Shown one piece after another: positions 1 to 64,000 of a DNA stretch of 64,000 nt. The DNA is taken from positions 1-64,000 of the forward strand of contig JANQNU010000040.1 in assembly GCA_028279405.1 (NCBI GenBank), given 5' to 3'. The first letter of the stretch is position 1. Each line of letters begins with the position of its first letter. A model generated the notes under the pieces. The model had not been told where the DNA came from and did not search any database. It saw only the letters and a list, made by a program, of their open reading frames with translations. The translations under genes and the position numbers were made by a program. The stretch comes from Phycisphaerae bacterium (lineage in GTDB: Bacteria > Planctomycetota > Phycisphaerae > UBA1845 > Fen-1342).

Positions 1-1231
1 AGCGAAGGACCGCACAACCGCGATCTTCGAGTCGCTTGATCCACGGCGCCGGTTGCCTCAGCTTGTTCCAGCGAACGTCGAGCCGACGAAGCTGCGGAAG
101 CGACGCGAGCGTCGGTGGTAACTCCCGGAATCGATTGCCGCGCAGGTCGACGTGCGCCAGCTCGGTGAGATTGTCCAAGCCACTCGGGAGGTCACTCAGG
201 TAGTTGTCCCGCATGTTCAGTGTTCGAAGGTGCCGCAATGTGGAGATTGTTGCGGGAAGCGCTGTGATCCGGTTCCCCTCCAGGTGCATTTCCCGCAAGT
301 GTTGCAACGCACCAATCGACTCCGGTAGCGTTTCGAGCGCGTTGTGACTAGCCCGCAATTCGCGCAGTCCGCACAACTCTCCGATTCGTGCAGGTAGCGC
401 GCTTAGCCGGTTGCCGGAGACATTCAGGTATGGCAGTTGCCCGAGGTTGATCAGCGTTTCCGGCAGCTCAGTGAGTGCGTTGTTGTGCAGATAGAGAAAC
501 CGGGACAGGCTGGTCAGTGTCCCGATCGACGCTGGGAGCTGCACGATTCGGTTGTGCCCCAGGTCGAGCATCTCCAGCTCGTCCAAATGACCGATCTCGT
601 CCGGAATCTCGGCGATTCGGTTTTGAGCAAGGATGAGTGTGCGCAACCTCGTCAGATTACCGATCGAAGCCGGACAGCGCGTTAGTTTGTTGGCCCCAAG
701 GTTCAAGTGCCTCAGGCTGCCGAGTCTCGTGATTTGTGCAGGGATTGACCGCAACCGATTCCTGTAACAGCTTAGAACGGTCAATGCCGAGAGGCGGGCA
801 ACGACGTCCGGCCAGCGCGCGAACGCATTGCGATCCAGATGAAGCGATTGAAGGTTCGCGAGCGCCTGCAACCCGGATGGAAGATCGGTGAGCTCATTTC
901 CGTCGAGTTCGAGCTCGACCAGTTGTGTGCAGCAACCGATGCTGGCCGGCAGTTCTTTGAGCCGACCTTCGGAGAGGTCGATTCGATGCACATGGCCCAG
1001 TTGCCCCAGGCATTCCGGAACCGTATGGCCAGTGAAACCCGGTAATTCCAGTTCGCGAACGTGCCCGTCGACGACGAAGGCCCGCCAGGGCCGACCAGTG
1101 CCGGAGGGGGCGATTTCTGTGTTCACGAGTGTCGTTAGCGCAGTGCACTCCGGGGTTGCGACAAGCGCTACCCCAGCGGGGTCGGTCGCGTCGCGCCACG
1201 CGCCCTCGGACGTGGAGCGTTCGGGTGTCAT
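1..1231 (-). CDS. Leucine-rich-repeat protein (partial, runs off left edge)
   Basis: The gene opens with the ATG at 1231, which overlaps the moaC stop by four bases (ATGA), and it is still open at position 1, so about 410 codons are seen. The first ~85 residues have no repeats. After that the protein is an unbroken run of roughly a dozen leucine-rich repeats of about 23 residues with the consensus LPxxIGxLxxLxxLxLxxNxL. Such repeats build a solenoid used for protein binding. No signal peptide or membrane segment is visible, so a cytoplasmic location is likely. The partner is unknown, and any C-terminal effector domain would lie outside the window. The tight coupling to moaC is probably operon packing only. 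Confidence 0.85.
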   Translation of the reverse strand, partial: MTPERSTSEGAWRDATDPAGVALVATPECTALTTLVNTEIAPSGTGRPWRAFVVDGHVRELELPGFTGHTVPECLGQLGHVHRIDLSEGRLKELPASIGCCTQLVELELDGNELTDLPSGLQALANLQSLHLDRNAFARWPDVVARLSALTVLSCYRNRLRSIPAQITRLGSLRHLNLGANKLTRCPASIGNLTRLRTLILAQNRIAEIPDEIGHLDELEMLDLGHNRIVQLPASIGTLTSLSRFLYLHNNALTELPETLINLGQLPYLNVSGNRLSALPARIGELCGLRELRASHNALETLPESIGALQHLREMHLEGNRITALPATISTLRHLRTLNMRDNYLSDLPSGLDNLTELAHVDLRGNRFRELPPTLASLPQLRRLDVRWNKLRQPAPWIKRLEDRGCAVLR

Positions 1232-1722
1232 TCGGAGCGACGGTAGTCCCGGCTCTTGCCGCCGGTCTTGGATTCGAGTTGGATCGGACCGATCGTGATC
1301 GACTTGCTCACGGCTTTGCACATGTCATACAGGGTCAGCGCCGCGACGCTGACAGCAACGAGCGCCTCCATCTCGACGCCGGTCTTGGCGGCAAGACGCA
1401 CGGTAGCGCGGATCCGGGCGGTCCGGGGCGGTTCTAGCGTGATTTCCACGTCGACCTGCTCGGGCGCCAGACCATGACAGAGCGGAATCAGCTCGCTGGT
1501 GCGCTTGGCAGCTTGTATGCCGGCGATCTTGGCGGTTGTAAGCGCATCGCCTTTTGCGAGGGTCGCGTTCTCGAGTTGCGCAAAGGCCTGCTCGCCAAGA
1601 TCGACGGTCGCGGATGCGGAGGCCGTGCGCGCCGTCACTGACTTGGTCGATACATCGACCATCTGGACGTCGCCTGCCGACGTCACGTGCGAGAGCTTGG
1701 CGGGTGGGTCCGGCTTGCTCAT
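1228..1722 (-). CDS. moaC: Cyclic pyranopterin monophosphate synthase MoaC
   Basis: MoaC works after MoaA in the first step of molybdenum cofactor synthesis, rearranging the GTP-derived intermediate to cyclic pyranopterin monophosphate in the cytoplasm. From the ATG at 1722 the protein has 164 residues, the usual family length. Visible family blocks are the N-terminal HVTSAGDVQMVDVS, the LIPLCHGL block near residue 80, GVEMEALVAV followed by ALTLYDM, and the C-terminal KTGGKS. A GTG at 1728 is an alternative start, but neither has a clear ribosome site. The stop overlaps the start of the leucine-rich-repeat gene. No other moa or moe genes are in the window. Confidence 0.95.
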   Translation of the reverse strand: MSKPDPPAKLSHVTSAGDVQMVDVSTKSVTARTASASATVDLGEQAFAQLENATLAKGDALTTAKIAGIQAAKRTSELIPLCHGLAPEQVDVEITLEPPRTARIRATVRLAAKTGVEMEALVAVSVAALTLYDMCKAVSKSITIGPIQLESKTGGKSRDYRRSE

Positions 1723-1767
1723 ACGCACATGATCGTGCGGCGCGGACGGCGCGGCAAGTCGGGCTCT

Positions 1768-2469
1768 CTATGCCGAACGACGACGGACGCCGATCAGTCC
1801 GAGACCGAGGCACATGCCGATCCAGGTTGTTGGCTCTGGAACCGGAACGCCCACCGCCCGGACCGCAAACGCGCCCTGAATCGGCACGAACGGACCGTCC
1901 ATCCGCTGTACGAAGCCGGAGCTGGCCAGGTCGTTCTCTGGGATGTCGTCATCGTAAAAGAACCAGGAGCGGTCGGGACGGCCATCGGGGTCGAAGCGCG
2001 CCGGCGACGGATAGTCAGGTTCGCCGCCCGGCATCGTGAGCACGGCCAGGTGGCCGATCGCGACGAAGAAGCCGCCTTGCACGAGCGTCGGCGTAGTCTC
2101 GAAGACGTTGAAATCGAAACCGAGGTTCATGCCGGTGGTCTGCGCCGAAAAGACCGGAACGGCATTCGTAGGATCGGCGTCGTCGTCCGGATCGTCGAAG
2201 ATCCAAATGGACACGTTGTTTCCTTCGGACAGGTCGCCGAGCCCGAACGATACGGACGTGATGAACTCATCCTGCCCATCGGTGAAGAAGTAGTTGCCCC
2301 ACAGCATGTCGATGTCGCCAAACTCCGCGAACGAGCGCGGCGGCCCGAGCGTGATGTTTGCTACGCCATCGTCATATGCGTGCAGCGTATCTCCATGGAC
2401 GGATGATGATGACATCAAAACGAGCAGCGCTCCGAGAACGATGCTCCCGCGGTAGCCGGTGGTTAACAT
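1768..2469 (-). CDS. PEP-CTERM sorted exported protein
   Basis: The start at 2469 is favoured over longer readings because GGAAAGGGG lies just upstream and the product then begins with a clean signal peptide (MLTTGYRGS, a hydrophobic core, cleavage after VHG). The mature part is Asp-rich and beta-strand-like with no recognised catalytic domain. The C-terminus carries the sorting signal VPEPTTW, a short hydrophobic helix and the basic end RRRSA, so an exosortase would cut at PEP and anchor or release the protein at the outer surface. Function is unknown. No exosortase gene is in the window. Confidence 0.85.
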   Translation of the reverse strand: MLTTGYRGSIVLGALLVLMSSSSVHGDTLHAYDDGVANITLGPPRSFAEFGDIDMLWGNYFFTDGQDEFITSVSFGLGDLSEGNNVSIWIFDDPDDDADPTNAVPVFSAQTTGMNLGFDFNVFETTPTLVQGGFFVAIGHLAVLTMPGGEPDYPSPARFDPDGRPDRSWFFYDDDIPENDLASSGFVQRMDGPFVPIQGAFAVRAVGVPVPEPTTWIGMCLGLGLIGVRRRSA

Positions 2470-2656
2470 TCGGCACCCCTTTCCACTCCGAGTTCGGCGT
2501 GATCGAAGGGCCGCCCCGACGCGTACCCAAATCCGACGATCGATCGCCGATCCAATCAGTATAGCCGGAAGAGGGGCCAATAAGCCAGGATTTCAGCGTC
2601 CGTCCTTCAATGCGCGATTTGACGCCGATGCACCGTCGGCGTAAGTAGCGGATCTG

Positions 2657-3403
2657 ATGCTTTCCTTGGAGAATGTGGCGAAACAGTATGGATCGCTCCA
2701 GGCGGTCCACCCACTGTCGCTGACGATCGAACGCGGCCGCACGACCGTGCTGATCGGTCCCAGTGGTTGCGGAAAGTCCACGCTGATCCGGCTGATGAAC
2801 GGACTGATTCGCCCCGACCACGGCCGCGTGACCTGCGACGGGACGCTGGTCGCTCCAGAGAATCTGCTCGCCCTGCGCCGCCGTATCGGCTACGTCATCC
2901 AGGAAGGTGGCCTGTTTCCACACCTCACTGCCCGAAGCAATGTCACGTTGCTGGCCCGACACGTCGGCTGGCAGGGGCCGAAGATCACGAGTCGTGTCGC
3001 GGAACTGGCCGAGTTGGTGCACCTCGACAGCGATCGACTCGATCAATATCCCGTCCAGCTTTCCGGCGGTCAGCGACAGCGGGTGAGCCTGATGCGCGCC
3101 CTGATGCTCGATCCGGATGTACTGTTGCTGGATGAACCCCTCGGTGCTCTCGATCCGATGATCCGCAGTTACCTGCAATCCGACCTGCGCAACATCTTTC
3201 AATCGCTGCACAAGACGGTCGTGCTCGTGACCCACGATCTCAACGAAGCTGCGTTTCTGGGTGACCATATCGTCCTGCTGCGCTCGGGCGAAGTTGTCCA
3301 GCAAGGATCGATCGACGATCTCTGCGACCGGCCCGTCGATCCGTTCGTGCGCGAGTTCATCAACGCCCAGCGGTCGACCCTGTCCAACGAGGTGCGCGAA
3401 TGA
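2657..3403 (+). CDS. Osmoprotectant ABC transporter ATP-binding protein
   Basis: This is the ATPase of a glycine-betaine/choline/proline type importer (OpuCA/OsmV family), acting at the inner face of the cytoplasmic membrane. Walker A is GPSGCGKST (residues ~33-41), the Q-loop region reads YVIQEGGLFPH, the signature is LSGGQRQRV, Walker B is VLLLDEP, and the switch histidine is in LVTHD. At 248 residues it lacks the C-terminal CBS domains that many OpuCA proteins use to sense ionic strength, so activity may be controlled differently. Its stop overlaps the next start (ATGA at 3400-3403), giving a two-gene operon with the fused binding protein and permease. Confidence 0.92.
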   Translation: MLSLENVAKQYGSLQAVHPLSLTIERGRTTVLIGPSGCGKSTLIRLMNGLIRPDHGRVTCDGTLVAPENLLALRRRIGYVIQEGGLFPHLTARSNVTLLARHVGWQGPKITSRVAELAELVHLDSDRLDQYPVQLSGGQRQRVSLMRALMLDPDVLLLDEPLGALDPMIRSYLQSDLRNIFQSLHKTVVLVTHDLNEAAFLGDHIVLLRSGEVVQQGSIDDLCDRPVDPFVREFINAQRSTLSNEVRE

Positions 3404-4977
3404 CCGCGTGCCGCACGACCCTCGGTCTCCTGACCGTGCTCGGTTGCGCCGTTCTCCTGACCGGCAGCAGCTGCGACGGGACGCAAGCCATCACGGTTGG
3501 ATCGAAGCTCTTCACTGAGTCGGTGATTCTCGGCGAGATCGCAACGCAGCTCGCCGTCAATGCCGGCGCTGATGCGACGCACCGGCGTGAAACCGGCGGA
3601 TCTACCGTGCTCTGGGAGGCGCTCAAGACCGGACAGATTGACGCGTATCCCGAATACACCGGAACCCTGCGACAAGAGATCCTGTCGCAACTCGGGCTGG
3701 AGTCCGACGAAGAACTCGCTGCAGCCCTGGCCCGGTACGGCGTAGCCATGAGTCGGCCGCTCGGATTCAGCAACACGTACGTGCTCGGAATGCGCAAGGC
3801 CCGCGCCGCGGAACTCGGCATCACGCGGATCAGCGACCTGACCCAGCATCCGGCGCTGCGATTCGGTTTTTCCAACGAGTTCCTGGAGCGTGGCGACGGG
3901 TGGCAGCAACTGCGGGCGCACTACGGGCTGCCCCAGGAGGACGTGCGCGGGCTGGATCACAACCTGGCGTACCAGGGGCTCGGGAGTGGGGCGCTGGACC
4001 TGATCGACGTCTATTCCACAGACCCCGAGATCCAATACTACGACCTTGCGATTCTCGAAGATGACCGGAGCTTCTTCCCGGACTATGACGCCATCTGGCT
4101 CTATCGCCAGGCGCTCGTCGAGACGCATCCGGAGGCAGTGGCGGCGTGGGGGCGCATCACGGGCCGGATCTCCGCCGAAACGATGCAGGCGCTCAACGGA
4201 CGCGCAAAGCCGCCCGGTGACCAGCCACGAGTTCCCGAGTCACAGGTGGCCGCCGATTTCCTGCGGGACGAGTTGCAGATCGAATCGCGCGTGACGACTG
4301 CGTCGACATCTCAGCAAATCCTGGCGCGAACGGGCGAACATCTCTATCTGGTATTCTGGTCGATGCTGCCCGCGATCCTCACGGCGATCCCACTGGGCGT
4401 CGTGGCAGCGAAGTATCGCACGACGGGTCAGGGAATTCTCGGCGTCGTCGGCATTCTTCAGACGATCCCGTCGTTGGCCCTGCTCGTTTTGCTGATCAAG
4501 CCGTTGTACGACGCCGGTGCGGCGCTGGAAGGCGTCCTGGGTTCGAGCTTCGGGCTCACGAGGCTAGGCGAGCCACAAGCGATTGTGGCGCTGTTCCTGT
4601 ACAGCTTGTTGCCCATCGTCCGTAACACGGCGGCCGGGATTAGCGGGATCGCGCACAGTGTGCGCGAGTCGGCGGAAGCGCTGGGCCTCACCCGGGCCGC
4701 GCGGCTGTTGCGCGTCGAACTGCCCCTGGCCTCGGGTGTGATGCTGGCCGGGATCAAGACGGCAGCCGTCATCAACGTCGGCTTCGCGACACTGGGCGCG
4801 CTGATCGGTGCGGGAGGATACGGACAGCCGATCCTCACGGGGATTCGCCTGGCCGACTATTCGCTCGTCCTTCAAGGAGCCGTGCCGGCTGCAGTGCTGG
4901 CGGTCGTGGTACAGGGGGTCTTCGAACTGCTCGAACGCGTCGTCGTCCCGCGTGGCCTGCGCCTGCGGCGCAGTTGA
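3400..4977 (+). CDS. Fused substrate-binding protein and permease of osmoprotectant ABC importer
   Basis: One 525-residue chain combines two parts usually encoded separately. Residues 1-25 are a hydrophobic export or anchor segment with a lipobox-like end (LTGSSC). Residues ~30-290 match the OpuAC/OsmX type binding protein (ITVGSKLFTESVILGEI, DAYPEYTGT, FSNTYVLGM). Residues ~300-525 are a six-helix OpuCB-like permease with the EAA loop ESAEALGLTRAARLLRVELP that docks on the ATPase. Binding-protein and permease fusions are known for this family, but in Lactococcus OpuA the binding domain is C-terminal. Here it is N-terminal, so it should sit outside the membrane tethered to the first helix. 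The likely ligand is a quaternary amine. Confidence 0.9.
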   Translation: MTACRTTLGLLTVLGCAVLLTGSSCDGTQAITVGSKLFTESVILGEIATQLAVNAGADATHRRETGGSTVLWEALKTGQIDAYPEYTGTLRQEILSQLGLESDEELAAALARYGVAMSRPLGFSNTYVLGMRKARAAELGITRISDLTQHPALRFGFSNEFLERGDGWQQLRAHYGLPQEDVRGLDHNLAYQGLGSGALDLIDVYSTDPEIQYYDLAILEDDRSFFPDYDAIWLYRQALVETHPEAVAAWGRITGRISAETMQALNGRAKPPGDQPRVPESQVAADFLRDELQIESRVTTASTSQQILARTGEHLYLVFWSMLPAILTAIPLGVVAAKYRTTGQGILGVVGILQTIPSLALLVLLIKPLYDAGAALEGVLGSSFGLTRLGEPQAIVALFLYSLLPIVRNTAAGISGIAHSVRESAEALGLTRAARLLRVELPLASGVMLAGIKTAAVINVGFATLGALIGAGGYGQPILTGIRLADYSLVLQGAVPAAVLAVVVQGVFELLERVVVPRGLRLRRS

Positions 4978-4982
4978 GGCCG

Positions 4983-5462
4983 CTACGCTTCGGCGATGAA
5001 GCCGGTCGTGATTTCGTCTTCGCGGGACGCGTCGGGTTCGATGGGGGTCGGCGCCTGCGGGGAGGCGTTTTGCCTGACCTCTTTGCTGATCTTGTCGATG
5101 ATGATCCGCCAGGTCTCGCGCTGTTCGGCGAGGATCCGGAGTGCATCCGTCAACGCCCGTTCGTCGCGGCGAAGACCGCCCTCGACGAGTCGGTAGTAGA
5201 TGAACTGGTAGAGGGAGACCATCCGCTGGACCAGTTCGGGGTTGACGTCCGGGTTGAGCCCGTTCATCAACTCGAGGATGATCCGCTGAGCGCGATCGAG
5301 GCCGTTGAAGACGGCCTCGAAATCGCGGCGTGCAAGCGCATCGCGTGCTTCCGTGGTGAAGCGCACCGCTCCATCGATCAGCATGAGGTGCAGCTGTTCG
5401 GAGGAGGCGGTCATCACCGCGTTGCGCAAGTATTCCTGTGAGGCGTTCGGTCCGTAGCTCAT
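4983..5462 (-). CDS. fliS: Flagellin export chaperone FliS
   Basis: FliS binds flagellin in the cytoplasm and stops it polymerising before export through the flagellar type III system. The sequence shows the family opening SQEYLRNAVMTASSEQLHLMLIDGAVRF, and the four-helix body continues with a RAQRIILELMNGLNPDVNPELVQ-type second half. The start MSYGPNAS at 5462 fits the family N-terminus; an in-frame ATG at 5483 would add seven residues, and neither has a strong ribosome site. The C-terminal ~25 residues are Pro- and Glu-rich and probably disordered. It follows fliD on the same strand, the usual fliD-fliS order, and converges on the ABC importer operon. Confidence 0.92.
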   Translation of the reverse strand: MSYGPNASQEYLRNAVMTASSEQLHLMLIDGAVRFTTEARDALARRDFEAVFNGLDRAQRIILELMNGLNPDVNPELVQRMVSLYQFIYYRLVEGGLRRDERALTDALRILAEQRETWRIIIDKISKEVRQNASPQAPTPIEPDASREDEITTGFIAEA

Positions 5463-5514
5463 AACGGCGCTATCGTCCCGCATCCGGCATCGCGTTAGTA
5501 GCTGCCATCATGCG

Positions 5515-8500
5515 CTATCCTTGCGCGTTTGGCGTGCTTGCCGGTTGCGCACCGAAGGAGGCGATCGCGTTCTGCTGCGACTGCAGCAGCGCCAGTGACT
5601 CCTCCATCGAGATGAACTGTCGCAACAGACGATCGCGCTTGCGGTCCAGTCGATCGTTCATCGTTTCGATTCGCTCACGCATCAGCTCGGCCCGCGACTC
5701 GAGCGCATCACTGCGCCGGTCGATCAGGCCGTCCGCCTCCGCGATCCGATCCAATTGCTCCTTGAGGTAGGCACCGGCGCCGTTCTCGGTGTTCGTGAAG
5801 AACTGTGTTACGGCCTGCGGGTCGGCATCGTACGCTTCGCGGAAGCGGTCTTCGTTGAACGAGAGCGTTGTCCCCTCGCCGAGTTCGAATCCGATGTCTC
5901 GCAGGCTGCGGAGGGTGCCGGTTGCGCCGGGGATGCTCTGCGTAAACAGACGGAACATCCGTTGCTGGACCTGGCGCGGTACGTTCTCGCCCAACAGTAC
6001 GCCACGTGCTTCGGTTTCGAGGTCGAAACTGGAGCTTTCGCGAATACGATCGACGATTGTATTGAAATCGGTGGCGATGTTGCGGAAGGCTTCGAGCACT
6101 GCTTCGGCGTCACGATCGACGTTGACCGTGATCGGCTCGTCGCTGGCATCTTCGACGGTAATGCTCAGCCCGCCGACGACATCTTCGAACGTGTTGGTGG
6201 CGCTGGTGACGACCAGTCCGTTCGCGGGGTCGTCGCCCACGACGATACGTGCGTCGCGAGCAGTGCTGAGCGTCGTGAAGTCGACGCCGAGCGCGCTGCC
6301 GTCGATTAGCAGCTCGCCGATGGCACCGCTGGCGCGGGACGCGAGGTTCAGTCGATAGGGGGCGATTCCCGATCCGTCGTTGATCACGTTCGCGCTGGCC
6401 AGCGTGGTGTCGTTGATTCGCGCGATCAGGTCGTCGAGCGACTCGGTCCCGGAGACCTCGATCGTGTATTCGTACGATCCGTCGATCGTGCCGTTGTCGG
6501 CACTCCCGAGCAGGTTGAGGTCACGGGCGGTTACCCCGCTTTCGTCGGCGACGACCAGCGGGCCTTCGCCGCCCGACTCGTCGATCAGACGAATTCCGTC
6601 ACCGGTGTTGTTGATTTCGGCCCGAATGTTCAAGCCGGCGGCGTTGATGCGATCGATCACGTCGCCGACCGTGTCGACGTCGTTACCGCTGAGATTGACG
6701 GTCGTGGAGGTCCCGAAGCCGTTGGTGAGACGGATCACGCCGCGCGAAATGCCGCGACCCTGGTTGAGGTCGTTGAGCAGCGTGTTTTCGGAGACATATC
6801 GGCGTTGCAGGTTGTCGCCGCGAATCTGCGTGCCGTTGCCGCTGATCCCGAGCGCGTCGGCGAGATCGCCACTGATGGTGAGCGGTCCGCCGGCGGGGTC
6901 ATTGTTGTTGATCTGAAGCCGGGTGCCGTTGCGATCGAGTCCCACGGAGATGTCGAGGCCTGCGTTGTTGGCGGCCTCCCGCACGCGTGCAACAACGTCC
7001 GAGAGGGTTTCGGCCCCGGTTGCGTCGACGTTGACGGTCTGGCCGTTGGCGGTGATCGAGATGTTCGCACCGTCGATGCCGCGGCCGCCGTTGAGTGTTC
7101 CGAGCAGCGTCGAGTTGATCCCGCCGACGAGGCGATTCCCGGCGGTAACCGTCCCCGACGCGACGCCTTCCTGGAATCCGAGGTCGGCGAGCGCGTTGTT
7201 GCCGGCGCCGGCGGTCAGGGTCAGGGGACCGCCGCCGAAGTTGTTGCGGAGTTCCAGACGCTGTCCGTCGGCGGCGATGGCGGCCGTTACCAGGCCGTCC
7301 TCGTTACCGACTGCGTAGTTGATCGCGGCAAGGACGTCCTGGACGTTTTCCATGAAGAGCACGTCGCGGCCGCGGATCTGCGTGCTGGTGTCCGGCGCCG
7401 TCTGCGCGATGCCCAGGTCGCGGGCACCGGTACCGGAGAGGTCCTCGATCGTGAATGCTTCGGGGTTCTCGCCGCCGTCGGTGGTATCGTTGATGATCAG
7501 CCCGTCGCCACCGATCGTGACGTTGACTCCGGCGACGGTACCGAAGGCATCGACGACATCCTGAACGGTTTCGGCGCCGCTGAGGTCGACAGTCGTGGAA
7601 ACGCCGTTGCGGGTCTGCACGCGGACCTCGCCGAGTTGGACACCGTTGCCGTGATTCAGTTGCTGGAGGCGGGTTGTGCCCTTGAGGATCCCGCTGAGAT
7701 CGACGTCGAAGTCCCCGGCGGCGGTCGCGATCGAAAAGTCGCTGCCGCTACGATCGCTGCGGATGCCGAGCCCATCGCGGAGTTGGCGGAGTGCGGATCC
7801 GCCGGCCAGCGACATCAGATTGCGGCCGGCAAGCGTTCCGGTTGCCGAGTCGCGATTCGTAGCGTCGAAGCCCAGGTCGATCGCAGTTTGTCCGCCGTTG
7901 ACGTCGCGAACGCGCAATGTTCCTGTGCCGCCGGAGGTATCTTCGAGCACAATACCGTCGTCACTGATGCGCGCCGTGACGCCGACGGCCGCTTCGTTGA
8001 TACGTTGTATGACATCGTTGACAGTGACGGCGTCTGCGACGTTGATGGTGGCCTCGGCGCCGCTACGATCGATGATCTGTATTTCGCCGCGGGCGACGCC
8101 GGTGAATCCGTTGAGTTCCGCCAGCGTCGTGGCTCGATCGACGCGTGCCTCGGCGGACTCGATCGTGAGTGAGCCGGGGTCGATCGGCTGCGTTCGACTC
8201 GTGAAGCCGCTGCTGACGAGCTGATGCGTGCTGGCGGTCGAGCGGACGAAGAAGCGATAGCTGCCCGTGGTCGCGTTGGAGTTGGCCGTGGCCGACAGTA
8301 CGTCCGGCAGCGACGAGTTTACGCGCATCGAGTTGAAGAAACTCGGGCGGAGCAGGTTGTTGGTGCGATTGAGCAGACCGCTGATTCGCGCAGAAATGTC
8401 CGCGTAGGCCGTACGTTGCGCGTCGATTGTGCCGATCCGCGTCTGGAGCTGGTCGCGCGGTCTGGCGTCGATCGCGATCAACTGGTCGACGATGCTTTGA

Positions 8501-8547
8501 AAATCGAGGCCGGATATCAGGCCTACGCCGGAGCTGATCGTTCCCAT
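5515..8547 (-). CDS. fliD: Flagellar hook-associated protein 2 / filament cap FliD, extra long
   Basis: FliD caps the growing filament and helps flagellin fold into place. The N-terminus (MGTISSGVGLISGLDFQ, then the YADISARISGLL coil) and the C-terminus (SITVEDASDEPITVNV through the final helical VVDRIRE- and RLDRKRDRLLRQFISMEESL-type coil) match the conserved ends that form the cap plate. The middle, residues ~130-800, holds several tandem flagellin hook (IN-like) modules with the recurring pattern VNLSGAETVQDVVDAIN...GxGLxLxD...G. At 1010 residues it is about twice the E. coli protein (468). The start is supported by GGAGG seven bases upstream. A possible sigma54 promoter lies at 8626-8642. 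Confidence 0.93.
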   Translation of the reverse strand: MGTISSGVGLISGLDFQSIVDQLIAIDARPRDQLQTRIGTIDAQRTAYADISARISGLLNRTNNLLRPSFFNSMRVNSSLPDVLSATANSNATTGSYRFFVRSTASTHQLVSSGFTSRTQPIDPGSLTIESAEARVDRATTLAELNGFTGVARGEIQIIDRSGAEATINVADAVTVNDVIQRINEAAVGVTARISDDGIVLEDTSGGTGTLRVRDVNGGQTAIDLGFDATNRDSATGTLAGRNLMSLAGGSALRQLRDGLGIRSDRSGSDFSIATAAGDFDVDLSGILKGTTRLQQLNHGNGVQLGEVRVQTRNGVSTTVDLSGAETVQDVVDAFGTVAGVNVTIGGDGLIINDTTDGGENPEAFTIEDLSGTGARDLGIAQTAPDTSTQIRGRDVLFMENVQDVLAAINYAVGNEDGLVTAAIAADGQRLELRNNFGGGPLTLTAGAGNNALADLGFQEGVASGTVTAGNRLVGGINSTLLGTLNGGRGIDGANISITANGQTVNVDATGAETLSDVVARVREAANNAGLDISVGLDRNGTRLQINNNDPAGGPLTISGDLADALGISGNGTQIRGDNLQRRYVSENTLLNDLNQGRGISRGVIRLTNGFGTSTTVNLSGNDVDTVGDVIDRINAAGLNIRAEINNTGDGIRLIDESGGEGPLVVADESGVTARDLNLLGSADNGTIDGSYEYTIEVSGTESLDDLIARINDTTLASANVINDGSGIAPYRLNLASRASGAIGELLIDGSALGVDFTTLSTARDARIVVGDDPANGLVVTSATNTFEDVVGGLSITVEDASDEPITVNVDRDAEAVLEAFRNIATDFNTIVDRIRESSSFDLETEARGVLLGENVPRQVQQRMFRLFTQSIPGATGTLRSLRDIGFELGEGTTLSFNEDRFREAYDADPQAVTQFFTNTENGAGAYLKEQLDRIAEADGLIDRRSDALESRAELMRERIETMNDRLDRKRDRLLRQFISMEESLALLQSQQNAIASFGAQPASTPNAQG

Positions 8548-8625
8548 CTGGTTCCTCCGCAGGGAGCATGAACCGGCGGCGTCGTGACGCCACCCGGAGT
8601 CCTTGGCAACATCGGCGTGATTCCC

Positions 8626-8642
8626 TGCATGCTGGATTCCAG
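8626..8642 (-). promoter_or_regulatory. Candidate sigma54 promoter for fliD
   Basis: On the minus strand CTGGAATCCAGCATGCA has the invariant GG and GC of a -24/-12 promoter exactly ten bases apart. It would start transcription near 8615, about 68 bases before the fliD ATG. It closely resembles the better-supported promoter before rsr. Sigma54 control of flagellar genes is common, but the element includes an inverted repeat (CTGGAATCCAG), so a chance match cannot be excluded. Confidence 0.35.
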
Positions 8643-8706
8643 CACGAAAAGTTCTGGGTCTGATAAAGCATGATGGCCAAGTGATTTACCGTCGGGAACG
8701 GTATCG

Positions 8707-10524
8707 TTGGTGTTTGATTCCGACGGAAGGGTGTTGCTGGCGTCCGAGAATTGTCGTAAACCAGATCCCGTGAATGGACGCACGAAGACGAAACGCGAGT
8801 GGCTGATCGCGGCCCCGCATCACGAACGGGAACGGTTCGCGGCGGAAGCGCGGATCTCGCCGTTGCTCGCGCAGGTCCTGCTGTTGCGTGGGGTCACCTC
8901 GGCGAGCGGTATTCGGGGGTTCCTTTCCCCGCGTTTCAACGAGTTGCATCCGCCGGAGGCGACCCCTGGTGCGCTCGACGCCGGCGCTCACCTGGCGCGG
9001 GCCGTGCGGGAAAACCGCAAGATCGTCATCTACGGTGATTACGACGTCGACGGTATCACGGCGACGGCAATCCTCTGGCGGGTGTTGCGTGTCGCCGGCG
9101 CCGATGTCGACTATTACCTGCCGAGTCGGCTCGAAGAGGGCTACGGCGTCAACGCCGAGGCGTTGCAGACGATCGCGGCGGCGGGCGGACAGGTTGTCGT
9201 TACGGTCGATTGCGGAATTACGGCCGTGGAAGCGGCGCTGGTCGCTCGCGATCTCGGGATCGACCTGATCATCACCGACCACCACCAGCCGCGCGAAACG
9301 CTGCCGGAGGCAGCGGTGATCGTGCATCCCAGCGCGCTGAGTGACAGTCCCAACCCCGATCTTTGTGGCGCGGGCGTTGCCCTGAAGGTCGCTTGGGCGT
9401 TGGCACGCGCGATGTGCGGGCAGGAGCGCGTCGACGATCGGTACCGCGAGGCGCTGATCGAGGTGTCGGCGTTGGCGGCGATGGGCACTATCGCGGATGT
9501 GGTCTCGTTGACCGGCGAAAATCGGACGATTGCTCATTTCGGCTTGCGGCAGCTCGCCCATTCGAAGATTCCGGGTGTACACGCACTGATCGAAGTGTCC
9601 GGGTTGGCGCAGCGCCGACGCTATGACGACTATGACGTGGGGTTCAAACTGGCACCACGGATCAACGCCATCGGTCGGATGGGGCATGCAAAAGACGCCG
9701 TGGAGTTGCTGACGCGCGCCGATTTCACCGAGGCGTTGCGGATCGCGAAGGAACTCGACGCCCACAACCGGCGACGCCAGACTGTCGAGCGCGGCATCGT
9801 AAAGCAGGCCGAAGCCCTTGTGGTCGAACGCGGCTACGACGACGACAACTGCCGCGCGATCGTGCTCGCCAGCGAAGACTGGCATCCAGGTGTAGTTGGC
9901 ATCGTGGCTTCACGGTTGGTCGACCGCTTTCACCGACCGACAGTGCTGATTGCGCTCGAGAACGGTTCCGGGCAGGGCTCCGGTCGGAGTATCCGGCATT
10001 TTCCGCTACACGAGGCACTCGCGGCGTGCACCGACGATCTCGAGAGCCACGGCGGCCATGCGATGGCCGCTGGGTTGCGGATTCGGAGCGAGGCTGTCGA
10101 GCGGTTTACGACAGCATTTCAAGAGCAGGCGGCCAACCGGCTGACGGTTCAGGACCTGCGCCCCAAGCTGCGTCTCGATGATCAAATCGGCTTGGCCGAG
10201 CTCGAACCGGAGTTGGTCGACACATTTGCGCAACTCGCTCCGCACGGGCCTGGGAACGCTCGACCGCGGCTTGCGACTCGCAATGTCGAACTCGTTGATG
10301 CACCGAGAGTGGTCGGTAGTCGCGGGACACACCTCGCGTTCACAGTGCGCGAGAACGGGCGCTATTGTCGGGCGATCGCTTTCGATCGCGCGGATGACGC
10401 CCGCTTGTTGGTCGAGCATCAACGCGTTCAGGTCGCGTTCGAGCCGATCATCAACGAATGGAACGGGATGCGACGTGTCGAATTGCGGGTCGTGGACTGG
10501 CGCGCAGCACAACCGGAGTCCTGA
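8707..10524 (+). CDS. recJ: Single-stranded-DNA-specific 5'-3' exonuclease RecJ
   Basis: RecJ degrades single-stranded DNA 5' to 3' in recombination and mismatch repair. The DHH phosphoesterase motifs are intact: YGDYDVDGITA (residues ~107-117), VTVDCGI, and the name-giving TDHHQP. These are followed by the DHHA1 motif GGHAMAAGL and a C-terminal OB-like domain (residues ~480-600). Length (605) is normal for the family. The first possible start is TTG 8707; GTG 8710, 8728 and 8770 are also in frame and no ribosome site decides between them, so the exact N-terminus is unsure. It is divergent from fliD. Confidence 0.95.
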   Translation: MVFDSDGRVLLASENCRKPDPVNGRTKTKREWLIAAPHHERERFAAEARISPLLAQVLLLRGVTSASGIRGFLSPRFNELHPPEATPGALDAGAHLARAVRENRKIVIYGDYDVDGITATAILWRVLRVAGADVDYYLPSRLEEGYGVNAEALQTIAAAGGQVVVTVDCGITAVEAALVARDLGIDLIITDHHQPRETLPEAAVIVHPSALSDSPNPDLCGAGVALKVAWALARAMCGQERVDDRYREALIEVSALAAMGTIADVVSLTGENRTIAHFGLRQLAHSKIPGVHALIEVSGLAQRRRYDDYDVGFKLAPRINAIGRMGHAKDAVELLTRADFTEALRIAKELDAHNRRRQTVERGIVKQAEALVVERGYDDDNCRAIVLASEDWHPGVVGIVASRLVDRFHRPTVLIALENGSGQGSGRSIRHFPLHEALAACTDDLESHGGHAMAAGLRIRSEAVERFTTAFQEQAANRLTVQDLRPKLRLDDQIGLAELEPELVDTFAQLAPHGPGNARPRLATRNVELVDAPRVVGSRGTHLAFTVRENGRYCRAIAFDRADDARLLVEHQRVQVAFEPIINEWNGMRRVELRVVDWRAAQPES

Positions 10525-10572
10525 ACGGTTTCCGGTTGCGATATGCGGACCTCATCGTGTCGCGCCGGCGTC

Positions 10573-12690
10573 CTATTGAGCGGCGGCGAGTTGCGGCAAG
10601 AAGCGCGGATCCGCGTACTTTGCCGGATCGGCGTTCCAGCGTCGCAACGCGGCCTTGTTGAACAGGTAGACGGTCCGACCGTCATATTCGACCGATGTGT
10701 CACGGTTCGAGATCACCCGATCCCTGAAAACAGGACAATACACTTGTCGAAGCGCACGTGGAGGAATCGTCTCTCCCGCCAATTGCGGCAGGTGTTTTAG
10801 CGACGCGGCGGCATAGCCATCCGGATCGCGTTCCCATCTGCGAACACAAACGCTGCAGCACAGCGCGATCGTGTGGCCGCGGTACTGCACTGTCGGGCTG
10901 CCCTCGTCGATCTCTTCACCGGTCATGATTGGGCAAAAGCGCTGATCAGTGACAACTGCGGTGCGTGCGGTTGGCGTTGTCGCGCCTGTTGGCGCGGGTA
11001 CGCGCGATGTGACGCCCGCCGCGCTGCGCGCCGGGGGCTCGATCGTCGCACTATCGGCGATCGACGGGTGCTGCAATGCGACGGATTCGATCATCGCCAG
11101 ATTGTCGTTCCTGGCAGCACCACCCAACAACAGCAGCGTCGAACCGAACGGGACAGCGCGATGCACGATCCGCGGCGTCGTGTGCGCGACGGACTCCCAG
11201 GTGCCCGCTCGCGGGTCGAGCCGATAGAGCCCGCCGTCGCCGACACTGGCATACAACATTCCATCCAGAACACAGGCGGCCGGCGCGAAGCCGTTACGCA
11301 CCGGACCGGGCAGCGACGGCCCCTTGTGCCAGCTTGCGGTGCGCGGATCAAACACATCCACGTCGAGGCTGGGCTTGGAATAGGCGTCAAACCCGCCGAT
11401 GGCGTAGATGCGGCCGTCCAGGACGGCAGCGATCAGTGCCCGCCGTCGAAACGGCTGGGGAATGCGGACCCACTGCGGGTTGGGATGCTCGACGTTCAGC
11501 ATATCCATATAGCCGATCCAGCGCGGCTTGCCGGCGGCGCGCATTTCCCAGCCACCGAGGACGTACAGCCGGTTACCGACAAACGCAACGTCATGGGATG
11601 ATCGAGCCTGAGGCAGTGGGGCTAGGTCGGCCCAGGACATCGTCGCCGGGTCGAAGCGGGCCGCCTGGACGATCGAGCGATTGTCCGCCTCCTCGCCCTC
11701 ACGATTCAGCGACTGCATTCCGCCGACCCGGTAGATCACGCCGTCACGCGCCGCGAGGTTCATGCCTTGCAGCCGGGGGCCTGCGGGCAGCGTCTGCCAC
11801 TCTTCACCGTTGGAGAGGTCCAATCGGTGGAAACTCCCCGAAGCGGACTCGGTGTGGTAGACGTGCGTGCGAGCGATGTGGCCGCCGTAGACGTATAGCC
11901 AGCCACCGGCTGCAACGGCGCCGAAACTCGACGTTGCCAGTGGCAGATCGCCATAGTGTCGAACGTTCGCCGACGGAGACAGATCGCTATCCGCCGGTAC
12001 GGTCGAGCCGTGGATGCGTGGCGCGTCGAACACCAGCGTGGCGTAGTGACGGATCTGCGTGTAGGGCTGGCCGTCGTGAGCGCCCGCCCGCTCTTCCCAA
12101 TAGCGCGCCCACACCGCGTAGCGCCCTGGTTCGGTCAATAGCGCGGTCAGTCCGTGACGATCGGTCGTCACCTCCCGCGCCTCGCCGTTGGGATAGACGA
12201 TCGTGACCTCCGATTCCGGCTGCGGTCTGCCGCTTACCAGCAGGCTCAGCCGCACTGCCGGCTCGCCAGGAAGCGCTACCGGGACCAACTGCACCGGCGC
12301 CGAAGCAACTACCTGTAACCGGGCGCCGAGCACGTCACCAATGATCGTCTTGGGGTAGTACCGTAGCCAATGCGGCTCCGCGCCACGCGTCATGACGCCG
12401 AGGTCGACCGTTCCGTGCACCAGGCGTGGGTCGCTCCCCGGCGTCGTTACCAGTAGGTGCTTTTTGTCCAGCGGTCGCGGTTCCAGTAGCTGGTCCTTGC
12501 CGTCCGCACCACGCAGCGTGTAACGCGCATTCTTCAGCATCGAGACGTCGAGCGCTTCGTCCACCGCGAGGGTTTCGCTCATGATGATGCGGCTCGTTTG
12601 GCCGTCCTTCTCGGGCACCACAAAGACAAAGTGGCCGGCTGCGCGGTCGGCAACGAGCAGCGCAACGGTAATGACGGCAAACCGAATCAT
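10573..12690 (-). CDS. Exported DUF4198-like / kelch-repeat / TRASH-type metal-binding protein
   Basis: A 705-residue exported protein with three parts. After a signal peptide (MIRFAVITVALLVADRAAGHF) residues ~20-235 resemble the DUF4198 periplasmic domain associated with metal transport (GHFVFVVP, SLLVSGRPQPESEVTIVYPNG, TEPGRYAVWARYWEE). Residues ~250-560 form a kelch propeller with repeats such as LYVYGG, YRVGG, LYVLGG, YAIGG and LLLLGG. The C-terminus holds two tandem TRASH/YHS-type modules. The first is intact (CPIMTGEEI...YRGHTIALCCSVC), a pattern used to bind soft metals. The second starts CPVF but lacks the CCxxC half. It is the last gene of the minus-strand exporter cluster. I infer a copper- or heavy-metal-linked envelope role; the combination is not one I know. 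Confidence 0.8.
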   Translation of the reverse strand: MIRFAVITVALLVADRAAGHFVFVVPEKDGQTSRIIMSETLAVDEALDVSMLKNARYTLRGADGKDQLLEPRPLDKKHLLVTTPGSDPRLVHGTVDLGVMTRGAEPHWLRYYPKTIIGDVLGARLQVVASAPVQLVPVALPGEPAVRLSLLVSGRPQPESEVTIVYPNGEAREVTTDRHGLTALLTEPGRYAVWARYWEERAGAHDGQPYTQIRHYATLVFDAPRIHGSTVPADSDLSPSANVRHYGDLPLATSSFGAVAAGGWLYVYGGHIARTHVYHTESASGSFHRLDLSNGEEWQTLPAGPRLQGMNLAARDGVIYRVGGMQSLNREGEEADNRSIVQAARFDPATMSWADLAPLPQARSSHDVAFVGNRLYVLGGWEMRAAGKPRWIGYMDMLNVEHPNPQWVRIPQPFRRRALIAAVLDGRIYAIGGFDAYSKPSLDVDVFDPRTASWHKGPSLPGPVRNGFAPAACVLDGMLYASVGDGGLYRLDPRAGTWESVAHTTPRIVHRAVPFGSTLLLLGGAARNDNLAMIESVALQHPSIADSATIEPPARSAAGVTSRVPAPTGATTPTARTAVVTDQRFCPIMTGEEIDEGSPTVQYRGHTIALCCSVCVRRWERDPDGYAAASLKHLPQLAGETIPPRALRQVYCPVFRDRVISNRDTSVEYDGRTVYLFNKAALRRWNADPAKYADPRFLPQLAAAQ

Positions 12691-12853
12691 CTCTCAAACC
12701 CTCCAGTCCTGATGACGACGGCCGCCTTGGCCGTCAACGCCCTCTCCAATACCGCAACGTACTCGCTTGTTTGATTATGTCAACGAATGTTTGCGCAATA
12801 AATCGAACGGACTCGATTAAGCGGGCGTTAGCATCGGGTCACCATGCGACGTG

Positions 12854-13417
12854 CTAGCCGCGGGCTTGCACGTGGATCCGTTTGGCGTTGATCACGAGCG
12901 TGCCGGCGTCCGGGTCGTACGCCGCAACCTCGCCCACGACTGTTACGTTGGTGAGGGGGGCCAGTTCGCTGTAGTCCTTCAGACCGATTCGTAGCGGCTT
13001 TCCGTCGGCATCGGCGATCTGGACCGTGGCAGTCTTCGCGACGCGAGAGTCGTTCGGTTCGCAACAGTAATCCCATGGTGTTTCGCAAGCATCGCCATGG
13101 AGTTCGTCGCACGACTTCATTTCCGCATCGGCCAGTAAGAACATCGCGATGCCGTCGACGAAGGGTTCCTCGCGGCCGCCGACGCGACCGTGCACGACGA
13201 CCGTTCCCTGCAACTCGGGAGCGGACTTCAGCTCAGAGACGCTGCGCGCGGTCGGCGGAGGTGTGGCGACGATCAAGTCCGCGGGAAGTTTCGATTCAGC
13301 GGCCCGCTCCCCGGTCTCTGCGTCCTGCGCGCCGTCGGACCTGCCGTCGCAACCGGGCAGGGCAACGAGTCCGACCAAAAGCGTGAGGCACAGCGTCTGG
13401 AATCCAAGCGATCTCAT
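12854..13417 (-). CDS. Lipoprotein with Cys-rich segment and OB-like fold
   Basis: The start at 13417 has GAGGAT eight bases upstream. The signal peptide ends in a clear lipobox (LVALPGC), so the 187-residue precursor should be lipid-anchored. A low-complexity linker follows, and then a beta-rich domain (VVVHGRVGG ... TNVTVVGEVAAYDPD) that resembles an OB fold. In its middle sits a cysteine cluster, KSCDELHGDACETPWDYCCEP, which could bind a metal or form disulphides. It lies between the second FtsX-type permease and the kelch/TRASH protein, all on the minus strand. Function is unknown; a periplasmic metal-binding accessory of the neighbouring transporter is the best inference. Confidence 0.75.
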   Translation of the reverse strand: MRSLGFQTLCLTLLVGLVALPGCDGRSDGAQDAETGERAAESKLPADLIVATPPPTARSVSELKSAPELQGTVVVHGRVGGREEPFVDGIAMFLLADAEMKSCDELHGDACETPWDYCCEPNDSRVAKTATVQIADADGKPLRIGLKDYSELAPLTNVTVVGEVAAYDPDAGTLVINAKRIHVQARG

Positions 13418-13467
13418 CTGATTATCCTCGTATCAGGGGGCAGCGACGGCCCGTCGCCGCCCGGGTT

Positions 13468-14640
13468 TCAACCGGTTCGTAGGGCCTCGACGATCGGCAG
13501 CCGCAGGCAGCGCCACAATGGCGGTACGACGCCCACGATCGCGACACCGACGCCGGCGGCCAGTCCGCCGAGCAATACCGGTGCATCGAGGATCATTGCG
13601 AAAGCCCCCATCGAAAAACGGACAGCGAGCCCGTCGAGTAGCAACAGGCCCAGGGCAGCGGCCAGAATTCCGCCTGCGGATGAGGCCAGCAGCGACTCCT
13701 GTATGAAACTGACGATCAGTGCTCGTTGCGGAAAGCCCAGTGTCCGCAGCGCGCCCAACTCGCGGACTCGGGCGGCAAAGGCCGCGTACATCGTGTTTAG
13801 CCCGCCGAGAAGCCCGCCCAGCGCGATCAGCACCGCCGTTACCCAGACGGTGATTCGGACGGGGCGGTAGAACGCGAGCAGGCTTGCGTAGTAGTCCCGC
13901 TCGCGCATCGCAACCAGCTCCAGATCGAGACGCTGGGCGCACCAGGCCGCGACATCTTCGAAGCGCGCCTCGTCCAGTGTGAACACGACGCACGACAGCG
14001 TATCCCGCCGGGTCGCGATCTGCAGATCGGTCAACGGGATCCAGATCTCGGCGTCCATGACGGTCTGCGGCGCCGCAAAGCGCCCCGTAATCACCCAAGG
14101 GCGGTTGTCGAACCAGAGCTGCTTTCCGATCGTCAGCGCTTCAGGTGCCAGCCCGAGCCGTGTCGCGGTGAGTTGTCCAACCATCACTTCGTAGTGGCCG
14201 GGCCGTGGCGGGCGCCCTTCGGCGATACGCACCTGTTGATGAACGAGGAATGCCGCGCTGGTCACCCCGCGGACGATCGCTTGCAGATCCGTCGCCGAGT
14301 CCGGCGTGGCCTTTACGACCAGCGCCATATGAACCTCCGGCGAGACGTACTCGACGTCCAGTTGGCGTTTGATACCCGGGACGCTGGCCGCTGCCAGGGT
14401 CGGGACGTGCATGTCGAGCTGGCTCCGCTCCACGCTCTCCTCGCTACCCGCTCCCAGCAGCATCACGTTGCGGGCGTTTCCGCTGATCGTCAGGCTGCGC
14501 TCCATGCCGCGCACGAAGGCGCCGGCCGCGAGTACCAGCAGAACGACGAGCGCACTCCCGCATACACTGGCGACGAGTCGGATCGGCGAGCGACCGAGGT
14601 TCCGCACGGCGTATTCGAATGGCAATAGTCGTAAGTTCAC
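13468..14640 (-). CDS. ABC transporter permease, FtsX/MacB type (second copy)
   Basis: A 390-residue four-helix permease. It has one N-terminal membrane helix (RLVASVCGSALVVLLVLAAGAF), a large extracytoplasmic MacB-like domain (residues ~50-260), and three C-terminal helices of the FtsX domain (residues ~270-390) ending VPPLWRCLRLPIVEALRTG. The GTG start at 14640 is supported by TTTAGGAG six bases upstream. It lies nine bases after the first permease, so the two probably form a heterodimer driven by the ATPase encoded upstream. MacB-like systems do not move substrates across the inner membrane but transmit force to periplasmic partners. Confidence 0.88.
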   Translation of the reverse strand: MNLRLLPFEYAVRNLGRSPIRLVASVCGSALVVLLVLAAGAFVRGMERSLTISGNARNVMLLGAGSEESVERSQLDMHVPTLAAASVPGIKRQLDVEYVSPEVHMALVVKATPDSATDLQAIVRGVTSAAFLVHQQVRIAEGRPPRPGHYEVMVGQLTATRLGLAPEALTIGKQLWFDNRPWVITGRFAAPQTVMDAEIWIPLTDLQIATRRDTLSCVVFTLDEARFEDVAAWCAQRLDLELVAMRERDYYASLLAFYRPVRITVWVTAVLIALGGLLGGLNTMYAAFAARVRELGALRTLGFPQRALIVSFIQESLLASSAGGILAAALGLLLLDGLAVRFSMGAFAMILDAPVLLGGLAAGVGVAIVGVVPPLWRCLRLPIVEALRTG

Positions 14641-14649
14641 GTGCGACTC

Positions 14650-15804
14650 CTAAACGGCCCGGAAACACGTAACGATGGCCCTGCGGGATGCTTGCCACGC
14701 CGGAACGAGTCCGGCCAGTACGCCGACCGCAGCGGCGATCGCGATGCCCCAGACGACCAGCAGCGGCGAGGCCGTCACCGGAATGCTGTGACTCTCGACC
14801 GAGAGCGCGAGCGCCGCGCGCGACAAAAAGAGCAGCGCGGTCGTGACACCCAGCAGCGCGCCGGCAACGCTCAACACCAGCCCCTCGGCTATGATCAGCC
14901 TCGCGATGAGGCTCCCGCGGTACCCCAGCGTCTGGAGGACCGCGTGGTCCCGTACCCGATCCTGCACCGAGAGTACGATCGCATTGCCGACCAGTGCCAA
15001 TACCGCCGTCAGACAACCCCAGCCGAGCCAGCGCATGAATCCGACGAGTTCGATTACGTCCGCCGCGGCGCGCGCGACGAACGCTTTCTCCGGACCCGTT
15101 GCCGTCGGCTCTTGGGCCGGGGCGAAGTGTTCGTCAATGGCAGCCGCAATGGTCTCCAGTTGCTGCGCGTCGGTTGCCTGCACATTGAACTGCGTGACGA
15201 TACCGCCGGCACGGCTGCCCGAGGCGAACTGCAGGAAGTCGAGGTGGACGTAAGCAACGTTCTGGTCCTGCGGTTCCCGCGAACGCAAAATGCCGGCCAC
15301 GTAGACGGTGATGCCGGCTGCCTCGAAGCGGTCGCCGGGCGCGAGTCCGCGGCGCGTGGCCAATGTCTCACCCAGCAACGCTGCGTCACTGCGCCGCCGC
15401 CATTCGCGGACCGCTTGATCCGTTACGTTGAAGTTCGGCACGAATGCGTCGACGAACGCGTCGGCGGGAACGCCGCGAAATGTGACGACGTCCAGGCTCG
15501 TACGGCAGTTGCTGACCACGATCTTGATCGGCACGACGGCCTTCACGCCTGGAATCTGACGGAGTTGCTGCTCATACGACTGCGGCATCTGACTCGAGAA
15601 GGGGCAGTAACGATCTTTGCGGTAGACCACCAGGGTCGTATCGTCGGCGCGGGTCACTGTCGCGGCTTCCACGCCGATCTGCATCGCTTGAACGGCCGCG
15701 AACAGAAACATCGCTACCATCACGCCCGCGATCGTCAGCAAGCTGCGGGCCCGGGCGCGCCACACCTGCTTGAGCACCAGTGGCAGGAAACGCGGTGTGA
15801 TCAT
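14650..15804 (-). CDS. ABC transporter permease, FtsX/MacB type (first copy)
   Basis: A 384-residue FtsX-type permease: an N-terminal helix (SLLTIAGVMVAMFLFAAVQAM), a periplasmic domain (residues ~45-265), and three C-terminal helices (WLGWGCLTAVLALVGNAIVL, then AEGLVLSVAGALLGVTTALL, then a final one near residue 350). The periplasmic domain has two cysteines in conserved-looking contexts (DRYCPFSSQMP and VVSNCRTS), which is unusual for a MacB domain and suits a metal or thiol theme. The start overlaps the ATPase stop (ATGA, 15801-15804). It works with the second permease. Confidence 0.88.
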   Translation of the reverse strand: MITPRFLPLVLKQVWRARARSLLTIAGVMVAMFLFAAVQAMQIGVEAATVTRADDTTLVVYRKDRYCPFSSQMPQSYEQQLRQIPGVKAVVPIKIVVSNCRTSLDVVTFRGVPADAFVDAFVPNFNVTDQAVREWRRRSDAALLGETLATRRGLAPGDRFEAAGITVYVAGILRSREPQDQNVAYVHLDFLQFASGSRAGGIVTQFNVQATDAQQLETIAAAIDEHFAPAQEPTATGPEKAFVARAAADVIELVGFMRWLGWGCLTAVLALVGNAIVLSVQDRVRDHAVLQTLGYRGSLIARLIIAEGLVLSVAGALLGVTTALLFLSRAALALSVESHSIPVTASPLLVVWGIAIAAAVGVLAGLVPAWQASRRAIVTCFRAV

Positions 15805-16508
15805 GAGGTCACCGCGCTTTCCATCGCGCAGGCCTCGGCTTCGATCAGCCGGCCCTTCTCCAAGTGCAGCGTCCGGCCGGCGTGTGTGGCGCAGTGCGCG
15901 TCATGAGTCACCATCACCAGCGTCTTGGCCAGCTCCTGATTGAGACGCGTCAATAGTGCCATCACGGCGGCAGCGCTTTCCGCGTCGAGATCGCCGGTCG
16001 GTTCATCGGCAACCAGGATTTTCGGATCGGTGACGATCGCGCGAGCGATCGCGACGCGCTGTTCCTGGCCGCCGGAGAGCTGGCGCGGGAAATGATCGTG
16101 CCTGTCTGCGATTCCGGCTAACTCGAGCGCGAGCGAGACTCGATCGTGCCGTTCCTTGCGATTCAGCCGATGCAGGAGCAGCGGCAACTCGACGTTCTCG
16201 TACGCGGTTAGCGTCGGCACCAGATTGTACAACTGGAAGACGTAGCCAACGTAGTCGCTGCGCCAGGCGGCGAGGCGGTCGCGCCGCATGGTGGCCAGTT
16301 CGTGGTCATCGATTCGCAAACTGCCGGAGGTCGGTCGGTCGATCCCGGCGATGAGATTGAGCAGCGTCGTCTTGCCACTGCCCGAGGGCCCCATCAGGGC
16401 CAGGAACTCTCCCGCCGACACGTCGAGATCGAGCTCGGACAGCGGGGTGATTGTTGTGTCACCCTTCTGATATGAGCGCGTCAACTGGCGGCATTCAATC
16501 AGTGCCAT
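15801..16508 (-). CDS. ABC transporter ATP-binding protein, MacB/LolD type
   Basis: A 235-residue ATPase of the MacB/LolD/FtsE class that drives the two FtsX-type permeases. Walker A is GPSGSGKTT, the signature is [14 protein letters not shown], Walker B with the class-specific tail is [12 protein letters not shown], and the switch histidine is in VMVTHD. The Q-loop region reads [15 protein letters not shown], typical of this class. It lies 41 bases after the membrane-fusion protein gene and overlaps the first permease gene by four bases. Confidence 0.93.
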
Positions 16509-16549
16509 TTGTTATCTCCCAGATGCGGGTTGCGCATCGTTTCATTCGA

Positions 16550-18100
16550 TCATTGTTCCACGATTCGGATTCGCTGCTCGTCGGTCAGACCGGCAGGCGG
16601 GTCAATAATCACCCGGTCGCCGGGGCGCAGACCCTCGCGCACGAGAATCCAGTCGTCGATCGTCGTGCGCCCGGCAATCACGGTGCGGACCCGCGCGACG
16701 TCCTCCGCCTGGTCGGCGAGCCAGACGACGGTCTGTCCGTCGCGCTCGATCAGGGCTGCCCGCGGGACGAACAGTCGTTCGGCGCCGGTCGTCGATTCCG
16801 CGTTCGCTCGAGCTGAGCCGAGAAAACGAGCGCGTGCGAGCATCTCGGGCTTGATCGCCGTGCTCGGATCCGAGATCGCGACCTTGACCTGAAGCGTGTT
16901 CTTCTGCACATCCGCTTCGTGCACGATGCGCGTGACGTGCCCGCCAAACACCTGATTCGGAAGGACGTCAACGATGACCTCCGCAGCCTGGCCCACACCG
17001 ACCTTGGCCGCGTCGACCAGCGGTACGTCGACCCGGACCTGCAACTTTGCCGGGTCGTACAGCCGGACAACCTGTGCGGAATGCGGTGCGTCCATGTTGA
17101 GCATGAGCTTGGAGCCCGGCTCCGCCAACCGCGTCATGACCGTTCCGTTCGTCGGCGCGCGAACGCTCATTCGGTCCAGCCTCAGGGCGGCTTCGTCACG
17201 CACGACCGCGGCCCGTTCCACGGCAGCGGTTGCGCGCCGCGCGTCAGCGCGCGCCTCTTCCACAGCCCGGGTGTCGGCGAATCGGAAACGCAGCTCGTCC
17301 TGGGCAGCGCGCACTTCCGCTTCGAGGCCGCGAACCTCGGCCTCGAGAATCGGCTTGTGGCGCCGGACCGTTTCGACCGCCGCCTGTTTGGCTTCGTGCG
17401 CCTGCCGGGCCTGGACCAGTTCGATTTCATTCGCACGCCCGCTCACGCGCAAGGGCCGCATGCGCTCGTACTCTGCCTCGAGATAGACGGCCTCGGCCTC
17501 CTCTCGGGCAAGCGCTGCGGGCCACCGAGCCAGCTCGCCCCGTTTCTGCGCCAGTGCGGCTTCGGCCGTTTGCAGTCGGCGCGTCAACTCGATGGGTTGT
17601 TCCCAGTTGTTTTCCGCCTCACGCAGCCGGGCGTCGGCTGCTGCGAGAGCTGCCTTCCGCTCGGCCAGCATGGCCGCGGCGTGCTGGTGCGCCAGGCGAG
17701 CGTCGTCGTCGACCAGTCGAGCCACGACCTGATCCTGGGTGACGCGCTCGCCCTCAAGTACCAGAACCTCAGAGACCACCCCGTCCGCGAGCGCTGACAC
17801 CGCTACCGGAAAGGGGTCGGCCTCCACCCAGCCGGGTGCCTGCACGACCACACTGCCGGCAGACTCGTCGTTGTCGGCGCCGGGCTTGATCAGTACCGGG
17901 ACGACACGCACCGCTGTTCGCGACCCCAGCGCATCGCGACCGGCGGTGATCAACAGTGTCGTCGTACCCAGCAGGATTGCAGCCGGTAACAAAAAACGCG
18001 TTTTCCACTTCAAGGCTGGCGGCGGAATCCGAACACGCACCTCCTCGTCAGGACGCGGTTTCGAATGGCGCGCCAGCGACAGCAGATCGGCATCCGCCAT
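16550..18100 (-). CDS. Periplasmic adaptor / membrane-fusion protein (HlyD/RND-MFP family)
   Basis: The ATG at 18100 is chosen because GGGAG sits seven bases upstream; a longer reading to 18193 adds 31 unlikely residues. The 516-residue protein has a cytoplasmic N-terminus of ~40 residues, one membrane helix (FLLPAAILLGTTTLLITAG), a biotinyl-lipoyl-like half (LADGVVSEVLVLEGERVTQDQVVARL), a long Ala- and Glu-rich coiled-coil hairpin (residues ~125-300), the second lipoyl half (VRAPTNGTVMTRLAEPGS) and beta-barrel domains. It would link the FtsX-type ABC pair to an outer-membrane or periplasmic partner. No TolC-like gene is in the window. Confidence 0.9.
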   Translation of the reverse strand: MADADLLSLARHSKPRPDEEVRVRIPPPALKWKTRFLLPAAILLGTTTLLITAGRDALGSRTAVRVVPVLIKPGADNDESAGSVVVQAPGWVEADPFPVAVSALADGVVSEVLVLEGERVTQDQVVARLVDDDARLAHQHAAAMLAERKAALAAADARLREAENNWEQPIELTRRLQTAEAALAQKRGELARWPAALAREEAEAVYLEAEYERMRPLRVSGRANEIELVQARQAHEAKQAAVETVRRHKPILEAEVRGLEAEVRAAQDELRFRFADTRAVEEARADARRATAAVERAAVVRDEAALRLDRMSVRAPTNGTVMTRLAEPGSKLMLNMDAPHSAQVVRLYDPAKLQVRVDVPLVDAAKVGVGQAAEVIVDVLPNQVFGGHVTRIVHEADVQKNTLQVKVAISDPSTAIKPEMLARARFLGSARANAESTTGAERLFVPRAALIERDGQTVVWLADQAEDVARVRTVIAGRTTIDDWILVREGLRPGDRVIIDPPAGLTDEQRIRIVEQ

Positions 18101-18271
18101 GATCTGACACTCCCGTTGTCGACTCTCGGATTTCTCGTTTACGTGCTTTGACGCACGTCGATACGGCTCGCTGCTAGCGCGCAGGTGCAACAATCAGAGC
18201 GCATACCGAGCCCGCTCGTCCGTGTGCACGACGCCTGCCGGCAGCGACACACGTGCGATCATTGAGGAGAG

Positions 18272-18661
18272 TCAGTTACGGGGTGGGTGAAAGACGCCAT
18301 CCGGAGTAGCGTCGGAGGGGGCACGATGAATGCCACTCAATTGCACCTGCGTGGGGCCCGCGTCCGCCGAGCTCGTGTTCGCTTCCACCGGTGGACAGGG
18401 AAGTTTGCCTGAGCCACAAGGCGCCGGGCAACCGGGTGGGCAATCGCATCGGTGATCCTGTGGGGGCGTGGGGGCGCCTTGCGAATCCTGATCGGGTGCC
18501 GAACCGGAGTGGTTACAGCAACCGCCGCCATCGCCTGGTTCGCCGGCCTCTGCGGTCGTTGCGCAGGTACGCGACAGACACGGCAGCAGCGCTTCCGGTA
18601 ATGCGAGGAACACTACCGCGACGCAAACAGGTATCAGGTTTGGGAGACGCGGGCTTTTCAC
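18272..18661 (-). CDS. Small exported Cys/Pro-rich protein
   Basis: A 129-residue protein with a hydrophobic N-terminus (LIPVCVAVVFLALPEALLPCL) and a mature part dominated by Cys, Pro, Gly, His and Asp. Clusters include GGGCCNHSG, HRCDCPPGCPAPCGSG and KLPCPP, with about a dozen cysteines in all and no recognisable fold. It is the first gene of the minus-strand cluster that ends with the TRASH-motif protein, 171 bases before the adaptor gene. I infer a periplasmic metal-binding peptide, but disulphide-rich packing is equally possible. A clear ribosome site was not found, so the start is provisional. Confidence 0.6.
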   Translation of the reverse strand: MKSPRLPNLIPVCVAVVFLALPEALLPCLSRTCATTAEAGEPGDGGGCCNHSGSAPDQDSQGAPTPPQDHRCDCPPGCPAPCGSGKLPCPPVEANTSSADAGPTQVQLSGIHRAPSDATPDGVFHPPRN

Positions 18662-19061
18662 GCAGCACTCCTTCGAAGCCGCCAGCCGCTTGGCTCTGAC
18701 GGAATCGATCGGATCGCGGCATCATCCTGGCGGGCTTCACAGCCTGCCAACAATGGAATTCTACCCATTTTTCGTTCCATTGCCCAACACTCCTCCCGAA
18801 TCCTGGCCTGCCGCTCTCCGTTATCGGCAAAATCTCCCCCCTTGTTTGCCGGCAATGGCACGGTCCGAATCCAACGTCCGATCACCTTTCCGGCGGCGTC
18901 GATACGTGCAGCGATCGGTTATCCAATCGGTCGGCATGTCGAGCCGATACACCCTGGGGATTCCTTGCGCGCAGGCGCGTAGCGGTCGAGCGGCCGCCGC
19001 GCCCGGAGAGATGCGGCCGGCCTCATGTTCCGGGGACCGACCCTGCGGAGTGTGGCGACCC
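18662..19061 (+). other. 400-base gap between divergent genes
   Basis: This gap separates the minus-strand exporter cluster from the c-di-GMP enzyme gene. It must hold both promoters, but I could not identify -35/-10 pairs with any confidence. The frame of the downstream gene is open from 18690, so a longer protein cannot be excluded. That extension lacks signal-peptide or domain character and looks like high-GC read-through. Confidence 0.5.
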
Positions 19062-22000
19062 ATGAACGAATCAAACGTCCACGCGCTCTCCTCGGGTACC
19101 TTGCCGGGTATCGACGACAACCGCCCGGAGCCACGAACGCCTACCGGCTGGACCAGCGCCGCGATGGCGATCACCTTGATCGCCGTGGCGGTCCTGGGCG
19201 TGCTGGGTCTCTCTACGTGGGGCGGGCTGCGCGATATTCCGCAGGCACGGACGCAGCTCGCCGAAACACAAGGTGAGGTCGGCCGACTCGACGAGCTGCT
19301 GACCATGGCCGCGCGAATGTACGCGGCGACTGCTGACCCAGCCTGGAAGGCACGCTACTTCGACCACGTCGGGCTGCTGGACGTCGAGATCGCGCGGGCC
19401 CGCGACCTGTCCATTCGCTTACTGGGCGAAGACCTGGGGTTTGCGACAGACGACGCGAATCGACAGCTGGTCGCGATCGAGAACCGGAGCTTCGACCTGG
19501 TCGCGCATGACCGGCGTGCCGAGGCCCTCGAGTTGCTCAACGCAGACGAGTATGCCCAACTGAAACAAGAGTACGCGGCCGGCATGGCGGCACTGTGGCG
19601 CGCCCTGGAGGGCTCCGCGGAGCGTCGGCTCAGTTTGCTTCAGACGCTACTCACGGGGTTGGTGGCGGCCGGCGCCGTCGGGCTGGTCATCGCCATGCTG
19701 GGCTGGCGCACATTGCAGCGCCAGCTGTGGTTTGCGGAAGCGCGCTCGGCAGGACCCGCGATCCGATTGGGGCGACCGTGGGGAATCGGCATCTGGGCCT
19801 GCGCCGCGCTCATTATCTGTCTGGGACTAACCGGCGTCGCCGTCAATGCGACCCGTCTACGGATCGAAGGTGATGCGCAAACGCGTTTTCGCAACCTCGC
19901 CAACCGACTGCTCGACGAGTCCGAGAAACGCGTTCACCATGCAGTCCATGCGTTGAACGGCTTTCGCGGCCTCTACGCCGCCAGCGAGTCTGTCACCCGT
20001 TCGGAGTTTCGGCGATTCCTCACGGAACAGCAATTGACAAGCCAATACCGCGGCGTGCTCGGTATCGGGTTCATCCGGGTCGTTCGGCGGGACGAACTGG
20101 GTGCGCTGATCGCCGCCGAGCGCGCTGACGGCGCACCCGAGTTCGAGATTCGAGCCGCGGACGGGGACAACGAACTCTTCGTCGTCAGCCTGATCGAACC
20201 GCTGCCGACCAATCATGAACTTTGGGGACGTGACCTGCGAACGGAGATCGCCGTCCGCGGAGCGATTGAGCGCGCAATCGAAAGTGGGATGCCGGCGCTC
20301 AGCGGGAGCATTGTGGTGGAGCGTGACGGCGTTCGAAAACGAGTCTTCCTGCATCTGATGCCCGTCCATCAGTACGACGAGAACGCCAAGCCGATGTTCG
20401 CGGGCCTGGTGTTCGCTACGATCGGTATCGATGAGGTGTTTGCCGGTCTCCCCGCGTCGGCCGGCAACATGGTCGATCTCGAGGTATTCGACGGACGACA
20501 ACTCACTCCCGAGCGGCGGATGCTCTATCTGCGTGGTACCGATGCCGACCAGCCGGGTGTGATCGCGACGTCCGATCGCGCTGCACCCGCGTTCAGTACG
20601 GTTCGGCGAATCGAGATCGGCGGCCGAGAGTGGTCGATTGCCCTCGCATCATCGCCTTTGTTCGAGAAGAGTATCGACTATACCACGCTACGTGCGCTGG
20701 AACTGGGCGGCGTGCTCCTCAGCTTGCTGCTGGCTGCTCTGGTCTGGACGCAGGCCACCGGCCGATACCGGGCCCTGGCCCTGGCGCGCGTCATGACCGC
20801 CGACCTTGCGACCGCCAAGAGTCAGGCCGAACGCGTATTGCTCGAAGCGGAGACGCTACGACGCACTGTCGACGAGCAGTCGATCGTTTCAGTCACTGAC
20901 AACAAGGGTGTGATCATCGAAGCCAACGACCGGTTCTGCGAGATTAGCGGCTACACGAGAGACGAGGTCATCGGTCGCGACCACCGAATCGTGAACTCCG
21001 GCTTCCACCCCAAGTCATTTTGGACCAACGTCTGGCGTATGGTGGCGTCGGGCCAGACCTGGCGCGGGGAGATCTGCAACCGATCGAAGAATGGTTCGCT
21101 GTATTGGGTGGACTCGATCATTGCACCGTTTGCTGATCCGGACGGAACGATTTCCAAGTTCGTTTCCATCCGCACCGACATTACCGAGCGAAAACGGGCG
21201 GACGAAGAACTCCGAGCCGCGGCGCGGACGGACCGGCTCACCGGATTACCCAACCGCGCCTTGTTCATCGATCGCTTGCAGCAGGCGCTGCACCGGGCCC
21301 AAACGGAGGTCGACTATCACTTCGCGGTCCTCTTCCTCGACTTCGATCGGTTCAAGATCATCAACGACAGTCTGGGACACGAAATGGGCGATCTTCTGCT
21401 TCGGAAGATCGCCGAGCGGCTGACAACGACGCTACATGCAAACAGTTCGCTCAGGCGCGAGGCTCGCGGAAACACCGCCGCTCGTCTCGGCGGTGACGAG
21501 TTCGTCCTGTTGCTCGATCCGCTCAGCGCGCCGCAGGAAGAGATCGAGATGGCGCAACGGTTGCTCGAAGTGTTGTCCAAGCCGTACCGTCTGGGTGACC
21601 GCGACGTGTACTCCACCGCCAGCATCGGTATCGTCACTAGTGAGATCGAGACGACCAGTGCCGATGAGGTCGTCCGTAATGCCGATATCGCGATGTACGA
21701 AGCCAAGTCCGCCGGGAAGGCATGCTATGCAGTATTCGACGCTTCCATGCTCGAACGTGTCCACAGCCGGCATCAGGTGGAGAACGATCTGCGGGCGGCG
21801 GTCGAATCCGGGGAGATACGCGTCGCCTACCAGCCCATCGTCCACCTCGAGTCGGGACGCGTCGTGTCGTTCGAGGCGCTGGCGCGCTGGGATCACCCGC
21901 GCCTGGGTGCCATTCCACCCACCGAGTTCATTCAGGTCGCTGAGGAGATCGGACTGATCGTTCCGCTCGGACGGCTGGTGATGGAACAAGCCGGCGTGCT

Positions 22001-22583
22001 GCTCTCACGCTTGCGCCAAATCCCAGGAAACGAACAACTCTGTATGAACGTGAACGTCTCTCGCCGACAGTTGGCCGACGCCGGCTTCGTTTCCGAGCTG
22101 CGCTCACTCTTGCGGACGCTCTCGATTCCGCCGGCCAATTTGCGACTCGAGATCACCGAATCGGCGGTGATCGCAGCCCCGGAGTCCATCGAGACTTCGT
22201 TGAACGCGGTGAAAGACCTCGGCGTTCATCTGCACTTGGACGATTTCGGCACCGGCCTCTCGTCGCTTAGCCTGCTGCGCCGGCTGCCGCTGGACGGTAT
22301 CAAGATCGATCGCAGCTTTATCGATTCGGCCGACGGCGATCTCGAGTCCGTAGCGATCCTGCACGCGATCATCTCCCTCGGACACAACCTTGGGATGGCG
22401 GTTACCGCCGAAGGGATCTCCGAGCAGTCGCAGGTCGCAACGGTGCTGGCACTCGAGTGTGACCTGGTTCAGGGCTTCCTGTTCGGACACCCCTCGCCCG
22501 CATCGGAAGCCGAGTCGATGCTTCAGAAGGACTTGCGGGTCGCGCTCCAGACCGCCTCGGCAGTCGGCAGTTGGCGGATCTGA
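19062..22583 (+). CDS. CHASE-PAS-GGDEF-EAL membrane sensor for cyclic di-GMP
   Basis: A 1173-residue bifunctional c-di-GMP enzyme. Helix 1 (residues ~30-50) and helix 2 (~180-205) enclose a helical extracytoplasmic domain. Helix 3 (~228-250) is followed by a CHASE ligand-sensing domain (FRGLYAASESVTRSEFRRFL, GVLGIGFIRVVRRDE) and helix 4 (~540). The cytoplasmic part has a PAS domain (ITDNKG-type start, ISGYTRDEVIGRDHRIVNSG), a GGDEF domain with the intact motif RLGGDEF, and an EAL domain with FEALARW, NVNVSRRQL and LDDFGTGLSS. Both catalytic motifs are intact, so it could make and break c-di-GMP. The ATG at 19062 fits the first helix; the ribosome site is weak. Confidence 0.9.
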   Translation: MNESNVHALSSGTLPGIDDNRPEPRTPTGWTSAAMAITLIAVAVLGVLGLSTWGGLRDIPQARTQLAETQGEVGRLDELLTMAARMYAATADPAWKARYFDHVGLLDVEIARARDLSIRLLGEDLGFATDDANRQLVAIENRSFDLVAHDRRAEALELLNADEYAQLKQEYAAGMAALWRALEGSAERRLSLLQTLLTGLVAAGAVGLVIAMLGWRTLQRQLWFAEARSAGPAIRLGRPWGIGIWACAALIICLGLTGVAVNATRLRIEGDAQTRFRNLANRLLDESEKRVHHAVHALNGFRGLYAASESVTRSEFRRFLTEQQLTSQYRGVLGIGFIRVVRRDELGALIAAERADGAPEFEIRAADGDNELFVVSLIEPLPTNHELWGRDLRTEIAVRGAIERAIESGMPALSGSIVVERDGVRKRVFLHLMPVHQYDENAKPMFAGLVFATIGIDEVFAGLPASAGNMVDLEVFDGRQLTPERRMLYLRGTDADQPGVIATSDRAAPAFSTVRRIEIGGREWSIALASSPLFEKSIDYTTLRALELGGVLLSLLLAALVWTQATGRYRALALARVMTADLATAKSQAERVLLEAETLRRTVDEQSIVSVTDNKGVIIEANDRFCEISGYTRDEVIGRDHRIVNSGFHPKSFWTNVWRMVASGQTWRGEICNRSKNGSLYWVDSIIAPFADPDGTISKFVSIRTDITERKRADEELRAAARTDRLTGLPNRALFIDRLQQALHRAQTEVDYHFAVLFLDFDRFKIINDSLGHEMGDLLLRKIAERLTTTLHANSSLRREARGNTAARLGGDEFVLLLDPLSAPQEEIEMAQRLLEVLSKPYRLGDRDVYSTASIGIVTSEIETTSADEVVRNADIAMYEAKSAGKACYAVFDASMLERVHSRHQVENDLRAAVESGEIRVAYQPIVHLESGRVVSFEALARWDHPRLGAIPPTEFIQVAEEIGLIVPLGRLVMEQAGVLLSRLRQIPGNEQLCMNVNVSRRQLADAGFVSELRSLLRTLSIPPANLRLEITESAVIAAPESIETSLNAVKDLGVHLHLDDFGTGLSSLSLLRRLPLDGIKIDRSFIDSADGDLESVAILHAIISLGHNLGMAVTAEGISEQSQVATVLALECDLVQGFLFGHPSPASEAESMLQKDLRVALQTASAVGSWRI

Positions 22584-22596
22584 GCGGCGAAGGAGT

Positions 22597-24197
<1,601 letters not shown>

Positions 24198-24198
<1 letters not shown>

Positions 24199-24214
24199 AT
24201 CCAACAGTATAGCA
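24198..24214 (-). promoter_or_regulatory. Candidate extended -10 promoter for rtcR, possibly leaderless
   Basis: On the minus strand TGCTATACT is an extended -10 element, with TATACT at 24211-24206. It lies only seven bases before the ATG at 24198. Transcription would begin at or next to the start codon, and no ribosome site is visible, so a leaderless message is likely. No convincing -35 was found, as expected for an extended -10. Confidence 0.4.
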
Positions 24215-24330
24215 TCTGATACAAGAGGCTAGTCGACTGCGCCGCTGTTGAACTGTATTCGAGATCGCGAAATCGACATAACCGTATTTAAATAATGATC
24301 TTAAGAGAAATATTGCGATCGGTCAGCGTT

Positions 24331-24347
24331 CTGGAACATGGCCTGCA
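24331..24347 (+). promoter_or_regulatory. Sigma54 (-24/-12) promoter of the rsr-rtcB operon
   Basis: CTGGAACATGGCCTGCA matches the -24/-12 consensus with the invariant GG (24333-24334) and GC (24345-24346) exactly ten bases apart and good flanks (CTGG, TGCA). Transcription should start near 24358, leaving a ~36-base leader with GGAGGT before the rsr ATG. Its position downstream of a divergent sigma54 activator gene makes the call strong. It also rules out the in-frame ATG codons at 24295 and 24338, which lie before the transcript start. Confidence 0.8.
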
Positions 24348-24393
24348 ATACGAAGCTCGACAAACGATGGAGTCGTTGCTCGGAGGTGAGACC

Positions 24394-25962
24394 ATGGCCA
24401 ACAAGACGCTGTTTCGATCGATCGCCGGACCGCGAATCGCGCGCACCGATACGGTCAACGCCGAGTGCGCTCCGGCTTACGCGTTGGCGCCCGAGCAGGC
24501 GCTGGCTCAGTACGCCGCGACTGGCTGCCTCAACGCGACGTTCTATGCTGGTGCCGAAATGCAGCTGAACGAGCTGCACCGACTCGCGGAGCAGGTCGAG
24601 CCGCGGTTTGTCGCCAAGACGGCCGTGTACTGTCGCGAGCGCGGGTTCATGAAGGATACACCGGCCGTGCTGTGTGCGATCCTATCGCTCCGCGCTCCGG
24701 CTTTGTTCGAGGCGGTGTTCGCGCGGGTAATCGACAACGCACGAATGCTGCGAAACTTCGTGCAGGTGATGCGTAGTGGGGCGGTCGGGCGCAAGTCGCT
24801 CGGATCGCTGCCCAAACGTCTGATTCGCGAGTGGCTGGCGGCGCGTTCCGATGAGGCCCTCTTCCGGGCGTCGGTAGGGCAGTCGCCGTCGCTGACGGAC
24901 ATTGTCCGCATGGTGCATCCGAAGCCGGCCTCGACGGCGCGTTCGGCGCTGTACGGATACCTGCTGGGACGCGACCACGATGCGACGGCGCTGCCGGGCC
25001 TGGTGCGCGAGTTTGAGGCGTTCAAGCGCTCGCCGGCCGGACGCGTGCCGGACGTTCCGTTTCAGATGCTCACGGCACTACCGCTCGAGAAGGGTGCGTG
25101 GAACCAGTTGGCCCAGCGGGCGCCGTGGCAGATGACGCGGATGAACCTCAACACCTTCGCGCGTCACGGCGTGTTCGGCAAGCGCGACCACGTACGAGCG
25201 ATAGCAGATCGGCTGCGCGATCCGGACGCAATCGCGAAGGCACGGGTGTTCCCGTATCAGTTGCTGATGGCGTACCGCGCGGCGACGGATGCGATCCCGG
25301 CCGAGATTCGCGCGGCGTTGCAGGACGCGCTCGAGATCGCGATCCAGAACGTGCCGCAGGTTGCCGGCAAGGTGTACGTGTTCCCGGACGTTTCCGGGTC
25401 GATGCATACCCCGGTGACCGGGCAGCGTCGCGGCGGCACGACGCAGGTTCGTTGTATCGACGTGGCGGCGCTGATCGCGGCCGCGGTCCTGCGACGTAAT
25501 CCGGATGCGGAGGTATTGCCGTTCGAGAGCGACGTCGTTTCGGTACGTTTGAATCCGCGCGACAGCGTGATGACCAACGCACAGAAGCTTGCAGCGCTGC
25601 CGTGGGGCGGTACCAACTGCAGTGCGCCGCTGGCCTGGCTGAACATGCGCGAGGCGCGCGGCGACCTGGTGATCTACGTCTCGGACAACGAGTCGTGGGT
25701 GGATAGCTCAGCGTACGGCCGTGGGGGGGGCGGCCGTACCGCAACAATGGAAGCGTGGGCGGACTTCAAACGCCGCAGCCCGCAGGCGCGGATGGTCTGT
25801 ATCGACATCCAGCCGAACCGGACCACGCAAGCACAGGAGCGTTCGGACATCCTGAACGTCGGCGGCTTCTCGGACAGCGTGTTCGAGATCGTCGCGGCTT
25901 ACGCCAAGGGTGAACTGGACGCAGCGCATTGGGTCGGCCGCATCGAGGCGGTCGAGCTCTGA
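24394..25962 (+). CDS. rsr: Ro60/Rsr, TROVE-domain RNA-binding ring protein
   Basis: Rsr is the bacterial orthologue of the Ro60 autoantigen. It forms a HEAT-repeat ring that binds Y RNAs on its outside and ends of damaged or misfolded RNA in its hole. The 522-residue product has the TROVE domain at residues ~25-325 (QALAQYAATGCLNATFYAG, FVAKTAVYCRERGFMKDTP, LPKRLIREWL) and a C-terminal von Willebrand A domain with the MIDAS motif DVSGS at ~332-336. The ATG at 24394 follows GGAGGT and lies after the sigma54 start site. The Y-RNA-like array begins nine bases after its stop and rtcB follows. Confidence 0.96.
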   Translation: MANKTLFRSIAGPRIARTDTVNAECAPAYALAPEQALAQYAATGCLNATFYAGAEMQLNELHRLAEQVEPRFVAKTAVYCRERGFMKDTPAVLCAILSLRAPALFEAVFARVIDNARMLRNFVQVMRSGAVGRKSLGSLPKRLIREWLAARSDEALFRASVGQSPSLTDIVRMVHPKPASTARSALYGYLLGRDHDATALPGLVREFEAFKRSPAGRVPDVPFQMLTALPLEKGAWNQLAQRAPWQMTRMNLNTFARHGVFGKRDHVRAIADRLRDPDAIAKARVFPYQLLMAYRAATDAIPAEIRAALQDALEIAIQNVPQVAGKVYVFPDVSGSMHTPVTGQRRGGTTQVRCIDVAALIAAAVLRRNPDAEVLPFESDVVSVRLNPRDSVMTNAQKLAALPWGGTNCSAPLAWLNMREARGDLVIYVSDNESWVDSSAYGRGGGGRTATMEAWADFKRRSPQARMVCIDIQPNRTTQAQERSDILNVGGFSDSVFEIVAAYAKGELDAAHWVGRIEAVEL

Positions 25963-25970
25963 TGTTCGGT

Positions 25971-26054
25971 CGGGCCGCGGACGGAATGCCGTCGGGACTA
26001 CATCGTTGAAGAAGCGTCAGTAGCGTCTCGACAAGTCTCGTCCGTCCGGGCCCG
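25971..26054 (+). ncRNA. Y-RNA-like unit 1 (minimal stem-loop, no tRNA mimic)
   Basis: An 84-base hairpin. The outer stem CGGGCC..GGACGGA (25971-25985) pairs with TCCGTCC.GGCCCG (26041-26054). Then comes the asymmetric internal loop shared by all four units: ATGCC (25986-25990) opposite AAGTCTCG (26033-26040). The inner stem GTCGGGAC (25991-25998) pairs with GTCTCGAC (26025-26032) and opens at the conserved ACTACAT into a short terminal loop with no tRNA-like arms. The loop is the presumed Rsr-binding site by analogy with Y RNAs. It begins nine bases after the rsr stop and is read in the same direction. Confidence 0.72.
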
Positions 26055-26076
26055 GGCGACGTTGGAGAGGAAGCAG

Positions 26077-26149
26077 GACCTCATGGTGAAATCGGAAATC
26101 ATGGGCGCCTACGAAGCGCCGGTTCCAGGTTCGAGTCCTGGTGAGGTCG
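26077..26149 (+). tRNA. tRNA-Arg (anticodon ACG), normal order
   Basis: A 73-base cloverleaf. The acceptor is GACCTCA/TGAGGTC (7 pairs), followed by a D arm GTGA/TCAT with GG in its loop. The anticodon stem GGCGC/GCGCC (5 pairs) carries loop CTACGAA, giving anticodon ACG. The variable region has four bases, and the T arm is CCAGG/CCTGG with loop TTCGAGT. CCA is not encoded. It sits inside the rsr-rtcB RNA array, 22 bases after Y unit 1, and its last base directly abuts the outer stem of Y unit 2. It could be a working tRNA or a stress-induced decoy or reporter for anticodon nucleases; the sequence alone cannot decide. Confidence 0.8.
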
Positions 26150-26260
26150 TCGGGGCGAATGCTCGACGGGACTACATGGTGAAGCACCTCAGACGGTGTG
26201 AAGGGTTCAAATCCCGCGCGCCCATGTGGCGCAGGTCCCGTCGGATGATTGTCGCCTCGG
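26150..26260 (+). ncRNA. Y-RNA-like unit 2 (partial tRNA mimic)
   Basis: A 111-base hairpin. The outer stem TCGGGGCGA (26150-26158) pairs with TCGCCTCGG (26252-26260). The shared internal loop is ATGCT (26159-26163) opposite GATGATTG (26244-26251). The inner stem CGACGGGAC (26164-26172) pairs perfectly with GTCCCGTCG (26235-26243). Inside are a CACC/GGTG hairpin, a T arm GGG-TTCAAAT-CCC (26203-26215) and a closed acceptor-like stem GCGCC/GGCGC (26218-26232). There is no D arm. The 5' end touches the 3' end of the tRNA-Arg, so tRNA 3' processing could create it. Confidence 0.75.
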
Positions 26261-26264
26261 ATGG

Positions 26265-26420
26265 AAGAATGTCGGGTTGCGAATGCTGGCAGGACTACAT
26301 TAACGCGCGGTTGCGGGTTCAAATCCCGCCGGGCCGGTGGCTGTTCACCATCACGTCCGTAGCTCAAATGGATAGAGCACGCGAAGCCTCTTGCCGACCC
26401 TCGTCGCGATTCGACATCTT
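26265..26420 (+). ncRNA. Y-RNA-like unit 3 (YrlA type, full permuted tRNA mimic)
   Basis: A 156-base RNA. The outer stem (26265-26282 with 26404-26420) includes GCGA/TCGC. The shared internal loop is ATGCT (26283-26287) opposite GACCCTCG (26396-26403). The inner stem GGCAGGA (26288-26294) pairs with TCTTGCC (26389-26395). The tip is a tRNA in permuted order. A CGCG/CGCG pair stands in the anticodon-stem position. T arm GCGGG-TTCAAAT-CCCGC (26313-26329) comes next, then acceptor CGGGC/GTCCG closed by a GGTG/CACC hairpin (26330-26359). TA and the D arm GCTC/GAGC (26362-26378) with GG in the loop complete it. This is the layout described for Salmonella YrlA. Confidence 0.82.
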
Positions 26421-26437
26421 GTTTGGCCCGGGGAAAA

Positions 26438-26583
26438 CCGGGCGGCGAATGCCGGTGGAACTACATGGGCTGTTAACCCGAAGGTTGCGGGTTCGAGTCC
26501 CGCCGGGTCCATTACGAATTACGGATGGGCCCGTAGCTCAAGTGGCAGAGCGCGACGTTTCGCCAACACTTGTCGCCGCCCGG
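26438..26583 (+). ncRNA. Y-RNA-like unit 4 (YrlA type, permuted tRNA mimic with Asn-like anticodon hairpin)
   Basis: A 146-base RNA. The outer stem CCGGGCGGCGA (26438-26448) pairs perfectly with 26573-26583. The internal loop is ATGCC (26449-26453) opposite AACACTTG (26565-26572). The inner stem GGTGGAA (26454-26460) pairs with TTTCGCC (26558-26564). The tip has a hairpin GGG-CTGTTAA-CCC (26467-26479) like a tRNA-Asn anticodon arm (GTT), then T arm GCGGG-TTCGAGT-CCCGC (26487-26503). Acceptor strands CGGGTCC (26504-26510) and GGGCCCG (26527-26533) pair across a 15-base linker, followed by D arm GCTC/GAGC (26536-26551). The CACTTG and CGAA strands recall the Ro-binding strands of vertebrate Y RNAs. 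Confidence 0.82.
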
Positions 26584-26763
26584 CCGGACTCAATGCCAGT
26601 CGGCGCCGCAGTGGCAACACTGCCGCGCCCTTGGCGTCCGGAGCCAACGCGCGTAGTACGAGACATGGACGGTTTTGGGAATCGGTGTCGGGTTTGCCAG
26701 GTGGCAGCCCTCCTTGGACATCGTAACGTGAAGCGCAGGCGCCGCCCGCAGCGAGAGGCAATC
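26584..26763 (+). other. Spacer before rtcB with two hairpins
   Basis: After the fourth Y-like unit come two further imperfect hairpins. The first spans 26584-26641: CCGGAC/GTCCGG outside, GCCAG/TTGGC, GGCGC/GCGCC, and GCAGTG/CACTGC closed by a GCAA tetraloop. The second spans 26683-26723 with CGGTGTC/GACATCG outside. Neither has the shared internal loop on both strands, although the first contains CAATGCC, so a decayed fifth unit is possible. No T tract follows, so they are more likely processing or stability elements than terminators. The rtcB ribosome site GAGAGG lies at the right end. Confidence 0.45.
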
Positions 26764-28269
26764 ATGACGCTCGAAGCGCAATCCAGCGAAGAGATCATCG
26801 TGACCGGCGAAGCGACCGGCATCCTTCCGGTCCGTAACGGAAAGCTGCCGCCCGTGACCGTCATCGGTACGGAGGCGATCCGCGCAACGTTCGACGCAAC
26901 GTGTCTCCAGCAGGCGCGGAACACGGCGTCTGCCCCCGGTGTATCGCGTGTCGTTCTGAATCCGGACGCGCACGTCGGATACGGTGCACCGGTTGGTAGC
27001 GTGCTGGCGTCGGATTCGCACGTGTATCCGGGTCCGGTCGGGCTCGACATCAAGTGTTCGATGAGTCTGTTGCAACTCGATGTCCCGGCCGACCAGATCG
27101 CGGACCGTCCGACCCGTCGGGCGTTGATCGATGCGATCTGCGCCCGGATTCCGACCGGCGCGGGGCGCGGCCAGCGCAGCGTGTCGAAGTCGCGACCGGT
27201 GTCGGCAGCGTTGGGGCGCCGCGCGGTTGCCGAGGGCGCTTCGAGTGCCGTGTGTCAGGCGCTCGGTATTCCGCCCGCTTGGGCAGAGCGCTGCGAGGAT
27301 GCAGGGCACGTCGGTCACGACGGGACCCGCGACGCCTTGTCAGCGCGGCTGGACTGGCTCATCGCGGGTGGCGCGTTCGAGACCTTCGAGGAGAAGATTC
27401 GTCAGTTGGGTTCCTACGGCGGCGGCAATCATTTCGGCGAGTGCGAGGTGGTTCGGCTCGTCGAGGCGGACCAGGCCGCGTTCTGCGCGAAGGTCTTCGG
27501 TCTGCGCGACCAGCACGTGGCGTTCTTGTCACATTGCGGATCGCGCGGTTTCGGGCATCATCTCGCGCAGGGCCAGTTCCGCACGCTCGAGCGCAAGTTC
27601 GAAACGTGGGGGATCCCATTGCCGGCGGGCGATCGACACCTGGTGTATGCCCCGTTGGGTACCGCCGAGGCCGACGCCTACCTCGACGACATGGCGCTCG
27701 GCGCCAACTTCGCGACTGTGAATCATCTGCTGATCAATGCGCTCGTACTCGAGGCGTTTCAGGAGGTGTTGCCGGGAACGACCGGAACGCTGGTGTATTT
27801 CATCAGCCACAACATCGCGCGGCAGGAGGTCATGGGAGCACGTCGTGTTTGGGTGCATCGTAAAGGAGCCACCCGGGCATTTCCGGCCGGCCACCCGGCG
27901 CTTGCAGAGACGCCGTTCCGCGTGACGGGTCACCCGATCCTTCTGCCTGGTAACCCGGCCGCAGGGTCGGCCGTGATGGTGGCGCGCCCGGGGGCCGAAC
28001 AGACCTGCTACAGCATCAACCACGGTGCTGGCCGACAACTGGGGCGCAAGCAGGCCATTCGGACGCTCGACCAGCAGGCCGTCGACGAACAGCTCGAGGT
28101 GCAGGACATCCTGACCAACTGTCGACGTTATCCGCGTGACGAGGCCCCGGCGGCGTACAAGGACTTCGACGAGGTGTTGCAGTCCGTGCAATCGGCGGAC
28201 CTCGCGACGACCGTTGCTCGACTCGATGCACGGTTCGTGATCAAGGACGCCGACAAGGCCGACGACTAG
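26764..28269 (+). CDS. rtcB: RtcB, 3'-phosphate/5'-hydroxyl RNA ligase
   Basis: RtcB joins RNA 2',3'-cyclic phosphate or 3'-phosphate ends to 5'-hydroxyl ends using GTP and Mn2+, the ends left by anticodon nucleases. The 501-residue protein keeps the metal and guanylylation residues: DAHVGYG (residues 68-74), GLDIKC with the metal cysteine at 98, SYGGGNHFGE, SHCGSRGFGHH, SHNIARQE, HRKGATRAFPAGHP, and the nucleophile histidine in SINHGAGR. The ATG at 26764 follows GAGAGG. The frame is open back to 26062, but that stretch is the structured RNA array. It is co-transcribed with rsr and the Y-like RNAs, as in known RNA-repair operons. Confidence 0.97.
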   Translation: MTLEAQSSEEIIVTGEATGILPVRNGKLPPVTVIGTEAIRATFDATCLQQARNTASAPGVSRVVLNPDAHVGYGAPVGSVLASDSHVYPGPVGLDIKCSMSLLQLDVPADQIADRPTRRALIDAICARIPTGAGRGQRSVSKSRPVSAALGRRAVAEGASSAVCQALGIPPAWAERCEDAGHVGHDGTRDALSARLDWLIAGGAFETFEEKIRQLGSYGGGNHFGECEVVRLVEADQAAFCAKVFGLRDQHVAFLSHCGSRGFGHHLAQGQFRTLERKFETWGIPLPAGDRHLVYAPLGTAEADAYLDDMALGANFATVNHLLINALVLEAFQEVLPGTTGTLVYFISHNIARQEVMGARRVWVHRKGATRAFPAGHPALAETPFRVTGHPILLPGNPAAGSAVMVARPGAEQTCYSINHGAGRQLGRKQAIRTLDQQAVDEQLEVQDILTNCRRYPRDEAPAAYKDFDEVLQSVQSADLATTVARLDARFVIKDADKADD

Positions 28270-28361
28270 CCGGAATGCTCATTGTGGGGCTGGTCGGCGT
28301 TACAAGGTAGCGCGATCATCGTGGATGGGGTATCGGTTCACAGCCTGAAAGGGGGCTGCAA

Positions 28362-29180
28362 ATGAACGAGTTGATTCAGCGTCAGTTCGAACGGATCGGG
28401 GCCCGGGTCGTCGTCCGGGCCCCGGATGGCCGCCGTCGCGCGTTCGGTGCGGCACCGGTCGGGCTCTCCGGACTCGCACTCGACGTAAGGCGGGACCGGT
28501 CCGGCGAATACTTCGACTTGGCCGTCGATCGGTTGGAAATCGCACTTCAGGTGATCGATCTGCGTCCGCGCGACCGACACCTGCTGTTGATGTCACGCAG
28601 TCTTAACGACGGTGCCAAGGACAAGTTTCTTTGCGGACACGACGAGCGTCACTGGTTCGTCGCCGCCGTGCCGCGCGGGCCGGCATCCAGTGTCGCGGGT
28701 GCGATGGAAGCGCTGAAGCCTGTCGCGGTGCAGACCGAACAGTCGCGCCGCCGGGTCCGTCGCAAGCATCGCAACAGCCGTCGCAACGCCGCGTTCGTGC
28801 GGCAGGGGGAGTGGTTCTTCGTGCCTGTCGGGGACGCGATCATTCCCGAGACCACGATGTTGCAGGACGAGCCGTTGCGGCGCGGCGGTGGCAAGGCGCA
28901 CTGGGCCGAGTACGTCGTGCGCCTCGGCGGCGAGGCTGTCTACGTGAACCGCCGTTGTCCCAACGGACTGCGGCCGACGGAGTACGGTGCGCTTCTCGGC
29001 CGCAATCCGAAGGCCCGCCAATGGCGCTGGCAGGTGCTGCGTCGCGACGCGCGGGTCTACGCCAAGGGGTGCATTCGACATCCGGATCACCAGACGATCG
29101 TGCTGCCGGGTTGGCACCGCGTCGTGCTCAATCGAGAATCCGAAGCGCCCGGGATGCGGCAGGTCGCGTTTCTTGACTGA
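28362..29180 (+). CDS. Unknown protein of the RNA-repair operon
   Basis: I do not recognise this 272-residue protein. The ATG follows AAAGGGGG at good spacing. The N-terminal ~75 residues are beta-strand-like (ARVVVRAPDGRRRAFG, LLLMSRSLNDGAKDKFLCGHDERHWFVAAVP). A very basic linker (QSRRRVRRKHRNSRRNAAF, residues ~126-144) follows. Then comes a second beta-rich domain (GEWFFVPVGDAIIP, KAHWAEYVVRLGGEAVYVNRR, VYAKGCIRHPDHQTIVLPGWHRV). The basic linker and the repeated aromatic/His pattern suggest RNA binding. No membrane or export signal is seen. It lies 92 bases after rtcB in the same direction, so a role in RNA repair is the working inference. Confidence 0.75.
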   Translation: MNELIQRQFERIGARVVVRAPDGRRRAFGAAPVGLSGLALDVRRDRSGEYFDLAVDRLEIALQVIDLRPRDRHLLLMSRSLNDGAKDKFLCGHDERHWFVAAVPRGPASSVAGAMEALKPVAVQTEQSRRRVRRKHRNSRRNAAFVRQGEWFFVPVGDAIIPETTMLQDEPLRRGGGKAHWAEYVVRLGGEAVYVNRRCPNGLRPTEYGALLGRNPKARQWRWQVLRRDARVYAKGCIRHPDHQTIVLPGWHRVVLNRESEAPGMRQVAFLD

Positions 29181-29290
29181 GGCGACCTCTTGCAGCGCGA
29201 TTCGGTCCCCGGGGTGTCGTGGGGTACGGTCCGATTTCGGCGCAAGAATCGGGTGGGCTCCCGATGCCCGAATTGTAGAATCGTGGAACC

Positions 29291-30151
29291 ATGAGCAATT
29301 ACGAGCGAATCGCAGCACTCATTCGACACCTCGAGGTCAACCGCCTCGAGCAACCCAGCTTGCGCGACCTGGCGGACGTGGCGGGATTGAGTCCGTATCA
29401 CCTGCAGCGGCTCTTTTCGCAATGGGTGGGCTTGTCGCCGAAGTCGTTTCTCCAGCAACTGACGCTACACGACGCCAAATCGCGCCTGTTGAGTGGGCAG
29501 AGCGTCTTGCAGGCGGCGCTCGACGCGGGGCTGTCCGGGCCAGGCCGACTGCACGACCTGTGTATCACGCTCGAGGCGGCCTCCCCGGGCGAGATCAAGT
29601 CCGGCGGTGACGGATGGTCGATCCGGGCCGGATTCGCCGACTCCGTGTTGGGACACTGTCTGGTCGCCGAAGGGCCGCGCGGAATCTGTCATTTGTCGTT
29701 CCTACCGGCCGCGGACACGTTGGTGGGCGAGTCGCTGATACGAGACGATTGGCCACGAGCACGGATTCGCTGGGATGACGAGATTGCGACGCGGGTAGTG
29801 GCCCAGGCGCTCGGCGGCGCCTCCACGCAGCCGGGCGGCGAGCGGGTGCGGCTGCGATGCTTTGTTCGCGGAACGGACTTTCAGGTGCGTGTCTGGCGCG
29901 CCTTGTTGCAGATTCCGTACGGCAGGCTCGCGAGCTATGGGCAGGTGGCTGCCGCGATCGGTGCTCCACGCGCCGGGCGCGCGGTCGGTTCGGCCGTGGG
30001 CCGGAATGCAATCGGCGTGCTCATTCCGTGTCATCGGGTGATTCGCGAGACGGGTGTAATCACTCAATACCGATGGGGAGCCCATCGAAAACGCGCATTG
30101 ATCGCGTTGGAATCGTCCGAGGCGACGCCGCGCTGGTCCTCGTCGGCCTAG
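29291..30151 (+). CDS. AraC-type HTH fused to O6-methylguanine methyltransferase (Ada-like, no zinc domain)
   Basis: A 286-residue fusion. Residues ~5-90 are an AraC-family double helix-turn-helix (LRDLADVAGLSPYHLQRLFSQWVGLSPKSFLQ). Residues ~105-275 are a suicide alkyltransferase with the active-site motif IPCHRVI and the preceding FQVRVWRALLQIPYGRLASYGQV block. It lacks the N-terminal Cys4 zinc domain through which E. coli Ada senses methyl phosphotriesters, so it cannot be switched in that way. It would remove O6-alkylguanine from DNA and perhaps control genes. It stands between rtcB and rtcA, 110 bases after the unknown gene, apparently inside the sigma54 operon. Confidence 0.92.
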   Translation: MSNYERIAALIRHLEVNRLEQPSLRDLADVAGLSPYHLQRLFSQWVGLSPKSFLQQLTLHDAKSRLLSGQSVLQAALDAGLSGPGRLHDLCITLEAASPGEIKSGGDGWSIRAGFADSVLGHCLVAEGPRGICHLSFLPAADTLVGESLIRDDWPRARIRWDDEIATRVVAQALGGASTQPGGERVRLRCFVRGTDFQVRVWRALLQIPYGRLASYGQVAAAIGAPRAGRAVGSAVGRNAIGVLIPCHRVIRETGVITQYRWGAHRKRALIALESSEATPRWSSSA

Positions 30152-30187
30152 CGGTGAGCTGGAGTTGATAATGAAGGTAGGGCTACG

Positions 30188-30865
30188 ATGAAGATTGTCA
30201 CACTCGTCTATCCGGGAGTAACGCCGCTCGATCTGGTGGGGCCATTGCAGGTCTGGAGCAGCTGGCCCGGCGCGCATGTCGAAATCGCAGCGAGGACGCT
30301 CGACCCGTTGGCGACGGACACGGTTATGCAGATCGTCCCTACTCACACTTACACGACCGCGGCCGCCGATCCCGACATTCTCTTTGTACCGGGCGGAACT
30401 GACGGTACCTTGGCAGCGATCGCCGATGACGGATTGCTGGCCTTCGTACGCGATCGTGGCGGGCGCGCCGGCTGGGTTACAAGTGTCTGTACGGGCGCGC
30501 TCGTGCTGGGAGCGGCTGGGTTGCTGAGAGGCTATGAAAGTACGACGCACTGGCTTGTTCTGGACGAACTCAAACGATTCGGCGCTCGACCGGTCAAGGC
30601 GCGCTGGGTGATCGATCGGAACCGGGCAGCGGGCGGAGGCGTCAGTGCGGGCATCGACTTCGGCCTCGCGCTGATGGCGCGCATCGTCGGTGAGGACCAC
30701 GCGCGCATGACTCAGCTGGCGATCGAGTATGCGCCGGACCCGCCATTCCGCTCGGGAACGCCGGACGAGGCCCGGCCGGAGACCCGCGAGGCGGTGCGCA
30801 GCGCGTTTCGTGGTTTTGTTAGCGCGCTCGACCAGATGACCGCGGTGCTGGCCGACGATAAGTAA
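30188..30865 (+). CDS. DJ-1/PfpI family protein, isonitrile-hydratase-like
   Basis: A 225-residue class-I glutamine-amidotransferase-like protein. It begins MKIVTLVYPGVTPLDLVGPLQVW, as in isonitrile hydratase and GATase1 domains of AraC regulators. The nucleophile-elbow cysteine is in TSVCTGALVLGAAGLL, and the family glutamate and DFVGP-like segment are present as LDLVGPLQ. No AraC HTH follows. Family members act as isonitrile hydratases, glyoxalases or deglycases, so the substrate is open. It starts 36 bases after the Ada-like gene in the RNA-repair operon, which suggests a stress or damage role. Confidence 0.88.
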   Translation: MKIVTLVYPGVTPLDLVGPLQVWSSWPGAHVEIAARTLDPLATDTVMQIVPTHTYTTAAADPDILFVPGGTDGTLAAIADDGLLAFVRDRGGRAGWVTSVCTGALVLGAAGLLRGYESTTHWLVLDELKRFGARPVKARWVIDRNRAAGGGVSAGIDFGLALMARIVGEDHARMTQLAIEYAPDPPFRSGTPDEARPETREAVRSAFRGFVSALDQMTAVLADDK

Positions 30866-30959
30866 TCCGAGCGTTGCGCGCCGGCCCGTACACGTGGTTC
30901 AAATTGCGATGGCCAATTCGGCTTCGCTCGATACGCTTGGGGATCGACCGAGGGGACCA

Positions 30960-31460
30960 GTGCAGGAGCGCCGCGAAAACGAACAGTACTTCTTCGACAG
31001 GCCGACGATCCTCGTGCTGGCGGACATGCTGGCGACGTTCGAGCGGCCCTGTGTGGTTTGTGCTCCGCTGGTGGGGATCGAGCTGGAACAGCGCGGCAAG
31101 GACGTGACGATCCTGGATATTGACGAGCGGTTTCGCACCTGTCGGGGCTATGTTCACTGGGACTTGAATCGGCCGGTGTCGCTCGACCGGCAATTCGGGG
31201 TGATCTTCTGCGACCCGCCGTTCTTCAATGTGTCGCTCCGGCAGCTCTTCTTGGCGCTGCGCTTGGTGGCCGGTTACAACTTATCGCAACCGATGGCGGT
31301 GAGTTTTCTCGAGCGGCGTGCGAAGCGGATAATGGCGACATTTGCGCCGTTCGCATTACAGCCGACCGCTATTCGGCTGGGCTACCGTGCGGTGACGGCG
31401 TGTGGCCGGAATGAAATTCGATTGTTCAGCAATTTCGTGGTGAGTGGGGGGGAACAATGA
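30960..31460 (+). CDS. DPPF-motif methyltransferase (N6-adenine/EEF1A-lysine methyltransferase-like)
   Basis: A small Rossmann methyltransferase with the catalytic motif CDPPFF, the mark of the PF10237-type family that includes N6-adenine and eEF1A lysine methyltransferases. Other family features are the opening NEQYFFDRPTILVLADML, the Ado-Met loop CVVCAPLVGIELEQRG, and DITLD-like VTILDIDERF. The GTG at 30960 is preferred because GAGGGG precedes it; GTG 30894 or ATG 30909 would add 17-22 residues lacking family similarity. The stop overlaps the rtcA start (ATGA), so the two are translationally coupled. No restriction enzyme is nearby, which argues against a restriction-modification role. The target (RNA, DNA or protein) is unknown. 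Confidence 0.8.
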   Translation: MQERRENEQYFFDRPTILVLADMLATFERPCVVCAPLVGIELEQRGKDVTILDIDERFRTCRGYVHWDLNRPVSLDRQFGVIFCDPPFFNVSLRQLFLALRLVAGYNLSQPMAVSFLERRAKRIMATFAPFALQPTAIRLGYRAVTACGRNEIRLFSNFVVSGGEQ

Positions 31461-32476
31461 TCGTAATTGACGGATCACAGGGCGAGGGCGGCGGACAGGT
31501 CCTGCGGTCGTCGTTGGCACTATCGCTCGTGACGGGCCAGCCGTTCACGATCCATGGAATCCGCGCCGGCCGCGACAAGCCCGGGCTGCTGCGCCAGCAT
31601 CTGACCGCGGTTCAGGCGGCCGCGGAGGTGGGCGGGGCGCGTGTCTCGGGCGCGGCGCTGCGGAGCTGCGAGCTCACATTCGAGCCGGGCAGGCCGGCGG
31701 GAGGGGCGTACCACTTCTCGGTGGGGACCGCTGGCAGCGCCACGCTGGTCCTGCAAACGGTGCTTCCGGCCCTGCTTTGCGCGGACGCACCGACCACGCT
31801 ACGGCTGGAAGGCGGTACGCACAATCCGTGGGCGCCGCCGTTCGACTTTCTGGTGCAGGCGTTCCTGCCGCTGATCAATCGGATGGGGCCCACCGTCAAC
31901 GCGACACTTGTCAGGCCGGGCTTCTATCCGGCTGGAGGCGGCCGGTTCGACGTCGCCATTACGCCCGCCCCGGCATTGCAACCAATCGAGCTGCTCGATC
32001 GTGGGGCGGTCGAAAGAGTGAGCGCCGTAGCGCGCGTCGCGCACTTGCCGCGAATCATCGCCGAACGGGAGCTGCAGGTCGTTCGGCGAAAGCTCGGCCT
32101 GTCCCAGGATGCGCTGACGGTCGAGGAGGTGGACGGATCCGCGGGTCCGGGGAACATCCTGACGATCGCCGTCCAGTCCGAGCAACTGACCGAGGTCTTT
32201 ACCGGGTTCGGCGAGCGACGGACGCCGGCCGAAGCCGTCGCGGAAAACGCCGTGCAGCAGGTTCGAAAGTACCTCGCGAAACCCGTCGCCGCAGGTGAGT
32301 TCCTGACCGACCAGTTGTTGATCCCGTTGGCACTGGCAGGAGGAGGCGCGTTCGGTACCCTGGGGCTCTCGCGACACGCCCAAACGAACATCGCGGTCAT
32401 CCGGTCGTTTCTCGACGTGGTTTTCGAAACTGAGCGCGCGCCGACCGGCTACATCGTTCGAACACGATCCGGCTAG
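31457..32476 (+). CDS. rtcA: RNA 3'-terminal phosphate cyclase RtcA
   Basis: RtcA uses ATP to convert an RNA 3'-phosphate to the 2',3'-cyclic phosphate that RtcB can ligate. At 339 residues it has the family length. Visible motifs are DGSQGEGGGQVLRSSLALS at the N-terminus, RAGRDKPGLLRQHLTAV, GFYPAGGG, and the adenylylated histidine in LSRHAQTN (residue 307). It is the last gene of the operon that begins with rsr, coupled by ATGA to the methyltransferase gene. In E. coli and Salmonella rtcA lies next to rtcB; here four extra genes stand between them. Confidence 0.96.
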   Translation: MIVIDGSQGEGGGQVLRSSLALSLVTGQPFTIHGIRAGRDKPGLLRQHLTAVQAAAEVGGARVSGAALRSCELTFEPGRPAGGAYHFSVGTAGSATLVLQTVLPALLCADAPTTLRLEGGTHNPWAPPFDFLVQAFLPLINRMGPTVNATLVRPGFYPAGGGRFDVAITPAPALQPIELLDRGAVERVSAVARVAHLPRIIAERELQVVRRKLGLSQDALTVEEVDGSAGPGNILTIAVQSEQLTEVFTGFGERRTPAEAVAENAVQQVRKYLAKPVAAGEFLTDQLLIPLALAGGGAFGTLGLSRHAQTNIAVIRSFLDVVFETERAPTGYIVRTRSG

Positions 32477-32607
32477 CGAGCGTCCTGTTGCTCGTCGCCC
32501 GTTGCGTTCGATCGTGGCGCCGCCAACAACGAGCCGCCGGTCGTTCCGGCGGGAGCACGCGGCGCTGACGCGCCAGCAGCGTCGCGGCTCGCTCGCATCC
32601 CGCACGC

Positions 32608-33735
32608 TCAGGCGGCACGCTCTTCCGTGGCTGCTACCGGCCCGCTATCGCCCGCGTTGCCGGGCCTGGCATTGGTCGCGCGTCGCGCTGCGGCGTTCCG
32701 CCACGCTTCACTGGTGTGCGCCAGCTGTGCCTTGGCCAAGAGTGGATAGTCACGCTCCGATTCCCAGCGGTCGAGATCGGGAACGCGTGTGAGCAACGTC
32801 CTTATCATCAGCCCGCAGGCTCCCAGACGACTTCCGATCTTGAACTGAGGAAAGATGAGTGCCGGGTTGCGGATGTAGCGACGCGCGGTTTCGTCGAACG
32901 CCTCCGCCGGCCGTCCGCAGACCTGCTCGACGTGATTAGTCGGTGCGCCGACAGCATAGGCTCCACCCCGCAGCTCCTCTGCGTAATGACGAATCTGTGC
33001 CCGCTCGAAGCGAGAGAAACCCAGCGCGCCGGCTGCCTTGAGAAACATGGCGGTCGAGACATCCCGGTAGCGAACCCTGCGTTGGAGAATTCGGCCGAGA
33101 ATGTCGGCGACATCGTGACCGGAGACCAACTTGGGGCCCGTCGGGCGATAAGTCTTGCCGATATGCCGCTCCGGTGCGGCCAGGGCAGCGGCGGCGACGG
33201 CGGCGATGTCTTCATTCGACGGCGGCGCATTACGCCCGTCTCCGAACGGGAGCATCAGCGTTCCGAAATGAGCGACCGCCGGGAGGCCGAAGAAGTAGGT
33301 GAACGCGAACAGACCCGGGTTCAGGGTCACGACACCCACCGAGGGCATCCATCGAAGCAGGTTGTTCGTCAGCCAATGCTCCCGTTGGTGGATCGAGGGA
33401 TGGGTGGGGTGCGGATTCCACGCGGTCAGGTGAGCGACGACCTCCAGCCGCGCCGCCTCGGCGGCAACGGCGAACAGCATGGAGTTGTGCAGGAGGTTCG
33501 GTCCGAATGGTTGGCAGTGATACGCGCGCTGGACGTCGAACAGCGCACGCTCAAGATCCCGCGGGTCAGACAGATTACCAACGAAGATTTCGGCGCCGGC
33601 GTTTTGCAGCCGGGCGGCGCGTGTGTCGGCTTGCCGGACGAACGCCCGCACGGGAAAGCCCATCCGTAACAGCTCATTTGCAACGACCGACCCGGTATGC
33701 CCCGCGGCAGCGGTGACGAGAATTCGTGGTTTCAT
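32608..33735 (-). CDS. NmrA-like NAD(P)-binding oxidoreductase (larger paralogue)
   Basis: A 375-residue atypical short-chain dehydrogenase. The start MKPRILVTAAAG at 33735 follows AAAGGAGA; longer readings add unlike sequence. The nucleotide-binding motif is TAAAGHTG (GxxGxxG type), followed by VRAFVRQ and VGNLSDPRDLERALFDV. The rest of the Rossmann domain has AHLTAWNPHP in place of the catalytic Tyr-Lys region, as in NmrA/HSCARG proteins that sense NADP. It has a C-terminal extension of ~80 residues absent from the neighbouring paralogue. It lies 31 bases after that paralogue, and both follow the MarR gene and its operators. Confidence 0.88.
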   Translation of the reverse strand: MKPRILVTAAAGHTGSVVANELLRMGFPVRAFVRQADTRAARLQNAGAEIFVGNLSDPRDLERALFDVQRAYHCQPFGPNLLHNSMLFAVAAEAARLEVVAHLTAWNPHPTHPSIHQREHWLTNNLLRWMPSVGVVTLNPGLFAFTYFFGLPAVAHFGTLMLPFGDGRNAPPSNEDIAAVAAAALAAPERHIGKTYRPTGPKLVSGHDVADILGRILQRRVRYRDVSTAMFLKAAGALGFSRFERAQIRHYAEELRGGAYAVGAPTNHVEQVCGRPAEAFDETARRYIRNPALIFPQFKIGSRLGACGLMIRTLLTRVPDLDRWESERDYPLLAKAQLAHTSEAWRNAAARRATNARPGNAGDSGPVAATEERAA

Positions 33736-33766
33736 GTGTTGTCTCCTTTGGCGCGACATCGCGCGC

Positions 33767-34690
33767 TTACGTGGCCGCGCCGACAGCTGCATCCTCACCG
33801 GCGTCGTCGAATCCGTATTCGCTCCGTGTCTCCTGAATGAACTGGTCAAGTGGTTGTGCCGCGTGTCCGGTGATCTGCTTCACAGTGTCCGTTTGGACGT
33901 GAAACACACCGTTGCGGTGATCGCCTGCAACCGCCTGCAAGTGTTTGATGAGTGAGGCGCTCATGCCCGGGACCGGCCGCAGCGCGTCGGCCCAGCGCGC
34001 GGGTTCCAGGTCGACATACTCAACCGGTATTCCCAGCCCCTGATTGAGCCCGCCTGCCATCTCGGAGACGGTGAGCAATTCGGGGCCGGTCAACACATAC
34101 CGCTGACCTTCGTGACCGGTCGGGTCGGCCAGGATCGCGGCAACGACCCGCGCAATGTCCGCAGCTGCGATCGGCGCGTGGGACTCGTTCGCGAACGGAA
34201 AGTACAGCTTGCCCTCGTCAGCAATCGTCTGGGCCCCGAACATGAAGAGGTTCTCAGCGAAGAACGTTGGTTTGATGTGCACCGCGCCGATCCCGGCCCA
34301 ATCGAGCACGCGCTCTGCCTGCCAATGTTGCCGGGAGAGCGGGCTAGGCGCATCCTCCCTCGCCGTGATCTGCGACATGTTGACGACCGCGTCCACACCC
34401 GCGTCGCGCGCCGCAATCGCAAAGATCGCGGTCGCGTCAACGAGCTGCGTCTCCTGAGGGGGGTAGCAGAAGTATGCCCGTTTCACGCCGGTCAGGGCCG
34501 CTCGAATCGAAGCGAGGTCGTGCAGGTCTCCGACGACGACCTGCGCCCCCAACGCCTCGAGTCGCGTGGCCCGTTCGTCCAGGACGCGAACGAGCGCCCG
34601 GACCGGGAACCCGCGGTCGACCAATTGCTCAACGATTCGTGCTCCCGTTTTCCCCGCGGCCGCCGTCACCAGAATCAATGGCTTGGACAT
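33767..34690 (-). CDS. NmrA-like NAD(P)-binding oxidoreductase
   Basis: A 307-residue protein of the NmrA/SDR family. The ATG at 34690 is chosen over 34696 because the AAAGGAG ribosome site sits six bases before it and directly against the other. The cofactor motif is TAAAGKTGARI, followed by RALVRV, VGDLHD and VVNMSQITARED. These proteins act as quinone or aldehyde reductases or as redox sensors. Its upstream region carries the palindrome GTTGTATATGCAAC at 34704, also found before the MarR gene, so it is probably the MarR target. Confidence 0.9.
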   Translation of the reverse strand: MSKPLILVTAAAGKTGARIVEQLVDRGFPVRALVRVLDERATRLEALGAQVVVGDLHDLASIRAALTGVKRAYFCYPPQETQLVDATAIFAIAARDAGVDAVVNMSQITAREDAPSPLSRQHWQAERVLDWAGIGAVHIKPTFFAENLFMFGAQTIADEGKLYFPFANESHAPIAAADIARVVAAILADPTGHEGQRYVLTGPELLTVSEMAGGLNQGLGIPVEYVDLEPARWADALRPVPGMSASLIKHLQAVAGDHRNGVFHVQTDTVKQITGHAAQPLDQFIQETRSEYGFDDAGEDAAVGAAT

Positions 34691-34703
34691 GTTCATCTCC
34701 TTT

Positions 34704-34717
34704 GTTGTATATGCAAC
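34704..34717. promoter_or_regulatory. MarR operator 1
   Basis: GTTGTATATGCAAC is an imperfect palindrome, followed by TTAG. The same 18 bases occur before the MarR gene. It lies 14 bases upstream of the NmrA-like start codon, well placed to block that promoter or translation start region. MarR regulators typically bind such short palindromes and release on a phenolic or oxidant ligand. Confidence 0.7.
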
Positions 34718-34736
34718 TTAGTGGCCAAAAAAAGAA

Positions 34737-35177
34737 CTAAGCACTGGGATCCTTCGACCAGACGCGGTCAGCCGCACCGCGAATCGTTCCGGCTCCGCGC
34801 TCCCCGAGGATCTCGATCACGTTTTTCTGTGCTGCTTCCCACAGCGGCGCCGCTCGTTCAACGAGGCGCTTGCCGCGGGTTGTCAGTTCGAGAACGTGTT
34901 GGCGAGCGGACGAGCCGGTCCGAACCTCGATCCAGCCGCGCTTGCGGATGCGCTCCAGGTTGCGGCTCAGCGTGGATTTCTCCAGCCGCAGTATCCGGCC
35001 GACTGCCACCGACTCGACCGGTCCGCGTTTGCCGACGACGACCAGGATGTTGAGCTGGCTGAACTTGATTCCCAGCGGTCGGATCGCATCATCGAAGACC
35101 CCGGTCACGAGCCGATTCAGCATCCGGAGTCGCGCTCCGAGGCACTCGCGGGCAATCATGTCGATCTGTTCGCTCAT
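34737..35177 (-). CDS. MarR-family transcriptional regulator
   Basis: A 146-residue winged-helix dimer of the MarR family. The DNA-binding part reads FSQLNILVVVGKRGPVESVAVGRILRLEKSTLSRNLERIRKRGWIEV (recognition helix around STLSRNLERI), followed by the wing RTGSSARQHVLELTTRGKRL. The ATG at 35177 has AAAGGG nine bases upstream; a GTG at 35186 is too close to it. It is the first gene of a minus-strand set with two NmrA-like reductases. Identical palindromes before this gene and the next one indicate autorepression and repression of the reductases. Confidence 0.92.
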   Translation of the reverse strand: MSEQIDMIARECLGARLRMLNRLVTGVFDDAIRPLGIKFSQLNILVVVGKRGPVESVAVGRILRLEKSTLSRNLERIRKRGWIEVRTGSSARQHVLELTTRGKRLVERAAPLWEAAQKNVIEILGERGAGTIRGAADRVWSKDPSA

Positions 35178-35198
35178 CCGTCGCACCCTTTACAAGGC

Positions 35199-35212
35199 GT
35201 TGTATATGCAAC
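35199..35212. promoter_or_regulatory. MarR operator 2
   Basis: The second copy of GTTGTATATGCAAC, again followed by TTAG, lies 21 bases upstream of the marR-like start codon. The identity over 18 bases between two otherwise unrelated upstream regions supports a real operator and autoregulation. Confidence 0.7.
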
Positions 35213-35305
35213 TTAGAAGCGTGTATCGGAATGCGGTTACAAGAAAATGGCAGGATTCTTTGCGGTGCGAACTGGCTTGCTTCCGATTGGCTCGACCACG
35301 GGCGC

Positions 35306-35794
35306 TCACTCGAGGACAAGCGTGGCGACCTCGCATGCCCGATAGCGGTCGGTTTCGGGCGAACGTTCATACTTTGTGATCACGAATCCGCAGCGTTCCA
35401 GCACCCGGATCGACGCAGCGTTTTCCCGTGCCACGCTCGCGTGCAATGGACGGGTCGTCACCAGGCTGAGCAACTGAGCCAGCGCGCGGCTTGCGATACC
35501 CCGGCCCCAATACTCCTTCGCGATCCAGTATCCGACCGCGTCCTGGCCATTCGCCGGGAAGCGGGTGACGTAGCCCACCAGCGCGCCGTCGGCGAGAATA
35601 GCGCGCGCGGTCACGTTCGGGTCTTCGAGGGCAGCGATCCAATGCGCCTCGAACGTTGCGCGGTCGCGGGGGTGGACCATCGCCATACGGCAGGCGTCAG
35701 GATCGGCCTGATGCGCGAAGAGCGTCGGAAGGTCAGGCGCAACGACCTCGCGTAGAGCGACTTCTGCCGCTGGTGTCGGTTTCGGTGAGGACAT
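35306..35794 (-). CDS. GNAT-family N-acetyltransferase (RimJ/RimL type)
   Basis: A 162-residue acetyltransferase from the ATG at 35794 (a TTG at 35860 would add 22 residues; no ribosome site decides). GNAT features are GALVGYVTRF, the strand DAVGYWIAKEYWGRGIASRALAQLL containing the acetyl-CoA pyrophosphate loop (WGRGIAS), and SIRVLERCGFVI near the end. This pattern fits the RimJ/RimL subfamily that modifies protein N-termini or small molecules. The substrate cannot be inferred. It is a single gene next to the MarR cluster. Confidence 0.88.
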   Translation of the reverse strand: MSSPKPTPAAEVALREVVAPDLPTLFAHQADPDACRMAMVHPRDRATFEAHWIAALEDPNVTARAILADGALVGYVTRFPANGQDAVGYWIAKEYWGRGIASRALAQLLSLVTTRPLHASVARENAASIRVLERCGFVITKYERSPETDRYRACEVATLVLE

Positions 35795-35923
35795 ACGCCG
35801 AAGATTGAAGGAGAACGCCGGGTCTCGCAACTCCGCGGTTGCAGTTGATCGATCGTTCAACTAAACTGCGGGAGCTGTGACTTGGTAACACATTCAGCAT
35901 GACTTAGATGCAGGAGTGATGAT

Positions 35924-36562
35924 ATGAGATGGTGCAGAGGGAGCGTTGATGAGGGGCGGATCGGTCGGATTTCGGTAGCGCGCCGAGCGCTGTGTGTCGG
36001 CATTGGAGCGCTTTGGGCGTTGTCCGGCGCGGTTGCCGGCGAAAAGGCCGCGGCGCGTTCGGCTGAAGTCGGGGCTGATGCACCAACCTTGCCGCCAGCG
36101 GCGAAGACATTGACGGGCCCGATTGCCAAGATGACGCCGTTTCTCGGAACATGGAGGTTCGAGGGACACTGGGCCAACGGCCAATCGCTCTGGTCGCAGA
36201 ATGTCTATCGCGTCGGGCTTGCAGGACGGTTCGTGGAAGCGGTCACGTACGCCAAGGACGGGGATGGCGCCGTCTACGAACGCTACCTGACGGTATTCGG
36301 CCACGACGCGAAGACGGGCAAGTACGTCACCTATGGTTTCACGTTCGACGGCACCGCAAAGACCCTCCCGATGGATGTTAGCGAAACGGACGGAAAATTG
36401 ACGTTGCAGAGCCAGTGGTCCGCCGGCCCCGCTGCCGGCGAGATTCGTCAGCGGGTGACGGTGCTCGACAAGGACACCTACCGCTGGCAGGTCTGGACGC
36501 GGCAGGGCGCGGGTGAGTGGGTCGCGATCATGGACGGAGAGTGGAAGCGCGTGAAGGCGTAG
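35924..36562 (+). CDS. Exported DUF1579-like protein
   Basis: A 212-residue protein starting at the ATG after AGGAG. A long N-terminal region precedes a hydrophobic segment (RRALCVGIGALWALSGAVAG), which looks like a signal peptide. The rest matches the lipocalin-like DUF1579 pattern: LGTWRFEGHW, a repeated beta-strand alternation (YERYLTVFGHDAKTGKYVTYGFTFDG) and a final GEWVAIMDGEWKRV. Such proteins have no known activity. It converges with the dockerin gene, and the terminator of that gene lies just beyond its stop. Confidence 0.78.
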   Translation: MRWCRGSVDEGRIGRISVARRALCVGIGALWALSGAVAGEKAAARSAEVGADAPTLPPAAKTLTGPIAKMTPFLGTWRFEGHWANGQSLWSQNVYRVGLAGRFVEAVTYAKDGDGAVYERYLTVFGHDAKTGKYVTYGFTFDGTAKTLPMDVSETDGKLTLQSQWSAGPAAGEIRQRVTVLDKDTYRWQVWTRQGAGEWVAIMDGEWKRVKA

Positions 36563-36575
36563 GCGAGACGCGCAT

Positions 36576-36607
36576 AAAAAAGGTGCGTTCCCCGGAGGAA
36601 ACGCACC
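36576..36607 (-). terminator. Intrinsic terminator of the dockerin gene
   Basis: On the minus strand GGTGCGTT (with further GG/CC pairing) folds against AACGCACC at 36582-36607, followed at once by six T. This is a classic Rho-independent terminator located 34 bases after the end of the minus-strand gene that stops at 36641. The stem could also stop transcription from the plus-strand DUF1579 gene. Confidence 0.85.
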
Positions 36608-36640
36608 ACGCGTTTGTCAGGCGCGAGAGTGAATCGAGCG

Positions 36641-37492
36641 TCAGCCGCCGACCACCAGATCAACGAAGCAGTTGATATCGCCGACGGATACGTTGCCGTC
36701 GTTCGAGCAGTCGCCGTTGTTGATGTCGCAATCGGGGAACGCGGCCGCGTAGCCGGCCGGATCGGTCAGGGCAAGCACGAACGGATTGATGTCGCCGACG
36801 GATACGTTGCCGTCGCAGTTCATATCGCCGGGCAGGCCGGCGCCGGCGACGGTGAAGCTGATGCTGCCCGCGCTGGCATCAACGCCGGACGGGACTGCCG
36901 GCGAGAAGCTCGGCGGCGTCGAGAGCGTGTCGATCACATTCGCAACGGTATTGGCGAGTTCGATCGTATAATCGCCTTCAATTGCGGGGGCAGTGAAAGA
37001 TCCGCTTGCGAGTACGACGTCGCCTGTCTGGCCCACGCCACCGATCACGTTGGCATTCTCGGCGATTCCGGTGCCGGGCGCTTGCGCTTCGCCGAACGTG
37101 TTTTGCCCGCCGCCGATCTGGATCAGATTGCGCGCCCCGGGGTCGCCGCGGAGCACACCGACGTAGCCGGTGGTATTCCCGTCTTCGCCGGGATTGCTGA
37201 TGCCGGCGGGTCGGCTGAAGTTGCTGAGTTCGGCCGGCACACTGTCGGCGGGCGCCAGGTCGGTCGTCGCCGGGTTATCCGCGTTCTGTACGAGATCGGT
37301 CACGAGTAACGCCAGGCCGGCGTTGTCGCCGGCCGAAACACTGAACGTGATCGACCAATCGATGGTCGCGCCCGGCGCTATGCTTTGTCCGTTCTGCGAC
37401 GACGAGAGCGAGACGGTCGTCATCTGGGCATCAGCAGGGCCGCAGCAGGTCCACGCGACGAGTACGCCGGCGATGGTCATCCAATACTTCAT
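36641..37492 (-). CDS. Exported beta-rich protein with two dockerin-like repeats
   Basis: A 283-residue secreted protein. The signal peptide (MKYWMTIAGVLVAWTCCGPADA) is followed by a beta-sandwich-like domain of ~190 residues without catalytic motifs. The C-terminus has two EF-hand-like calcium loops, NCDGNVSVGDINPFVLAL and CSNDGNVSVGDINCFVDLV. These dockerin type I-like duplications are widespread in planctomycetes. No cohesin is seen in the window, so they may act in surface attachment. A terminator follows. It lies 23 bases after the carbohydrate-binding protein gene, so the two are probably co-transcribed. Confidence 0.82.
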   Translation of the reverse strand: MKYWMTIAGVLVAWTCCGPADAQMTTVSLSSSQNGQSIAPGATIDWSITFSVSAGDNAGLALLVTDLVQNADNPATTDLAPADSVPAELSNFSRPAGISNPGEDGNTTGYVGVLRGDPGARNLIQIGGGQNTFGEAQAPGTGIAENANVIGGVGQTGDVVLASGSFTAPAIEGDYTIELANTVANVIDTLSTPPSFSPAVPSGVDASAGSISFTVAGAGLPGDMNCDGNVSVGDINPFVLALTDPAGYAAAFPDCDINNGDCSNDGNVSVGDINCFVDLVVGG

Positions 37493-37515
37493 GGTATCCT
37501 CCTTATGCGTCCGGC

Positions 37516-39315
37516 CTACGGCTGGGCCGGGCCCGTGATGCGCGGATAGAAGAAGTTTGCGTCCGGACCGTCGACATCCAGGTCATCGTCCTGGTCATAG
37601 ACGATGCACGGCCATCCGAGTCCGCCCCCCGGTCCGGAATAGCACGTCTGAAGCCGAGCAAAGTCGAGCATGTCCTGGTCGTCATCGCCATCGAGATCAG
37701 CCCCGTCGAACTTGTTCAGCACGACCGCTTCGCACGAATCGAAGAAGACGTTTGCTTCGAGTGCGTTCGAAAGTGCCGCGATCACGGTGAAGCGCGAGCC
37801 CGCGGCCGAGCCCGGCGGCATCGTGAAGTCGATGAAGACGTTATTCCACGTGTCGGCCGGGTCGGATGCGGTGACGGTGTTGGTCGGTCCGCCGATATCG
37901 ATTTGACCCGGGATGTTTCCGGCCTGCCACTCCACTTTGACGCCCGCCATGGCGAGCGGATCGTTGAAAGGATCTGCCGTGCGTGACCGGACGAATGACG
38001 AGATCGTCAGCATCTCGCCCGGCGTGACCTCGATCTCCTGATAGATGCCGGCGACACAGTTGCCGGTGATCTTCAGCACGCTGAGGCCATCGTCCGCCGG
38101 GACTTCAAATGCGTTCTTTCGTGCCGAGCAGCCCAGTCCGCGAAACTCGACCCAGTTGGTCAGGCCGTTTGCACCGCCGGCACCCATCTCGAAGCTGGGA
38201 TTGAGCAGTTGGTTCGTACCTGGCTGGCTGCTGCGTTCCGCGTCGGCCGAGTCAAAGTAGACCGGTCCGTTCGTATCGATCTCATCGTTGGCCAGCAGCA
38301 CGATCCGTGCGAGCGTAATGTTGTCCGGCACCGTGGTGGTGTAGGAGACCAGCTCCCAGCTATCGGTCGGAGCGTTCTCGTCGAAATCCAGCGCCTCTTC
38401 AGGCGGTGGGATTTCGGCGCCTCCGGATGGGAAGAACTCGAGCTTGATGGCCGCGGCCGCCGAAGCGCTTAGGCCGCCGGCGTTCGGACTGAAGACGTGG
38501 GCGTTCAACAGCACGCGATCGCCGGCCTCGAGGTCCGCCATGTCCTGGAAGAGTCCTGAGAACGTGCTACCTGAATCTCCGCCGACGCCGATCTTCGCGC
38601 TGGAGCTACCATCGAGGGCGACTTCTTCAGACTTCTCCTGCGTGCCGAATCCGATCCAATTGGTGATACCGAACGGCGTGGCCTGGCTGGTTCCGGCCTC
38701 TTCGAAATCGCCGTTCTTGAGCAGGTCTTCGCCACCGTCGATCGTCAGCTGGCAATTGTCCCAATACGCCGAGCCCTGGGATTGATTCGTAAAGACCCAC
38801 AGGCACGTGAAACGGGTCTTGACGGCCCCGGCCGGTGCGGCGACCGGGCCGATTGAGGCCGGTGTCCACGTATCCGAAGGCGACCCGCTGTCGAGGACGG
38901 GCAACTCGGTGCCGCTCCCGATCAGCTCGTCGCTACCGTCGAGAAACTCGAGCTTGATCCCGGCAAACGCGTCGCCGCCGACATGATCCGTCGCTCTCGT
39001 GTACAGTTCGGCTGAGATGGTCACCATTTCGCCCGGCAGCACATCCAAGTCCTGGAACGCTCCGACGACGGTTGCGCCGCCGAAGGCCTTGAGCGAGAAG
39101 CCGCCGCCGAGAGGCTCGAGGTTCTCCTCAGCGCTGCGTTCGACGGTGGAGCCGAAGAACTCCCAACCGGCAGCCCGGCGCTCATCGATCCCGCCCGGTC
39201 CCGTTCCGAGCTCCATGCTCCCGTTCTTGAGAATGCCCTGGCGTGCGGTCGCGGTGGCGACGACGCCCGCTAGCGCGACGCATAGCACCAGCCGGATCCG
39301 ATCGTACCGTATCAT
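37516..39315 (-). CDS. Exported protein with three carbohydrate-binding-like modules and a dockerin-like tail
   Basis: A 599-residue secreted protein with a signal peptide ending ATATARQ. Three tandem jelly-roll modules of ~170-180 residues each open with LKNGSMEL, LLKNGDFEEA or LLNPSFEM. Each contains the pattern GxxQDxxxxxGExVxIxAxxxxR ... AxIKLEFxD and a closing YWDNCQL/YFDSAD/FFDSCEA strand, as in CBM4/9-like domains. The C-terminus has two calcium-loop sequences (DLDGDDDQDMLDF, DQDDDLDVDGPDANF). It has no catalytic domain, so a glycan-binding or scaffolding role is likely. It lies upstream of the dockerin gene and beside the glucan locus. Confidence 0.82.
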   Translation of the reverse strand: MIRYDRIRLVLCVALAGVVATATARQGILKNGSMELGTGPGGIDERRAAGWEFFGSTVERSAEENLEPLGGGFSLKAFGGATVVGAFQDLDVLPGEMVTISAELYTRATDHVGGDAFAGIKLEFLDGSDELIGSGTELPVLDSGSPSDTWTPASIGPVAAPAGAVKTRFTCLWVFTNQSQGSAYWDNCQLTIDGGEDLLKNGDFEEAGTSQATPFGITNWIGFGTQEKSEEVALDGSSSAKIGVGGDSGSTFSGLFQDMADLEAGDRVLLNAHVFSPNAGGLSASAAAAIKLEFFPSGGAEIPPPEEALDFDENAPTDSWELVSYTTTVPDNITLARIVLLANDEIDTNGPVYFDSADAERSSQPGTNQLLNPSFEMGAGGANGLTNWVEFRGLGCSARKNAFEVPADDGLSVLKITGNCVAGIYQEIEVTPGEMLTISSFVRSRTADPFNDPLAMAGVKVEWQAGNIPGQIDIGGPTNTVTASDPADTWNNVFIDFTMPPGSAAGSRFTVIAALSNALEANVFFDSCEAVVLNKFDGADLDGDDDQDMLDFARLQTCYSGPGGGLGWPCIVYDQDDDLDVDGPDANFFYPRITGPAQP

Positions 39316-39385
39316 CAGTTGCTCCCTCCGAAACAGAGACTATCAACCCAGCGTCATCGTCTGAGCAGAGATAGGGGTTCTTCCG

Positions 39386-40261
39386 TCAATTGCATGGGAA
39401 CGAGCCGAAGTCGAAACCTTCGCGCGTCAGGCCCCACGCCCAATAGGGTCGGTTTCCAAAGCCATCGTAATCCTGCACCGGACGGCTCGGCGTCGGGTTG
39501 CAGTCGAGGATACGCTCCTGGCGCATCCGCTGCACATGGCCGTCCAGAAACGAGACGTTCTTGGCGCCGGAGTGACGATTCTCTCGATGGAACGCGTCCG
39601 CCATTACCACCGTGTAGTTCGGCAACGGAAGTGCCGAAACGCGGCCGCCATTGACCAGCGGAACACGCCGCAACGATCCGTTGATCAGAATCTGGACGCA
39701 CGATTTTCCCTGGGAATCCGCAGCGCCATAGTCGTTGCTCCAGTACTCCGTATACAGATCCTTCAGCCGACCTTGGCTGTCTGCATTCGCGACCGGATCG
39801 ATGAACGGCCAGTACTGTCGGGTAAAGCCCTCATTCAGGTAGCGCTCATCGGCGTTGGTCACCACGTAATAGCCGACTCCTGGAATGTCGAAGTCGGATA
39901 CGTCCAGGTTGGTCTCCAGCGTCGAGGTCGGGCCGCGCGCGCTGGGGCAGACGAATATGCTGAGGTCCTTGAGGTAGATCCAGAAGTTGAAGATCTGATC
40001 GGATTGATAGTACGGCGCACCCGCGCAGCCGTTACCCGCATTCGGCGTTCCACGAATGTAGGGTAGCCGGTCGTTGTACTCGTCGACGTAGTATCCGGTC
40101 GTCAGCGCGAGCTGATGCAGGTTGGAGCCGCACACGGCCGCCTTGGCCTGTTCGCGGGCGCGGTTCAATGAAGGAAGGAGGATCGCGATGAGCAGCGCGA
40201 TGATCGCCACGACGACGAGCAACTCGATCAGTGTAAACGCTTTCAGTCGAATCGATCTCAT
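39386..40261 (-). CDS. Type IV prepilin-like protein (H-x9-DG family)
   Basis: A 291-residue protein. The ATG at 40261 follows AAAGGA. The short basic leader and helix KAFTLIELLVVVAIIALLIAILLPSL form a prepilin N-methylation signal cut by a type IV prepilin peptidase. The C-terminal part contains HSGAKNVSFLDGHV, the H-x9-DG motif of the large planctomycete family of such proteins. These are probably pseudopilins or surface proteins; no pilus assembly genes are nearby. It lies between a PEP-CTERM protein and the carbohydrate-binding protein. Confidence 0.9.
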   Translation of the reverse strand: MRSIRLKAFTLIELLVVVAIIALLIAILLPSLNRAREQAKAAVCGSNLHQLALTTGYYVDEYNDRLPYIRGTPNAGNGCAGAPYYQSDQIFNFWIYLKDLSIFVCPSARGPTSTLETNLDVSDFDIPGVGYYVVTNADERYLNEGFTRQYWPFIDPVANADSQGRLKDLYTEYWSNDYGAADSQGKSCVQILINGSLRRVPLVNGGRVSALPLPNYTVVMADAFHRENRHSGAKNVSFLDGHVQRMRQERILDCNPTPSRPVQDYDGFGNRPYWAWGLTREGFDFGSFPCN

Positions 40262-40321
40262 CGGAGTCCTTTCTTCCATCGTTTACTGTAGCCCCCCCAT
40301 TTCGATCGGTCGGATGACCTG

Positions 40322-40369
40322 TACAAACAAACGGAGCCGTCCGCCACGATCCAGCGACGTCGACTCCGT
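40322..40369 (-). terminator. Probable intrinsic terminator after the PEP-CTERM gene
   Basis: On the minus strand ACGGAGTCG (40369-40361) pairs with CGGCTCCGT (40339-40331) over nine pairs, followed by TTTGTTTGT. The stem begins 50 bases after the end of the gene that stops at 40419. The loop is long (about 21 bases), so efficiency may be modest. Confidence 0.6.
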
Positions 40370-40418
40370 GTGTTTGCGCGTCCGTGTGGTCATTTGTTCC
40401 GCTACAGTCGGATCGAGC

Positions 40419-41189
40419 CTAGCTGCGCGCCCGACGTTGTCCTAGGCCAACGAGCCCAACCAGTGCCAGCAACGTCATACTGCCCGGCTCGGGCAAGGCG
40501 ACGATGTTACGATACTCTACCAAACCAAAGTCGCCGGGATTGTTCCCGTCGGGGACGAACTGCCCGTACAACGCGATCTGAGTGTCGGGGATGAAGCCGT
40601 TCTCGAGGTTGGTCATCTCGAGCTCGCCGCTCGAGTTGCCGTTCAAGATGTACTCGATCGTCGACGCATCTCCGTCTCCCGGGTCTGCATCGTCGTCAGG
40701 CCGGTAGATCACTCGCATGTTCGCAACCGTACCCGGCGTGTAGGCGCCATTGCCAAACGTGTGAAACGGCAGAACACCGCCGAACGCGGCCGATTCCCCG
40801 TTATCAGAAGCCAGGATGAAGAGTCCGTCGAAGCCGTTGAAGTTGAAACGGATGCCGACTTCCTTTCGCGGTGACAGCGACCCCGCATCCATCATCACAT
40901 CGACGGAGATGTCGAAGCCGTCGGAAGTCTGCAAGAGGTAAGGCGTTGCACCGCCATCCGCTGAGAACACCGCGTCGTGACGATTGGCGAAACCGCCGTT
41001 GCCAAAATTGCTGTCCGTGAAGCTGACGACGTTCGGATAGTTGTTCACGGTGGCCAGCGTCGAATCAGGGTAGTCGTTGAATACCCGCTCGTTGATCACA
41101 ACCGAGTTGACGCTCGAAAAATCCGCCACTGCCGTCGCGCCACAGGCAGCGACCGCCAGCAACGCACTCCCGACGAATGCACTTCTCAT
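40419..41189 (-). CDS. PEP-CTERM sorted exported protein
   Basis: The ATG at 41189 follows GAGGAGG. A signal peptide (MRSAFVGSALLAVAACGATAVA) leads a 256-residue precursor. The mature region has a concanavalin-like beta pattern (GFDISVDVMMDAGSLSPRKEVGIRFNFNGFDGLF, MRVIYRPDDDADPG, LNGNSSGEL) and ends with the sorting signal LPEPGSMTLL, a hydrophobic helix and RRARS. Function is unknown; a glycan-binding surface protein would fit the neighbours. It is divergent from the GH1 gene, and the shared intergenic region carries a LacI-type operator. Confidence 0.85.
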   Translation of the reverse strand: MRSAFVGSALLAVAACGATAVADFSSVNSVVINERVFNDYPDSTLATVNNYPNVVSFTDSNFGNGGFANRHDAVFSADGGATPYLLQTSDGFDISVDVMMDAGSLSPRKEVGIRFNFNGFDGLFILASDNGESAAFGGVLPFHTFGNGAYTPGTVANMRVIYRPDDDADPGDGDASTIEYILNGNSSGELEMTNLENGFIPDTQIALYGQFVPDGNNPGDFGLVEYRNIVALPEPGSMTLLALVGLVGLGQRRARS

Positions 41190-41505
41190 CACTCTTTCCT
41201 CCTCTGGAATCTGCGAATTGCGGCCTGGACCCAGCGTGGACACGCAGCCCAACCACCGCCTTTCCACTCCCCTAGACTATCAGCCGGAATTGAGAATTGC
41301 AAGCGCTTTCATTGTTCGTTACGATATGGTGTGGATGGCCTGGACATGAGCGGTCGTCTCCGTCCCGGCCCGTAGCACTGTGGCCCCACTGGGGTTTCGT
41401 CGTAACGTTTTGATTTTTCGATAGTTACGGCTCTCTCGTGGACCCTTGTTTGTCCACCGTTGGATGGACGATGGTACCGCGAGGAGGCTGGGTGGAGACT
41501 TGATC
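41190..41505 (+). other. 316-base divergent promoter region of the glucan locus
   Basis: This gap separates the PEP-CTERM gene from the GH1 operon. Besides the operator at 41298-41311 it holds an inverted repeat CGTAAC/GTTACG (around 41401-41428) with an AT-rich 17-base core, and a CCCC/GGGG hairpin just before it. No coding sequence is supported. I could not place a -35/-10 pair with confidence. Confidence 0.5.
41298..41311. promoter_or_regulatory. LacI-family operator candidate A
   Basis: TGCAAGCGCTTTCA is a near-perfect palindrome with the central CG typical of LacI-family operators. The same sequence in the other orientation occurs at 58981, and a variant at 54760. It lies in the intergenic region between the divergent PEP-CTERM and GH1 genes, so the LacI regulator encoded at 54817 probably controls both. 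Confidence 0.65.
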
Positions 41506-42873
41506 ATGGCCATGCGGTTTCCCGACACGTTTCTTTGGGGGACAGCAACTTCCGCGTACCAGATCGAGGGCGCCGCGGATGTGGACGGAAAGGGCCCCAG
41601 CACCTGGGACACGTTCTGTGTCCAGCCGGGCGCAATCGCTCACGGGGACACCGGAGCGCGGGCGTGCGATCACTACCATCGCTACGCGGAAGATGTCGCG
41701 CTCATGCAATCGATGGGGATCCAGGCCTATCGTTTCAGCGTCAGCTGGCCGCGCGTCATGCCCACGGGGCGCGGCGAGGTAAATCGCGCCGGCCTGGACT
41801 TCTACGATCGGCTGGTCGATGCGCTTTGTGCGGCTGGTATTCGTCCGATGGTCACGCTGTACCATTGGGACCTTCCGGATGCACTCCAGCGTGACATTGG
41901 CGGCTGGGCGCATCGCGATATCGCGCCGATCTTCGCGGACTACGCCGAATTCATGTTCAAGACGTTGAGCGACCGCGTCGACCTCTGGATCACGCTGAAC
42001 GAGCCGTGGTGCGTCGTCGACGGCGGGTACTTCAACGGCGTTCACGCACCCGGGATCAAGGATCGCCGACTGGGCTATCAGGTGGGGCACAATCTGATTC
42101 GCGCCCATGGCGCCGCCGTCGCTCGGTTCCGCTCCATGTCGCTCGATAACGCGCAGATTGGATTCGCGGTCAACACGACGTTCAGCTACCCCGCGACCGA
42201 TACGCCGGCGGATCGGGCCGCCGCCGAGCGGGCCATGCTCAATTTCGCAGGCTGGTTCATCGAGCCCATGCATTTCGGGGACTACCCGGACGTCATGCGC
42301 GAACGTCTCGGTTCCTTGCTACCCACGTTTACGTCCGAGGAGACCGCTTCGTTGCGCGGCGGACTCGACTTTCTCGGCCTGAACTACTATTTCAGCGACG
42401 TCGTTCGTCATGCGCCCGGCGAAGGCGAAATGGAACTCGCGCTCATTCCGCAACGTGACCTGCCGCACACAACGATGGGCTGGCCCATTACGCCGGACGG
42501 GCTCCGGCTGTTGCTGCACTGGCTCGCCGCGCGATACGGTCTGCCGATCTACATAACGGAGAACGGCTGCGCACTCGACGACGTCGCGGACGACGCGGGG
42601 CGCGTCGATGATCCGGTCCGTATCCGCTACCTGCGCGATCACATCGCCAGCGTGTATGCCGCGGTACAATCAGGCGTCGACGTGCGCGGGTACTTCGCGT
42701 GGTCGCTGATGGATAATTTTGAGTGGTCCCTGGGCTACGCCAAGCGGTTCGGGCTCGTACGTTGCGACTTCGAAACGTTGCAACGAACGGTAAAGGCCAG
42801 TGGCGAATGGTACGCGGCCCTGATCCGGGCCAATGGGTTGAATCCCGCGGCGCGCGCCGAGAGCGCCGTCTAG
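41506..42873 (+). CDS. GH1 beta-glucosidase
   Basis: A 455-residue family 1 glycoside hydrolase that releases glucose from beta-glucosides with retention. The ATG at 41506 has GGTGGAG eight bases upstream. The N-terminal signature FLWGTATSAYQIEGA, the acid/base glutamate in TLNEPW (residues ~165-170) and the nucleophile in ITENG (residue ~355) are intact, as is the closing YFAWSLMDNFEWSLGY. There is no signal peptide, so it acts in the cytoplasm on imported oligosaccharides. It is the first gene of a plus-strand operon with a secreted glucanase and a sugar importer. Confidence 0.95.
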   Translation: MAMRFPDTFLWGTATSAYQIEGAADVDGKGPSTWDTFCVQPGAIAHGDTGARACDHYHRYAEDVALMQSMGIQAYRFSVSWPRVMPTGRGEVNRAGLDFYDRLVDALCAAGIRPMVTLYHWDLPDALQRDIGGWAHRDIAPIFADYAEFMFKTLSDRVDLWITLNEPWCVVDGGYFNGVHAPGIKDRRLGYQVGHNLIRAHGAAVARFRSMSLDNAQIGFAVNTTFSYPATDTPADRAAAERAMLNFAGWFIEPMHFGDYPDVMRERLGSLLPTFTSEETASLRGGLDFLGLNYYFSDVVRHAPGEGEMELALIPQRDLPHTTMGWPITPDGLRLLLHWLAARYGLPIYITENGCALDDVADDAGRVDDPVRIRYLRDHIASVYAAVQSGVDVRGYFAWSLMDNFEWSLGYAKRFGLVRCDFETLQRTVKASGEWYAALIRANGLNPAARAESAV

Positions 42874-42882
42874 GAGAGTCTC

Positions 42883-45171
42883 GTGCCGACACTTCGAAAC
42901 GCCGTCGTCGCGCTGACATTGCTGGCAGGGACTCCGACGTTCGCGGCCTTCCTCACGCCACTCACGAGCTACGAGGCATCCGAGACCGACCTGTCCGTTA
43001 CGGCCGCAGCGGGGGACAGCGGACTCTCGCTCGCGATCGTTACCGGCGGGGTGGATGGCGCGCCTCCTGCGACCGACGGGCAACGGTTGCTCCGCCTGAC
43101 GATCAGTAACGAGTTCGACCGCAAGGTCGAGTTCCGGCACCACTGGTCGAACAGCACGTACGATCTCGTGGGCCATGAGGCGCTGCTCGCAGACGTGTAC
43201 GTCGCGAATGCCGGGGCTGTTCCCGGGGTGGTCGGCATCTGGAGTGCAAACTGGAGTCCGCCGGACGCCTGGCATCCTGCGAGCAATATCCCGAACGCAC
43301 CCGGGTCTTGGCAGACGGTCACCATCGATGTATCGCAGAACGCACAAGCCGGGCTCGATTCGATCTGGGCATTCGTGCTCGAGGATCTCGCCGACGAAAC
43401 CGGTGTAGTCTACGTTGACAACCTGCGTTTCCGCGCAGCAGGCGAACTTCCAACCGCGACTGGTATCGCAGCCAACGGCCGGCCCGACCGGAACGAGGTC
43501 TTCTGGAAGCCAACGGTCGTCGGTGGGCTCGAGGGATACCACGTTTACCGTGCGAGCTTTCTGGATGGGCCGTATTCGCGCGTCACGCCGTCACCGATCA
43601 CGGTGCCACAGTATGTCGATTGGCACAATGAGGACAACCCGGTGTTGTTCTATTACGTGACCGCTGTAGTCGCCGGCAACGAGTCGGCGCCCTCGGAAAC
43701 CGTCCGTGCCACGTACAACGGCATGACCGATGATCAGATGCTCGACATGGTGCAGGCGGCGACATTCACCTATTTCTGGGACAACGCCCATCCGCACAAT
43801 GGCATGGCTCGCGAAGGCATCGGCACGGGGCACCCCGCCGACACGGTGACGACGGGTGGCACGGGGATGGGCCTGATGACGATCGTCGTCGGGGCCGAGC
43901 GCGGTTTCGTGACGCGTGCCGCGGCGGCCCAGCGCATTCGTCGTATTGTGCGTTTCCTCGACGGCATCGACCCCGACGATCCGGAGTTGCCCAGCGGCGT
44001 ACAGCGTTACCACGGCGCCTGGTCTCACCATCTCAACGGCCGGACCGGCGCAACGATCGCGTTTGCCGGTCCGATGGATAACGGCGGCGATCTGGTGGAG
44101 ACGGCTTTCCTGGTGCAGGGACTGCTCACGGTCCGCCAGTACTTCGATGACCCGCTGGATCCGGTTGAGACCGAGATTCGATCGCGCGTATCGGCAATGT
44201 GGGAGTCGGTCGAGTGGAACTGGTATCGTCGTTTCCCGGGCAGCCCCGTGCTGTACTGGCATTGGTCGCCCGATTTCGACTGGGCCCTCGACCTCCAGAT
44301 CCGGGGGTACAACGAGTCTCGCGTCGTCTATTTGCTTGCGATTGCTTCGCCGACCCATCCGATGCCCGGGTCGAGTTATGCGCTCGGTTGGGCCGGCCTC
44401 AGCAGCTACACCAACGGTAACACCTACTTTGGATATCCGTTGGCGGTGGGGCCGCCGTTAGGTGGACCGCTGTTCTTCACGCACTACTCCAGTCTCGGTT
44501 TCGATCCGCGATACAAGCGCGACGCGTTCGCCAACTATTTCGAAAATGCCCGCAACACGACATTGGTGAACCGCGCGCATTGCATCATGAATCCGAACGA
44601 TCATGTCGGATACAGTCCGTTGGTCTGGGGCCTGACCGCGAGTACAAACCCCTGGGGCTATGCGGCGCACGCGCCGACCAACGACAACGGCACGATCACG
44701 CCGACTGCGGCGCTGAGTGCCATGCCGTACACGCCGACCGAGTCGCTCGCTGCACTGCGGTACCTGTTTGATCAGTACGGTGAGGTCATCTTCGGCGGCG
44801 CCGGTTTCCGTGACGCGTTCCATCTCGGGGAGAACTGGGTTGCACCCGGTCATCTCGCCATCGACCAGGGTACCATTGTGCCAATGATCGAGAACTACCG
44901 GAGCGGGTTGTGCTGGCGTTTGTTCATGTCCAATAGCGAAATCCGCACGATGCTGCCGCAGATCGGCATGTTCTTCGAGGTTGACTACGACCTGGACGAC
45001 GACGTCGACGTTGTGGACGCGACGGTCTTCGTCGGATGCATTTCAGCCCCCGATGACGCGACCGTCCCCGCCGGGTGCACCGACCTGCAGTTCGACGACA
45101 GCGATCTCGATAACGATGCCGACGTTGATTTGCGGGACATCGCAGCATTTCAACGGCTGTTCGGCTTGTAA
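42883..45171 (+). CDS. Secreted GH144-like endo-beta-glucanase with dockerin-like tail
   Basis: A 762-residue secreted enzyme. The GTG start has GGAG six bases upstream and lies nine bases after the GH1 stop. Order of parts: signal peptide (to ~21), a jelly-roll carbohydrate-binding-like domain (~25-185), a fibronectin III-like domain (~190-280), and an (alpha/alpha)6 glucoamylase_2/GH144-type domain (~285-670). That domain contains TFTYFWDNAHPHNGMAREG, TGGTGMGLMT, SPLVWGLTAS, AMPYTPTESLAALRY and LAIDQGTIVPMIENYRSGL. A calcium-loop tail (DLDDDVDVVDA, DLDNDADVDLRDI) ends the chain. GH144 members cut beta-1,2-glucan; the exact linkage is inferred. Confidence 0.85.
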   Translation: MPTLRNAVVALTLLAGTPTFAAFLTPLTSYEASETDLSVTAAAGDSGLSLAIVTGGVDGAPPATDGQRLLRLTISNEFDRKVEFRHHWSNSTYDLVGHEALLADVYVANAGAVPGVVGIWSANWSPPDAWHPASNIPNAPGSWQTVTIDVSQNAQAGLDSIWAFVLEDLADETGVVYVDNLRFRAAGELPTATGIAANGRPDRNEVFWKPTVVGGLEGYHVYRASFLDGPYSRVTPSPITVPQYVDWHNEDNPVLFYYVTAVVAGNESAPSETVRATYNGMTDDQMLDMVQAATFTYFWDNAHPHNGMAREGIGTGHPADTVTTGGTGMGLMTIVVGAERGFVTRAAAAQRIRRIVRFLDGIDPDDPELPSGVQRYHGAWSHHLNGRTGATIAFAGPMDNGGDLVETAFLVQGLLTVRQYFDDPLDPVETEIRSRVSAMWESVEWNWYRRFPGSPVLYWHWSPDFDWALDLQIRGYNESRVVYLLAIASPTHPMPGSSYALGWAGLSSYTNGNTYFGYPLAVGPPLGGPLFFTHYSSLGFDPRYKRDAFANYFENARNTTLVNRAHCIMNPNDHVGYSPLVWGLTASTNPWGYAAHAPTNDNGTITPTAALSAMPYTPTESLAALRYLFDQYGEVIFGGAGFRDAFHLGENWVAPGHLAIDQGTIVPMIENYRSGLCWRLFMSNSEIRTMLPQIGMFFEVDYDLDDDVDVVDATVFVGCISAPDDATVPAGCTDLQFDDSDLDNDADVDLRDIAAFQRLFGL

Positions 45172-45232
45172 TCGAGTGATGAACGCGCCCGGCGCCGCGG
45201 TCCGCCGCCCTTGAGTTCACAGGTAGTGAATT

Positions 45233-46588
45233 TTGAGTCTCCGCAATCTCATTTCAGCGTTGGTCCTTGGTTTGCCGGTGCTACTGTTGCTGGTATTCGG
45301 CCCGCGTGGGCGCACCGAGATTCCTGCCGGCCGCACGGTGGTTGTGTATTGGGAGAAATGGACGTTGGCTGAGGGCGTCGCGATCCAGCGGATCGTGAAC
45401 CGGTTCAACGAAACCGTCGGGGCCGAACGGGGCATCTGGGTCGACTACACGGCGCTTGGGGACGTGGACAAGCGCATGTTGATCGCGACTGCCGGCGGCG
45501 ATCCGCCGGACGTTGCGGGCATTTCCGACCGGTTCTTTCCACAATACGCGGCCCAGTCTGCCCTCACGCCGCTGGACGCGCTCGTGCGCGAATTCGACAT
45601 TGACCTGAGCGGCTTCAAGCCGATTTGGCTCGATATCTGCCGGTATGACGATACGCTCTTCGCGTTGCCGAGCACTCCGTTTACGGTCGCGTTGTACTAC
45701 AACCGGGCGCATTTTCGCGCCGCCGGTCTGGATCCCGATCGGCCGCCGCGAACGACGGCGGAGTTGAACGACTTCGCCGAGCGCCTGACGCGCTTTGATC
45801 GCGGCGATCCAGGCGACCCGCAAGACGATCGGATCGTCCAGCTAGGGTTCACGGCGTCGCCGTCGATGTTGGGCTGGTGGCACTGGGCCTGGCCCAACTT
45901 CTTCGACGGACGGCTGTGGGACGGCCGACGCTTCGCGCTCGATACGGATGCAGGTCGTGCCGCGTACGCGTGGATGTGGGACTACCGCGAACGCGTCGGC
46001 AACCGGCTCGTGCTTCAGTTTGAGGGGCAGCAGCCGATCATCGAGAGTGCCCAGAACCCGTTCCTTGCCGGCGAGCTTTCGATGGTCTTGCAGGGGCCGT
46101 GGCTGTCGGCGTGGGCCGCGCGCTACGCGCCGGACCTGGACTACGCCGTGGCGCCGTTTCCGTCCGTCAGCACGCAACGACAACACGTCCTTGCCAGCAC
46201 GGATTTCTTCGTGATTCCGCGCAACGCGCGCCGCCCGCGGGAGGCGATGGTTTTCCTGAAGTACATGGTGTCACAGCCAGTGCTCGAGGAGCTGAATCGG
46301 GCGCACGGCAAGGTCTCGCCCTTTCGTCGCCCGCAGCCCGCGTTCTACGAAGGGCACGTCAATCCGTTCGTCCGGGTCTTTGACGAGATGGCGACGTCGC
46401 CGTATGCCTTCGGCTCTCCGCCGATGCCGAACTGGACGGAAGCGTGGACGGAGACGCTATACATGACCGAGTCGATTCAGCGCGGCGTTGCACGACCGAC
46501 CGCGGCGCTTACGGCTGCACAGGAAAAGATCGATGTGTTGGTGGCTCAACAAGAGCGTATGGCGGCGCGTCGTCGGACGACGGAATAG
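45233..46588 (+). CDS. Sugar ABC transporter substrate-binding protein
   Basis: A 451-residue family 1 extracellular binding protein (MalE/UgpB class). The TTG start follows AGGT. The N-terminal hydrophobic segment (LVLGLPVLLLLVFG) lacks a lipobox cysteine and acts as anchor or signal. The fold signature VVVYWEKWTLAEGVAIQRIVNRFNE, GDPPDVAGISDRFFPQYA, and AMVFLKYMVSQPVLEEL are visible. It lies between the secreted glucanase and two permease genes. The likely ligand is an oligosaccharide made by the glucanase. Confidence 0.92.
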   Translation: MSLRNLISALVLGLPVLLLLVFGPRGRTEIPAGRTVVVYWEKWTLAEGVAIQRIVNRFNETVGAERGIWVDYTALGDVDKRMLIATAGGDPPDVAGISDRFFPQYAAQSALTPLDALVREFDIDLSGFKPIWLDICRYDDTLFALPSTPFTVALYYNRAHFRAAGLDPDRPPRTTAELNDFAERLTRFDRGDPGDPQDDRIVQLGFTASPSMLGWWHWAWPNFFDGRLWDGRRFALDTDAGRAAYAWMWDYRERVGNRLVLQFEGQQPIIESAQNPFLAGELSMVLQGPWLSAWAARYAPDLDYAVAPFPSVSTQRQHVLASTDFFVIPRNARRPREAMVFLKYMVSQPVLEELNRAHGKVSPFRRPQPAFYEGHVNPFVRVFDEMATSPYAFGSPPMPNWTEAWTETLYMTESIQRGVARPTAALTAAQEKIDVLVAQQERMAARRRTTE

Positions 46589-46747
46589 GTTCGAGCGACA
46601 GGGCGTTCCAGCAAGCGCCCGGCAATCGTCGCGATTTGACGCGGGGAGTGCGATGGTATCCAGACCCTTCCGAGCATTGCAGAAGGGACGTTCACGACGA
46701 GCAACTGGTGTCCGGCGGGTGCGTTCGATGCACCAGGGCGGGTGCCG

Positions 46748-47635
46748 ATGACGCGCGCGCGTCGCGATCTCGTAGCCGGGTTGCTCTGGACAGCTCCGTG
46801 GTGGCTGGGGTTTCTGCTCCTGACAGCCGGACCGTTGGCGGCCACTCTCTATCTCAGTTTCTGCGACTATTCGCTCTTGCAGCCGCCGGTCTTCACGGGG
46901 CTCGAGAACTACCGGCAGTTGGCTGTTGATCCGACGTTTCGCAAGGTGCTGGTCAACACCGTGGTCTACGCCGCGCTGTGGATCCCGACGATGACGGTGC
47001 TGGCCATTGGGCTCGCGATCCTGCTCAACCGGCCGATCCGCGGGCAGGCATTTTTCCGGGCGGCGATCTTCGTGCCGACAATCGTTCCACTTGTCGCCGC
47101 CGGCGTCGTATGGATGTGGTTGCTGGCGCCGGAGTCGGGTCTGGTGAACGAGCTGCTGCGTCGGGTCGGCGTGGCGTCGCCGCCGCTCTGGCTCGAGTCG
47201 CCGCGCTGGGCGATGATCGCGCTCGTGATGGTCTCGCTTTGGTTCGTGGGCACTCCGATGGTGATCTACCTGGCAGGCCTGCAGGAAATTCCCCTGACGC
47301 TCTATGAGGCGGCCCGGCTCGACGGCGCATCGAGCTGGGGGCAGTTGCGGCACGTCACCTTGCCTGGCCTGAGCCCAATCATCCTCTTCAACCTGGTTGT
47401 CGCAATCATCAACGCGTGGCAGGTCTTCGCGCTGCCGTACGTCATGTGGCGAACACGCCCCGGACCGGACCGCGCGACGTTCTTCTACACGACGTACTTA
47501 TTCGAGAACGCGTTCACGAATCTGAAGATGGGTTATGCCAGTGCAATGGGCTGGGTGCAATTACTCATCATCCTAGGGTTGACCGGACTGACCTTCTGGA
47601 TCAGTCGGCGATCCGTGCACTACGTGTCCCAATGA
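46748..47635 (+). CDS. Sugar ABC transporter permease, MalF/UgpA type
   Basis: A 295-residue inner-membrane permease with six helices (LVAGLLWTAPWWLGFLLLTA, then segments near residues 70, 105, 155, 205 and 265). The ATPase-docking EAA loop is YEAARLDGASSWGQLRHVTLPGL. The ATG at 46748 or the GTG at 46742 may be used. About 150 bases separate it from the binding-protein gene, with no gene seen there. It pairs with the next permease. Confidence 0.92.
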   Translation: MTRARRDLVAGLLWTAPWWLGFLLLTAGPLAATLYLSFCDYSLLQPPVFTGLENYRQLAVDPTFRKVLVNTVVYAALWIPTMTVLAIGLAILLNRPIRGQAFFRAAIFVPTIVPLVAAGVVWMWLLAPESGLVNELLRRVGVASPPLWLESPRWAMIALVMVSLWFVGTPMVIYLAGLQEIPLTLYEAARLDGASSWGQLRHVTLPGLSPIILFNLVVAIINAWQVFALPYVMWRTRPGPDRATFFYTTYLFENAFTNLKMGYASAMGWVQLLIILGLTGLTFWISRRSVHYVSQ

Positions 47636-48561
47636 CTCGATCGACCCCACATTCCACTGCCGACACGCGTGGCCATTTCTTCGGCCGCACTCGAACGCCG
47701 ACCGGGCAGTTCTTCACGTATGTCACGCTGGCGCTGGTGGCGTTGTTGTGGCTGCTGCCGCTGGCGTGGATGCTCGGCGTGTCGCTCAAGCCCGCCGAGG
47801 AAATCTCGAGCGCGGCGCTACTGCCGCAGCATCCGACATTGCACGCCTATGAACGCCTGATGGCGCCCGCGTCGCAGACGACGATCGACGCCACCGGACG
47901 TCCGGTCGAGCCGACGCCGTTCTACTTCCCGTTGCTGGCCCGCAATACGTTGATCGTCGCGCTGCTCAGTGTCGGCGGCATGGTGCTCTCCAGCAGCATT
48001 GCGGCTTACGGCTTCGCCCGCATTCGTTTCCCCGGACGAGATATCCTCTTCGCGATCTGCCTCGCGACGATGATGATCCCGTTTCCGGTCCTGATGGTGC
48101 CGCAGTACCTGCTGTTCAAACAGCTGGGCTGGATCGGCACTACCATACCGCTTTGGGGGCCGGCATGGTTCGGCAGCGCGTTCAACGTCTTCCTGCTGCG
48201 CCAGTTCTTCGTCGGCATTCCTTACGAACTCGAAGAGGCGGCGCTGCTCGACGGCTGCTCGCGCTGGGGCGTCTTCTGGCGGATTATGCTCCCGCTGGCC
48301 AGACCGGCCCTGACGGTCGTAGCGCTACTACACGTCCTCTACGTCTGGAACGATCTGGTCGGACCGTTGATCTTCCTCTCCCGACCGGAGACCTACACGC
48401 TCGCACTCGGCTTGCAGTTCCTCCAGAGCCGTTCCGGCGATACACCCTGGAACGAATTGATGGCCGCGGCGACGCTGATCGTCGTCCCGGTACTGATCCT
48501 GTTTCTCTTCGCACAACGGGCCTTCATTCGCGGGGTAGCAACCTCTGGCCTCAAAGGATAA
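47632..48561 (+). CDS. Sugar ABC transporter permease, MalG type
   Basis: A 309-residue permease, the second half of the sugar channel. It overlaps the previous gene by four bases (ATGA). It has an N-terminal cytoplasmic stretch, six helices, and the EAA loop EEAALLDGCSRWGVFWRIMLPLARP. The periplasmic loop after helix 1 is longer than in MalG (residues ~55-105, with SQTTIDATGRPVEPTPFYF). No ATPase gene is present, so the importer probably uses a shared MsiK/UgpC-like ATPase encoded elsewhere. Confidence 0.92.
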   Translation: MTRSTPHSTADTRGHFFGRTRTPTGQFFTYVTLALVALLWLLPLAWMLGVSLKPAEEISSAALLPQHPTLHAYERLMAPASQTTIDATGRPVEPTPFYFPLLARNTLIVALLSVGGMVLSSSIAAYGFARIRFPGRDILFAICLATMMIPFPVLMVPQYLLFKQLGWIGTTIPLWGPAWFGSAFNVFLLRQFFVGIPYELEEAALLDGCSRWGVFWRIMLPLARPALTVVALLHVLYVWNDLVGPLIFLSRPETYTLALGLQFLQSRSGDTPWNELMAAATLIVVPVLILFLFAQRAFIRGVATSGLKG

Positions 48562-48612
48562 GGAGGCTGTCCCGTCGCCCACGGCGCTTGCGGGCGACCG
48601 GGCGCTTGCCGC

Positions 48613-49293
48613 TTACTTTCGGCGATTCGTCAGCAGCCAGCCCGGCAGGGCTTCTTCTGCATACGCCGCGTCCCAGGAGTTGTGTTCAATATCCGGGTAG
48701 AGGGTGAGCTTCGGAGTGCCGCCGAGCGCTTCGATGCCGGCGACGATAACGCGTGAATCCTCGGCGAGGATGATATCGTCCCGCTCACCATGGAAGCACC
48801 AGATCGGCAGGTCCTTTACGCGCGGCGCAATGTCGTCGACCGTCAATGGTGCCAACGGCCCACAGATCGGAGCGACGGCGCTCCAGCGATCGGGGTACAT
48901 GGCCGCTAGTGCCCACGCACCGTGACCGCCTTGTGAGAGTCCGGTGACCGCGATCCGATTCGGATCGACACGATAATCCCGCTCAGTTCGCTCGATCGCC
49001 GCCATGATCGGAGCCTCGTAGTGTTCCCACGTCCGCTCGCGCGCTGGCTTCTGCGGCATCAGCACCAGGCACGGCCAGCGCGCGGCATCGCGGATGATGC
49101 TCGGTGCCAGGCCGTTGATCAGCATGCGCTGACCGTCGTTGCCGCACTCCCCGATTCCATGGAGAAACAGCACGAGCGGCCACGCTTCGCGCGACCGTGC
49201 CGTGCCGGAATCTTCATAGGCCCGTGGAACGTACAACACATAGTCCAGCCGCTGCCCGTGAGCATCGATGTTGTTAAAGAGAAAGCCGGTCAT
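48613..49293 (-). CDS. Alpha/beta hydrolase, esterase/dienelactone-hydrolase-like
   Basis: A 226-residue serine hydrolase without signal peptide. The oxyanion segment is VLFLHGIGECGNDG, the nucleophile elbow is GLSQGGHGAW, the acid residue lies in FHGERDDII, and the histidine in EHNSWD. AGAGGA lies nine bases before the ATG. It resembles PHB-depolymerase/LpqC or acetylxylan/feruloyl esterase-like enzymes often found in polysaccharide loci. A paralogue with an export signal lies just upstream on the same strand (49923), so the pair may remove ester groups inside and outside the cell. Confidence 0.88.
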   Translation of the reverse strand: MTGFLFNNIDAHGQRLDYVLYVPRAYEDSGTARSREAWPLVLFLHGIGECGNDGQRMLINGLAPSIIRDAARWPCLVLMPQKPARERTWEHYEAPIMAAIERTERDYRVDPNRIAVTGLSQGGHGAWALAAMYPDRWSAVAPICGPLAPLTVDDIAPRVKDLPIWCFHGERDDIILAEDSRVIVAGIEALGGTPKLTLYPDIEHNSWDAAYAEEALPGWLLTNRRK

Positions 49294-49365
49294 CGAGTCA
49301 TTCCTCTAGGGAGCAGCGTGCCGTCGATCGATGGTTGACGATTCATCGCAGTATCTACTGTCTAC

Positions 49366-49926
49366 TCAGGGGGCAGCATCGTCAATCGCAAGAAAGCCGC
49401 CGTCGCGCAGCACCGGGTAGAGCTGTTGAAACGGAGTCGACTGCTCGTACTCGATTGCGGCTTGGCCATACAGGAAACCGTGGCCATGGAAATATATGGT
49501 CTGCTCTTTCGTCCCGTGACGGGCCGTAAGCGACCCGCTCACGGCACAGGCGCATTCGTAGTTTCCGAGTGATCGGAACCAGTCGACCTTGCCTTTGTCC
49601 TGCTTCAGGGTTGCGGAGATCCGCTCGATCGCGACCGGCGCTTGAAACGCCTGTTTGATCTCGATCCGTCGCGGCTGTGTTGCGCTCACGAAACGGCCGT
49701 CCACGACAATCTCGTCTGCCGACGCCAGCGCTCGCAGGAATTTCTGACCGGCACGGGCATCGTTCCAAACGCGGAACACACTCCCGCCCGGAAAGTTCAC
49801 GATCCATGCAGTGAAAAGCAGCAGCGTCGTGACCACGGTCCACGCGACCAGGCGGAATCGCCAGGCGCGCCGAGCGGTGGTTCCGGAGGCATTATCGGCA
49901 GGTGTTGGAGATTCGCCGTTAATCAC
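49366..49926 (-). CDS. Single-pass membrane protein of unknown function
   Basis: A 186-residue protein. The GTG at 49926 is chosen because it forms a GTGA overlap with the stop of the exported esterase gene and has GGAG six bases upstream; an ATG at 49956 would overlap more deeply. One membrane helix (LVAWTVVTTLLLFTAWIVNF) is followed by an extracytoplasmic domain with YECACAVSGSLTARHG and IYFHGHGFLYGQAAIEY. I recognise no family. It sits between the two esterase paralogues on the minus strand and is translationally coupled to the exported one. Confidence 0.7.
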   Translation of the reverse strand: MINGESPTPADNASGTTARRAWRFRLVAWTVVTTLLLFTAWIVNFPGGSVFRVWNDARAGQKFLRALASADEIVVDGRFVSATQPRRIEIKQAFQAPVAIERISATLKQDKGKVDWFRSLGNYECACAVSGSLTARHGTKEQTIYFHGHGFLYGQAAIEYEQSTPFQQLYPVLRDGGFLAIDDAAP

Positions 49927-50687
49927 CTTTCTCTCCGCCGTTGCGACAGCAGCCACTTGGCGAGCGCCGGGTCACCGTACGCCGGGTCCCAGGCGTTGTG
50001 GTTGGCGTTCGGGTAGAGCGTCAGTTTCGGTTTGCCGCCCGCGGCCTTGATGGCAGCGATGATCTGTTTGGAATCGGACGCCGGAACTACGTTGTCTTTC
50101 TCGCCGTGAAAGCACCAGATCGGCAGATCCTTGACGCGTGTGGCGATCTCCTCCGCGGTCGACGGTGCGAGCCGACCGCAGACCGGTGCCACCGCGCTCC
50201 AGCGCTCCGGATGCCGAGCCGCGAGCGCCCAGGCCCCGTGTCCGCCGTGCGAGAGGCCGGTGAGCGCAATTCGGTCGGGATCGATGCGTCGTCCGATGGA
50301 GCAGGCTTTGACGGCTTCAAGAATCGGTTCGGCGTAATCCTCCCATTGCCCGTCCTGCGTCGGTTTCTGCGGCATCAGCACAAAGCACGGCCAGCGCTCC
50401 GGCTGTCGCAGCAAACTCTGCGGCAGCCCGTTGACCATCATCCGCTGTCCGTCGGTGCCGCATTCGCCGAGCCCGTGGAGGAACACAATCAGCGGCCAGC
50501 GCGTGCGGCCGCCCGTGGCTTCTTCGCGCGCGTAAGCGCGCGGAACATAGAGGACATACTCCAAGGACGCGTTGTCGGTACGAATGGCCTTGAATAGAAA
50601 GCCTGACTGCGTGCGTGTTTGCTTTGGCGCCGCCGTGAACATCCCTGCAAGCGCGAAGATCGTTACCAGTAGCTGCGTTGGGATCAC
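49923..50687 (-). CDS. Exported alpha/beta hydrolase, esterase-like (paralogue)
   Basis: A 254-residue paralogue of the hydrolase at 48613 with an added export signal (IPTQLLVTIFALAGMFTAA). The GTG start at 50687 has GGGGAG five bases upstream. The oxyanion segment is IVFLHGLGECGTDG, the elbow is GLSHGGHGAW, the acid residue lies in FHGEKDNVV, and the histidine in NHNAWD. Its stop overlaps the next gene. It probably de-esterifies glycans in the periplasm or outside; the substrate is unknown. Confidence 0.88.
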   Translation of the reverse strand: MIPTQLLVTIFALAGMFTAAPKQTRTQSGFLFKAIRTDNASLEYVLYVPRAYAREEATGGRTRWPLIVFLHGLGECGTDGQRMMVNGLPQSLLRQPERWPCFVLMPQKPTQDGQWEDYAEPILEAVKACSIGRRIDPDRIALTGLSHGGHGAWALAARHPERWSAVAPVCGRLAPSTAEEIATRVKDLPIWCFHGEKDNVVPASDSKQIIAAIKAAGGKPKLTLYPNANHNAWDPAYGDPALAKWLLSQRRRER

Positions 50688-50794
50688 TAAACTCCCCGTC
50701 TGCCTGCAATGGTGCCTGCCGAGACCACTGTCTCCTCCAAAGAACGAATTCTACGTGACCGATCCGCAATTGTGCGTTCGGGCGGTCTCTCCGA

Positions 50795-53236
50795 TCACTC
50801 GACCTCGACGTGCACCGAGAACCGACAACCGGCTTCGACCGGGGCTGGGATGATGCCGCTTTCCAGCGGCGCGCCGTCCACCGTGATCCGCGGCGTGCCG
50901 CGATTCACCGCTTCCGATCGCGCCGCATCGCTCCGTTCGATGGAAATCTCGTACGTGCAGCCGCGCCAGGGCCGCGTCATTGCCGCGCGGCTCCAGGACG
51001 TCGGCAGGCATGGAGCGATCAGCAGCCCGTCCCAGGTCGGTCGTACGCCGAGGACCCACTCGCTGATCACGCGATGCAGCCAGGCCGCCGACCCGGTGTA
51101 CCAGGTCCAGCCACCCCGACCGAAGTACGGCGAACTCGGCCCGTCAACATTGCCGGGCAGCACGTACGGCTCCGCCCTGTAGCGTTCCGGGTCCTTGTTC
51201 GCGGGATTGATCGCGTCGAGCAGATGCTCGACCCGAGCCGCATCACCCATCTTGGCCGCGGCGGCGATCGCCCACGTCGCAGCGTGCGTGTACACGCCGC
51301 CATTCTCGCGCAGCCCGGGCGCGTAGCGCGTGATATACCCGATCGCGGGGTTCGGGTCGGCGTATGCCGGCGTCAACAGCAGGGCCCCCACGTCCGTTAC
51401 AAGATGCTCGCAGACCGCGTTCCAACATTGCACCGCCCGGTCGCTAGGCGCTACTTCGTTCAGGATCGCCCACGTCTGCGCATTCAGAAAGATCCGTCCC
51501 TGGTCGCAGTCGCGACTCCCGATCTTCGAACCGTCGTCGAGCGTGGCACGCGCGTACCATTCTCCGTCCCAGCCGTGCTCGTTAATCGCGCGAATCAACG
51601 TCGAGCGGCGTTGCGCGAAATCCGCCGCTTGCGTTTCTTCGCCATTCCGCCGCAAGATGTGTTCCCAATCCGCCAATAGCCCGACGAGAAAGTGCCCCAA
51701 CCAGATTGACTCGCCGCGCTCCTGCAAGCCGGCGGCACTCAGCCCGTCGTTCCAGTCTCCAGCGCCGATCAACGGCAGACCGCGCGCGCTGGTCCGCGAA
51801 AAAACCCTGGCAAAGGCACGCGCGATGTGCTCCCGCAACGGTCGGTGGACGGAATCGTCGACGAACGGCGCGGGATCATCGAGCACGGAATAGTCGTTTG
51901 TTTCGCGGATATAGCTCGCCGCAACGAATCCGAGCCAGAGCAGGTCGTCGGTCATCGTCGTGGTCAGCCCTTGCTCGCTCAGAGGGTGCCACCAATGGTA
52001 GACCGACCCATCCGTGAACTGGTGCTGCGCATGCAGGTTGATCTGCGCGCGGCATCGATCGGGCGCGATGGTCAGCCAGACCTGCGCGTCTTGAAGCTGG
52101 TCGCGAAACCCAAATGCCCCACTTTGCTGATAGTAGCCGCAACGCCCCCACAGTCGCGCCGAGATAGCCTGATATCGCAGCCAATCATTGGCGATTGCGT
52201 TTACGCTCGGGTCGGGGGTGTCGACGCGATGGTCTCCGAGCAGATCCGACCAGCGCCGCTCAGTGTCGCGCAACGCCGCGTCCATTGCCTTCAGCCGACA
52301 ATGGTCATCGATGAGCTGTGCTGCCTCGGCGCGGGACCCACCGACCACCAGCGTGAACCCCAGCGACTTCGAGGCGCCGGCCGGCAGCTCGATCGCGTTG
52401 CGCATCGCTGCGATCGCGTCCTCGTGCCGCCCGAACCGCGGTTGCCAGGCATCCTGGTCCAGCGCCGCAGGCTGCGCGAGATGGCCGTTGCGCCCGAAGA
52501 AGGCGCCCTTGTCGCCCTGCGCCGCGGCCACTGGTTCCGTTCCCGCGAATCCGCATACGTAGGGAAAGTCGGCGTTCCAATGGCCGTGCCGGGCCGTCGG
52601 CACGTCCCACATCCGACTGGTGGCGAACACCACGCCGCGCGCCGCATCGAATTCCGTTTCGAGAAACAGCTTGTGAAACTCCCGCCGAGGGGCGGGGGCC
52701 AGGCCGCAGTTCCATTCGAGGTAGCTGGTAAGCTCGAGTCGGCGCGTTGCGCGCGTTGTGTTCTGTAGCCGAACCTGCCAATACTCGACCGCCTTGTCCG
52801 GATCGCAGGAAAGCTGCCATTCCGCCCGGATCCCGGCGAACGAAGTGATGAAGGTCGTGTAACCGAACCCGTGTCGACACTCATATGTCTCGTAGGCTGG
52901 CCACACCGGTGCAGGTGTCAGCGACCATACGGAATTCGTGTCCAGGTCGCGAACGTAGATGAACTTTCCCGATGCATCGTGAGCGAAATCTTGCTGCCAG
53001 CGCGTCAACACCGCCAACTGGGAATTGTCGATCCAGGTGAAGCCGCTGCCCGCCTGACTCACCGCCAGGCCGAATCGCGGGTTGGCAATGATGTTGCACC
53101 ACGGTCGCGGCGTCCGTGGATCTGTAATGCAGTAGGCGCGTCCGTCGGCGGAAAAATGACCGTATCGATTGGCCGATCCAGGCCCCGATCCCCAGTCGCA
53201 CGCTGACCGTTCCGCGGTCCTTGGGATGACGGACAT
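50795..53236 (-). CDS. GH94 glycoside phosphorylase, cellobiose-phosphorylase-like
   Basis: An 813-residue inverting phosphorylase that splits a beta-glucosyl disaccharide with phosphate to give glucose 1-phosphate, saving ATP. The ATG has AGGAG eight bases upstream. The N-terminal RYGHFSADGRAYCITDP and TPRPWCNIIANPRFG blocks, the catalytic aspartate in GAGDWNDGL (residue ~490) and the ENGGVYTHAATWAIAA segment fit cellobiose-type GH94. The length matches cellobiose phosphorylase (~810-820) and is shorter than 1,2-beta-oligoglucan phosphorylases. Because the neighbours look like GH144 enzymes, a different linkage cannot be excluded. It has no signal peptide and is cytoplasmic. Confidence 0.9.
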   Translation of the reverse strand: MSVIPRTAERSACDWGSGPGSANRYGHFSADGRAYCITDPRTPRPWCNIIANPRFGLAVSQAGSGFTWIDNSQLAVLTRWQQDFAHDASGKFIYVRDLDTNSVWSLTPAPVWPAYETYECRHGFGYTTFITSFAGIRAEWQLSCDPDKAVEYWQVRLQNTTRATRRLELTSYLEWNCGLAPAPRREFHKLFLETEFDAARGVVFATSRMWDVPTARHGHWNADFPYVCGFAGTEPVAAAQGDKGAFFGRNGHLAQPAALDQDAWQPRFGRHEDAIAAMRNAIELPAGASKSLGFTLVVGGSRAEAAQLIDDHCRLKAMDAALRDTERRWSDLLGDHRVDTPDPSVNAIANDWLRYQAISARLWGRCGYYQQSGAFGFRDQLQDAQVWLTIAPDRCRAQINLHAQHQFTDGSVYHWWHPLSEQGLTTTMTDDLLWLGFVAASYIRETNDYSVLDDPAPFVDDSVHRPLREHIARAFARVFSRTSARGLPLIGAGDWNDGLSAAGLQERGESIWLGHFLVGLLADWEHILRRNGEETQAADFAQRRSTLIRAINEHGWDGEWYARATLDDGSKIGSRDCDQGRIFLNAQTWAILNEVAPSDRAVQCWNAVCEHLVTDVGALLLTPAYADPNPAIGYITRYAPGLRENGGVYTHAATWAIAAAAKMGDAARVEHLLDAINPANKDPERYRAEPYVLPGNVDGPSSPYFGRGGWTWYTGSAAWLHRVISEWVLGVRPTWDGLLIAPCLPTSWSRAAMTRPWRGCTYEISIERSDAARSEAVNRGTPRITVDGAPLESGIIPAPVEAGCRFSVHVEVE

Positions 53237-53321
53237 CGAGCTACTCCTCTCGCGCTCCAGTCGGCGTCCAAACGCCGACGCCCCCCGCTCACGACAGGGA
53301 GCCCGTGAAACCGACTCGACG

Positions 53322-54743
53322 CTACGGTGTACCGAGCCTCAATCGCTCCACCGCGCGTCGAGCGTTCGGGTGTGCCATGAAAAGCTTCCAGACCAGGCCG
53401 GTACGGGCGTTCTCGATCGCAAGCAACAGCGGACCCTGATCGATCCCAACGTAATCGTCACAGACGAAACCCTGGTCGAGATTGAAGGAATCGACGAGTC
53501 CGTAGCCGCCATCGTCGGGGTCACGCCATAGCAGTGGACGGCCCTGGTCGTCTTTCATCGTGCGAAACGTCCGCAGCGCCGCCATGCTCTCCGTCGGCGT
53601 GAACATGATTGATGCCCCGGCCGCATAGGGCGCAACGGTTCCGTCGTACCATTTCTCTTCCGGTGCCAGCGCGGGAAACGTGTGCGGCACCGCGTAACCG
53701 CGTCGCGCGACACACGGACTGAGCCCCCAACTGTTCTCGGACAGCGTCCGGTAGCGCGCCGACATGTCCAGGCAGCGCGCCCGGTGGCTCAGTACCGCCC
53801 GTCGCGAGTTCTCGAACCAATCGACGCCCGGCGCCGCCACCCCGAATGCCTGCGGGTCATCGATGCCCAGGCTCCGATAGTCGATCCAGCAATGACTGAA
53901 GAAGTAGGTAAACAGGTTGCCCGGCCACGAGACGACGAACGGCGGCAACTCCTTGTAACGCTTCTGTGTCCGCGTCAATCGATAGTACTGCTCAGGTGCG
54001 ACCGAGTGTGTCGGCGTCGGCGACCCCACCGCGAGAAAATAGACCAGCCGCTCTTCGTCGCTGGCATTATGCCAATGCCAGCGAATGAACTCGCCGCGGC
54101 CCTGTAGCGATTCGCCAGCGTGCGGTTTCCAGCCCATCGAGATCCGGCCCCCCGCCGCGACTGCATAGCGACGCCAGTTCGCCTCCGCGATCAAGCGGTC
54201 GACGAGCGTCGCCACTTCTCCGCCGAAGAAGGTCGCCGCCGGCATCGCGCCGGCGATCAGCAACGCCGTGTCGACCGTGCTGGCCTCGACTACGAAATCG
54301 GTTCGAGACGGACCCGCCGTATCCATGTCGGGGAAATGGAGGTACATCCCGTGTCGCTGGTTGTCCCGTCGACTCAGCAGGCTGCGCAACACAGTGGTCG
54401 CCCGTTCCGCGCCCGCCGCCTTCGAAATCCAACCACGCTCGACACCGACCGGAAGACTGGAAAGCTGGAACCCGACCGCAGCGATGCTCGCGACCGGCGC
54501 CTTCAACCGATCCTTCGCGAGCCGCGCCGGCGACCCGACCTCTTTCCAGAAGTACAGAAAACAGGCACGTTCGATTTCGTCGAGAATCCGCTCGTCCGCT
54601 GCCGAGAACGTATGCTGCAACACCGCTTCGGTGGCCGCACTCCGCCGAATCGCACCGTCGACCAACGCCGGGTCAACCGGCGCCAGCGTAACCGGGAGCG
54701 TCGTAACCCAAAGAGCTGCAAGCGTTTGACATCCCATTTGCAT
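53322..54743 (-). CDS. Exported GH144-like (glucoamylase_2-type) glycosidase
   Basis: A 473-residue enzyme with an N-terminal export segment (MQMGCQTLAALWVTTLPVTLA) and one (alpha/alpha)6 domain. It shares with the 762-residue paralogue the blocks CFLYFWKEVG (start), NSWGLSPCVARRGY, APYAAGASIMFTPTESMAALRTF and IDQGPLLLAIENARTGLVWKLFM (end), typical of the PF10091/GH144 group. It lacks accessory domains and is probably periplasmic or surface-bound. Its promoter region is shared with the divergent lacI-type gene and carries operator B. Confidence 0.85.
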   Translation of the reverse strand: MQMGCQTLAALWVTTLPVTLAPVDPALVDGAIRRSAATEAVLQHTFSAADERILDEIERACFLYFWKEVGSPARLAKDRLKAPVASIAAVGFQLSSLPVGVERGWISKAAGAERATTVLRSLLSRRDNQRHGMYLHFPDMDTAGPSRTDFVVEASTVDTALLIAGAMPAATFFGGEVATLVDRLIAEANWRRYAVAAGGRISMGWKPHAGESLQGRGEFIRWHWHNASDEERLVYFLAVGSPTPTHSVAPEQYYRLTRTQKRYKELPPFVVSWPGNLFTYFFSHCWIDYRSLGIDDPQAFGVAAPGVDWFENSRRAVLSHRARCLDMSARYRTLSENSWGLSPCVARRGYAVPHTFPALAPEEKWYDGTVAPYAAGASIMFTPTESMAALRTFRTMKDDQGRPLLWRDPDDGGYGLVDSFNLDQGFVCDDYVGIDQGPLLLAIENARTGLVWKLFMAHPNARRAVERLRLGTP

Positions 54744-54759
54744 TCAGGTTATCCTGGAA

Positions 54760-54773
54760 TGAAAGCGTTGTCA
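54760..54773. promoter_or_regulatory. LacI-family operator candidate B
   Basis: TGAAAGCGTTGTCA lies between the divergent glycosidase (start 54743) and lacI-type (start 54817) genes. It is a variant of the motif found at 41298 and 58981. A weaker relative, TGCAAGCGTTTGACA, overlaps the first codons of the glycosidase at 54717. The position fits autoregulation of the regulator and control of the glycosidase. Confidence 0.6.
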
Positions 54774-54816
54774 ATGAACTCGACCATTTGAGGCGCGCAA
54801 CGAGAGGTTCGTGGTG

Positions 54817-55821
54817 ATGCAGGTTTCGATATCGGACGTCGCTAAGAAGGCTGCCGTGTCCATCAGTACGGTGTCTCGAGTCGTCAATCGCCGAGAGCTG
54901 GTGAATCCCAAGACGCGCGCGCGCGTTGAGGAGGCCATTCGCGCGTTGGGTTACCGACCCAATGCGTTCGCGCGTGGATTGATGCTGCGAAAAAGCGAGA
55001 TCCTCGGGCTGGTCTTGCCTGACTTGCACGGCGAGTTCTACTCGGAGGTCATTCGTGGTGCCAATCGCCGGGCGCATGAGTTGGGTTACAACCTCCTCAT
55101 CTTCTCCGTCGGCGACGGCGAGGAGGGCAAGTCCGTTTTTGCCAAGATTCACCAACGGACGATCATGGACGGCATCGTGGTCATGGTTTCCGAACTGGTT
55201 GACCACGCGGCGGCGGACGTCGCGGCGCTCAACGTGCCTTTCGTCGCGCTGGATGGCGATATCGAAGGAACGCCGCACGACAGCGTGCTGATCGATCAAC
55301 AGCGTGGCGCCGAGAAGCTCGCCACGCATCTGGTCCAGAACCGTGACGTTCGTCGGTTGATCTTCATCGGCGGACATGAGACGAACGTGGATACCATCGC
55401 TCGTCGAGCCGCCTGTCGGCGCATTTTTGCCAAGGCGGGATGCCCGGTCGCGGATCCCGACATCTACCATCTGGACTACGAATACGAGACCGCGTACCAA
55501 CTTGCGGTCGAGCGAATCGCCAGCTGGGTAGGGCAGGGAAGTTGCGTCTTCGCCGCCAACGACGAAATGGCGGCCGGGGTCATCGCGGCGGCCAACGCCC
55601 GAGGCGTTCGTGTGCCGGACGACCTTGCAATCGTCGGATTCGATGACACGCGCATCGCGCGCATGACGCGGCCGATGCTCACCACAATCCACGTCCCGAT
55701 GGCCGAGATGGGGGCCGAGGCTGTCGAGGTTCTTTGCCACCGACTTGCGACGCCGGATGCTGCTTCCAAGCGGATCTCGTTGGAGCCCGAGCTGATCGTT
55801 CGCGAGTCGTGCGGTCGCTAG
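54817..55821 (+). CDS. LacI-family transcriptional regulator
   Basis: A 334-residue regulator. The HTH with hinge helix is at residues ~1-55 (QVSISDVAKKAAVSISTVSRVVNRRELVNPKTRARVEEAI, YRPNAFARGL). A periplasmic-binding-protein-like sensor domain follows (ILGLVLPDLHGEFYSEVIRGA ... GFDDTRIARMTRPMLTTIHVP). The ATG at 54817 has GAGAGG nine bases upstream; GTG codons at 54811 and 54814 are alternatives. It most likely represses the surrounding glucan genes until an oligosaccharide or glucose derivative binds. Operator-like palindromes occur at 41298, 54760 and 58981. Confidence 0.93.
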   Translation: MQVSISDVAKKAAVSISTVSRVVNRRELVNPKTRARVEEAIRALGYRPNAFARGLMLRKSEILGLVLPDLHGEFYSEVIRGANRRAHELGYNLLIFSVGDGEEGKSVFAKIHQRTIMDGIVVMVSELVDHAAADVAALNVPFVALDGDIEGTPHDSVLIDQQRGAEKLATHLVQNRDVRRLIFIGGHETNVDTIARRAACRRIFAKAGCPVADPDIYHLDYEYETAYQLAVERIASWVGQGSCVFAANDEMAAGVIAAANARGVRVPDDLAIVGFDDTRIARMTRPMLTTIHVPMAEMGAEAVEVLCHRLATPDAASKRISLEPELIVRESCGR

Positions 55822-55828
55822 GCTCGGC

Positions 55829-58800
55829 CTACCGCTGATCGTTATCGATCGGAAACGCAAACCGTCCCCGGTTGCGCGTTAACTGAACATACCCCTCGCG
55901 TACCCGTACCCCGTCGGCGTCGAGCGGTGCGCCTAGCCGAAGGCCCATCGGTTGTAACCGAATCCCGCCGTTTGGTAGAGGTTGATCGCAGTCCAGGTCT
56001 AGCACTAGGTGTTCGTCCTTTATTCGGGCGACGACGGAAAGCGTTCCGTAGATCGTGCGCAGATGATGTACACGCACTCCTGCTCGGTCCCGCAGCCATT
56101 CTGGCTTGACGCCGGCGAGCAGCACGAGTGATTCGTCGCTTTCATCGGCATAGGCGAAGAGGCTGACGAACGCGCTCACGAACGCCGACCCCACCCAGGT
56201 ATGCGGCATATCGCCGACAAAGCCTGGCGTTGTCGGTTCGCGATACACGACTTCGGCCCAGTGGTTCCATCCGCGCGGCCGCTGGGCTTCGAGGAAATAG
56301 TCGAGCAGGGCGTGCGCACGTCGCGGTTGCCCGAGACGCAAGTACGTACCGACAATTCGCAGCTCGTACGGCGTATACGCCTCCCATTCCATTCGTCCGT
56401 CGCGGCGATCGCGGAAGAACTGGTAGTAGCGCTCGAACGTATTGGTCAACGCTGGTTCGGGGAGTCGCTGCCGTTCGTTGCAGGGGAACAGCGCGATGGC
56501 TGTCGACGTTGCGTCAAAGTCACCAAGCTCGACACACCCCGGAATGTAGTCGATGCCGTGGTTCTTCATCGCGCGTTCGATCGAGTCGTAGAGCGCGCGC
56601 TCGTACTCGGTGCGTAGGCGGTCAAAACGTCTGGCGCTTCCGTCGCGTTGCAGGACACGCGCCATGGCCGTCGCGTCGCGCAGGCCGCGCAGGACGAAGA
56701 AGCTGTCCCAGTAGGAGTGCATTGGCTTGGCCGAGTACCCTTCGTGGCTGATCGACTCCGGCACGAGCCCGAAGCACGCACGCTGCGTCGCCGTGCCGTC
56801 ACGATATGTCGCGCTCAACCGGTTCGTCCGTAATCGGTCCAGGTAATCGACGCCGGCGACGACAGCAGGAAAGTGCGCTTTCAATCGCGAGCGGTCACCG
56901 GTGAATTGATAGCTGCGCCAAACCAGATGGATGAATTGCCCGGTACTATCGTGCTCGTCGACAGGGTCCGGCCCGCGCCGATCGACAACGCACGGGACCT
57001 TGCCGGACGCGGACAAGTGCTTGCCGTACCAGTCGACAAACGCGCCTACGGCCGACGTGTGCCCTGTTTGCAGGAGGGCGGTGCTGGTCAGCGCCCCGTC
57101 GCGAATCCAGCTACGCTCGTAGGTCCGCGAGCCGGGCTGGATCGCCGGACCGTCGGCGTTGATCAGAATGTACGCTTGCATCGTTCGGAACGTGTTCGCG
57201 AGTTGCGCGGCGGACGGCGGCAGCTCGATCCGGACCCCATCCAGTGTCTCGTGCCAGAACCGTCGCATCGTCGCAAACGCCTCCCTGAACCGTTGATCGG
57301 CCGGGATCTTTGCGTCACCCGTGTCGATCGCTTGGTTTGGTGCCGTAGCGTGCATTGGGATCGCTAGGAACACGTCCTGAGTTCCCTGAGGAGGAACGTC
57401 GAACGCGAATCGCCAGGCGGCCGACGCGCGTCGTTGCGGGTCCTCCACCCGTCGACGCGCCGGCAGGGTGTTCGTCGCGAGATGCTCGACGATCTCGCGC
57501 TCCGCAAACGTCGACGCACCAAAACCGGTCGGATTCGTCAGCGGCTCGACATGCTGCTCGTCGTTGACAAATGCTCGGCCGCCGTCGAGCACGATACGGT
57601 CAACATTCGCGACGCCACCCGTGATATTGAGATCGTGCCAAGGTGGAAGTACCTGGAAAGGCCGCAGCGCCAGCAGCAGCGCGCCGCGCTGCGAGTCCGC
57701 GGACCGGTTCGTGAGTCGGTATCGTACGAGCCCTTCCGCGGCTCCGGCCTTACCGTGAACGACAACGGTCACTTCCAGACGCAGATCGTCCAGATCCCAG
57801 GTGACGGTCGGGATCGGCAACGCGTCATCGGCAAGTGATTGCGTAGCATCGGCATCTGCCCAACCCAGCAGCTTCCCGTCCTGGTAGATGAATGGCTCAA
57901 GTCGCAGCGACGAGCGATCCAACTCGATTGCGCCGCCGCTATCGATCAGTAGCTCGCGCCGATCTCCCGGCACCCCAACGACGGTCCACGGCTGCATCTC
58001 GTCCAGAAAGTACCGCGGATACCATCCGCGCGGCGATTCCCGCGCGATGGTCGCAAAGACGCGATTCGGAGACGCCGAAAAGTCCACCTCCAAAACGCGG
58101 AGGCGCCGCAGCGCCACACCTTGCCCTCGACTCGAACGTATCACGCGCAGCCGCATCGCGCGACCCTCTGCGTCTGGGGTCGGTAGATACGTTCGTCCGC
58201 CTCCGCCAAGTGCCTCGATGCGCCTGGTCTCCTCCCAGCGATCGCCGTCGGCCGAGATGTCGATTGCGTACGCGGTCGGATAGTCGACCGCCGACCACTC
58301 GAACGACAGCCCGCCGACTTCGCGCACCTGCTGAAAGTCCAGTTCGAGTGTCGGCGTCGGATCCTCGGTCGCGCTGCGCCACGCGAACGTACCGTCTGTC
58401 GGCAACGTAGTGGGCGGCGCCGGTTGGTCCGCAGCCTGTGACGAGACACGAGCGATCGGCACGCGCGTCACCGGCTGTGGCATCGGCAGCGATTCGAATC
58501 GCAGCCGATCGAACCAGACCGAGCCGGACCCTCCTTCGTCCGCCGCGATCGCAAACTCAATCCATCCTAGTTGCGAAATCTCCTTCCCGCCCGACGGCCC
58601 CCACGCGAACGCGAATTGACGCTTCTTCTGGCGGACCGTACGCCATTCGCGCGGAAATTCGAACGATCGACGATTCAACCACCAGACGTCCTCATCGTTG
58701 ATGTCGACCAGCTTCAACTCGAGGTTGTTCCGCCGCGCTTTGCCACGAACATCAAAGGTGAACCGATAGTTCTCTCCAAGCGCCAGGCGCACGGGCCGCC

Positions 58801-59029
58801 GAACCACGCAGAACCCTCCTCCCCGTTCGAAGTCGAAATCGAGCCGCATCGCGGTCCCGTCCACGCCGCCATCCAGCGCCAACGTCGCGCGCACCCCATC
58901 ACTCGCCTGCACCACCCACGGCTCGATCGTGTCGAACTCGTCCGACCACGCCGACCCGTCAGTCAACGCCAATGACGGAATGAAAGCGCTTGCAAGAAGG
59001 GCGATGCGAAAAGGGACGATCGACGACAT
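55829..59029 (-). CDS. Large exported six-hairpin glycosidase with CBM-like and F5/8C-like domains
   Basis: A 1066-residue secreted protein. The ATG at 59029 has CAGGAG seven bases upstream and begins a signal peptide (IVPFRIALLASAFIPSLALTDG); the frame is open further upstream but without domain character. Residues ~30-190 form a jelly-roll module (LDFDFERGGGFCVVRRPVRL). Residues ~215-330 are a discoidin/F5-8C-like domain (EVGGLSFEWSAVDYPTAYAIDISADG). Residues ~350-600 form a beta-rich domain. Residues ~640-960 are an (alpha/alpha)6 barrel (YERSWIRDGALTSTALL, HSYWDSFFVLRGL, RMEWEAYTPYELRIVGTYL). This resembles amylo-1,6-glucosidase/GH94-like folds, but I cannot assign a family or linkage. 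Confidence 0.82.
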   Translation of the reverse strand: MSSIVPFRIALLASAFIPSLALTDGSAWSDEFDTIEPWVVQASDGVRATLALDGGVDGTAMRLDFDFERGGGFCVVRRPVRLALGENYRFTFDVRGKARRNNLELKLVDINDEDVWWLNRRSFEFPREWRTVRQKKRQFAFAWGPSGGKEISQLGWIEFAIAADEGGSGSVWFDRLRFESLPMPQPVTRVPIARVSSQAADQPAPPTTLPTDGTFAWRSATEDPTPTLELDFQQVREVGGLSFEWSAVDYPTAYAIDISADGDRWEETRRIEALGGGGRTYLPTPDAEGRAMRLRVIRSSRGQGVALRRLRVLEVDFSASPNRVFATIARESPRGWYPRYFLDEMQPWTVVGVPGDRRELLIDSGGAIELDRSSLRLEPFIYQDGKLLGWADADATQSLADDALPIPTVTWDLDDLRLEVTVVVHGKAGAAEGLVRYRLTNRSADSQRGALLLALRPFQVLPPWHDLNITGGVANVDRIVLDGGRAFVNDEQHVEPLTNPTGFGASTFAEREIVEHLATNTLPARRRVEDPQRRASAAWRFAFDVPPQGTQDVFLAIPMHATAPNQAIDTGDAKIPADQRFREAFATMRRFWHETLDGVRIELPPSAAQLANTFRTMQAYILINADGPAIQPGSRTYERSWIRDGALTSTALLQTGHTSAVGAFVDWYGKHLSASGKVPCVVDRRGPDPVDEHDSTGQFIHLVWRSYQFTGDRSRLKAHFPAVVAGVDYLDRLRTNRLSATYRDGTATQRACFGLVPESISHEGYSAKPMHSYWDSFFVLRGLRDATAMARVLQRDGSARRFDRLRTEYERALYDSIERAMKNHGIDYIPGCVELGDFDATSTAIALFPCNERQRLPEPALTNTFERYYQFFRDRRDGRMEWEAYTPYELRIVGTYLRLGQPRRAHALLDYFLEAQRPRGWNHWAEVVYREPTTPGFVGDMPHTWVGSAFVSAFVSLFAYADESDESLVLLAGVKPEWLRDRAGVRVHHLRTIYGTLSVVARIKDEHLVLDLDCDQPLPNGGIRLQPMGLRLGAPLDADGVRVREGYVQLTRNRGRFAFPIDNDQR
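58981..58994. promoter_or_regulatory. LacI-family operator candidate C (inside the signal-peptide coding region)
   Basis: TGAAAGCGCTTGCA matches operator A in inverse orientation over 14 bases and lies 35-48 bases inside the large glycosidase gene. Operators just downstream of a start occur in LacI-type regulons. However, the same bases encode ordinary signal-peptide residues (ASAF), so the match may be chance. Confidence 0.45.
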
Positions 59030-59159
59030 GTTGCGCTCCTGTATCGGTGATGTGCCTTTCGGGTCGGGTCGGCGTTGCCCGTTCCGCGTCCGAAACGACA
59101 TCTTGACATTGTAGCCAATTGAGGACCGGGTCGCACGACCAAGCGCGTACACTGGCGAC

Positions 59160-59687
59160 GTGGTACGCGTTCTGGTTCTGATCCTCTTTGCCATCACTAC
59201 CGGCAGCGTCATGGGCGGAGTCGTCGGCCTGACGGTCGGGCTTGGCCCCTTAGGCAACTCATTCGGGCTCGTCGTCGGCGCATTCCTGGGTGTGGCCGCC
59301 GCTCCGTTTGCGTGTGCCGGCCTATACGGAAACAAGCTGGCAATCGCAATTCCCGCAGTCTTCGGCGCCACACTCGTTGTTACCGTGCCGGTGGTTGCGG
59401 GGCAGAATCCGGCACTCAGCACCCTGCTCTCTTTCGGTACCTTCTGTGCAGGTTGCATGGTCGGCGGCACGGTGCTTCCGAGTCATCCTCAATACGTTGC
59501 GGGCCGTGATTGCCTGACCTGCGGCTACTCGCTCGAAGGCAACGTCTCCGGGCGCTGTCCCGAATGTGGTCAGCCGACTGGCTCGGACCCGTCCGTCCAT
59601 CGGCGAGCGCGCGGAGACCTCGCATGGGCGCTCGCGTTCGGCGCGCTCGTCATCGCGCTGGTCGGCACGGCCGCTATCTTGGCTTGA
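59160..59687 (+). CDS. Membrane protein with rubredoxin-like zinc ribbon
   Basis: A 175-residue protein from a GTG start. Three hydrophobic segments (residues ~4-25, ~35-55, ~65-100) are followed by a cytoplasmic zinc ribbon with CLTCGYSLEG and CPECG, and a final helix (LAFGALVIALVGTAAILA). The CxxCGY(x)LxG...CPECG motif is very frequent in planctomycete membrane proteins of unknown function. It stands alone between the large glycosidase (divergent) and the rhodanese gene (convergent). Confidence 0.75.
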   Translation: MVRVLVLILFAITTGSVMGGVVGLTVGLGPLGNSFGLVVGAFLGVAAAPFACAGLYGNKLAIAIPAVFGATLVVTVPVVAGQNPALSTLLSFGTFCAGCMVGGTVLPSHPQYVAGRDCLTCGYSLEGNVSGRCPECGQPTGSDPSVHRRARGDLAWALAFGALVIALVGTAAILA

Positions 59688-59702
59688 GCGCGCGACATCG
59701 CG

Positions 59703-60254
59703 CTACGCGCTCTTCTCGCACGTCGCGAACGCGCGGTTCCACGGCATCCATCCGAGCACGGTCGCGAGCCCGCAGGTTCCGCTCAAACCCGCGAAAACCA
59801 GCCCGGCACCGATGAATCCGCTCAGCCCCAGGAACCAGGTGTTGACGAACGCGCCGAGCAGCGTGCCGGCCAGAACCAGCGTGCCGGCCGCGATCTGCAC
59901 TTGCCGCATGATGCTCAAGGGCGCTCGCGGGTTGCCGTCGAGCGGGAGCCCCGCTGCTTTCCACGCCTGCAAGCCGCCGCCTAGTTGCCAGACCTCGCTT
60001 CGACCTGCTTGCAGCAGCTGCTCAGCCGCTTGCCTCGATCGCTTGCCGGATCGGCAGTTGAGGACGGCTACGCGACCGTTGCCTTCCGGCACGCGCCGAA
60101 CGTCGAACCGCGACAGCGGAACCAAGGACGCACCGGGAATATGCTCCGCAACGAACTCGTCCAGTTCGCGCACATCGATAACGACTGCCCGATCCGCCGT
60201 CAGCCAGGACTGGAGCGTCTCCGCTTGAACTTCGTGAATCACCTTTGCAGCCAT
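59703..60254 (-). CDS. Rhodanese with C-terminal membrane domain (YgaP-like)
   Basis: A 183-residue protein. The ATG at 60254 follows GGAGGG. The rhodanese domain (residues ~1-105) has VIDVRELDEFVAEHIPGASLVPLS and the active-site loop LNCRSGKRS, whose cysteine would carry the persulphide. Two membrane segments follow (QIAAGTLVLAGTLLGAFVNT, FIGAGLVFAGLSGTCGLATVLG), as in E. coli YgaP (rhodanese plus DUF2892-like domain). It is probably a membrane sulphur-transfer enzyme for sulphide or persulphide. The ArsR-type gene upstream on the same strand mirrors the ygaV-ygaP pair. Confidence 0.92.
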   Translation of the reverse strand: MAAKVIHEVQAETLQSWLTADRAVVIDVRELDEFVAEHIPGASLVPLSRFDVRRVPEGNGRVAVLNCRSGKRSRQAAEQLLQAGRSEVWQLGGGLQAWKAAGLPLDGNPRAPLSIMRQVQIAAGTLVLAGTLLGAFVNTWFLGLSGFIGAGLVFAGLSGTCGLATVLGWMPWNRAFATCEKSA

Positions 60255-60325
60255 CGTTGCCCTCCTCGTCTTCCGCCAACACCGTTCACGCATCGGCTAT
60301 CGCAACCAAAGATCCATAAATCGAC

Positions 60326-60345
60326 ATATCGCAATAATACGATAT
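60326..60345. promoter_or_regulatory. Inverted repeat before the rhodanese gene (ArsR operator candidate)
   Basis: ATATCG and CGATAT form an inverted repeat with an 8-base AT-rich spacer, preceded on the minus strand by CTAAAT. The motif CTAAATAT-Y-GTA also occurs over the ArsR promoter at 60715. It lies between the two genes, 71 bases before the rhodanese start. ArsR-family proteins bind such AT-rich dyads. Confidence 0.5.
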
Positions 60346-60409
60346 TTAGCTGCAAGAGAAAGTCCAATCGGTCGGCTTAAGGACCTGTTCTCGCTGTGAA
60401 ATGCCGCCC

Positions 60410-60712
60410 TCATCCGAAGCGTTTCCGGATGCACGCCATGATGCCGATCAGGCCTGCTTCCGCGACGCGGTAGTAGGTCCGTCGACCGCGACGTTCCGAC
60501 TCCAACAAGCCCCGATCGCGCATCAGCCGCAGGTGCTCGGAGGCCATGTGGCTCTGAATCTCACAAGCGTCGGCCAGCTCGCCGACGGTGTATTCGTCCA
60601 GCAACAGCAGCTCGATCATCCGCAGCCGGTGCGGATGCGCGACGGTCCGCAGACACTCAGCTGCCTGTTCCAGCGTTTCGATCGGCAGCATGTTCTGTAC
60701 TTTCGTCGCCAT
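60410..60712 (-). CDS. ArsR/SmtB-family regulator (YgaV/BigR-like)
   Basis: A 100-residue winged-helix repressor: LRTVAHPHRLRMIELLLLDEYTVGELADACEIQSHMASEHLRLMRDRGLLESERRGRRTYYRV contains the recognition helix near SHMASEHL. Three cysteines (AECLRT, DACEIQ, MACIRK) are spaced so that a disulphide or tetrasulphide like that of BigR/SqrR is conceivable. No ArsR metal motif (ELCVCDL) is present. It precedes a membrane rhodanese, as YgaV precedes YgaP, so sulphide or persulphide sensing is likely. No ribosome site is seen before the ATG at 60712; TACAAT lies nine bases upstream, suggesting a leaderless message. Confidence 0.88.
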   Translation of the reverse strand: MATKVQNMLPIETLEQAAECLRTVAHPHRLRMIELLLLDEYTVGELADACEIQSHMASEHLRLMRDRGLLESERRGRRTYYRVAEAGLIGIMACIRKRFG

Positions 60713-60719
60713 TACTAAA

Positions 60720-60732
60720 TATTGTACCAATA
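60720..60732. promoter_or_regulatory. Palindrome over the ArsR -10 region
   Basis: TATTGTACCAATA is a perfect TATTG/CAATA palindrome. On the minus strand it contains TGGTACAAT, an extended -10, nine bases before the ArsR ATG. Binding here would block RNA polymerase, so autorepression is likely. Confidence 0.55.
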
Positions 60733-60813
60733 GATAAGAGGATGTCAGTAGCCTGACGAGATGATACGTAGCGTGCGTCTCCGCAGCGGGACATCGTCAG
60801 CTTATGGGGGGGC

Positions 60814-60948
60814 GGGTTAGCGTAGGCCGGGGTATGGTGGCGTGCGGAAGGTTCGTTCGGGCTAGCGTAGGCCGAGTGAGGGTGGCGCGCGTAAGGTTCT
60901 GTCGGGCTAGCGCAGTCCGGGTGAGGGTGGGGTGGTTATGCTGAGGGC
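60814..60948. repeat. 45-bp tandem repeat, three copies
   Basis: Copies begin at 60814, 60859 and 60904 with the consensus GGGYTAGCGYAGKCCGRGTG followed by AGGGTGG, a constant 45-base period and increasing divergence in the right part. No coding frame is supported. A partial relative (GTGAGGGTGGGGCGGG) follows at about 60963. Confidence 0.75.
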
Positions 60949-61062
60949 GGCAGGGTGTGGCACGTGAGGGTGGGGCGGGCGTCTCGCCCGCCATTGACCC
61001 GTCGCTTGCGCTCCGGGCTCGCATGTACGCTCCGGGCGACGATCAAACCCGTTGCGCGAGCA

Positions 61063-61410
61063 AGCTCTCTTTGCGAGACAAGCGTCTACGCCGCTTGCCT
61101 GTACGAGAACTTGACTGCGAACACAACGAGTCCCAAGCGCAAGCGAGGGGTCGGGTGGCACTGGCGGCTTGCCCGCCAGTGGAGAGCAAGCTCCCTCCGC
61201 GACGCCTGTGTCTACGCTTTAGGCCTGTACGAGAACTTGACTGCGAACACAACGAGTCCCAAGCGCAAGCGAGGGGTCGGGTGGCACTGGCGGCTTGTCC
61301 GCCAGTGGAGAGCAAGCTCCCTCCGCGACGCCTGTGCCTACGCTTTGCCCCGTACGAGAATCGGACTACCAACACAACGAGCCCCGAGCGCAAGCGAGGG
61401 GTTCAAAGGG
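61063..61410. repeat. 125-bp tandem repeat, about three copies
   Basis: Anchored on ACGAGAA at 61104, 61229 and 61354, the period is exactly 125 bases. Each full unit holds GAGTCCCAAGCGCAAGCGAG, a GC-rich hairpin CACTGGCGG/CCGCCAGTG, and GAGAGCAAGCTCCCTCCGCG. The first two copies are nearly identical; the third is truncated and diverged. An inverted copy of the CGCTTGCGCT core lies just left at about 61003-61020. This looks like a mobile or amplifying intergenic repeat, not a CRISPR, because there are no variable spacers. Confidence 0.75.
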
Positions 61411-61474
61411 CGCCACTTCGTGGGTGAGCGTTTGTTGAGTAGGGAACGTTCCTCTCAACGAACGCACCAGTCGA

Positions 61475-61966
61475 TCATTCCCCGAAGAATGACATCAGTT
61501 TCTTGATGAGTGGCGAAATCAGTCCGTCTTTGGTGGGTTTCTTCTCGATTTTGACGGTCCACGTGCCGTCGGTTTTCCGCTCGAATTTGAAGTGTGTTTG
61601 TAGCGCGAGCAGCAGTCCGCCGACCAGCAGCGTCCCGGTCACCGGGTCGAACCCGAGCCGGGTCGGTTCTGGGCCGGCCATCAGCGGGCCGATGTTCGGG
61701 CCGATCTCCGGGTCGTCAGCTAGCAGTAGTAGGGCGGCGCGTGCCGCCGACCCGTCGGAGGGGAGGGGGGTGTCGGGCGTCTTAGGTTCGGATGCTGCGA
61801 GCGCATCCGCGGCCTGTTCGTCGGTCGGTATGGACGGGTTGGGTGCACCCGGTGGCAGCATCCCGCCGCCGGGCCCGTGTCCGCGAGCGATCCGGTTTAG
61901 CAGTTCGATCGCCTCGGCATCGCCTAGGGCTGCGATCCGCGCTTCGAGCGAATTCTGGATTCCCAT
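61475..61966 (-). CDS. Small unknown protein coupled to the NTPase-TPR gene
   Basis: A 163-residue protein. The ATG at 61966 has GAGGAG upstream and lies five bases after the stop of the NTPase-TPR gene, so the two are co-translated. The N-terminus is helical (NSLEARIAALGDAEAIELLNRIA), the middle is Pro- and Ala-rich, and the C-terminal ~75 residues contain a hydrophobic stretch (GTLLVGGLLLALQTHFKF) and a basic tail (KIEKKPTKDGLISPLIKKLMSFF). I do not recognise a family. Its tight link to an NTPase-TPR protein suggests a partner or effector of a signalling or defence module; this is inference. Confidence 0.7.
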   Translation of the reverse strand: MGIQNSLEARIAALGDAEAIELLNRIARGHGPGGGMLPPGAPNPSIPTDEQAADALAASEPKTPDTPLPSDGSAARAALLLLADDPEIGPNIGPLMAGPEPTRLGFDPVTGTLLVGGLLLALQTHFKFERKTDGTWTVKIEKKPTKDGLISPLIKKLMSFFGE

Positions 61967-61970
61967 CGCG

Positions 61971-64000
61971 TCACTCCTCGCTGGTCTTGTCTTCGGTACC
62001 CGCGTCAGCTCCCATTGCCGGCAATCCCGCCTCGTCCCACAACCGCCGAAGCCCCGCCCGCTCGGCTTCACCAACCGCGGCGCAAATTGTGGCGAAGAGG
62101 TGAATCGCTTGCGCGAGCGAGTGAGGGTCCGACGTGTTTCGAAATCCAACCGCCGCCTTAACGACCCATTGCGCGGCTTGGTGGTTGTGGTTCCGCGCCG
62201 CGGCCAGCAGCGCCAATTGGGCATAGCTATACGCCAGGTCGTGCTCGTTGCCTTGTTCTTCTGTTATTGCCAGTGCCTTGAGATGCCACTGTTCGGCTTG
62301 CTCGAACTGTCGGCGTTCTTGCGCGAGCCTGCCCAGTTGGTGGTAGCTGATCGCCGCGCTGTGCCCGTCGTTCTGCTTCTCCGCGATTGCCAGCGACTTG
62401 AGATACCACTGTTCGGCCTGCTCGAACTGTCGGCGTTCTTGAGCGATCATGCCCAGTTGGTGGTAGCTGATCGCCGCGCCGTGCTCGTCGTTCTGCTTCT
62501 CCATGATTGCCAGCGACTTAAGATACCACTGTTCGGCCTGGTCCAACTGTCGGCGGTGATAACAGATCGTGCCCAGTTGGTGGTAGGTGGTCGCCGCGCT
62601 ATGCTCGTCCTTCTGTTTCACTTTGATTGCCAGCGACTTGCGATACCACTGTTCGGCCTGGCCGAACTGTCGGCGTTCTTGTGCGAGCCTACCCAGTTGG
62701 TGGTAGGAGATCGCCGCGCCGTGTTCGTTGCCTCTTTTTTCCTCAATGGCCAGCGACTTGAGATACCACTCTTCAGCCCGGCCGAATTCTCGGCGTTCTT
62801 GCGAGATCCTACCCAGTTGGTGGTAGGTGCTCGCCGCGCCGTGCTCGTCGTTCTGTTTTTTCTTGATTGCTAGCGCCTTCAAATACCATTGTTCTGCCTC
62901 GTCGATCTGTCGACGTACTTGCGCGAGCCTGCCCAGTTCGTGGTAGCTAAGCGCCGCGCCGTGTTCGTTGCCCCGTTCCACCTCAATTGCTAGCGACTTG
63001 AGATACCACTCTTCTGCCTGGTCGAACTGTCGGCGTTCTTCCGCGATCACGCCCAGTTGGTGGTAGGCGCCGGCCTCCCATTCTGGCTTGGAACTGGCTC
63101 GACTGCGTTCGGCGAACTGCTCGAATAACCGTTCGGCCTCGTCGAAACTCCGGGTATGCTGTGCATAGAACGCTAGGGATTGCGCAATCGCCACAAAGTG
63201 CTCGTCCAGTTGATTCCGCTCTGCATAGCGCAACGCCGTATGGAAGTTCGCTTCGTGCAGGAAGAAAGCGATCCGCTGCTCGTGCAATGGCCTCGGCGAA
63301 AGTTTGTTGGCGAGCGAGCTCATGACCTCTACGAAGGCTCGCACCCAACTCTCGCGTGTGACGGGCTTGGCGGTTGCCAGGACTGTGCACTGTAGGTAGC
63401 TGCTGAGCGCTGGGTGTAGTTCGTAGATCGCATTTCCATGATCGCGGACTAGACCCGCGGTCGCTAACGCTGCGAAGAAACGGTCGATTACCGGACGCGT
63501 GAGCGACTCCTGTGTTGCTTGCTTGGCCATGTGTTCCAAATAGTCGGCGTCCGCAAATCGTTCGTGCAGCGCGAGCGGCACCAACAGTGGGCGGACATCT
63601 TCGGGCAGTCCTTGTTCGACGAAGGCCAGCGTTGCGTGCACCTTCTGGAGTGACTCGTCGTCGTCGGCCAACTCCGCGAAGCGCGTCTTGAGGTCGTTTA
63701 GCACCGCCGCCGGCGACTGGTCTTCCAGCCGCGTCAGAATTGCGCGCATCAGCAGCGGATGCCCGTTCAGCCAGTTCATCAAGTCGGTAAGGTCGGAGTC
63801 GTCGCGATCGACCTTCACGCCTAGCCCTTGCAGAATCTCGGTGCAGAATTCCCAGCGCTCTTCGCCATCGAGGCCCGCGAGCCTGAGCTTTCGGCGAATT
63901 TCGCGCGGCAGCCACCCCTCCTCGCTCCGGCTGGTGATGATCACCTTCGTTCGTCCGCCGTCGAGTGCGCGCAGCAAGTCGCGCAGCACGTCCCGATCCT
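61971..64000 (-). CDS. STAND-type NTPase with TPR repeats (partial, runs off right edge)
   Basis: The frame is open to the right edge, so the N-terminal part, including the Walker motifs, is missing. Visible from the edge: the end of an NTPase core (GGRTKVIITSRSEEGWLP, a sensor-like strand), helical lid and winged-helix regions (residues ~40-230), and a superhelix of TPR-like repeats. Seven repeats of exactly 40 residues are nearly identical (YHQLGRLAQERRQFEQAEQW core), with a degenerate eighth. A ~55-residue C-terminal tail follows. STAND NTPases with TPR sensors act as switches in signalling and phage defence. Near-identical repeats mean recent expansion or gene conversion. Confidence 0.85.
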   Translation of the reverse strand, partial: DRDVLRDLLRALDGGRTKVIITSRSEEGWLPREIRRKLRLAGLDGEERWEFCTEILQGLGVKVDRDDSDLTDLMNWLNGHPLLMRAILTRLEDQSPAAVLNDLKTRFAELADDDESLQKVHATLAFVEQGLPEDVRPLLVPLALHERFADADYLEHMAKQATQESLTRPVIDRFFAALATAGLVRDHGNAIYELHPALSSYLQCTVLATAKPVTRESWVRAFVEVMSSLANKLSPRPLHEQRIAFFLHEANFHTALRYAERNQLDEHFVAIAQSLAFYAQHTRSFDEAERLFEQFAERSRASSKPEWEAGAYHQLGVIAEERRQFDQAEEWYLKSLAIEVERGNEHGAALSYHELGRLAQVRRQIDEAEQWYLKALAIKKKQNDEHGAASTYHQLGRISQERREFGRAEEWYLKSLAIEEKRGNEHGAAISYHQLGRLAQERRQFGQAEQWYRKSLAIKVKQKDEHSAATTYHQLGTICYHRRQLDQAEQWYLKSLAIMEKQNDEHGAAISYHQLGMIAQERRQFEQAEQWYLKSLAIAEKQNDGHSAAISYHQLGRLAQERRQFEQAEQWHLKALAITEEQGNEHDLAYSYAQLALLAAARNHNHQAAQWVVKAAVGFRNTSDPHSLAQAIHLFATICAAVGEAERAGLRRLWDEAGLPAMGADAGTEDKTSEE

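Follow-up and report, generated by a model that had tools for sequence, protein, structure and literature searches.

A predicted RtcR/sigma54-controlled RNA-repair operon with a tRNA-Arg gene among four Y RNAs between rsr and rtcB in a Phycisphaerae bacterium

In Deinococcus, a Y RNA tethers Rsr, the bacterial orthologue of Ro60, to PNPase. A survey by Chen et al. reportedly found probable Y RNAs close to Ro60 in more than 250 species, with at least one that was tRNA-like in each, and therefore already implied several Y RNAs in some species. In Salmonella, the ligand of the activator RtcR is the 5' tRNA half with a 2',3'-cyclic phosphate and its target is the rsr-yrlBA-rtcBA operon (PMC7790460), and in Anabaena one repressor, relieved by stress, controls both rtcB and a tRNA operon that is otherwise silent (PMC10272220). 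In jumbo phages, tRNAs, RNA ligases and TROVE proteins have been treated together as RNA repair (PMC7824862); Ro genes lying in tRNA clusters are already known from phages.

The window described here (the whole stretch of DNA that was analysed, 64,000 nucleotides from the genome of a Phycisphaerae bacterium) contains a divergent rtcR followed by rsr, Y RNA 1 (Y1), a tRNA-Arg, Y2, Y3, Y4, rtcB and, further downstream, rtcA. The rtcR gene (22597–24204, minus strand) encodes a sigma54 activator with an RtcR (CARF-type) sensor domain (Pfam RtcR, 1.3e-82; Sigma54_activat, 3.6e-46). The plus strand carries a sigma54 −24/−12 type site, TGGAACATGGCCTGCA, at 24332–24347, which agrees with the consensus at 9 of 11 positions, followed by rsr at 24394–25962 (Pfam vWA_Ro60, 1.1e-17; TROVE, 8.1e-8), the RNA ligase gene rtcB at 26764–28269 (Pfam RtcB, 2.6e-105) and the RNA 3'-phosphate cyclase gene rtcA at 31457–32476 (Pfam RTC, 4.8e-75). 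The Rsr protein was found to be 59–71% identical to its orthologues. Divergent RtcR, RtcB together with RtcA, and a sigma54 promoter, the features that define an RtcR-controlled operon, are thus all present, and among related loci sigma54-type sites were found in 43 of 49 RtcR–rsr gaps, compared with 1.9% of shuffled gaps. The preliminary description of this DNA had proposed that the interval is part of a single sigma54 transcript, and the divergent rtcR and the sigma54-type site upstream of rsr support the idea of one inducible transcript. By homology with the Salmonella system, the array should be inducible by damaged tRNA.

Several further genes lie between rtcB and rtcA. The first (28362–29180) encodes a 272-amino acid protein with no match in Pfam or NCBIfam; a homologue that is 49% identical is encoded inside the tRNA array of the acidobacterial locus L096 (3092–3877), and the protein may be a further component of Rsr/tRNA-array loci. 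The remainder (29291–31460) comprises an Ada-like AraC/methylguanine methyltransferase, a DJ-1/PfpI protein and a match to Pfam N6-adenineMlase.

The interval bounded by rsr and rtcB (25963–26763, 801 bases) had been described as containing four hairpins and one cloverleaf, and the combined use of ARAGORN, Rfam and a covariance model built for this work (R1, see below) located all five within a few bases of the positions first given. From their sequence and predicted folding, we are confident that the hairpins are Y RNAs of the YrlA/YrlB kind with differing inserts, as had been proposed, and they are predicted to bind Rsr. All are on the plus strand directly behind rsr, and so are encoded beside a Ro60 orthologue as expected of bacterial Y RNAs. 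Y1 (25973–26055; R1, 45 bits; fold z −4.6) is a minimal unit with no tRNA-like part, in the place occupied by YrlB. Y2 (26150–26266), identified by R1 (31 bits, match 26148–26266), by a 21-bit match to the Rfam YrlA model (26152–26261) and by its fold, has only a T-arm-like hairpin. Y3 (26271–26418; R1, 129 bits) and Y4 (26437–26587; R1, 131 bits) are of the full YrlA type, with both the T-arm and the D-arm of the tRNA-like domain. With the Rfam YrlA model (RF02553, cut-off 69 bits), Y4 scored above the cut-off (26442–26582, 71.4 bits) and Y3 slightly below it (26276–26413, 66.6 bits), whereas Y1 (19 bits) and Y2 were far below. Comparison with covariance models therefore gave a divided answer, in that all four units match R1 but Rfam on its own accepts only the last. 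Against the YrlB model (RF02565), Y1 scored 15.7 bits where the curated cut-off is 97 bits, and we call it a minimal Y unit rather than YrlB, with which only its place and small size agree.

The outer and inner stems attributed to every hairpin in the preliminary description were present in all four units, but its account of the anatomy needed correction, as Y2 lacks the D-arm part and the full YrlA structure is confined to Y3 and Y4. The units of the window form a graded series, from no tRNA-like part through a T-arm-like hairpin alone to two complete domains, and the suggestion that Rsr is supplied with a set of tethers carrying different effectors would fit this anatomy. All pieces of the interval folded better than shuffled sequences (z −2.5 to −4.6). 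A strong hairpin absent from the original list (26583–26650, z −2.8) directly follows Y4 and has an AATGCC motif; as a candidate for a fifth Y RNA it was rejected, as it gave no match to R1.

R1 was built from seven full units of three genomes (the window, L014 and L005), which were aligned blind to structure before the structure was predicted with RNAalifold. The predicted structure had outer and inner stems, together with a T-arm of 5 bp, a D-arm of 4 bp and a stem resembling an acceptor stem. Compensatory change at homologous loci, which had been named as a check on the hairpins, was seen at 17 of the 34 pairs in these seven sequences, from whose alignment the structure was itself derived, and 33 of 34 pairs had changed on both sides in the best 150 R1 matches, aligned by fitting to the model. 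In the same 150 sequences, with an alignment that leans to the model, paired cells amounted to 94.6%, compared with 39–57% when the partners were slid. The units thus show the conserved stem pair and internal loop that characterise YrlA, with covariation that we regard as decisive. Searching with R1 gave 298 matches from 83 sources, all on the strand of rsr, some of the weaker ones being tRNAs; Y1 and Y2 of the window, both outside the training set, were recovered at the scores given above, and equally so with the filters off.

One feature of the interval could suggest instead that it encodes additional N-terminal sequence of RtcB: no stop interrupts the rtcB frame from 26062 to 28269, through the tRNA and three Y RNAs, which leaves 234 open codons before the rtcB start, and only 0.04% of shuffled sequences were as open. 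However, the open frames of RtcB orthologues reach at most about 46 codons beyond the match, so that a long extension is not shared, and the bases of the interval vary as helix pairs and fit the tRNA and Y RNA models. A conserved extension was consequently rejected and we see practically no chance that the interval is coding, in agreement with the preliminary description.

According to the same description, one or two Y RNAs were the known complement of such loci and a set of four had, to its author's knowledge, not been reported, a view that did not survive comparison with related loci. A scan for Rsr in genomes from 84,980 species identified 506 relatives, from which the best 80 were fetched; in the 73 of these loci that extended at least 1 kb beyond rsr, the number of Y core motifs ranged from none (one locus) through one (5 loci), two (19), three (18), four (19) and five (8) to six (3). 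Since 30 of the 73 have at least four, four Y RNAs per locus is ordinary among relatives of the window. Locus L014 belongs to the same family; its units are a short one and three of YrlA type, and it has no tRNA. Placement of the shortest unit first was seen in 22 of 33 loci with at least two R1 matches (compiled by hand from those matches; p ~5e-5 for random order, which is indicative only as the loci are related). The largest set seen, nine core motifs within 3 kb after rsr, was at L108. Two loci (L040, 7830–7960; L042, 4470–4600) have a Y RNA in which the insert is a nearly whole tRNA body, with D-arm, anticodon arm and T-arm in normal order, and because of this ARAGORN calls a tRNA inside each. 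These calls, similar ones just after rsr in L096 and L326, and a tRNA-SeC call in L044 were discarded, as they fell within or resembled Y RNAs.

The operon tRNA, rather than the number of Y RNAs, is the most informative and unusual part of the locus. It is a tRNA-Arg(ACG) (26077–26149, plus strand; called by ARAGORN, Rfam 53.8 bits with a cut-off of 29) with pairing in each of its four stems and an intact anticodon loop, CTACGAA, that has A at position 37, as expected of a tRNA gene. It is a divergent second copy: the other tRNA-Arg(ACG) of the genome (L158) is only about 58% identical to it and has the loop CTACGGA, so the window holds one extra, divergent tRNA beside a complete housekeeping set. 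The same isoacceptor was found between rsr and rtcB in L081, L103 and L105, with tRNA-Pro(TGG) as well in L103 and L105, and after rsr, with a tRNA-Asp, in L286, where the contig ends before any rtcB. All four copies have the loop CTACGAA, though L103 and L105 are alike and the recurrences are therefore not independent events. Two tRNA-Leu genes occupy the gap in L005.

Such a tRNA could be a passenger, either the remnant of a former array or a decaying, acquired phage-like tRNA, with a role, at most, in cutting of the transcript. Its divergence and low score (it ranks third from last among the 51 tRNAs that Rfam finds in the genome) point this way, as do the finding of a mere tRNA remnant, without an ARAGORN call, at the same place in the closest relative (L037/L034, of which L037 is a Phycisphaerales MAG) and the absence of a tRNA from L014 and from most RtcR-type loci. 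Four paired stems and an intact anticodon loop speak against decay, as does the finding of this isoacceptor, each time with the loop CTACGAA, behind rsr at four further loci, and we regard a passenger as unlikely, while still worth weighing.

At other Rsr loci tRNA genes are far more prominent. Arrays of 8 to 30 tRNA genes, on the same strand as rsr and upstream of it, were present at 15 acidobacterial loci, in several of which Y RNAs are interspersed among the tRNAs. For the best 80 loci, upstream arrays were found at 15 of 22 without a nearby RtcR and at none of 58 with RtcR (Fisher p 3e-11). An even sample of two phyla, covering 392 genomes of Planctomycetota (39 with Rsr) and 396 of Acidobacteriota (15 with Rsr), gave the same picture: at least one upstream tRNA was present in 16/25 loci without RtcR and 0/13 with RtcR in the Planctomycetota, and in 8/8 and 0/7, respectively, in the Acidobacteriota, counts that include single genes and several loci of one genus. 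Upstream counts in L283, L306 and L317 were 31, 19 and 20, and same-strand arrays of 15–31 tRNAs lie upstream of rsr, without RtcR, in L283, L306, L315, L317, L061, L074 and L096. No RtcR orthologue was found in 16 acidobacterial genomes searched whole; the best candidates for a hidden one were ~31–43% identical, nearly all over the sigma54 ATPase part only, and were rejected. Some array loci (L044, L063) have another RtcB subfamily, and within the array of L096 there is an HNH-nuclease-like ORF (3961–4545) with an IscB-like match below the cut-off.

To judge from their sequences, these arrays resemble spare sets. Only the L044 genome was examined in full; there, 11 array tRNAs accompany 45 distinct housekeeping tRNAs and are only 49–73% identical to those with the same anticodon; three arrays (L061, L074 and L096) cover all 20 isotypes, and the L283 genome has 77 tRNAs in total. 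At position 37 of tRNAs whose anticodon ends in G, A outnumbered G by 54:17 in the 15 acidobacterial arrays, by 8:1 in L283 and by 24:4 in L302–L316. In housekeeping tRNAs the ratio was 1:13 for the genome of the window and 3:9 for that of L044. The Fisher p for the first of these comparisons was 8e-8, a value obtained with related genes pooled and with only two housekeeping sets.

We tentatively suggest that Rsr/Y-RNA loci may follow two designs. In one, exemplified by the window, RtcR would switch a set of Y RNAs accompanied by no more than one or two tRNAs. The other has no RtcR but a spare tRNA set of up to 20 isotypes that would share one transcript with Y RNAs and rsr; its tRNAs are diverged from the housekeeping set and, for codons starting with C, prefer A37. 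Y RNAs and tRNAs would be released from a shared precursor. If this possibility holds, Rsr would act in the production or the quality control of emergency tRNAs, and A37 in place of G37 could free the spare tRNAs from m1G37 methylation or from loop-reading nucleases. A literature search, itself incomplete, found no paper describing rsr-linked tRNA arrays, so earlier notice is possible.

The arrays also bear on two other roles for the operon tRNA. As a sensor bait, its cleaved 5' half would bind RtcR and hold the operon on, in line with the binding of 5' tRNA halves by Salmonella RtcR (PMC7790460) and with the fact that the gap tRNA of RtcR-type loci is usually Arg(ACG). Before induction, however, cellular tRNAs would far outnumber the operon tRNA, most RtcR-type loci lack one, and it is the loci without RtcR that have many more tRNAs, which makes a bait very improbable. 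The tRNA and the tRNA-like Y domains could otherwise be decoys that bind an anticodon nuclease or other tRNA enzymes and so shield cellular tRNAs; Hughes et al. proposed YrlA as a possible nuclease inhibitor (PMC7790460), and Y3 and Y4 mimic the T-arm and D-arm. This we think improbable, as the mimic is mostly or wholly missing from Y1 and Y2 and has no anticodon arm, and the complete spare tRNA sets of other loci suit replacement better.

The arrangement of tRNAs and Y RNAs suggests how the units might be released. In 15 of 18 adjacent tRNA–Y pairs (two false tRNA calls inside Y RNAs being excluded), the Y core motif lay 7–13 bases past the tRNA end, a stretch about as long as the outer stem's 5' arm; the distance in the window is 7 bases, and Y2 starts at the very next base after the tRNA. 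At L103, the Y matches stop where tRNA-Pro and tRNA-Arg start. Judged from this spacing, cutting at tRNA ends would give Y RNA ends directly.

While the identity of the parts is firm, their functions have to be inferred. The reading that we consider probable is that the window holds an RtcR/sigma54 RNA-repair operon with a tRNA/Y-RNA polycistron, cut at the tRNA ends to yield partners for Rsr together with a replacement tRNA. This reading is favoured because RtcR, the sigma54 site, rsr, rtcB and rtcA occur in order, because the four units fit one model on the strand of rsr with covariation at nearly all pairs, because Y cores follow tRNA ends at so regular a distance, and because in Salmonella RtcR senses tRNA halves and drives the equivalent operon (PMC7790460). 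It is also favoured because four further loci have a tRNA-Arg(ACG) behind rsr, because RtcR-less Rsr loci have upstream arrays, that of L044 consisting of divergent extra copies, and because the tRNA operon and rtcB of Anabaena share a stress-relieved repressor (PMC10272220). Against this reading we count the rank of the operon tRNA near the bottom of its genome, its lack of an encoded CCA, the mere remnant at its place in the closest relative and the lack of a tRNA in the gap of most RtcR-type loci. We also count against it that, to our knowledge, Y RNA function is established in Deinococcus only. In the proposed mechanism, damaged tRNAs would switch on the promoter before rsr, and RNase P and the tRNA 3'-end nucleases would cut the long transcript at the tRNA ends, thereby also fixing where Y2 begins. 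Binding of the Y RNAs to Rsr would use the elements common to all units, the outer and inner stems with the internal loop between them, and the units would present different inserts that range from none to a tRNA-like domain. The stress-made second tRNA-Arg(ACG) would replace isoacceptors lost to cleavage, and RtcA and RtcB would mend the remaining damaged tRNAs. Physical linkage of Rsr, Y RNAs, an RNA ligase and spare tRNA sets suggests a testable role in the supply and mending of tRNAs after an attack on translation, and the locus predicts that Y RNA ends are made by tRNA processing. With the A37 mark, emergency tRNAs may need fewer modifications to function or may withstand nuclease attack.

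Among described systems, the rsr-yrlBA-rtcBA operon of Salmonella Typhimurium (Hughes et al. 2020, PMC7790460) shares with the window a divergent rtcR, sigma54 control, rsr, YrlB- and YrlA-type Y RNAs, rtcB and rtcA; it has two Y RNAs and is named without a tRNA, whereas the window has four and a tRNA and, unlike Salmonella, several genes between rtcB and rtcA. The Rfam families RF02553 and RF02565 share with the Y RNAs of the window the outer and inner stems, the GAAUGC/ACUAC motif of the internal loop, and the T-arm and D-arm of the tRNA-like domain, but Y1 and Y2 lie far below their cut-offs. The trn operon of Anabaena PCC 7120 (PMC10272220) likewise places spare tRNAs beside a housekeeping set, with a link to RtcB by shared control; there, however, 26 plasmid tRNAs are under the repressor TrcR and rtcB is elsewhere, whereas the window has one tRNA inside an RtcR repair operon. 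Myxococcus phage Mx1 and Streptomyces phage Jada also have a Ro/TROVE gene amid tRNA genes, but these are phage genomes, with no RtcR gene annotated in the regions shown. The Mx1 Rsr (L329, 6001–7650) is 48% identical to that of the window and has several tRNA genes within 6 kb. What seems new here is the operon tRNA and the proposed two designs of Rsr loci, the Y-RNA set itself being normal for relatives of the window.

Follow-up and report, generated by a model that had tools for sequence, protein, structure and literature searches.

Background

RNA repair by RtcB and RtcA and the replacement of tRNAs are generally treated as distinct responses to anticodon nucleases, the latter known mainly from phages. 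The activator RtcR is switched on by 5' tRNA halves with a cyclic phosphate, the best of those tried being derived from tRNA-Leu(UAG) (PMC7790460). Colicin D cuts tRNA-Arg, and the E. coli operon is activated by colicin D (cited in PMC7790460); for the tRNA-like part of YrlA, Hughes et al. propose a role as a decoy or competitor (PMC7790460). For phage tRNAs with altered anticodon loops, an escape from cleavage by anticodon nucleases has been proposed (van den Berg et al. 2023, PMC10264068), and the tRNAs, RtcB and TROVE/Ro60-like proteins of jumbo phages have been proposed to counter attack on translation (PMC7824862). In Anabaena, the trn operon is stress-induced and is repressed together with rtcB by TrcR (PMC10272220).

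The locus described here resembles the Salmonella rsr-yrlBA-rtcBA operon (Hughes et al. 2020, PMC7790460) in the divergent rtcR, the sigma-54 box, rsr, Y RNAs, rtcB and rtcA, but differs in that extra genes separate rtcB from rtcA. Furthermore, the Salmonella operon as named in PMC7790460 includes no tRNA gene, whereas here a complete tRNA-Arg(ACG) gene lies among four Y RNA units.

Organization of the RtcR operon

The window, that is, the whole 64-kb stretch of DNA analyzed, comes from a genome (G000) of 5.63 Mb in 92 contigs that is 95.5% complete. On the minus strand, positions 22597-24204 encode RtcR, a sigma-54 activator with an RtcR (CARF-type) sensor domain (PF06956, 276 bits; Sigma54_activat). 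Divergently, on the plus strand, a sigma-54 -24/-12 box, TGGAAC-ATGGC-CTGCA (TGGAACATGGCCTGCA), at 24332-24347 lies 46 nt before the likely start of rsr (Ro60/TROVE-vWA; 24394-25962; PF25045, PF05731); the rsr reading frame opens at 24295, yet alignments of homologues begin at residue 33-34, which makes 24394 the likely start. Further along the same strand are rtcB, encoding the RNA ligase (26764-28269; PF01139, 353 bits), a conserved operon protein of unassigned family (28362-29180; relatives 46-52% identical), a PF10237 N6-adenine methylase-like protein (30894-31460) and rtcA, encoding the RNA 3'-phosphate cyclase (31457-32476; PF01137, 252 bits). The locus thus combines the divergent rtcR, sigma-54 box, rtcB and rtcA of an RtcR-regulated RNA repair operon, and the tRNA gene is located between rtcR and rtcB, downstream of the sigma-54 box and on the operon strand.

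The 272-residue protein adjoining rtcB matched nothing in Pfam, NCBIfam, PADLOC or PHROGs, and its AlphaFold model (pLDDT 57) is too weak to place its fold. It contains many invariant Arg, His and Trp residues, and the genes for its relatives (46-52%) adjoin those for the methylase and RtcA in genus g31 and lie within tRNA arrays of Acidobacteria (L093, L094). The segment between rtcB and rtcA (29291-31460) encodes an AraC/O6-methylguanine-DNA methyltransferase, a DJ-1/PfpI protein and the PF10237 methylase, mixing DNA-alkylation repair with RNA repair; the PF10237 methylase also adjoins rtcA in L058/L159, L297 and L310.

A complete tRNA-Arg(ACG) gene within the Y RNA array

The single tRNA detected by ARAGORN in the whole window is tRNA-Arg(ACG) at 26077-26149 on the plus strand, an extra copy with a virus-type body (GUGA D-stem, A37 and a 4-nt variable loop) and no encoded CCA. 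This is a real, complete gene. It scores 53.8 bits against the Rfam tRNA model (cut-off 29), and its stems are fully paired (7/7, 4/4, 5/5 and 5/5), so that ARAGORN, Rfam and the stem check all bear out the fully paired cloverleaf of the sequence-only reading. The tertiary bases are kept (U8-A14, A15-U48, G18G19, A20 and a purine at 73), and the T-loop and anticodon loop are as expected for a functional tRNA-Arg(ACG). The identity bases recognized by ArgRS under the E. coli rules (A20, C35, G36 and purine 73) are all present and are identical in the housekeeping copy. The missing CCA is uninformative because nearly all tRNAs of this genome likewise lack it in the encoded sequence. ARAGORN can miscall Y units as tRNAs, and a tRNA-Gly(ACC) that it reported in L175/L129 was dismissed as a false call on a Y unit. 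The converse identification, of the operon tRNA as a Y unit, was rejected as well: it has the linear layout of a tRNA, complete with acceptor stem and anticodon arm, and there is no RF02553 match at 26077-26149.

Just upstream of the tRNA lies Y RNA unit 1 (25975-26050; fold z -2.4), which is minimal and contains no tRNA-like module, and downstream follow unit 2 (26150-26260), with an outer stem formed by 26150-26158 and 26252-26260, unit 3 (26276-26413) and the YrlA unit 4 (26442-26582), all on the plus strand. The score of unit 2 against RF02553 is weak (21 bits, sub-threshold, at 26152-26261) because only a T-arm-like module is present; unit 3, with T- and D-arm-like modules, reaches 66.6 bits, just below the 69-bit cut-off, and unit 4 exceeds it with 71.4 bits. 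The array (25975-26582) appears graded, from unit 1 without a tRNA-like part through the T-arm of unit 2 to the permuted T-arm and D-arm of units 3 and 4.

The discriminator base of the tRNA (26149) directly abuts the outer stem of unit 2, which folds from 26150 to 26260, exactly as first read from the sequence. The further suggestion that tRNA 3' processing sets the 5' end of the Y RNA is possible for the window but finds no conserved counterpart: the order unit 1 - tRNA - unit 2 is common to three genera, but the spacing between the tRNA and unit 2 is 0 nt in the window, 1 nt in L178 and 18 nt in L173. Given these spacings, the contact was dropped as a conserved processing device.

The operon tRNA is an extra copy

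Among the tRNA matches of the genome, gathered both by search and by stretches (52, of which 51 are above the Rfam cut-off), a canonical housekeeping tRNA-Arg(ACG) was identified on another contig (G000:C66:2909-2982), and hence the genome does not depend on the operon tRNA. This count of tRNA-Arg(ACG) genes, which the sequence-only reading had proposed as a check, shows that the operon tRNA is an extra copy and not the sole or main ACG gene of the genome. The same arrangement holds for all 13 genomes whose operon Arg(ACG/GCG) tRNA is well formed, namely, eight with Arg(ACG) and the five of genus g31, where the anticodon is GCG. A housekeeping Arg(ACG) gene of the TAGCTCA type lies outside the operon in all 13, as it does in G366, where the operon copy is degenerate. 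A gene that is both the only copy and driven by a separate promoter, the case that the earlier reading had set against its own proposal, is not what was found, given the copy on C66, the lack of a sigma-70-like site near the operon tRNA in a crude scan and the sigma-54 box upstream. No terminator was found in 25900-26800, where the tRNA and the operon genes are on the same strand, and the operon tRNA is predicted to be transcribed from the sigma-54 promoter.

The same genome contains three tRNA-Leu genes (UAA; tandem CAG and GAG; L045, L049) without a long variable arm, which coexist with ordinary long-arm tRNA-Leu genes. Similar short tRNA-Leu genes are present in the arrays of L073, L083, L167 and L293.

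Virus-type sequence of the operon tRNA

The best match of the operon tRNA among the tRNAs of its own genome is 68% identical overall, so that its initial description as a normal tRNA holds for shape (stems and tertiary bases) but not for sequence type. The D-stem is GUGA/UCAU in the operon copy compared with GCUC/GAGC in the housekeeping copy. In the core, from base 8 to the T-loop, the operon tRNA shares 62% identity both with the closest housekeeping copy of the class and with the closest of 29 copies from other phyla, compared with 78% for the closest of 96 viral tRNA-Arg(ACG), a sample selected by anticodon and T-loop only and not by likeness to the window. The GTGAAA start of the D-arm was found in 19 of the 110 members of the viral sample. 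The pattern of D-arm and variable loop that defines family A (GUGA D-arm) matched 24 viral contigs, each with a fitting tRNA-Arg, which in most of these contigs is one of 6 to 30 tRNAs; among 199 planctomycete genomes, the window alone matched. D-stem counts for the housekeeping and control copies were set aside as circular, since the patterns by which these copies were found already required TAG..CA; the comparison instead relies on the complete tRNA set of the genome and on the 199-genome pattern search.

In trees, which were built on about 53 positions and give neighbours rather than firm histories, the operon Arg tRNAs were nearest to viral or other operon tRNAs, and in no case was the housekeeping copy of the same genome the nearest. 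A covariance model of the family, run against 397 genomes of the class, placed at the top the three rsr-operon copies from which it was built (94-98 bits), followed by the tRNA-Arg(GCG) of genus g31 (77-85 bits), which is 85% identical to the window tRNA and has a different anticodon, and then by tRNAs in G233 and G198, on short contigs without a recognizable operon. The operon Arg tRNAs of family f10 (G317, G276, G182) keep the GCUC D-stem and are about equally close to one bacterial control and to viral tRNAs. Direct BLAST of the operon tRNA against isolated phages gave partial matches only, and the viral likeness therefore rests on IMG/VR contigs. By its GUGA/UCAY D-stem and its nearest sequences, we class the operon tRNA as virus-type, a likeness that may reflect common descent.

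The anticodon loop differs as well. Base 37 is A in the operon copy and G in the housekeeping copy of the window genome; in the class, 26 of 28 housekeeping ACG copies carry G37, and viral ACG tRNAs have A37 in 84 of 110. The idea of A37 as a viral hallmark was nevertheless rejected because many bacterial phyla have this base in their housekeeping copies, with A37 being usual in Acidobacteria and Proteobacteria. For the same reason, only the contrast within genomes was used, and the base change does not by itself establish nuclease resistance. With the degenerate Arg(ACG) of L171 excluded, A37 is present in 7 of 8 operon ACG copies and in none of the 8 host copies of the same genomes (Fisher 0.0014, sign test 0.016, both uncorrected for kinship).

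Recurrent tRNAs in RtcR operons

RtcR was found, at E below 1e-100, in 37 of the 397 genomes of the class, and a census of the stretches from rtcR to the next rtcB or rtcA covered 36 loci, 76.9 kb in total. ARAGORN identified 51 tRNAs in 16 of these loci, all on the operon strand, compared with 0.77 expected from genome density (p about 7e-18 before allowing for kinship, which inflates this significance). The 16 loci span 13 genera, although four belong to one genus; among the 51 tRNAs, one is degenerate (G366) and a few have no clear anticodon. Many of the genomes are fragmented drafts, and the operon of G174 was pieced together from two contigs between which its rsr gene is split. In most loci, a sigma-54 box (TGGCAC-N5-NTGCW) is located between rtcR and the first operon gene, and such boxes also precede operons in which tRNAs come first (L295-L298, L302).

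The RtcR operons of relatives often contain tRNAs, from one to nine per operon and of many isotypes, most commonly Arg and Leu; 12 of the 16 tRNA-bearing loci include Arg(ACG or GCG). At least three Arg tRNA lineages have been recruited: the window type in G000, G174, G105 and g31, a type located just upstream of rtcB in G317, G276 and G182, and further lineages in G379 and, outside the class, in G654. In genus g31, the array between rtcR and rtcB reads Arg(GCG)-Pro-Gln-Leu-Leu; it is complete in four genomes, and in the fifth (G375) it is split over contigs, with the tRNAs apart from rtcR. The operon tRNA is dispensable and can be lost, given that 20 of the 36 loci have no tRNA and that the closest relative (G074) has only a decayed tRNA in the matching slot (L159:4473-4543, 24.4 bits). 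In this remnant, the D- and T-arms are partly kept and the anticodon arm is broken.

Phages and larger tRNA arrays

On an 18-kb phage contig (L483), nine tRNAs, rsr, 19 tRNAs including Arg(ACG) and an RtcB-family gene follow one another; the contig also encodes an antirepressor (Ant) and a Sak4-like protein. Among viral RtcB proteins, none close to the type in the window was found. Four further viral contigs carry rsr (L481, L482, L484 and L485; 40-49% identical, with L481 and L482 matching the query identically), and directly downstream of rsr there are two Y-like motifs in L484 and a tRNA-Thr in L485. In Acidobacteria, about 10-33 tRNAs of most isotypes are located directly upstream of rsr, and in the three genomes checked, the tRNA total is 61-65. 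No rtcR was found near these acidobacterial loci (L060, L062, L072, L073, L076, L079, L080, L083, L084, L086, L093, L094 and L123).

A proposed damage-induced spare tRNA and its alternatives

The explanation towards which we lean, with somewhat better than even confidence, is that the operon tRNA serves as a damage-induced spare and is probably cut less readily than the host's own tRNA by the nuclease behind the damage. In the mechanism that we infer, which includes induction, processing, charging, nuclease tolerance and a direction of transfer, broken host tRNAs with 2',3'-cyclic phosphate ends would activate RtcR, as is known in Salmonella and E. coli. RtcR and sigma-54 would then transcribe rsr, the Y units, the tRNA, rtcB and, further on, rtcA, in keeping with the observed box and gene order. 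The tRNA would be excised from the transcript, gain its CCA, be charged with arginine and read CGN codons while RtcA and RtcB mend the damaged tRNAs. In the least certain step, the nuclease that cut the host tRNA would recognize the operon tRNA poorly, as suggested by a body and anticodon loop that differ from those of the host copy and match virus-borne tRNAs. The probable source of the operon tRNA is a virus or a shared mobile tRNA array, an origin to which at least one phage contig joining tRNAs, rsr and rtcB points.

The sequence-only reading had left open whether this gene is a replacement, a decoy or a built-in damage sensor. The findings favour replacement: the cloverleaf and the ArgRS determinants are intact, the gene is an extra copy with a virus-type body, recruitment is recurrent, and relatives carry up to nine tRNAs. 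Such mending and replacing at once would match the function suggested for the phage tRNAs with altered anticodon loops (PMC10264068) and has a parallel in the Anabaena trn operon (PMC10272220). A decoy, or competitive inhibitor, would be an expendable target that occupies an anticodon nuclease and spares the host tRNA, and the location of the tRNA inside the Y array, its ACG anticodon shared with the host copy and the role proposed for the tRNA-like part of YrlA (PMC7790460) are all compatible with this. Such a decoy, however, should copy the host loop, whereas the matching tRNA body carries GCG in five relatives and operon and host copies disagree at base 37 in 7 of 8 pairs, observations that weaken the sensor as well; a decoy also needs none of the intact acceptor stem, A20 of the D-loop and discriminator, and we consider it unlikely. 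The sensor, a tRNA cut first so that its 5' half feeds RtcR, is highly improbable, even though RtcR binds 5' tRNA halves with cyclic phosphate (PMC7790460) and Arg and Leu are the commonest isotypes in RtcR operons: a sensor of this kind would be made mainly after induction, and housekeeping tRNAs would be far more abundant as ligands.

There are two further alternatives. The tRNA could belong with Rsr and the Y RNAs, as their partner or cargo: a tRNA-shaped RNA for assembly, processing or routing within the Ro60 complex or for setting the ends of Y unit 2, as might be suggested by the order Y1 - tRNA - Y2 in three genera, the spacing of only 0 or 1 nt between tRNA and Y2 in two of these genera, and the tRNA arrays that flank rsr in Acidobacteria and on the phage contig L483. 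We give this little credence because genus g31 and others have this tRNA family in RtcR operons without rsr nearby, and the spacing in L173 is 18 nt. Equally poor odds attach to a hitch-hiker that landed by chance via a virus or integrating element and brings no specific benefit. The virus-type sequence and the decayed remnant in the nearest relative speak for such a chance arrival; the presence of tRNAs in 16 of 36 loci, all 51 on one strand, the separate recruitment of at least three Arg tRNA lineages and the complete pairing kept in the operon tRNA speak against it.

Beyond the window, it is conceivable, although we hold this only tentatively and would sooner bet against it, that virus-type tRNAs have been captured by bacteria and incorporated into the tRNA-damage regulon on repeated occasions, with a single RtcR signal then leading both to the repair of cut tRNAs and to their replacement by versions that escape recognition by the nuclease. 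Under this broader scenario, a tRNA - rsr - tRNA - rtcB cassette would be exchanged among phages and bacteria; its smallest version would be the lone tRNA-Arg(ACG) of the window, and its largest the arrays of 10-33 tRNAs next to rsr in Acidobacteria. Virus-type tRNAs in RtcR operons, in a class where tRNAs of some kind are present in about 4 of 10 loci, would unite repair and replacement under one damage sensor. The isotypes in the operons, mostly Arg and Leu, would then point to the tRNAs that are being cut and hence provide a clue to what the operon protects against.

Comparison with known spare tRNAs

Spare tRNAs are already known from phages and from the Anabaena trn operon; the variant described here is their location inside an RtcR regulon, for which we do not claim priority. 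Phage tRNAs (PMC10264068) share with the operon tRNA the character of extra tRNAs with changed anticodon loops, and the D-arm class of the window is found on viral contigs too, but the window copy lies in a bacterial chromosome contig, together with a bacterial damage-responsive activator. The Anabaena trn operon (PMC10272220) is similar in consisting of silent or induced extra tRNAs under regulation shared with rtcB; it differs in comprising 26 tRNAs on a megaplasmid, in being controlled by a repressor in place of the activator RtcR and in the unlinked position of rtcB, and rsr or Y RNA is not described. The sets of jumbo phages (PMC7824862) combine the same components, tRNAs, RtcB and a Ro60-like protein, and are described as features of phage genomes, whereas in L483 and in the RtcR operons these components are physically joined.
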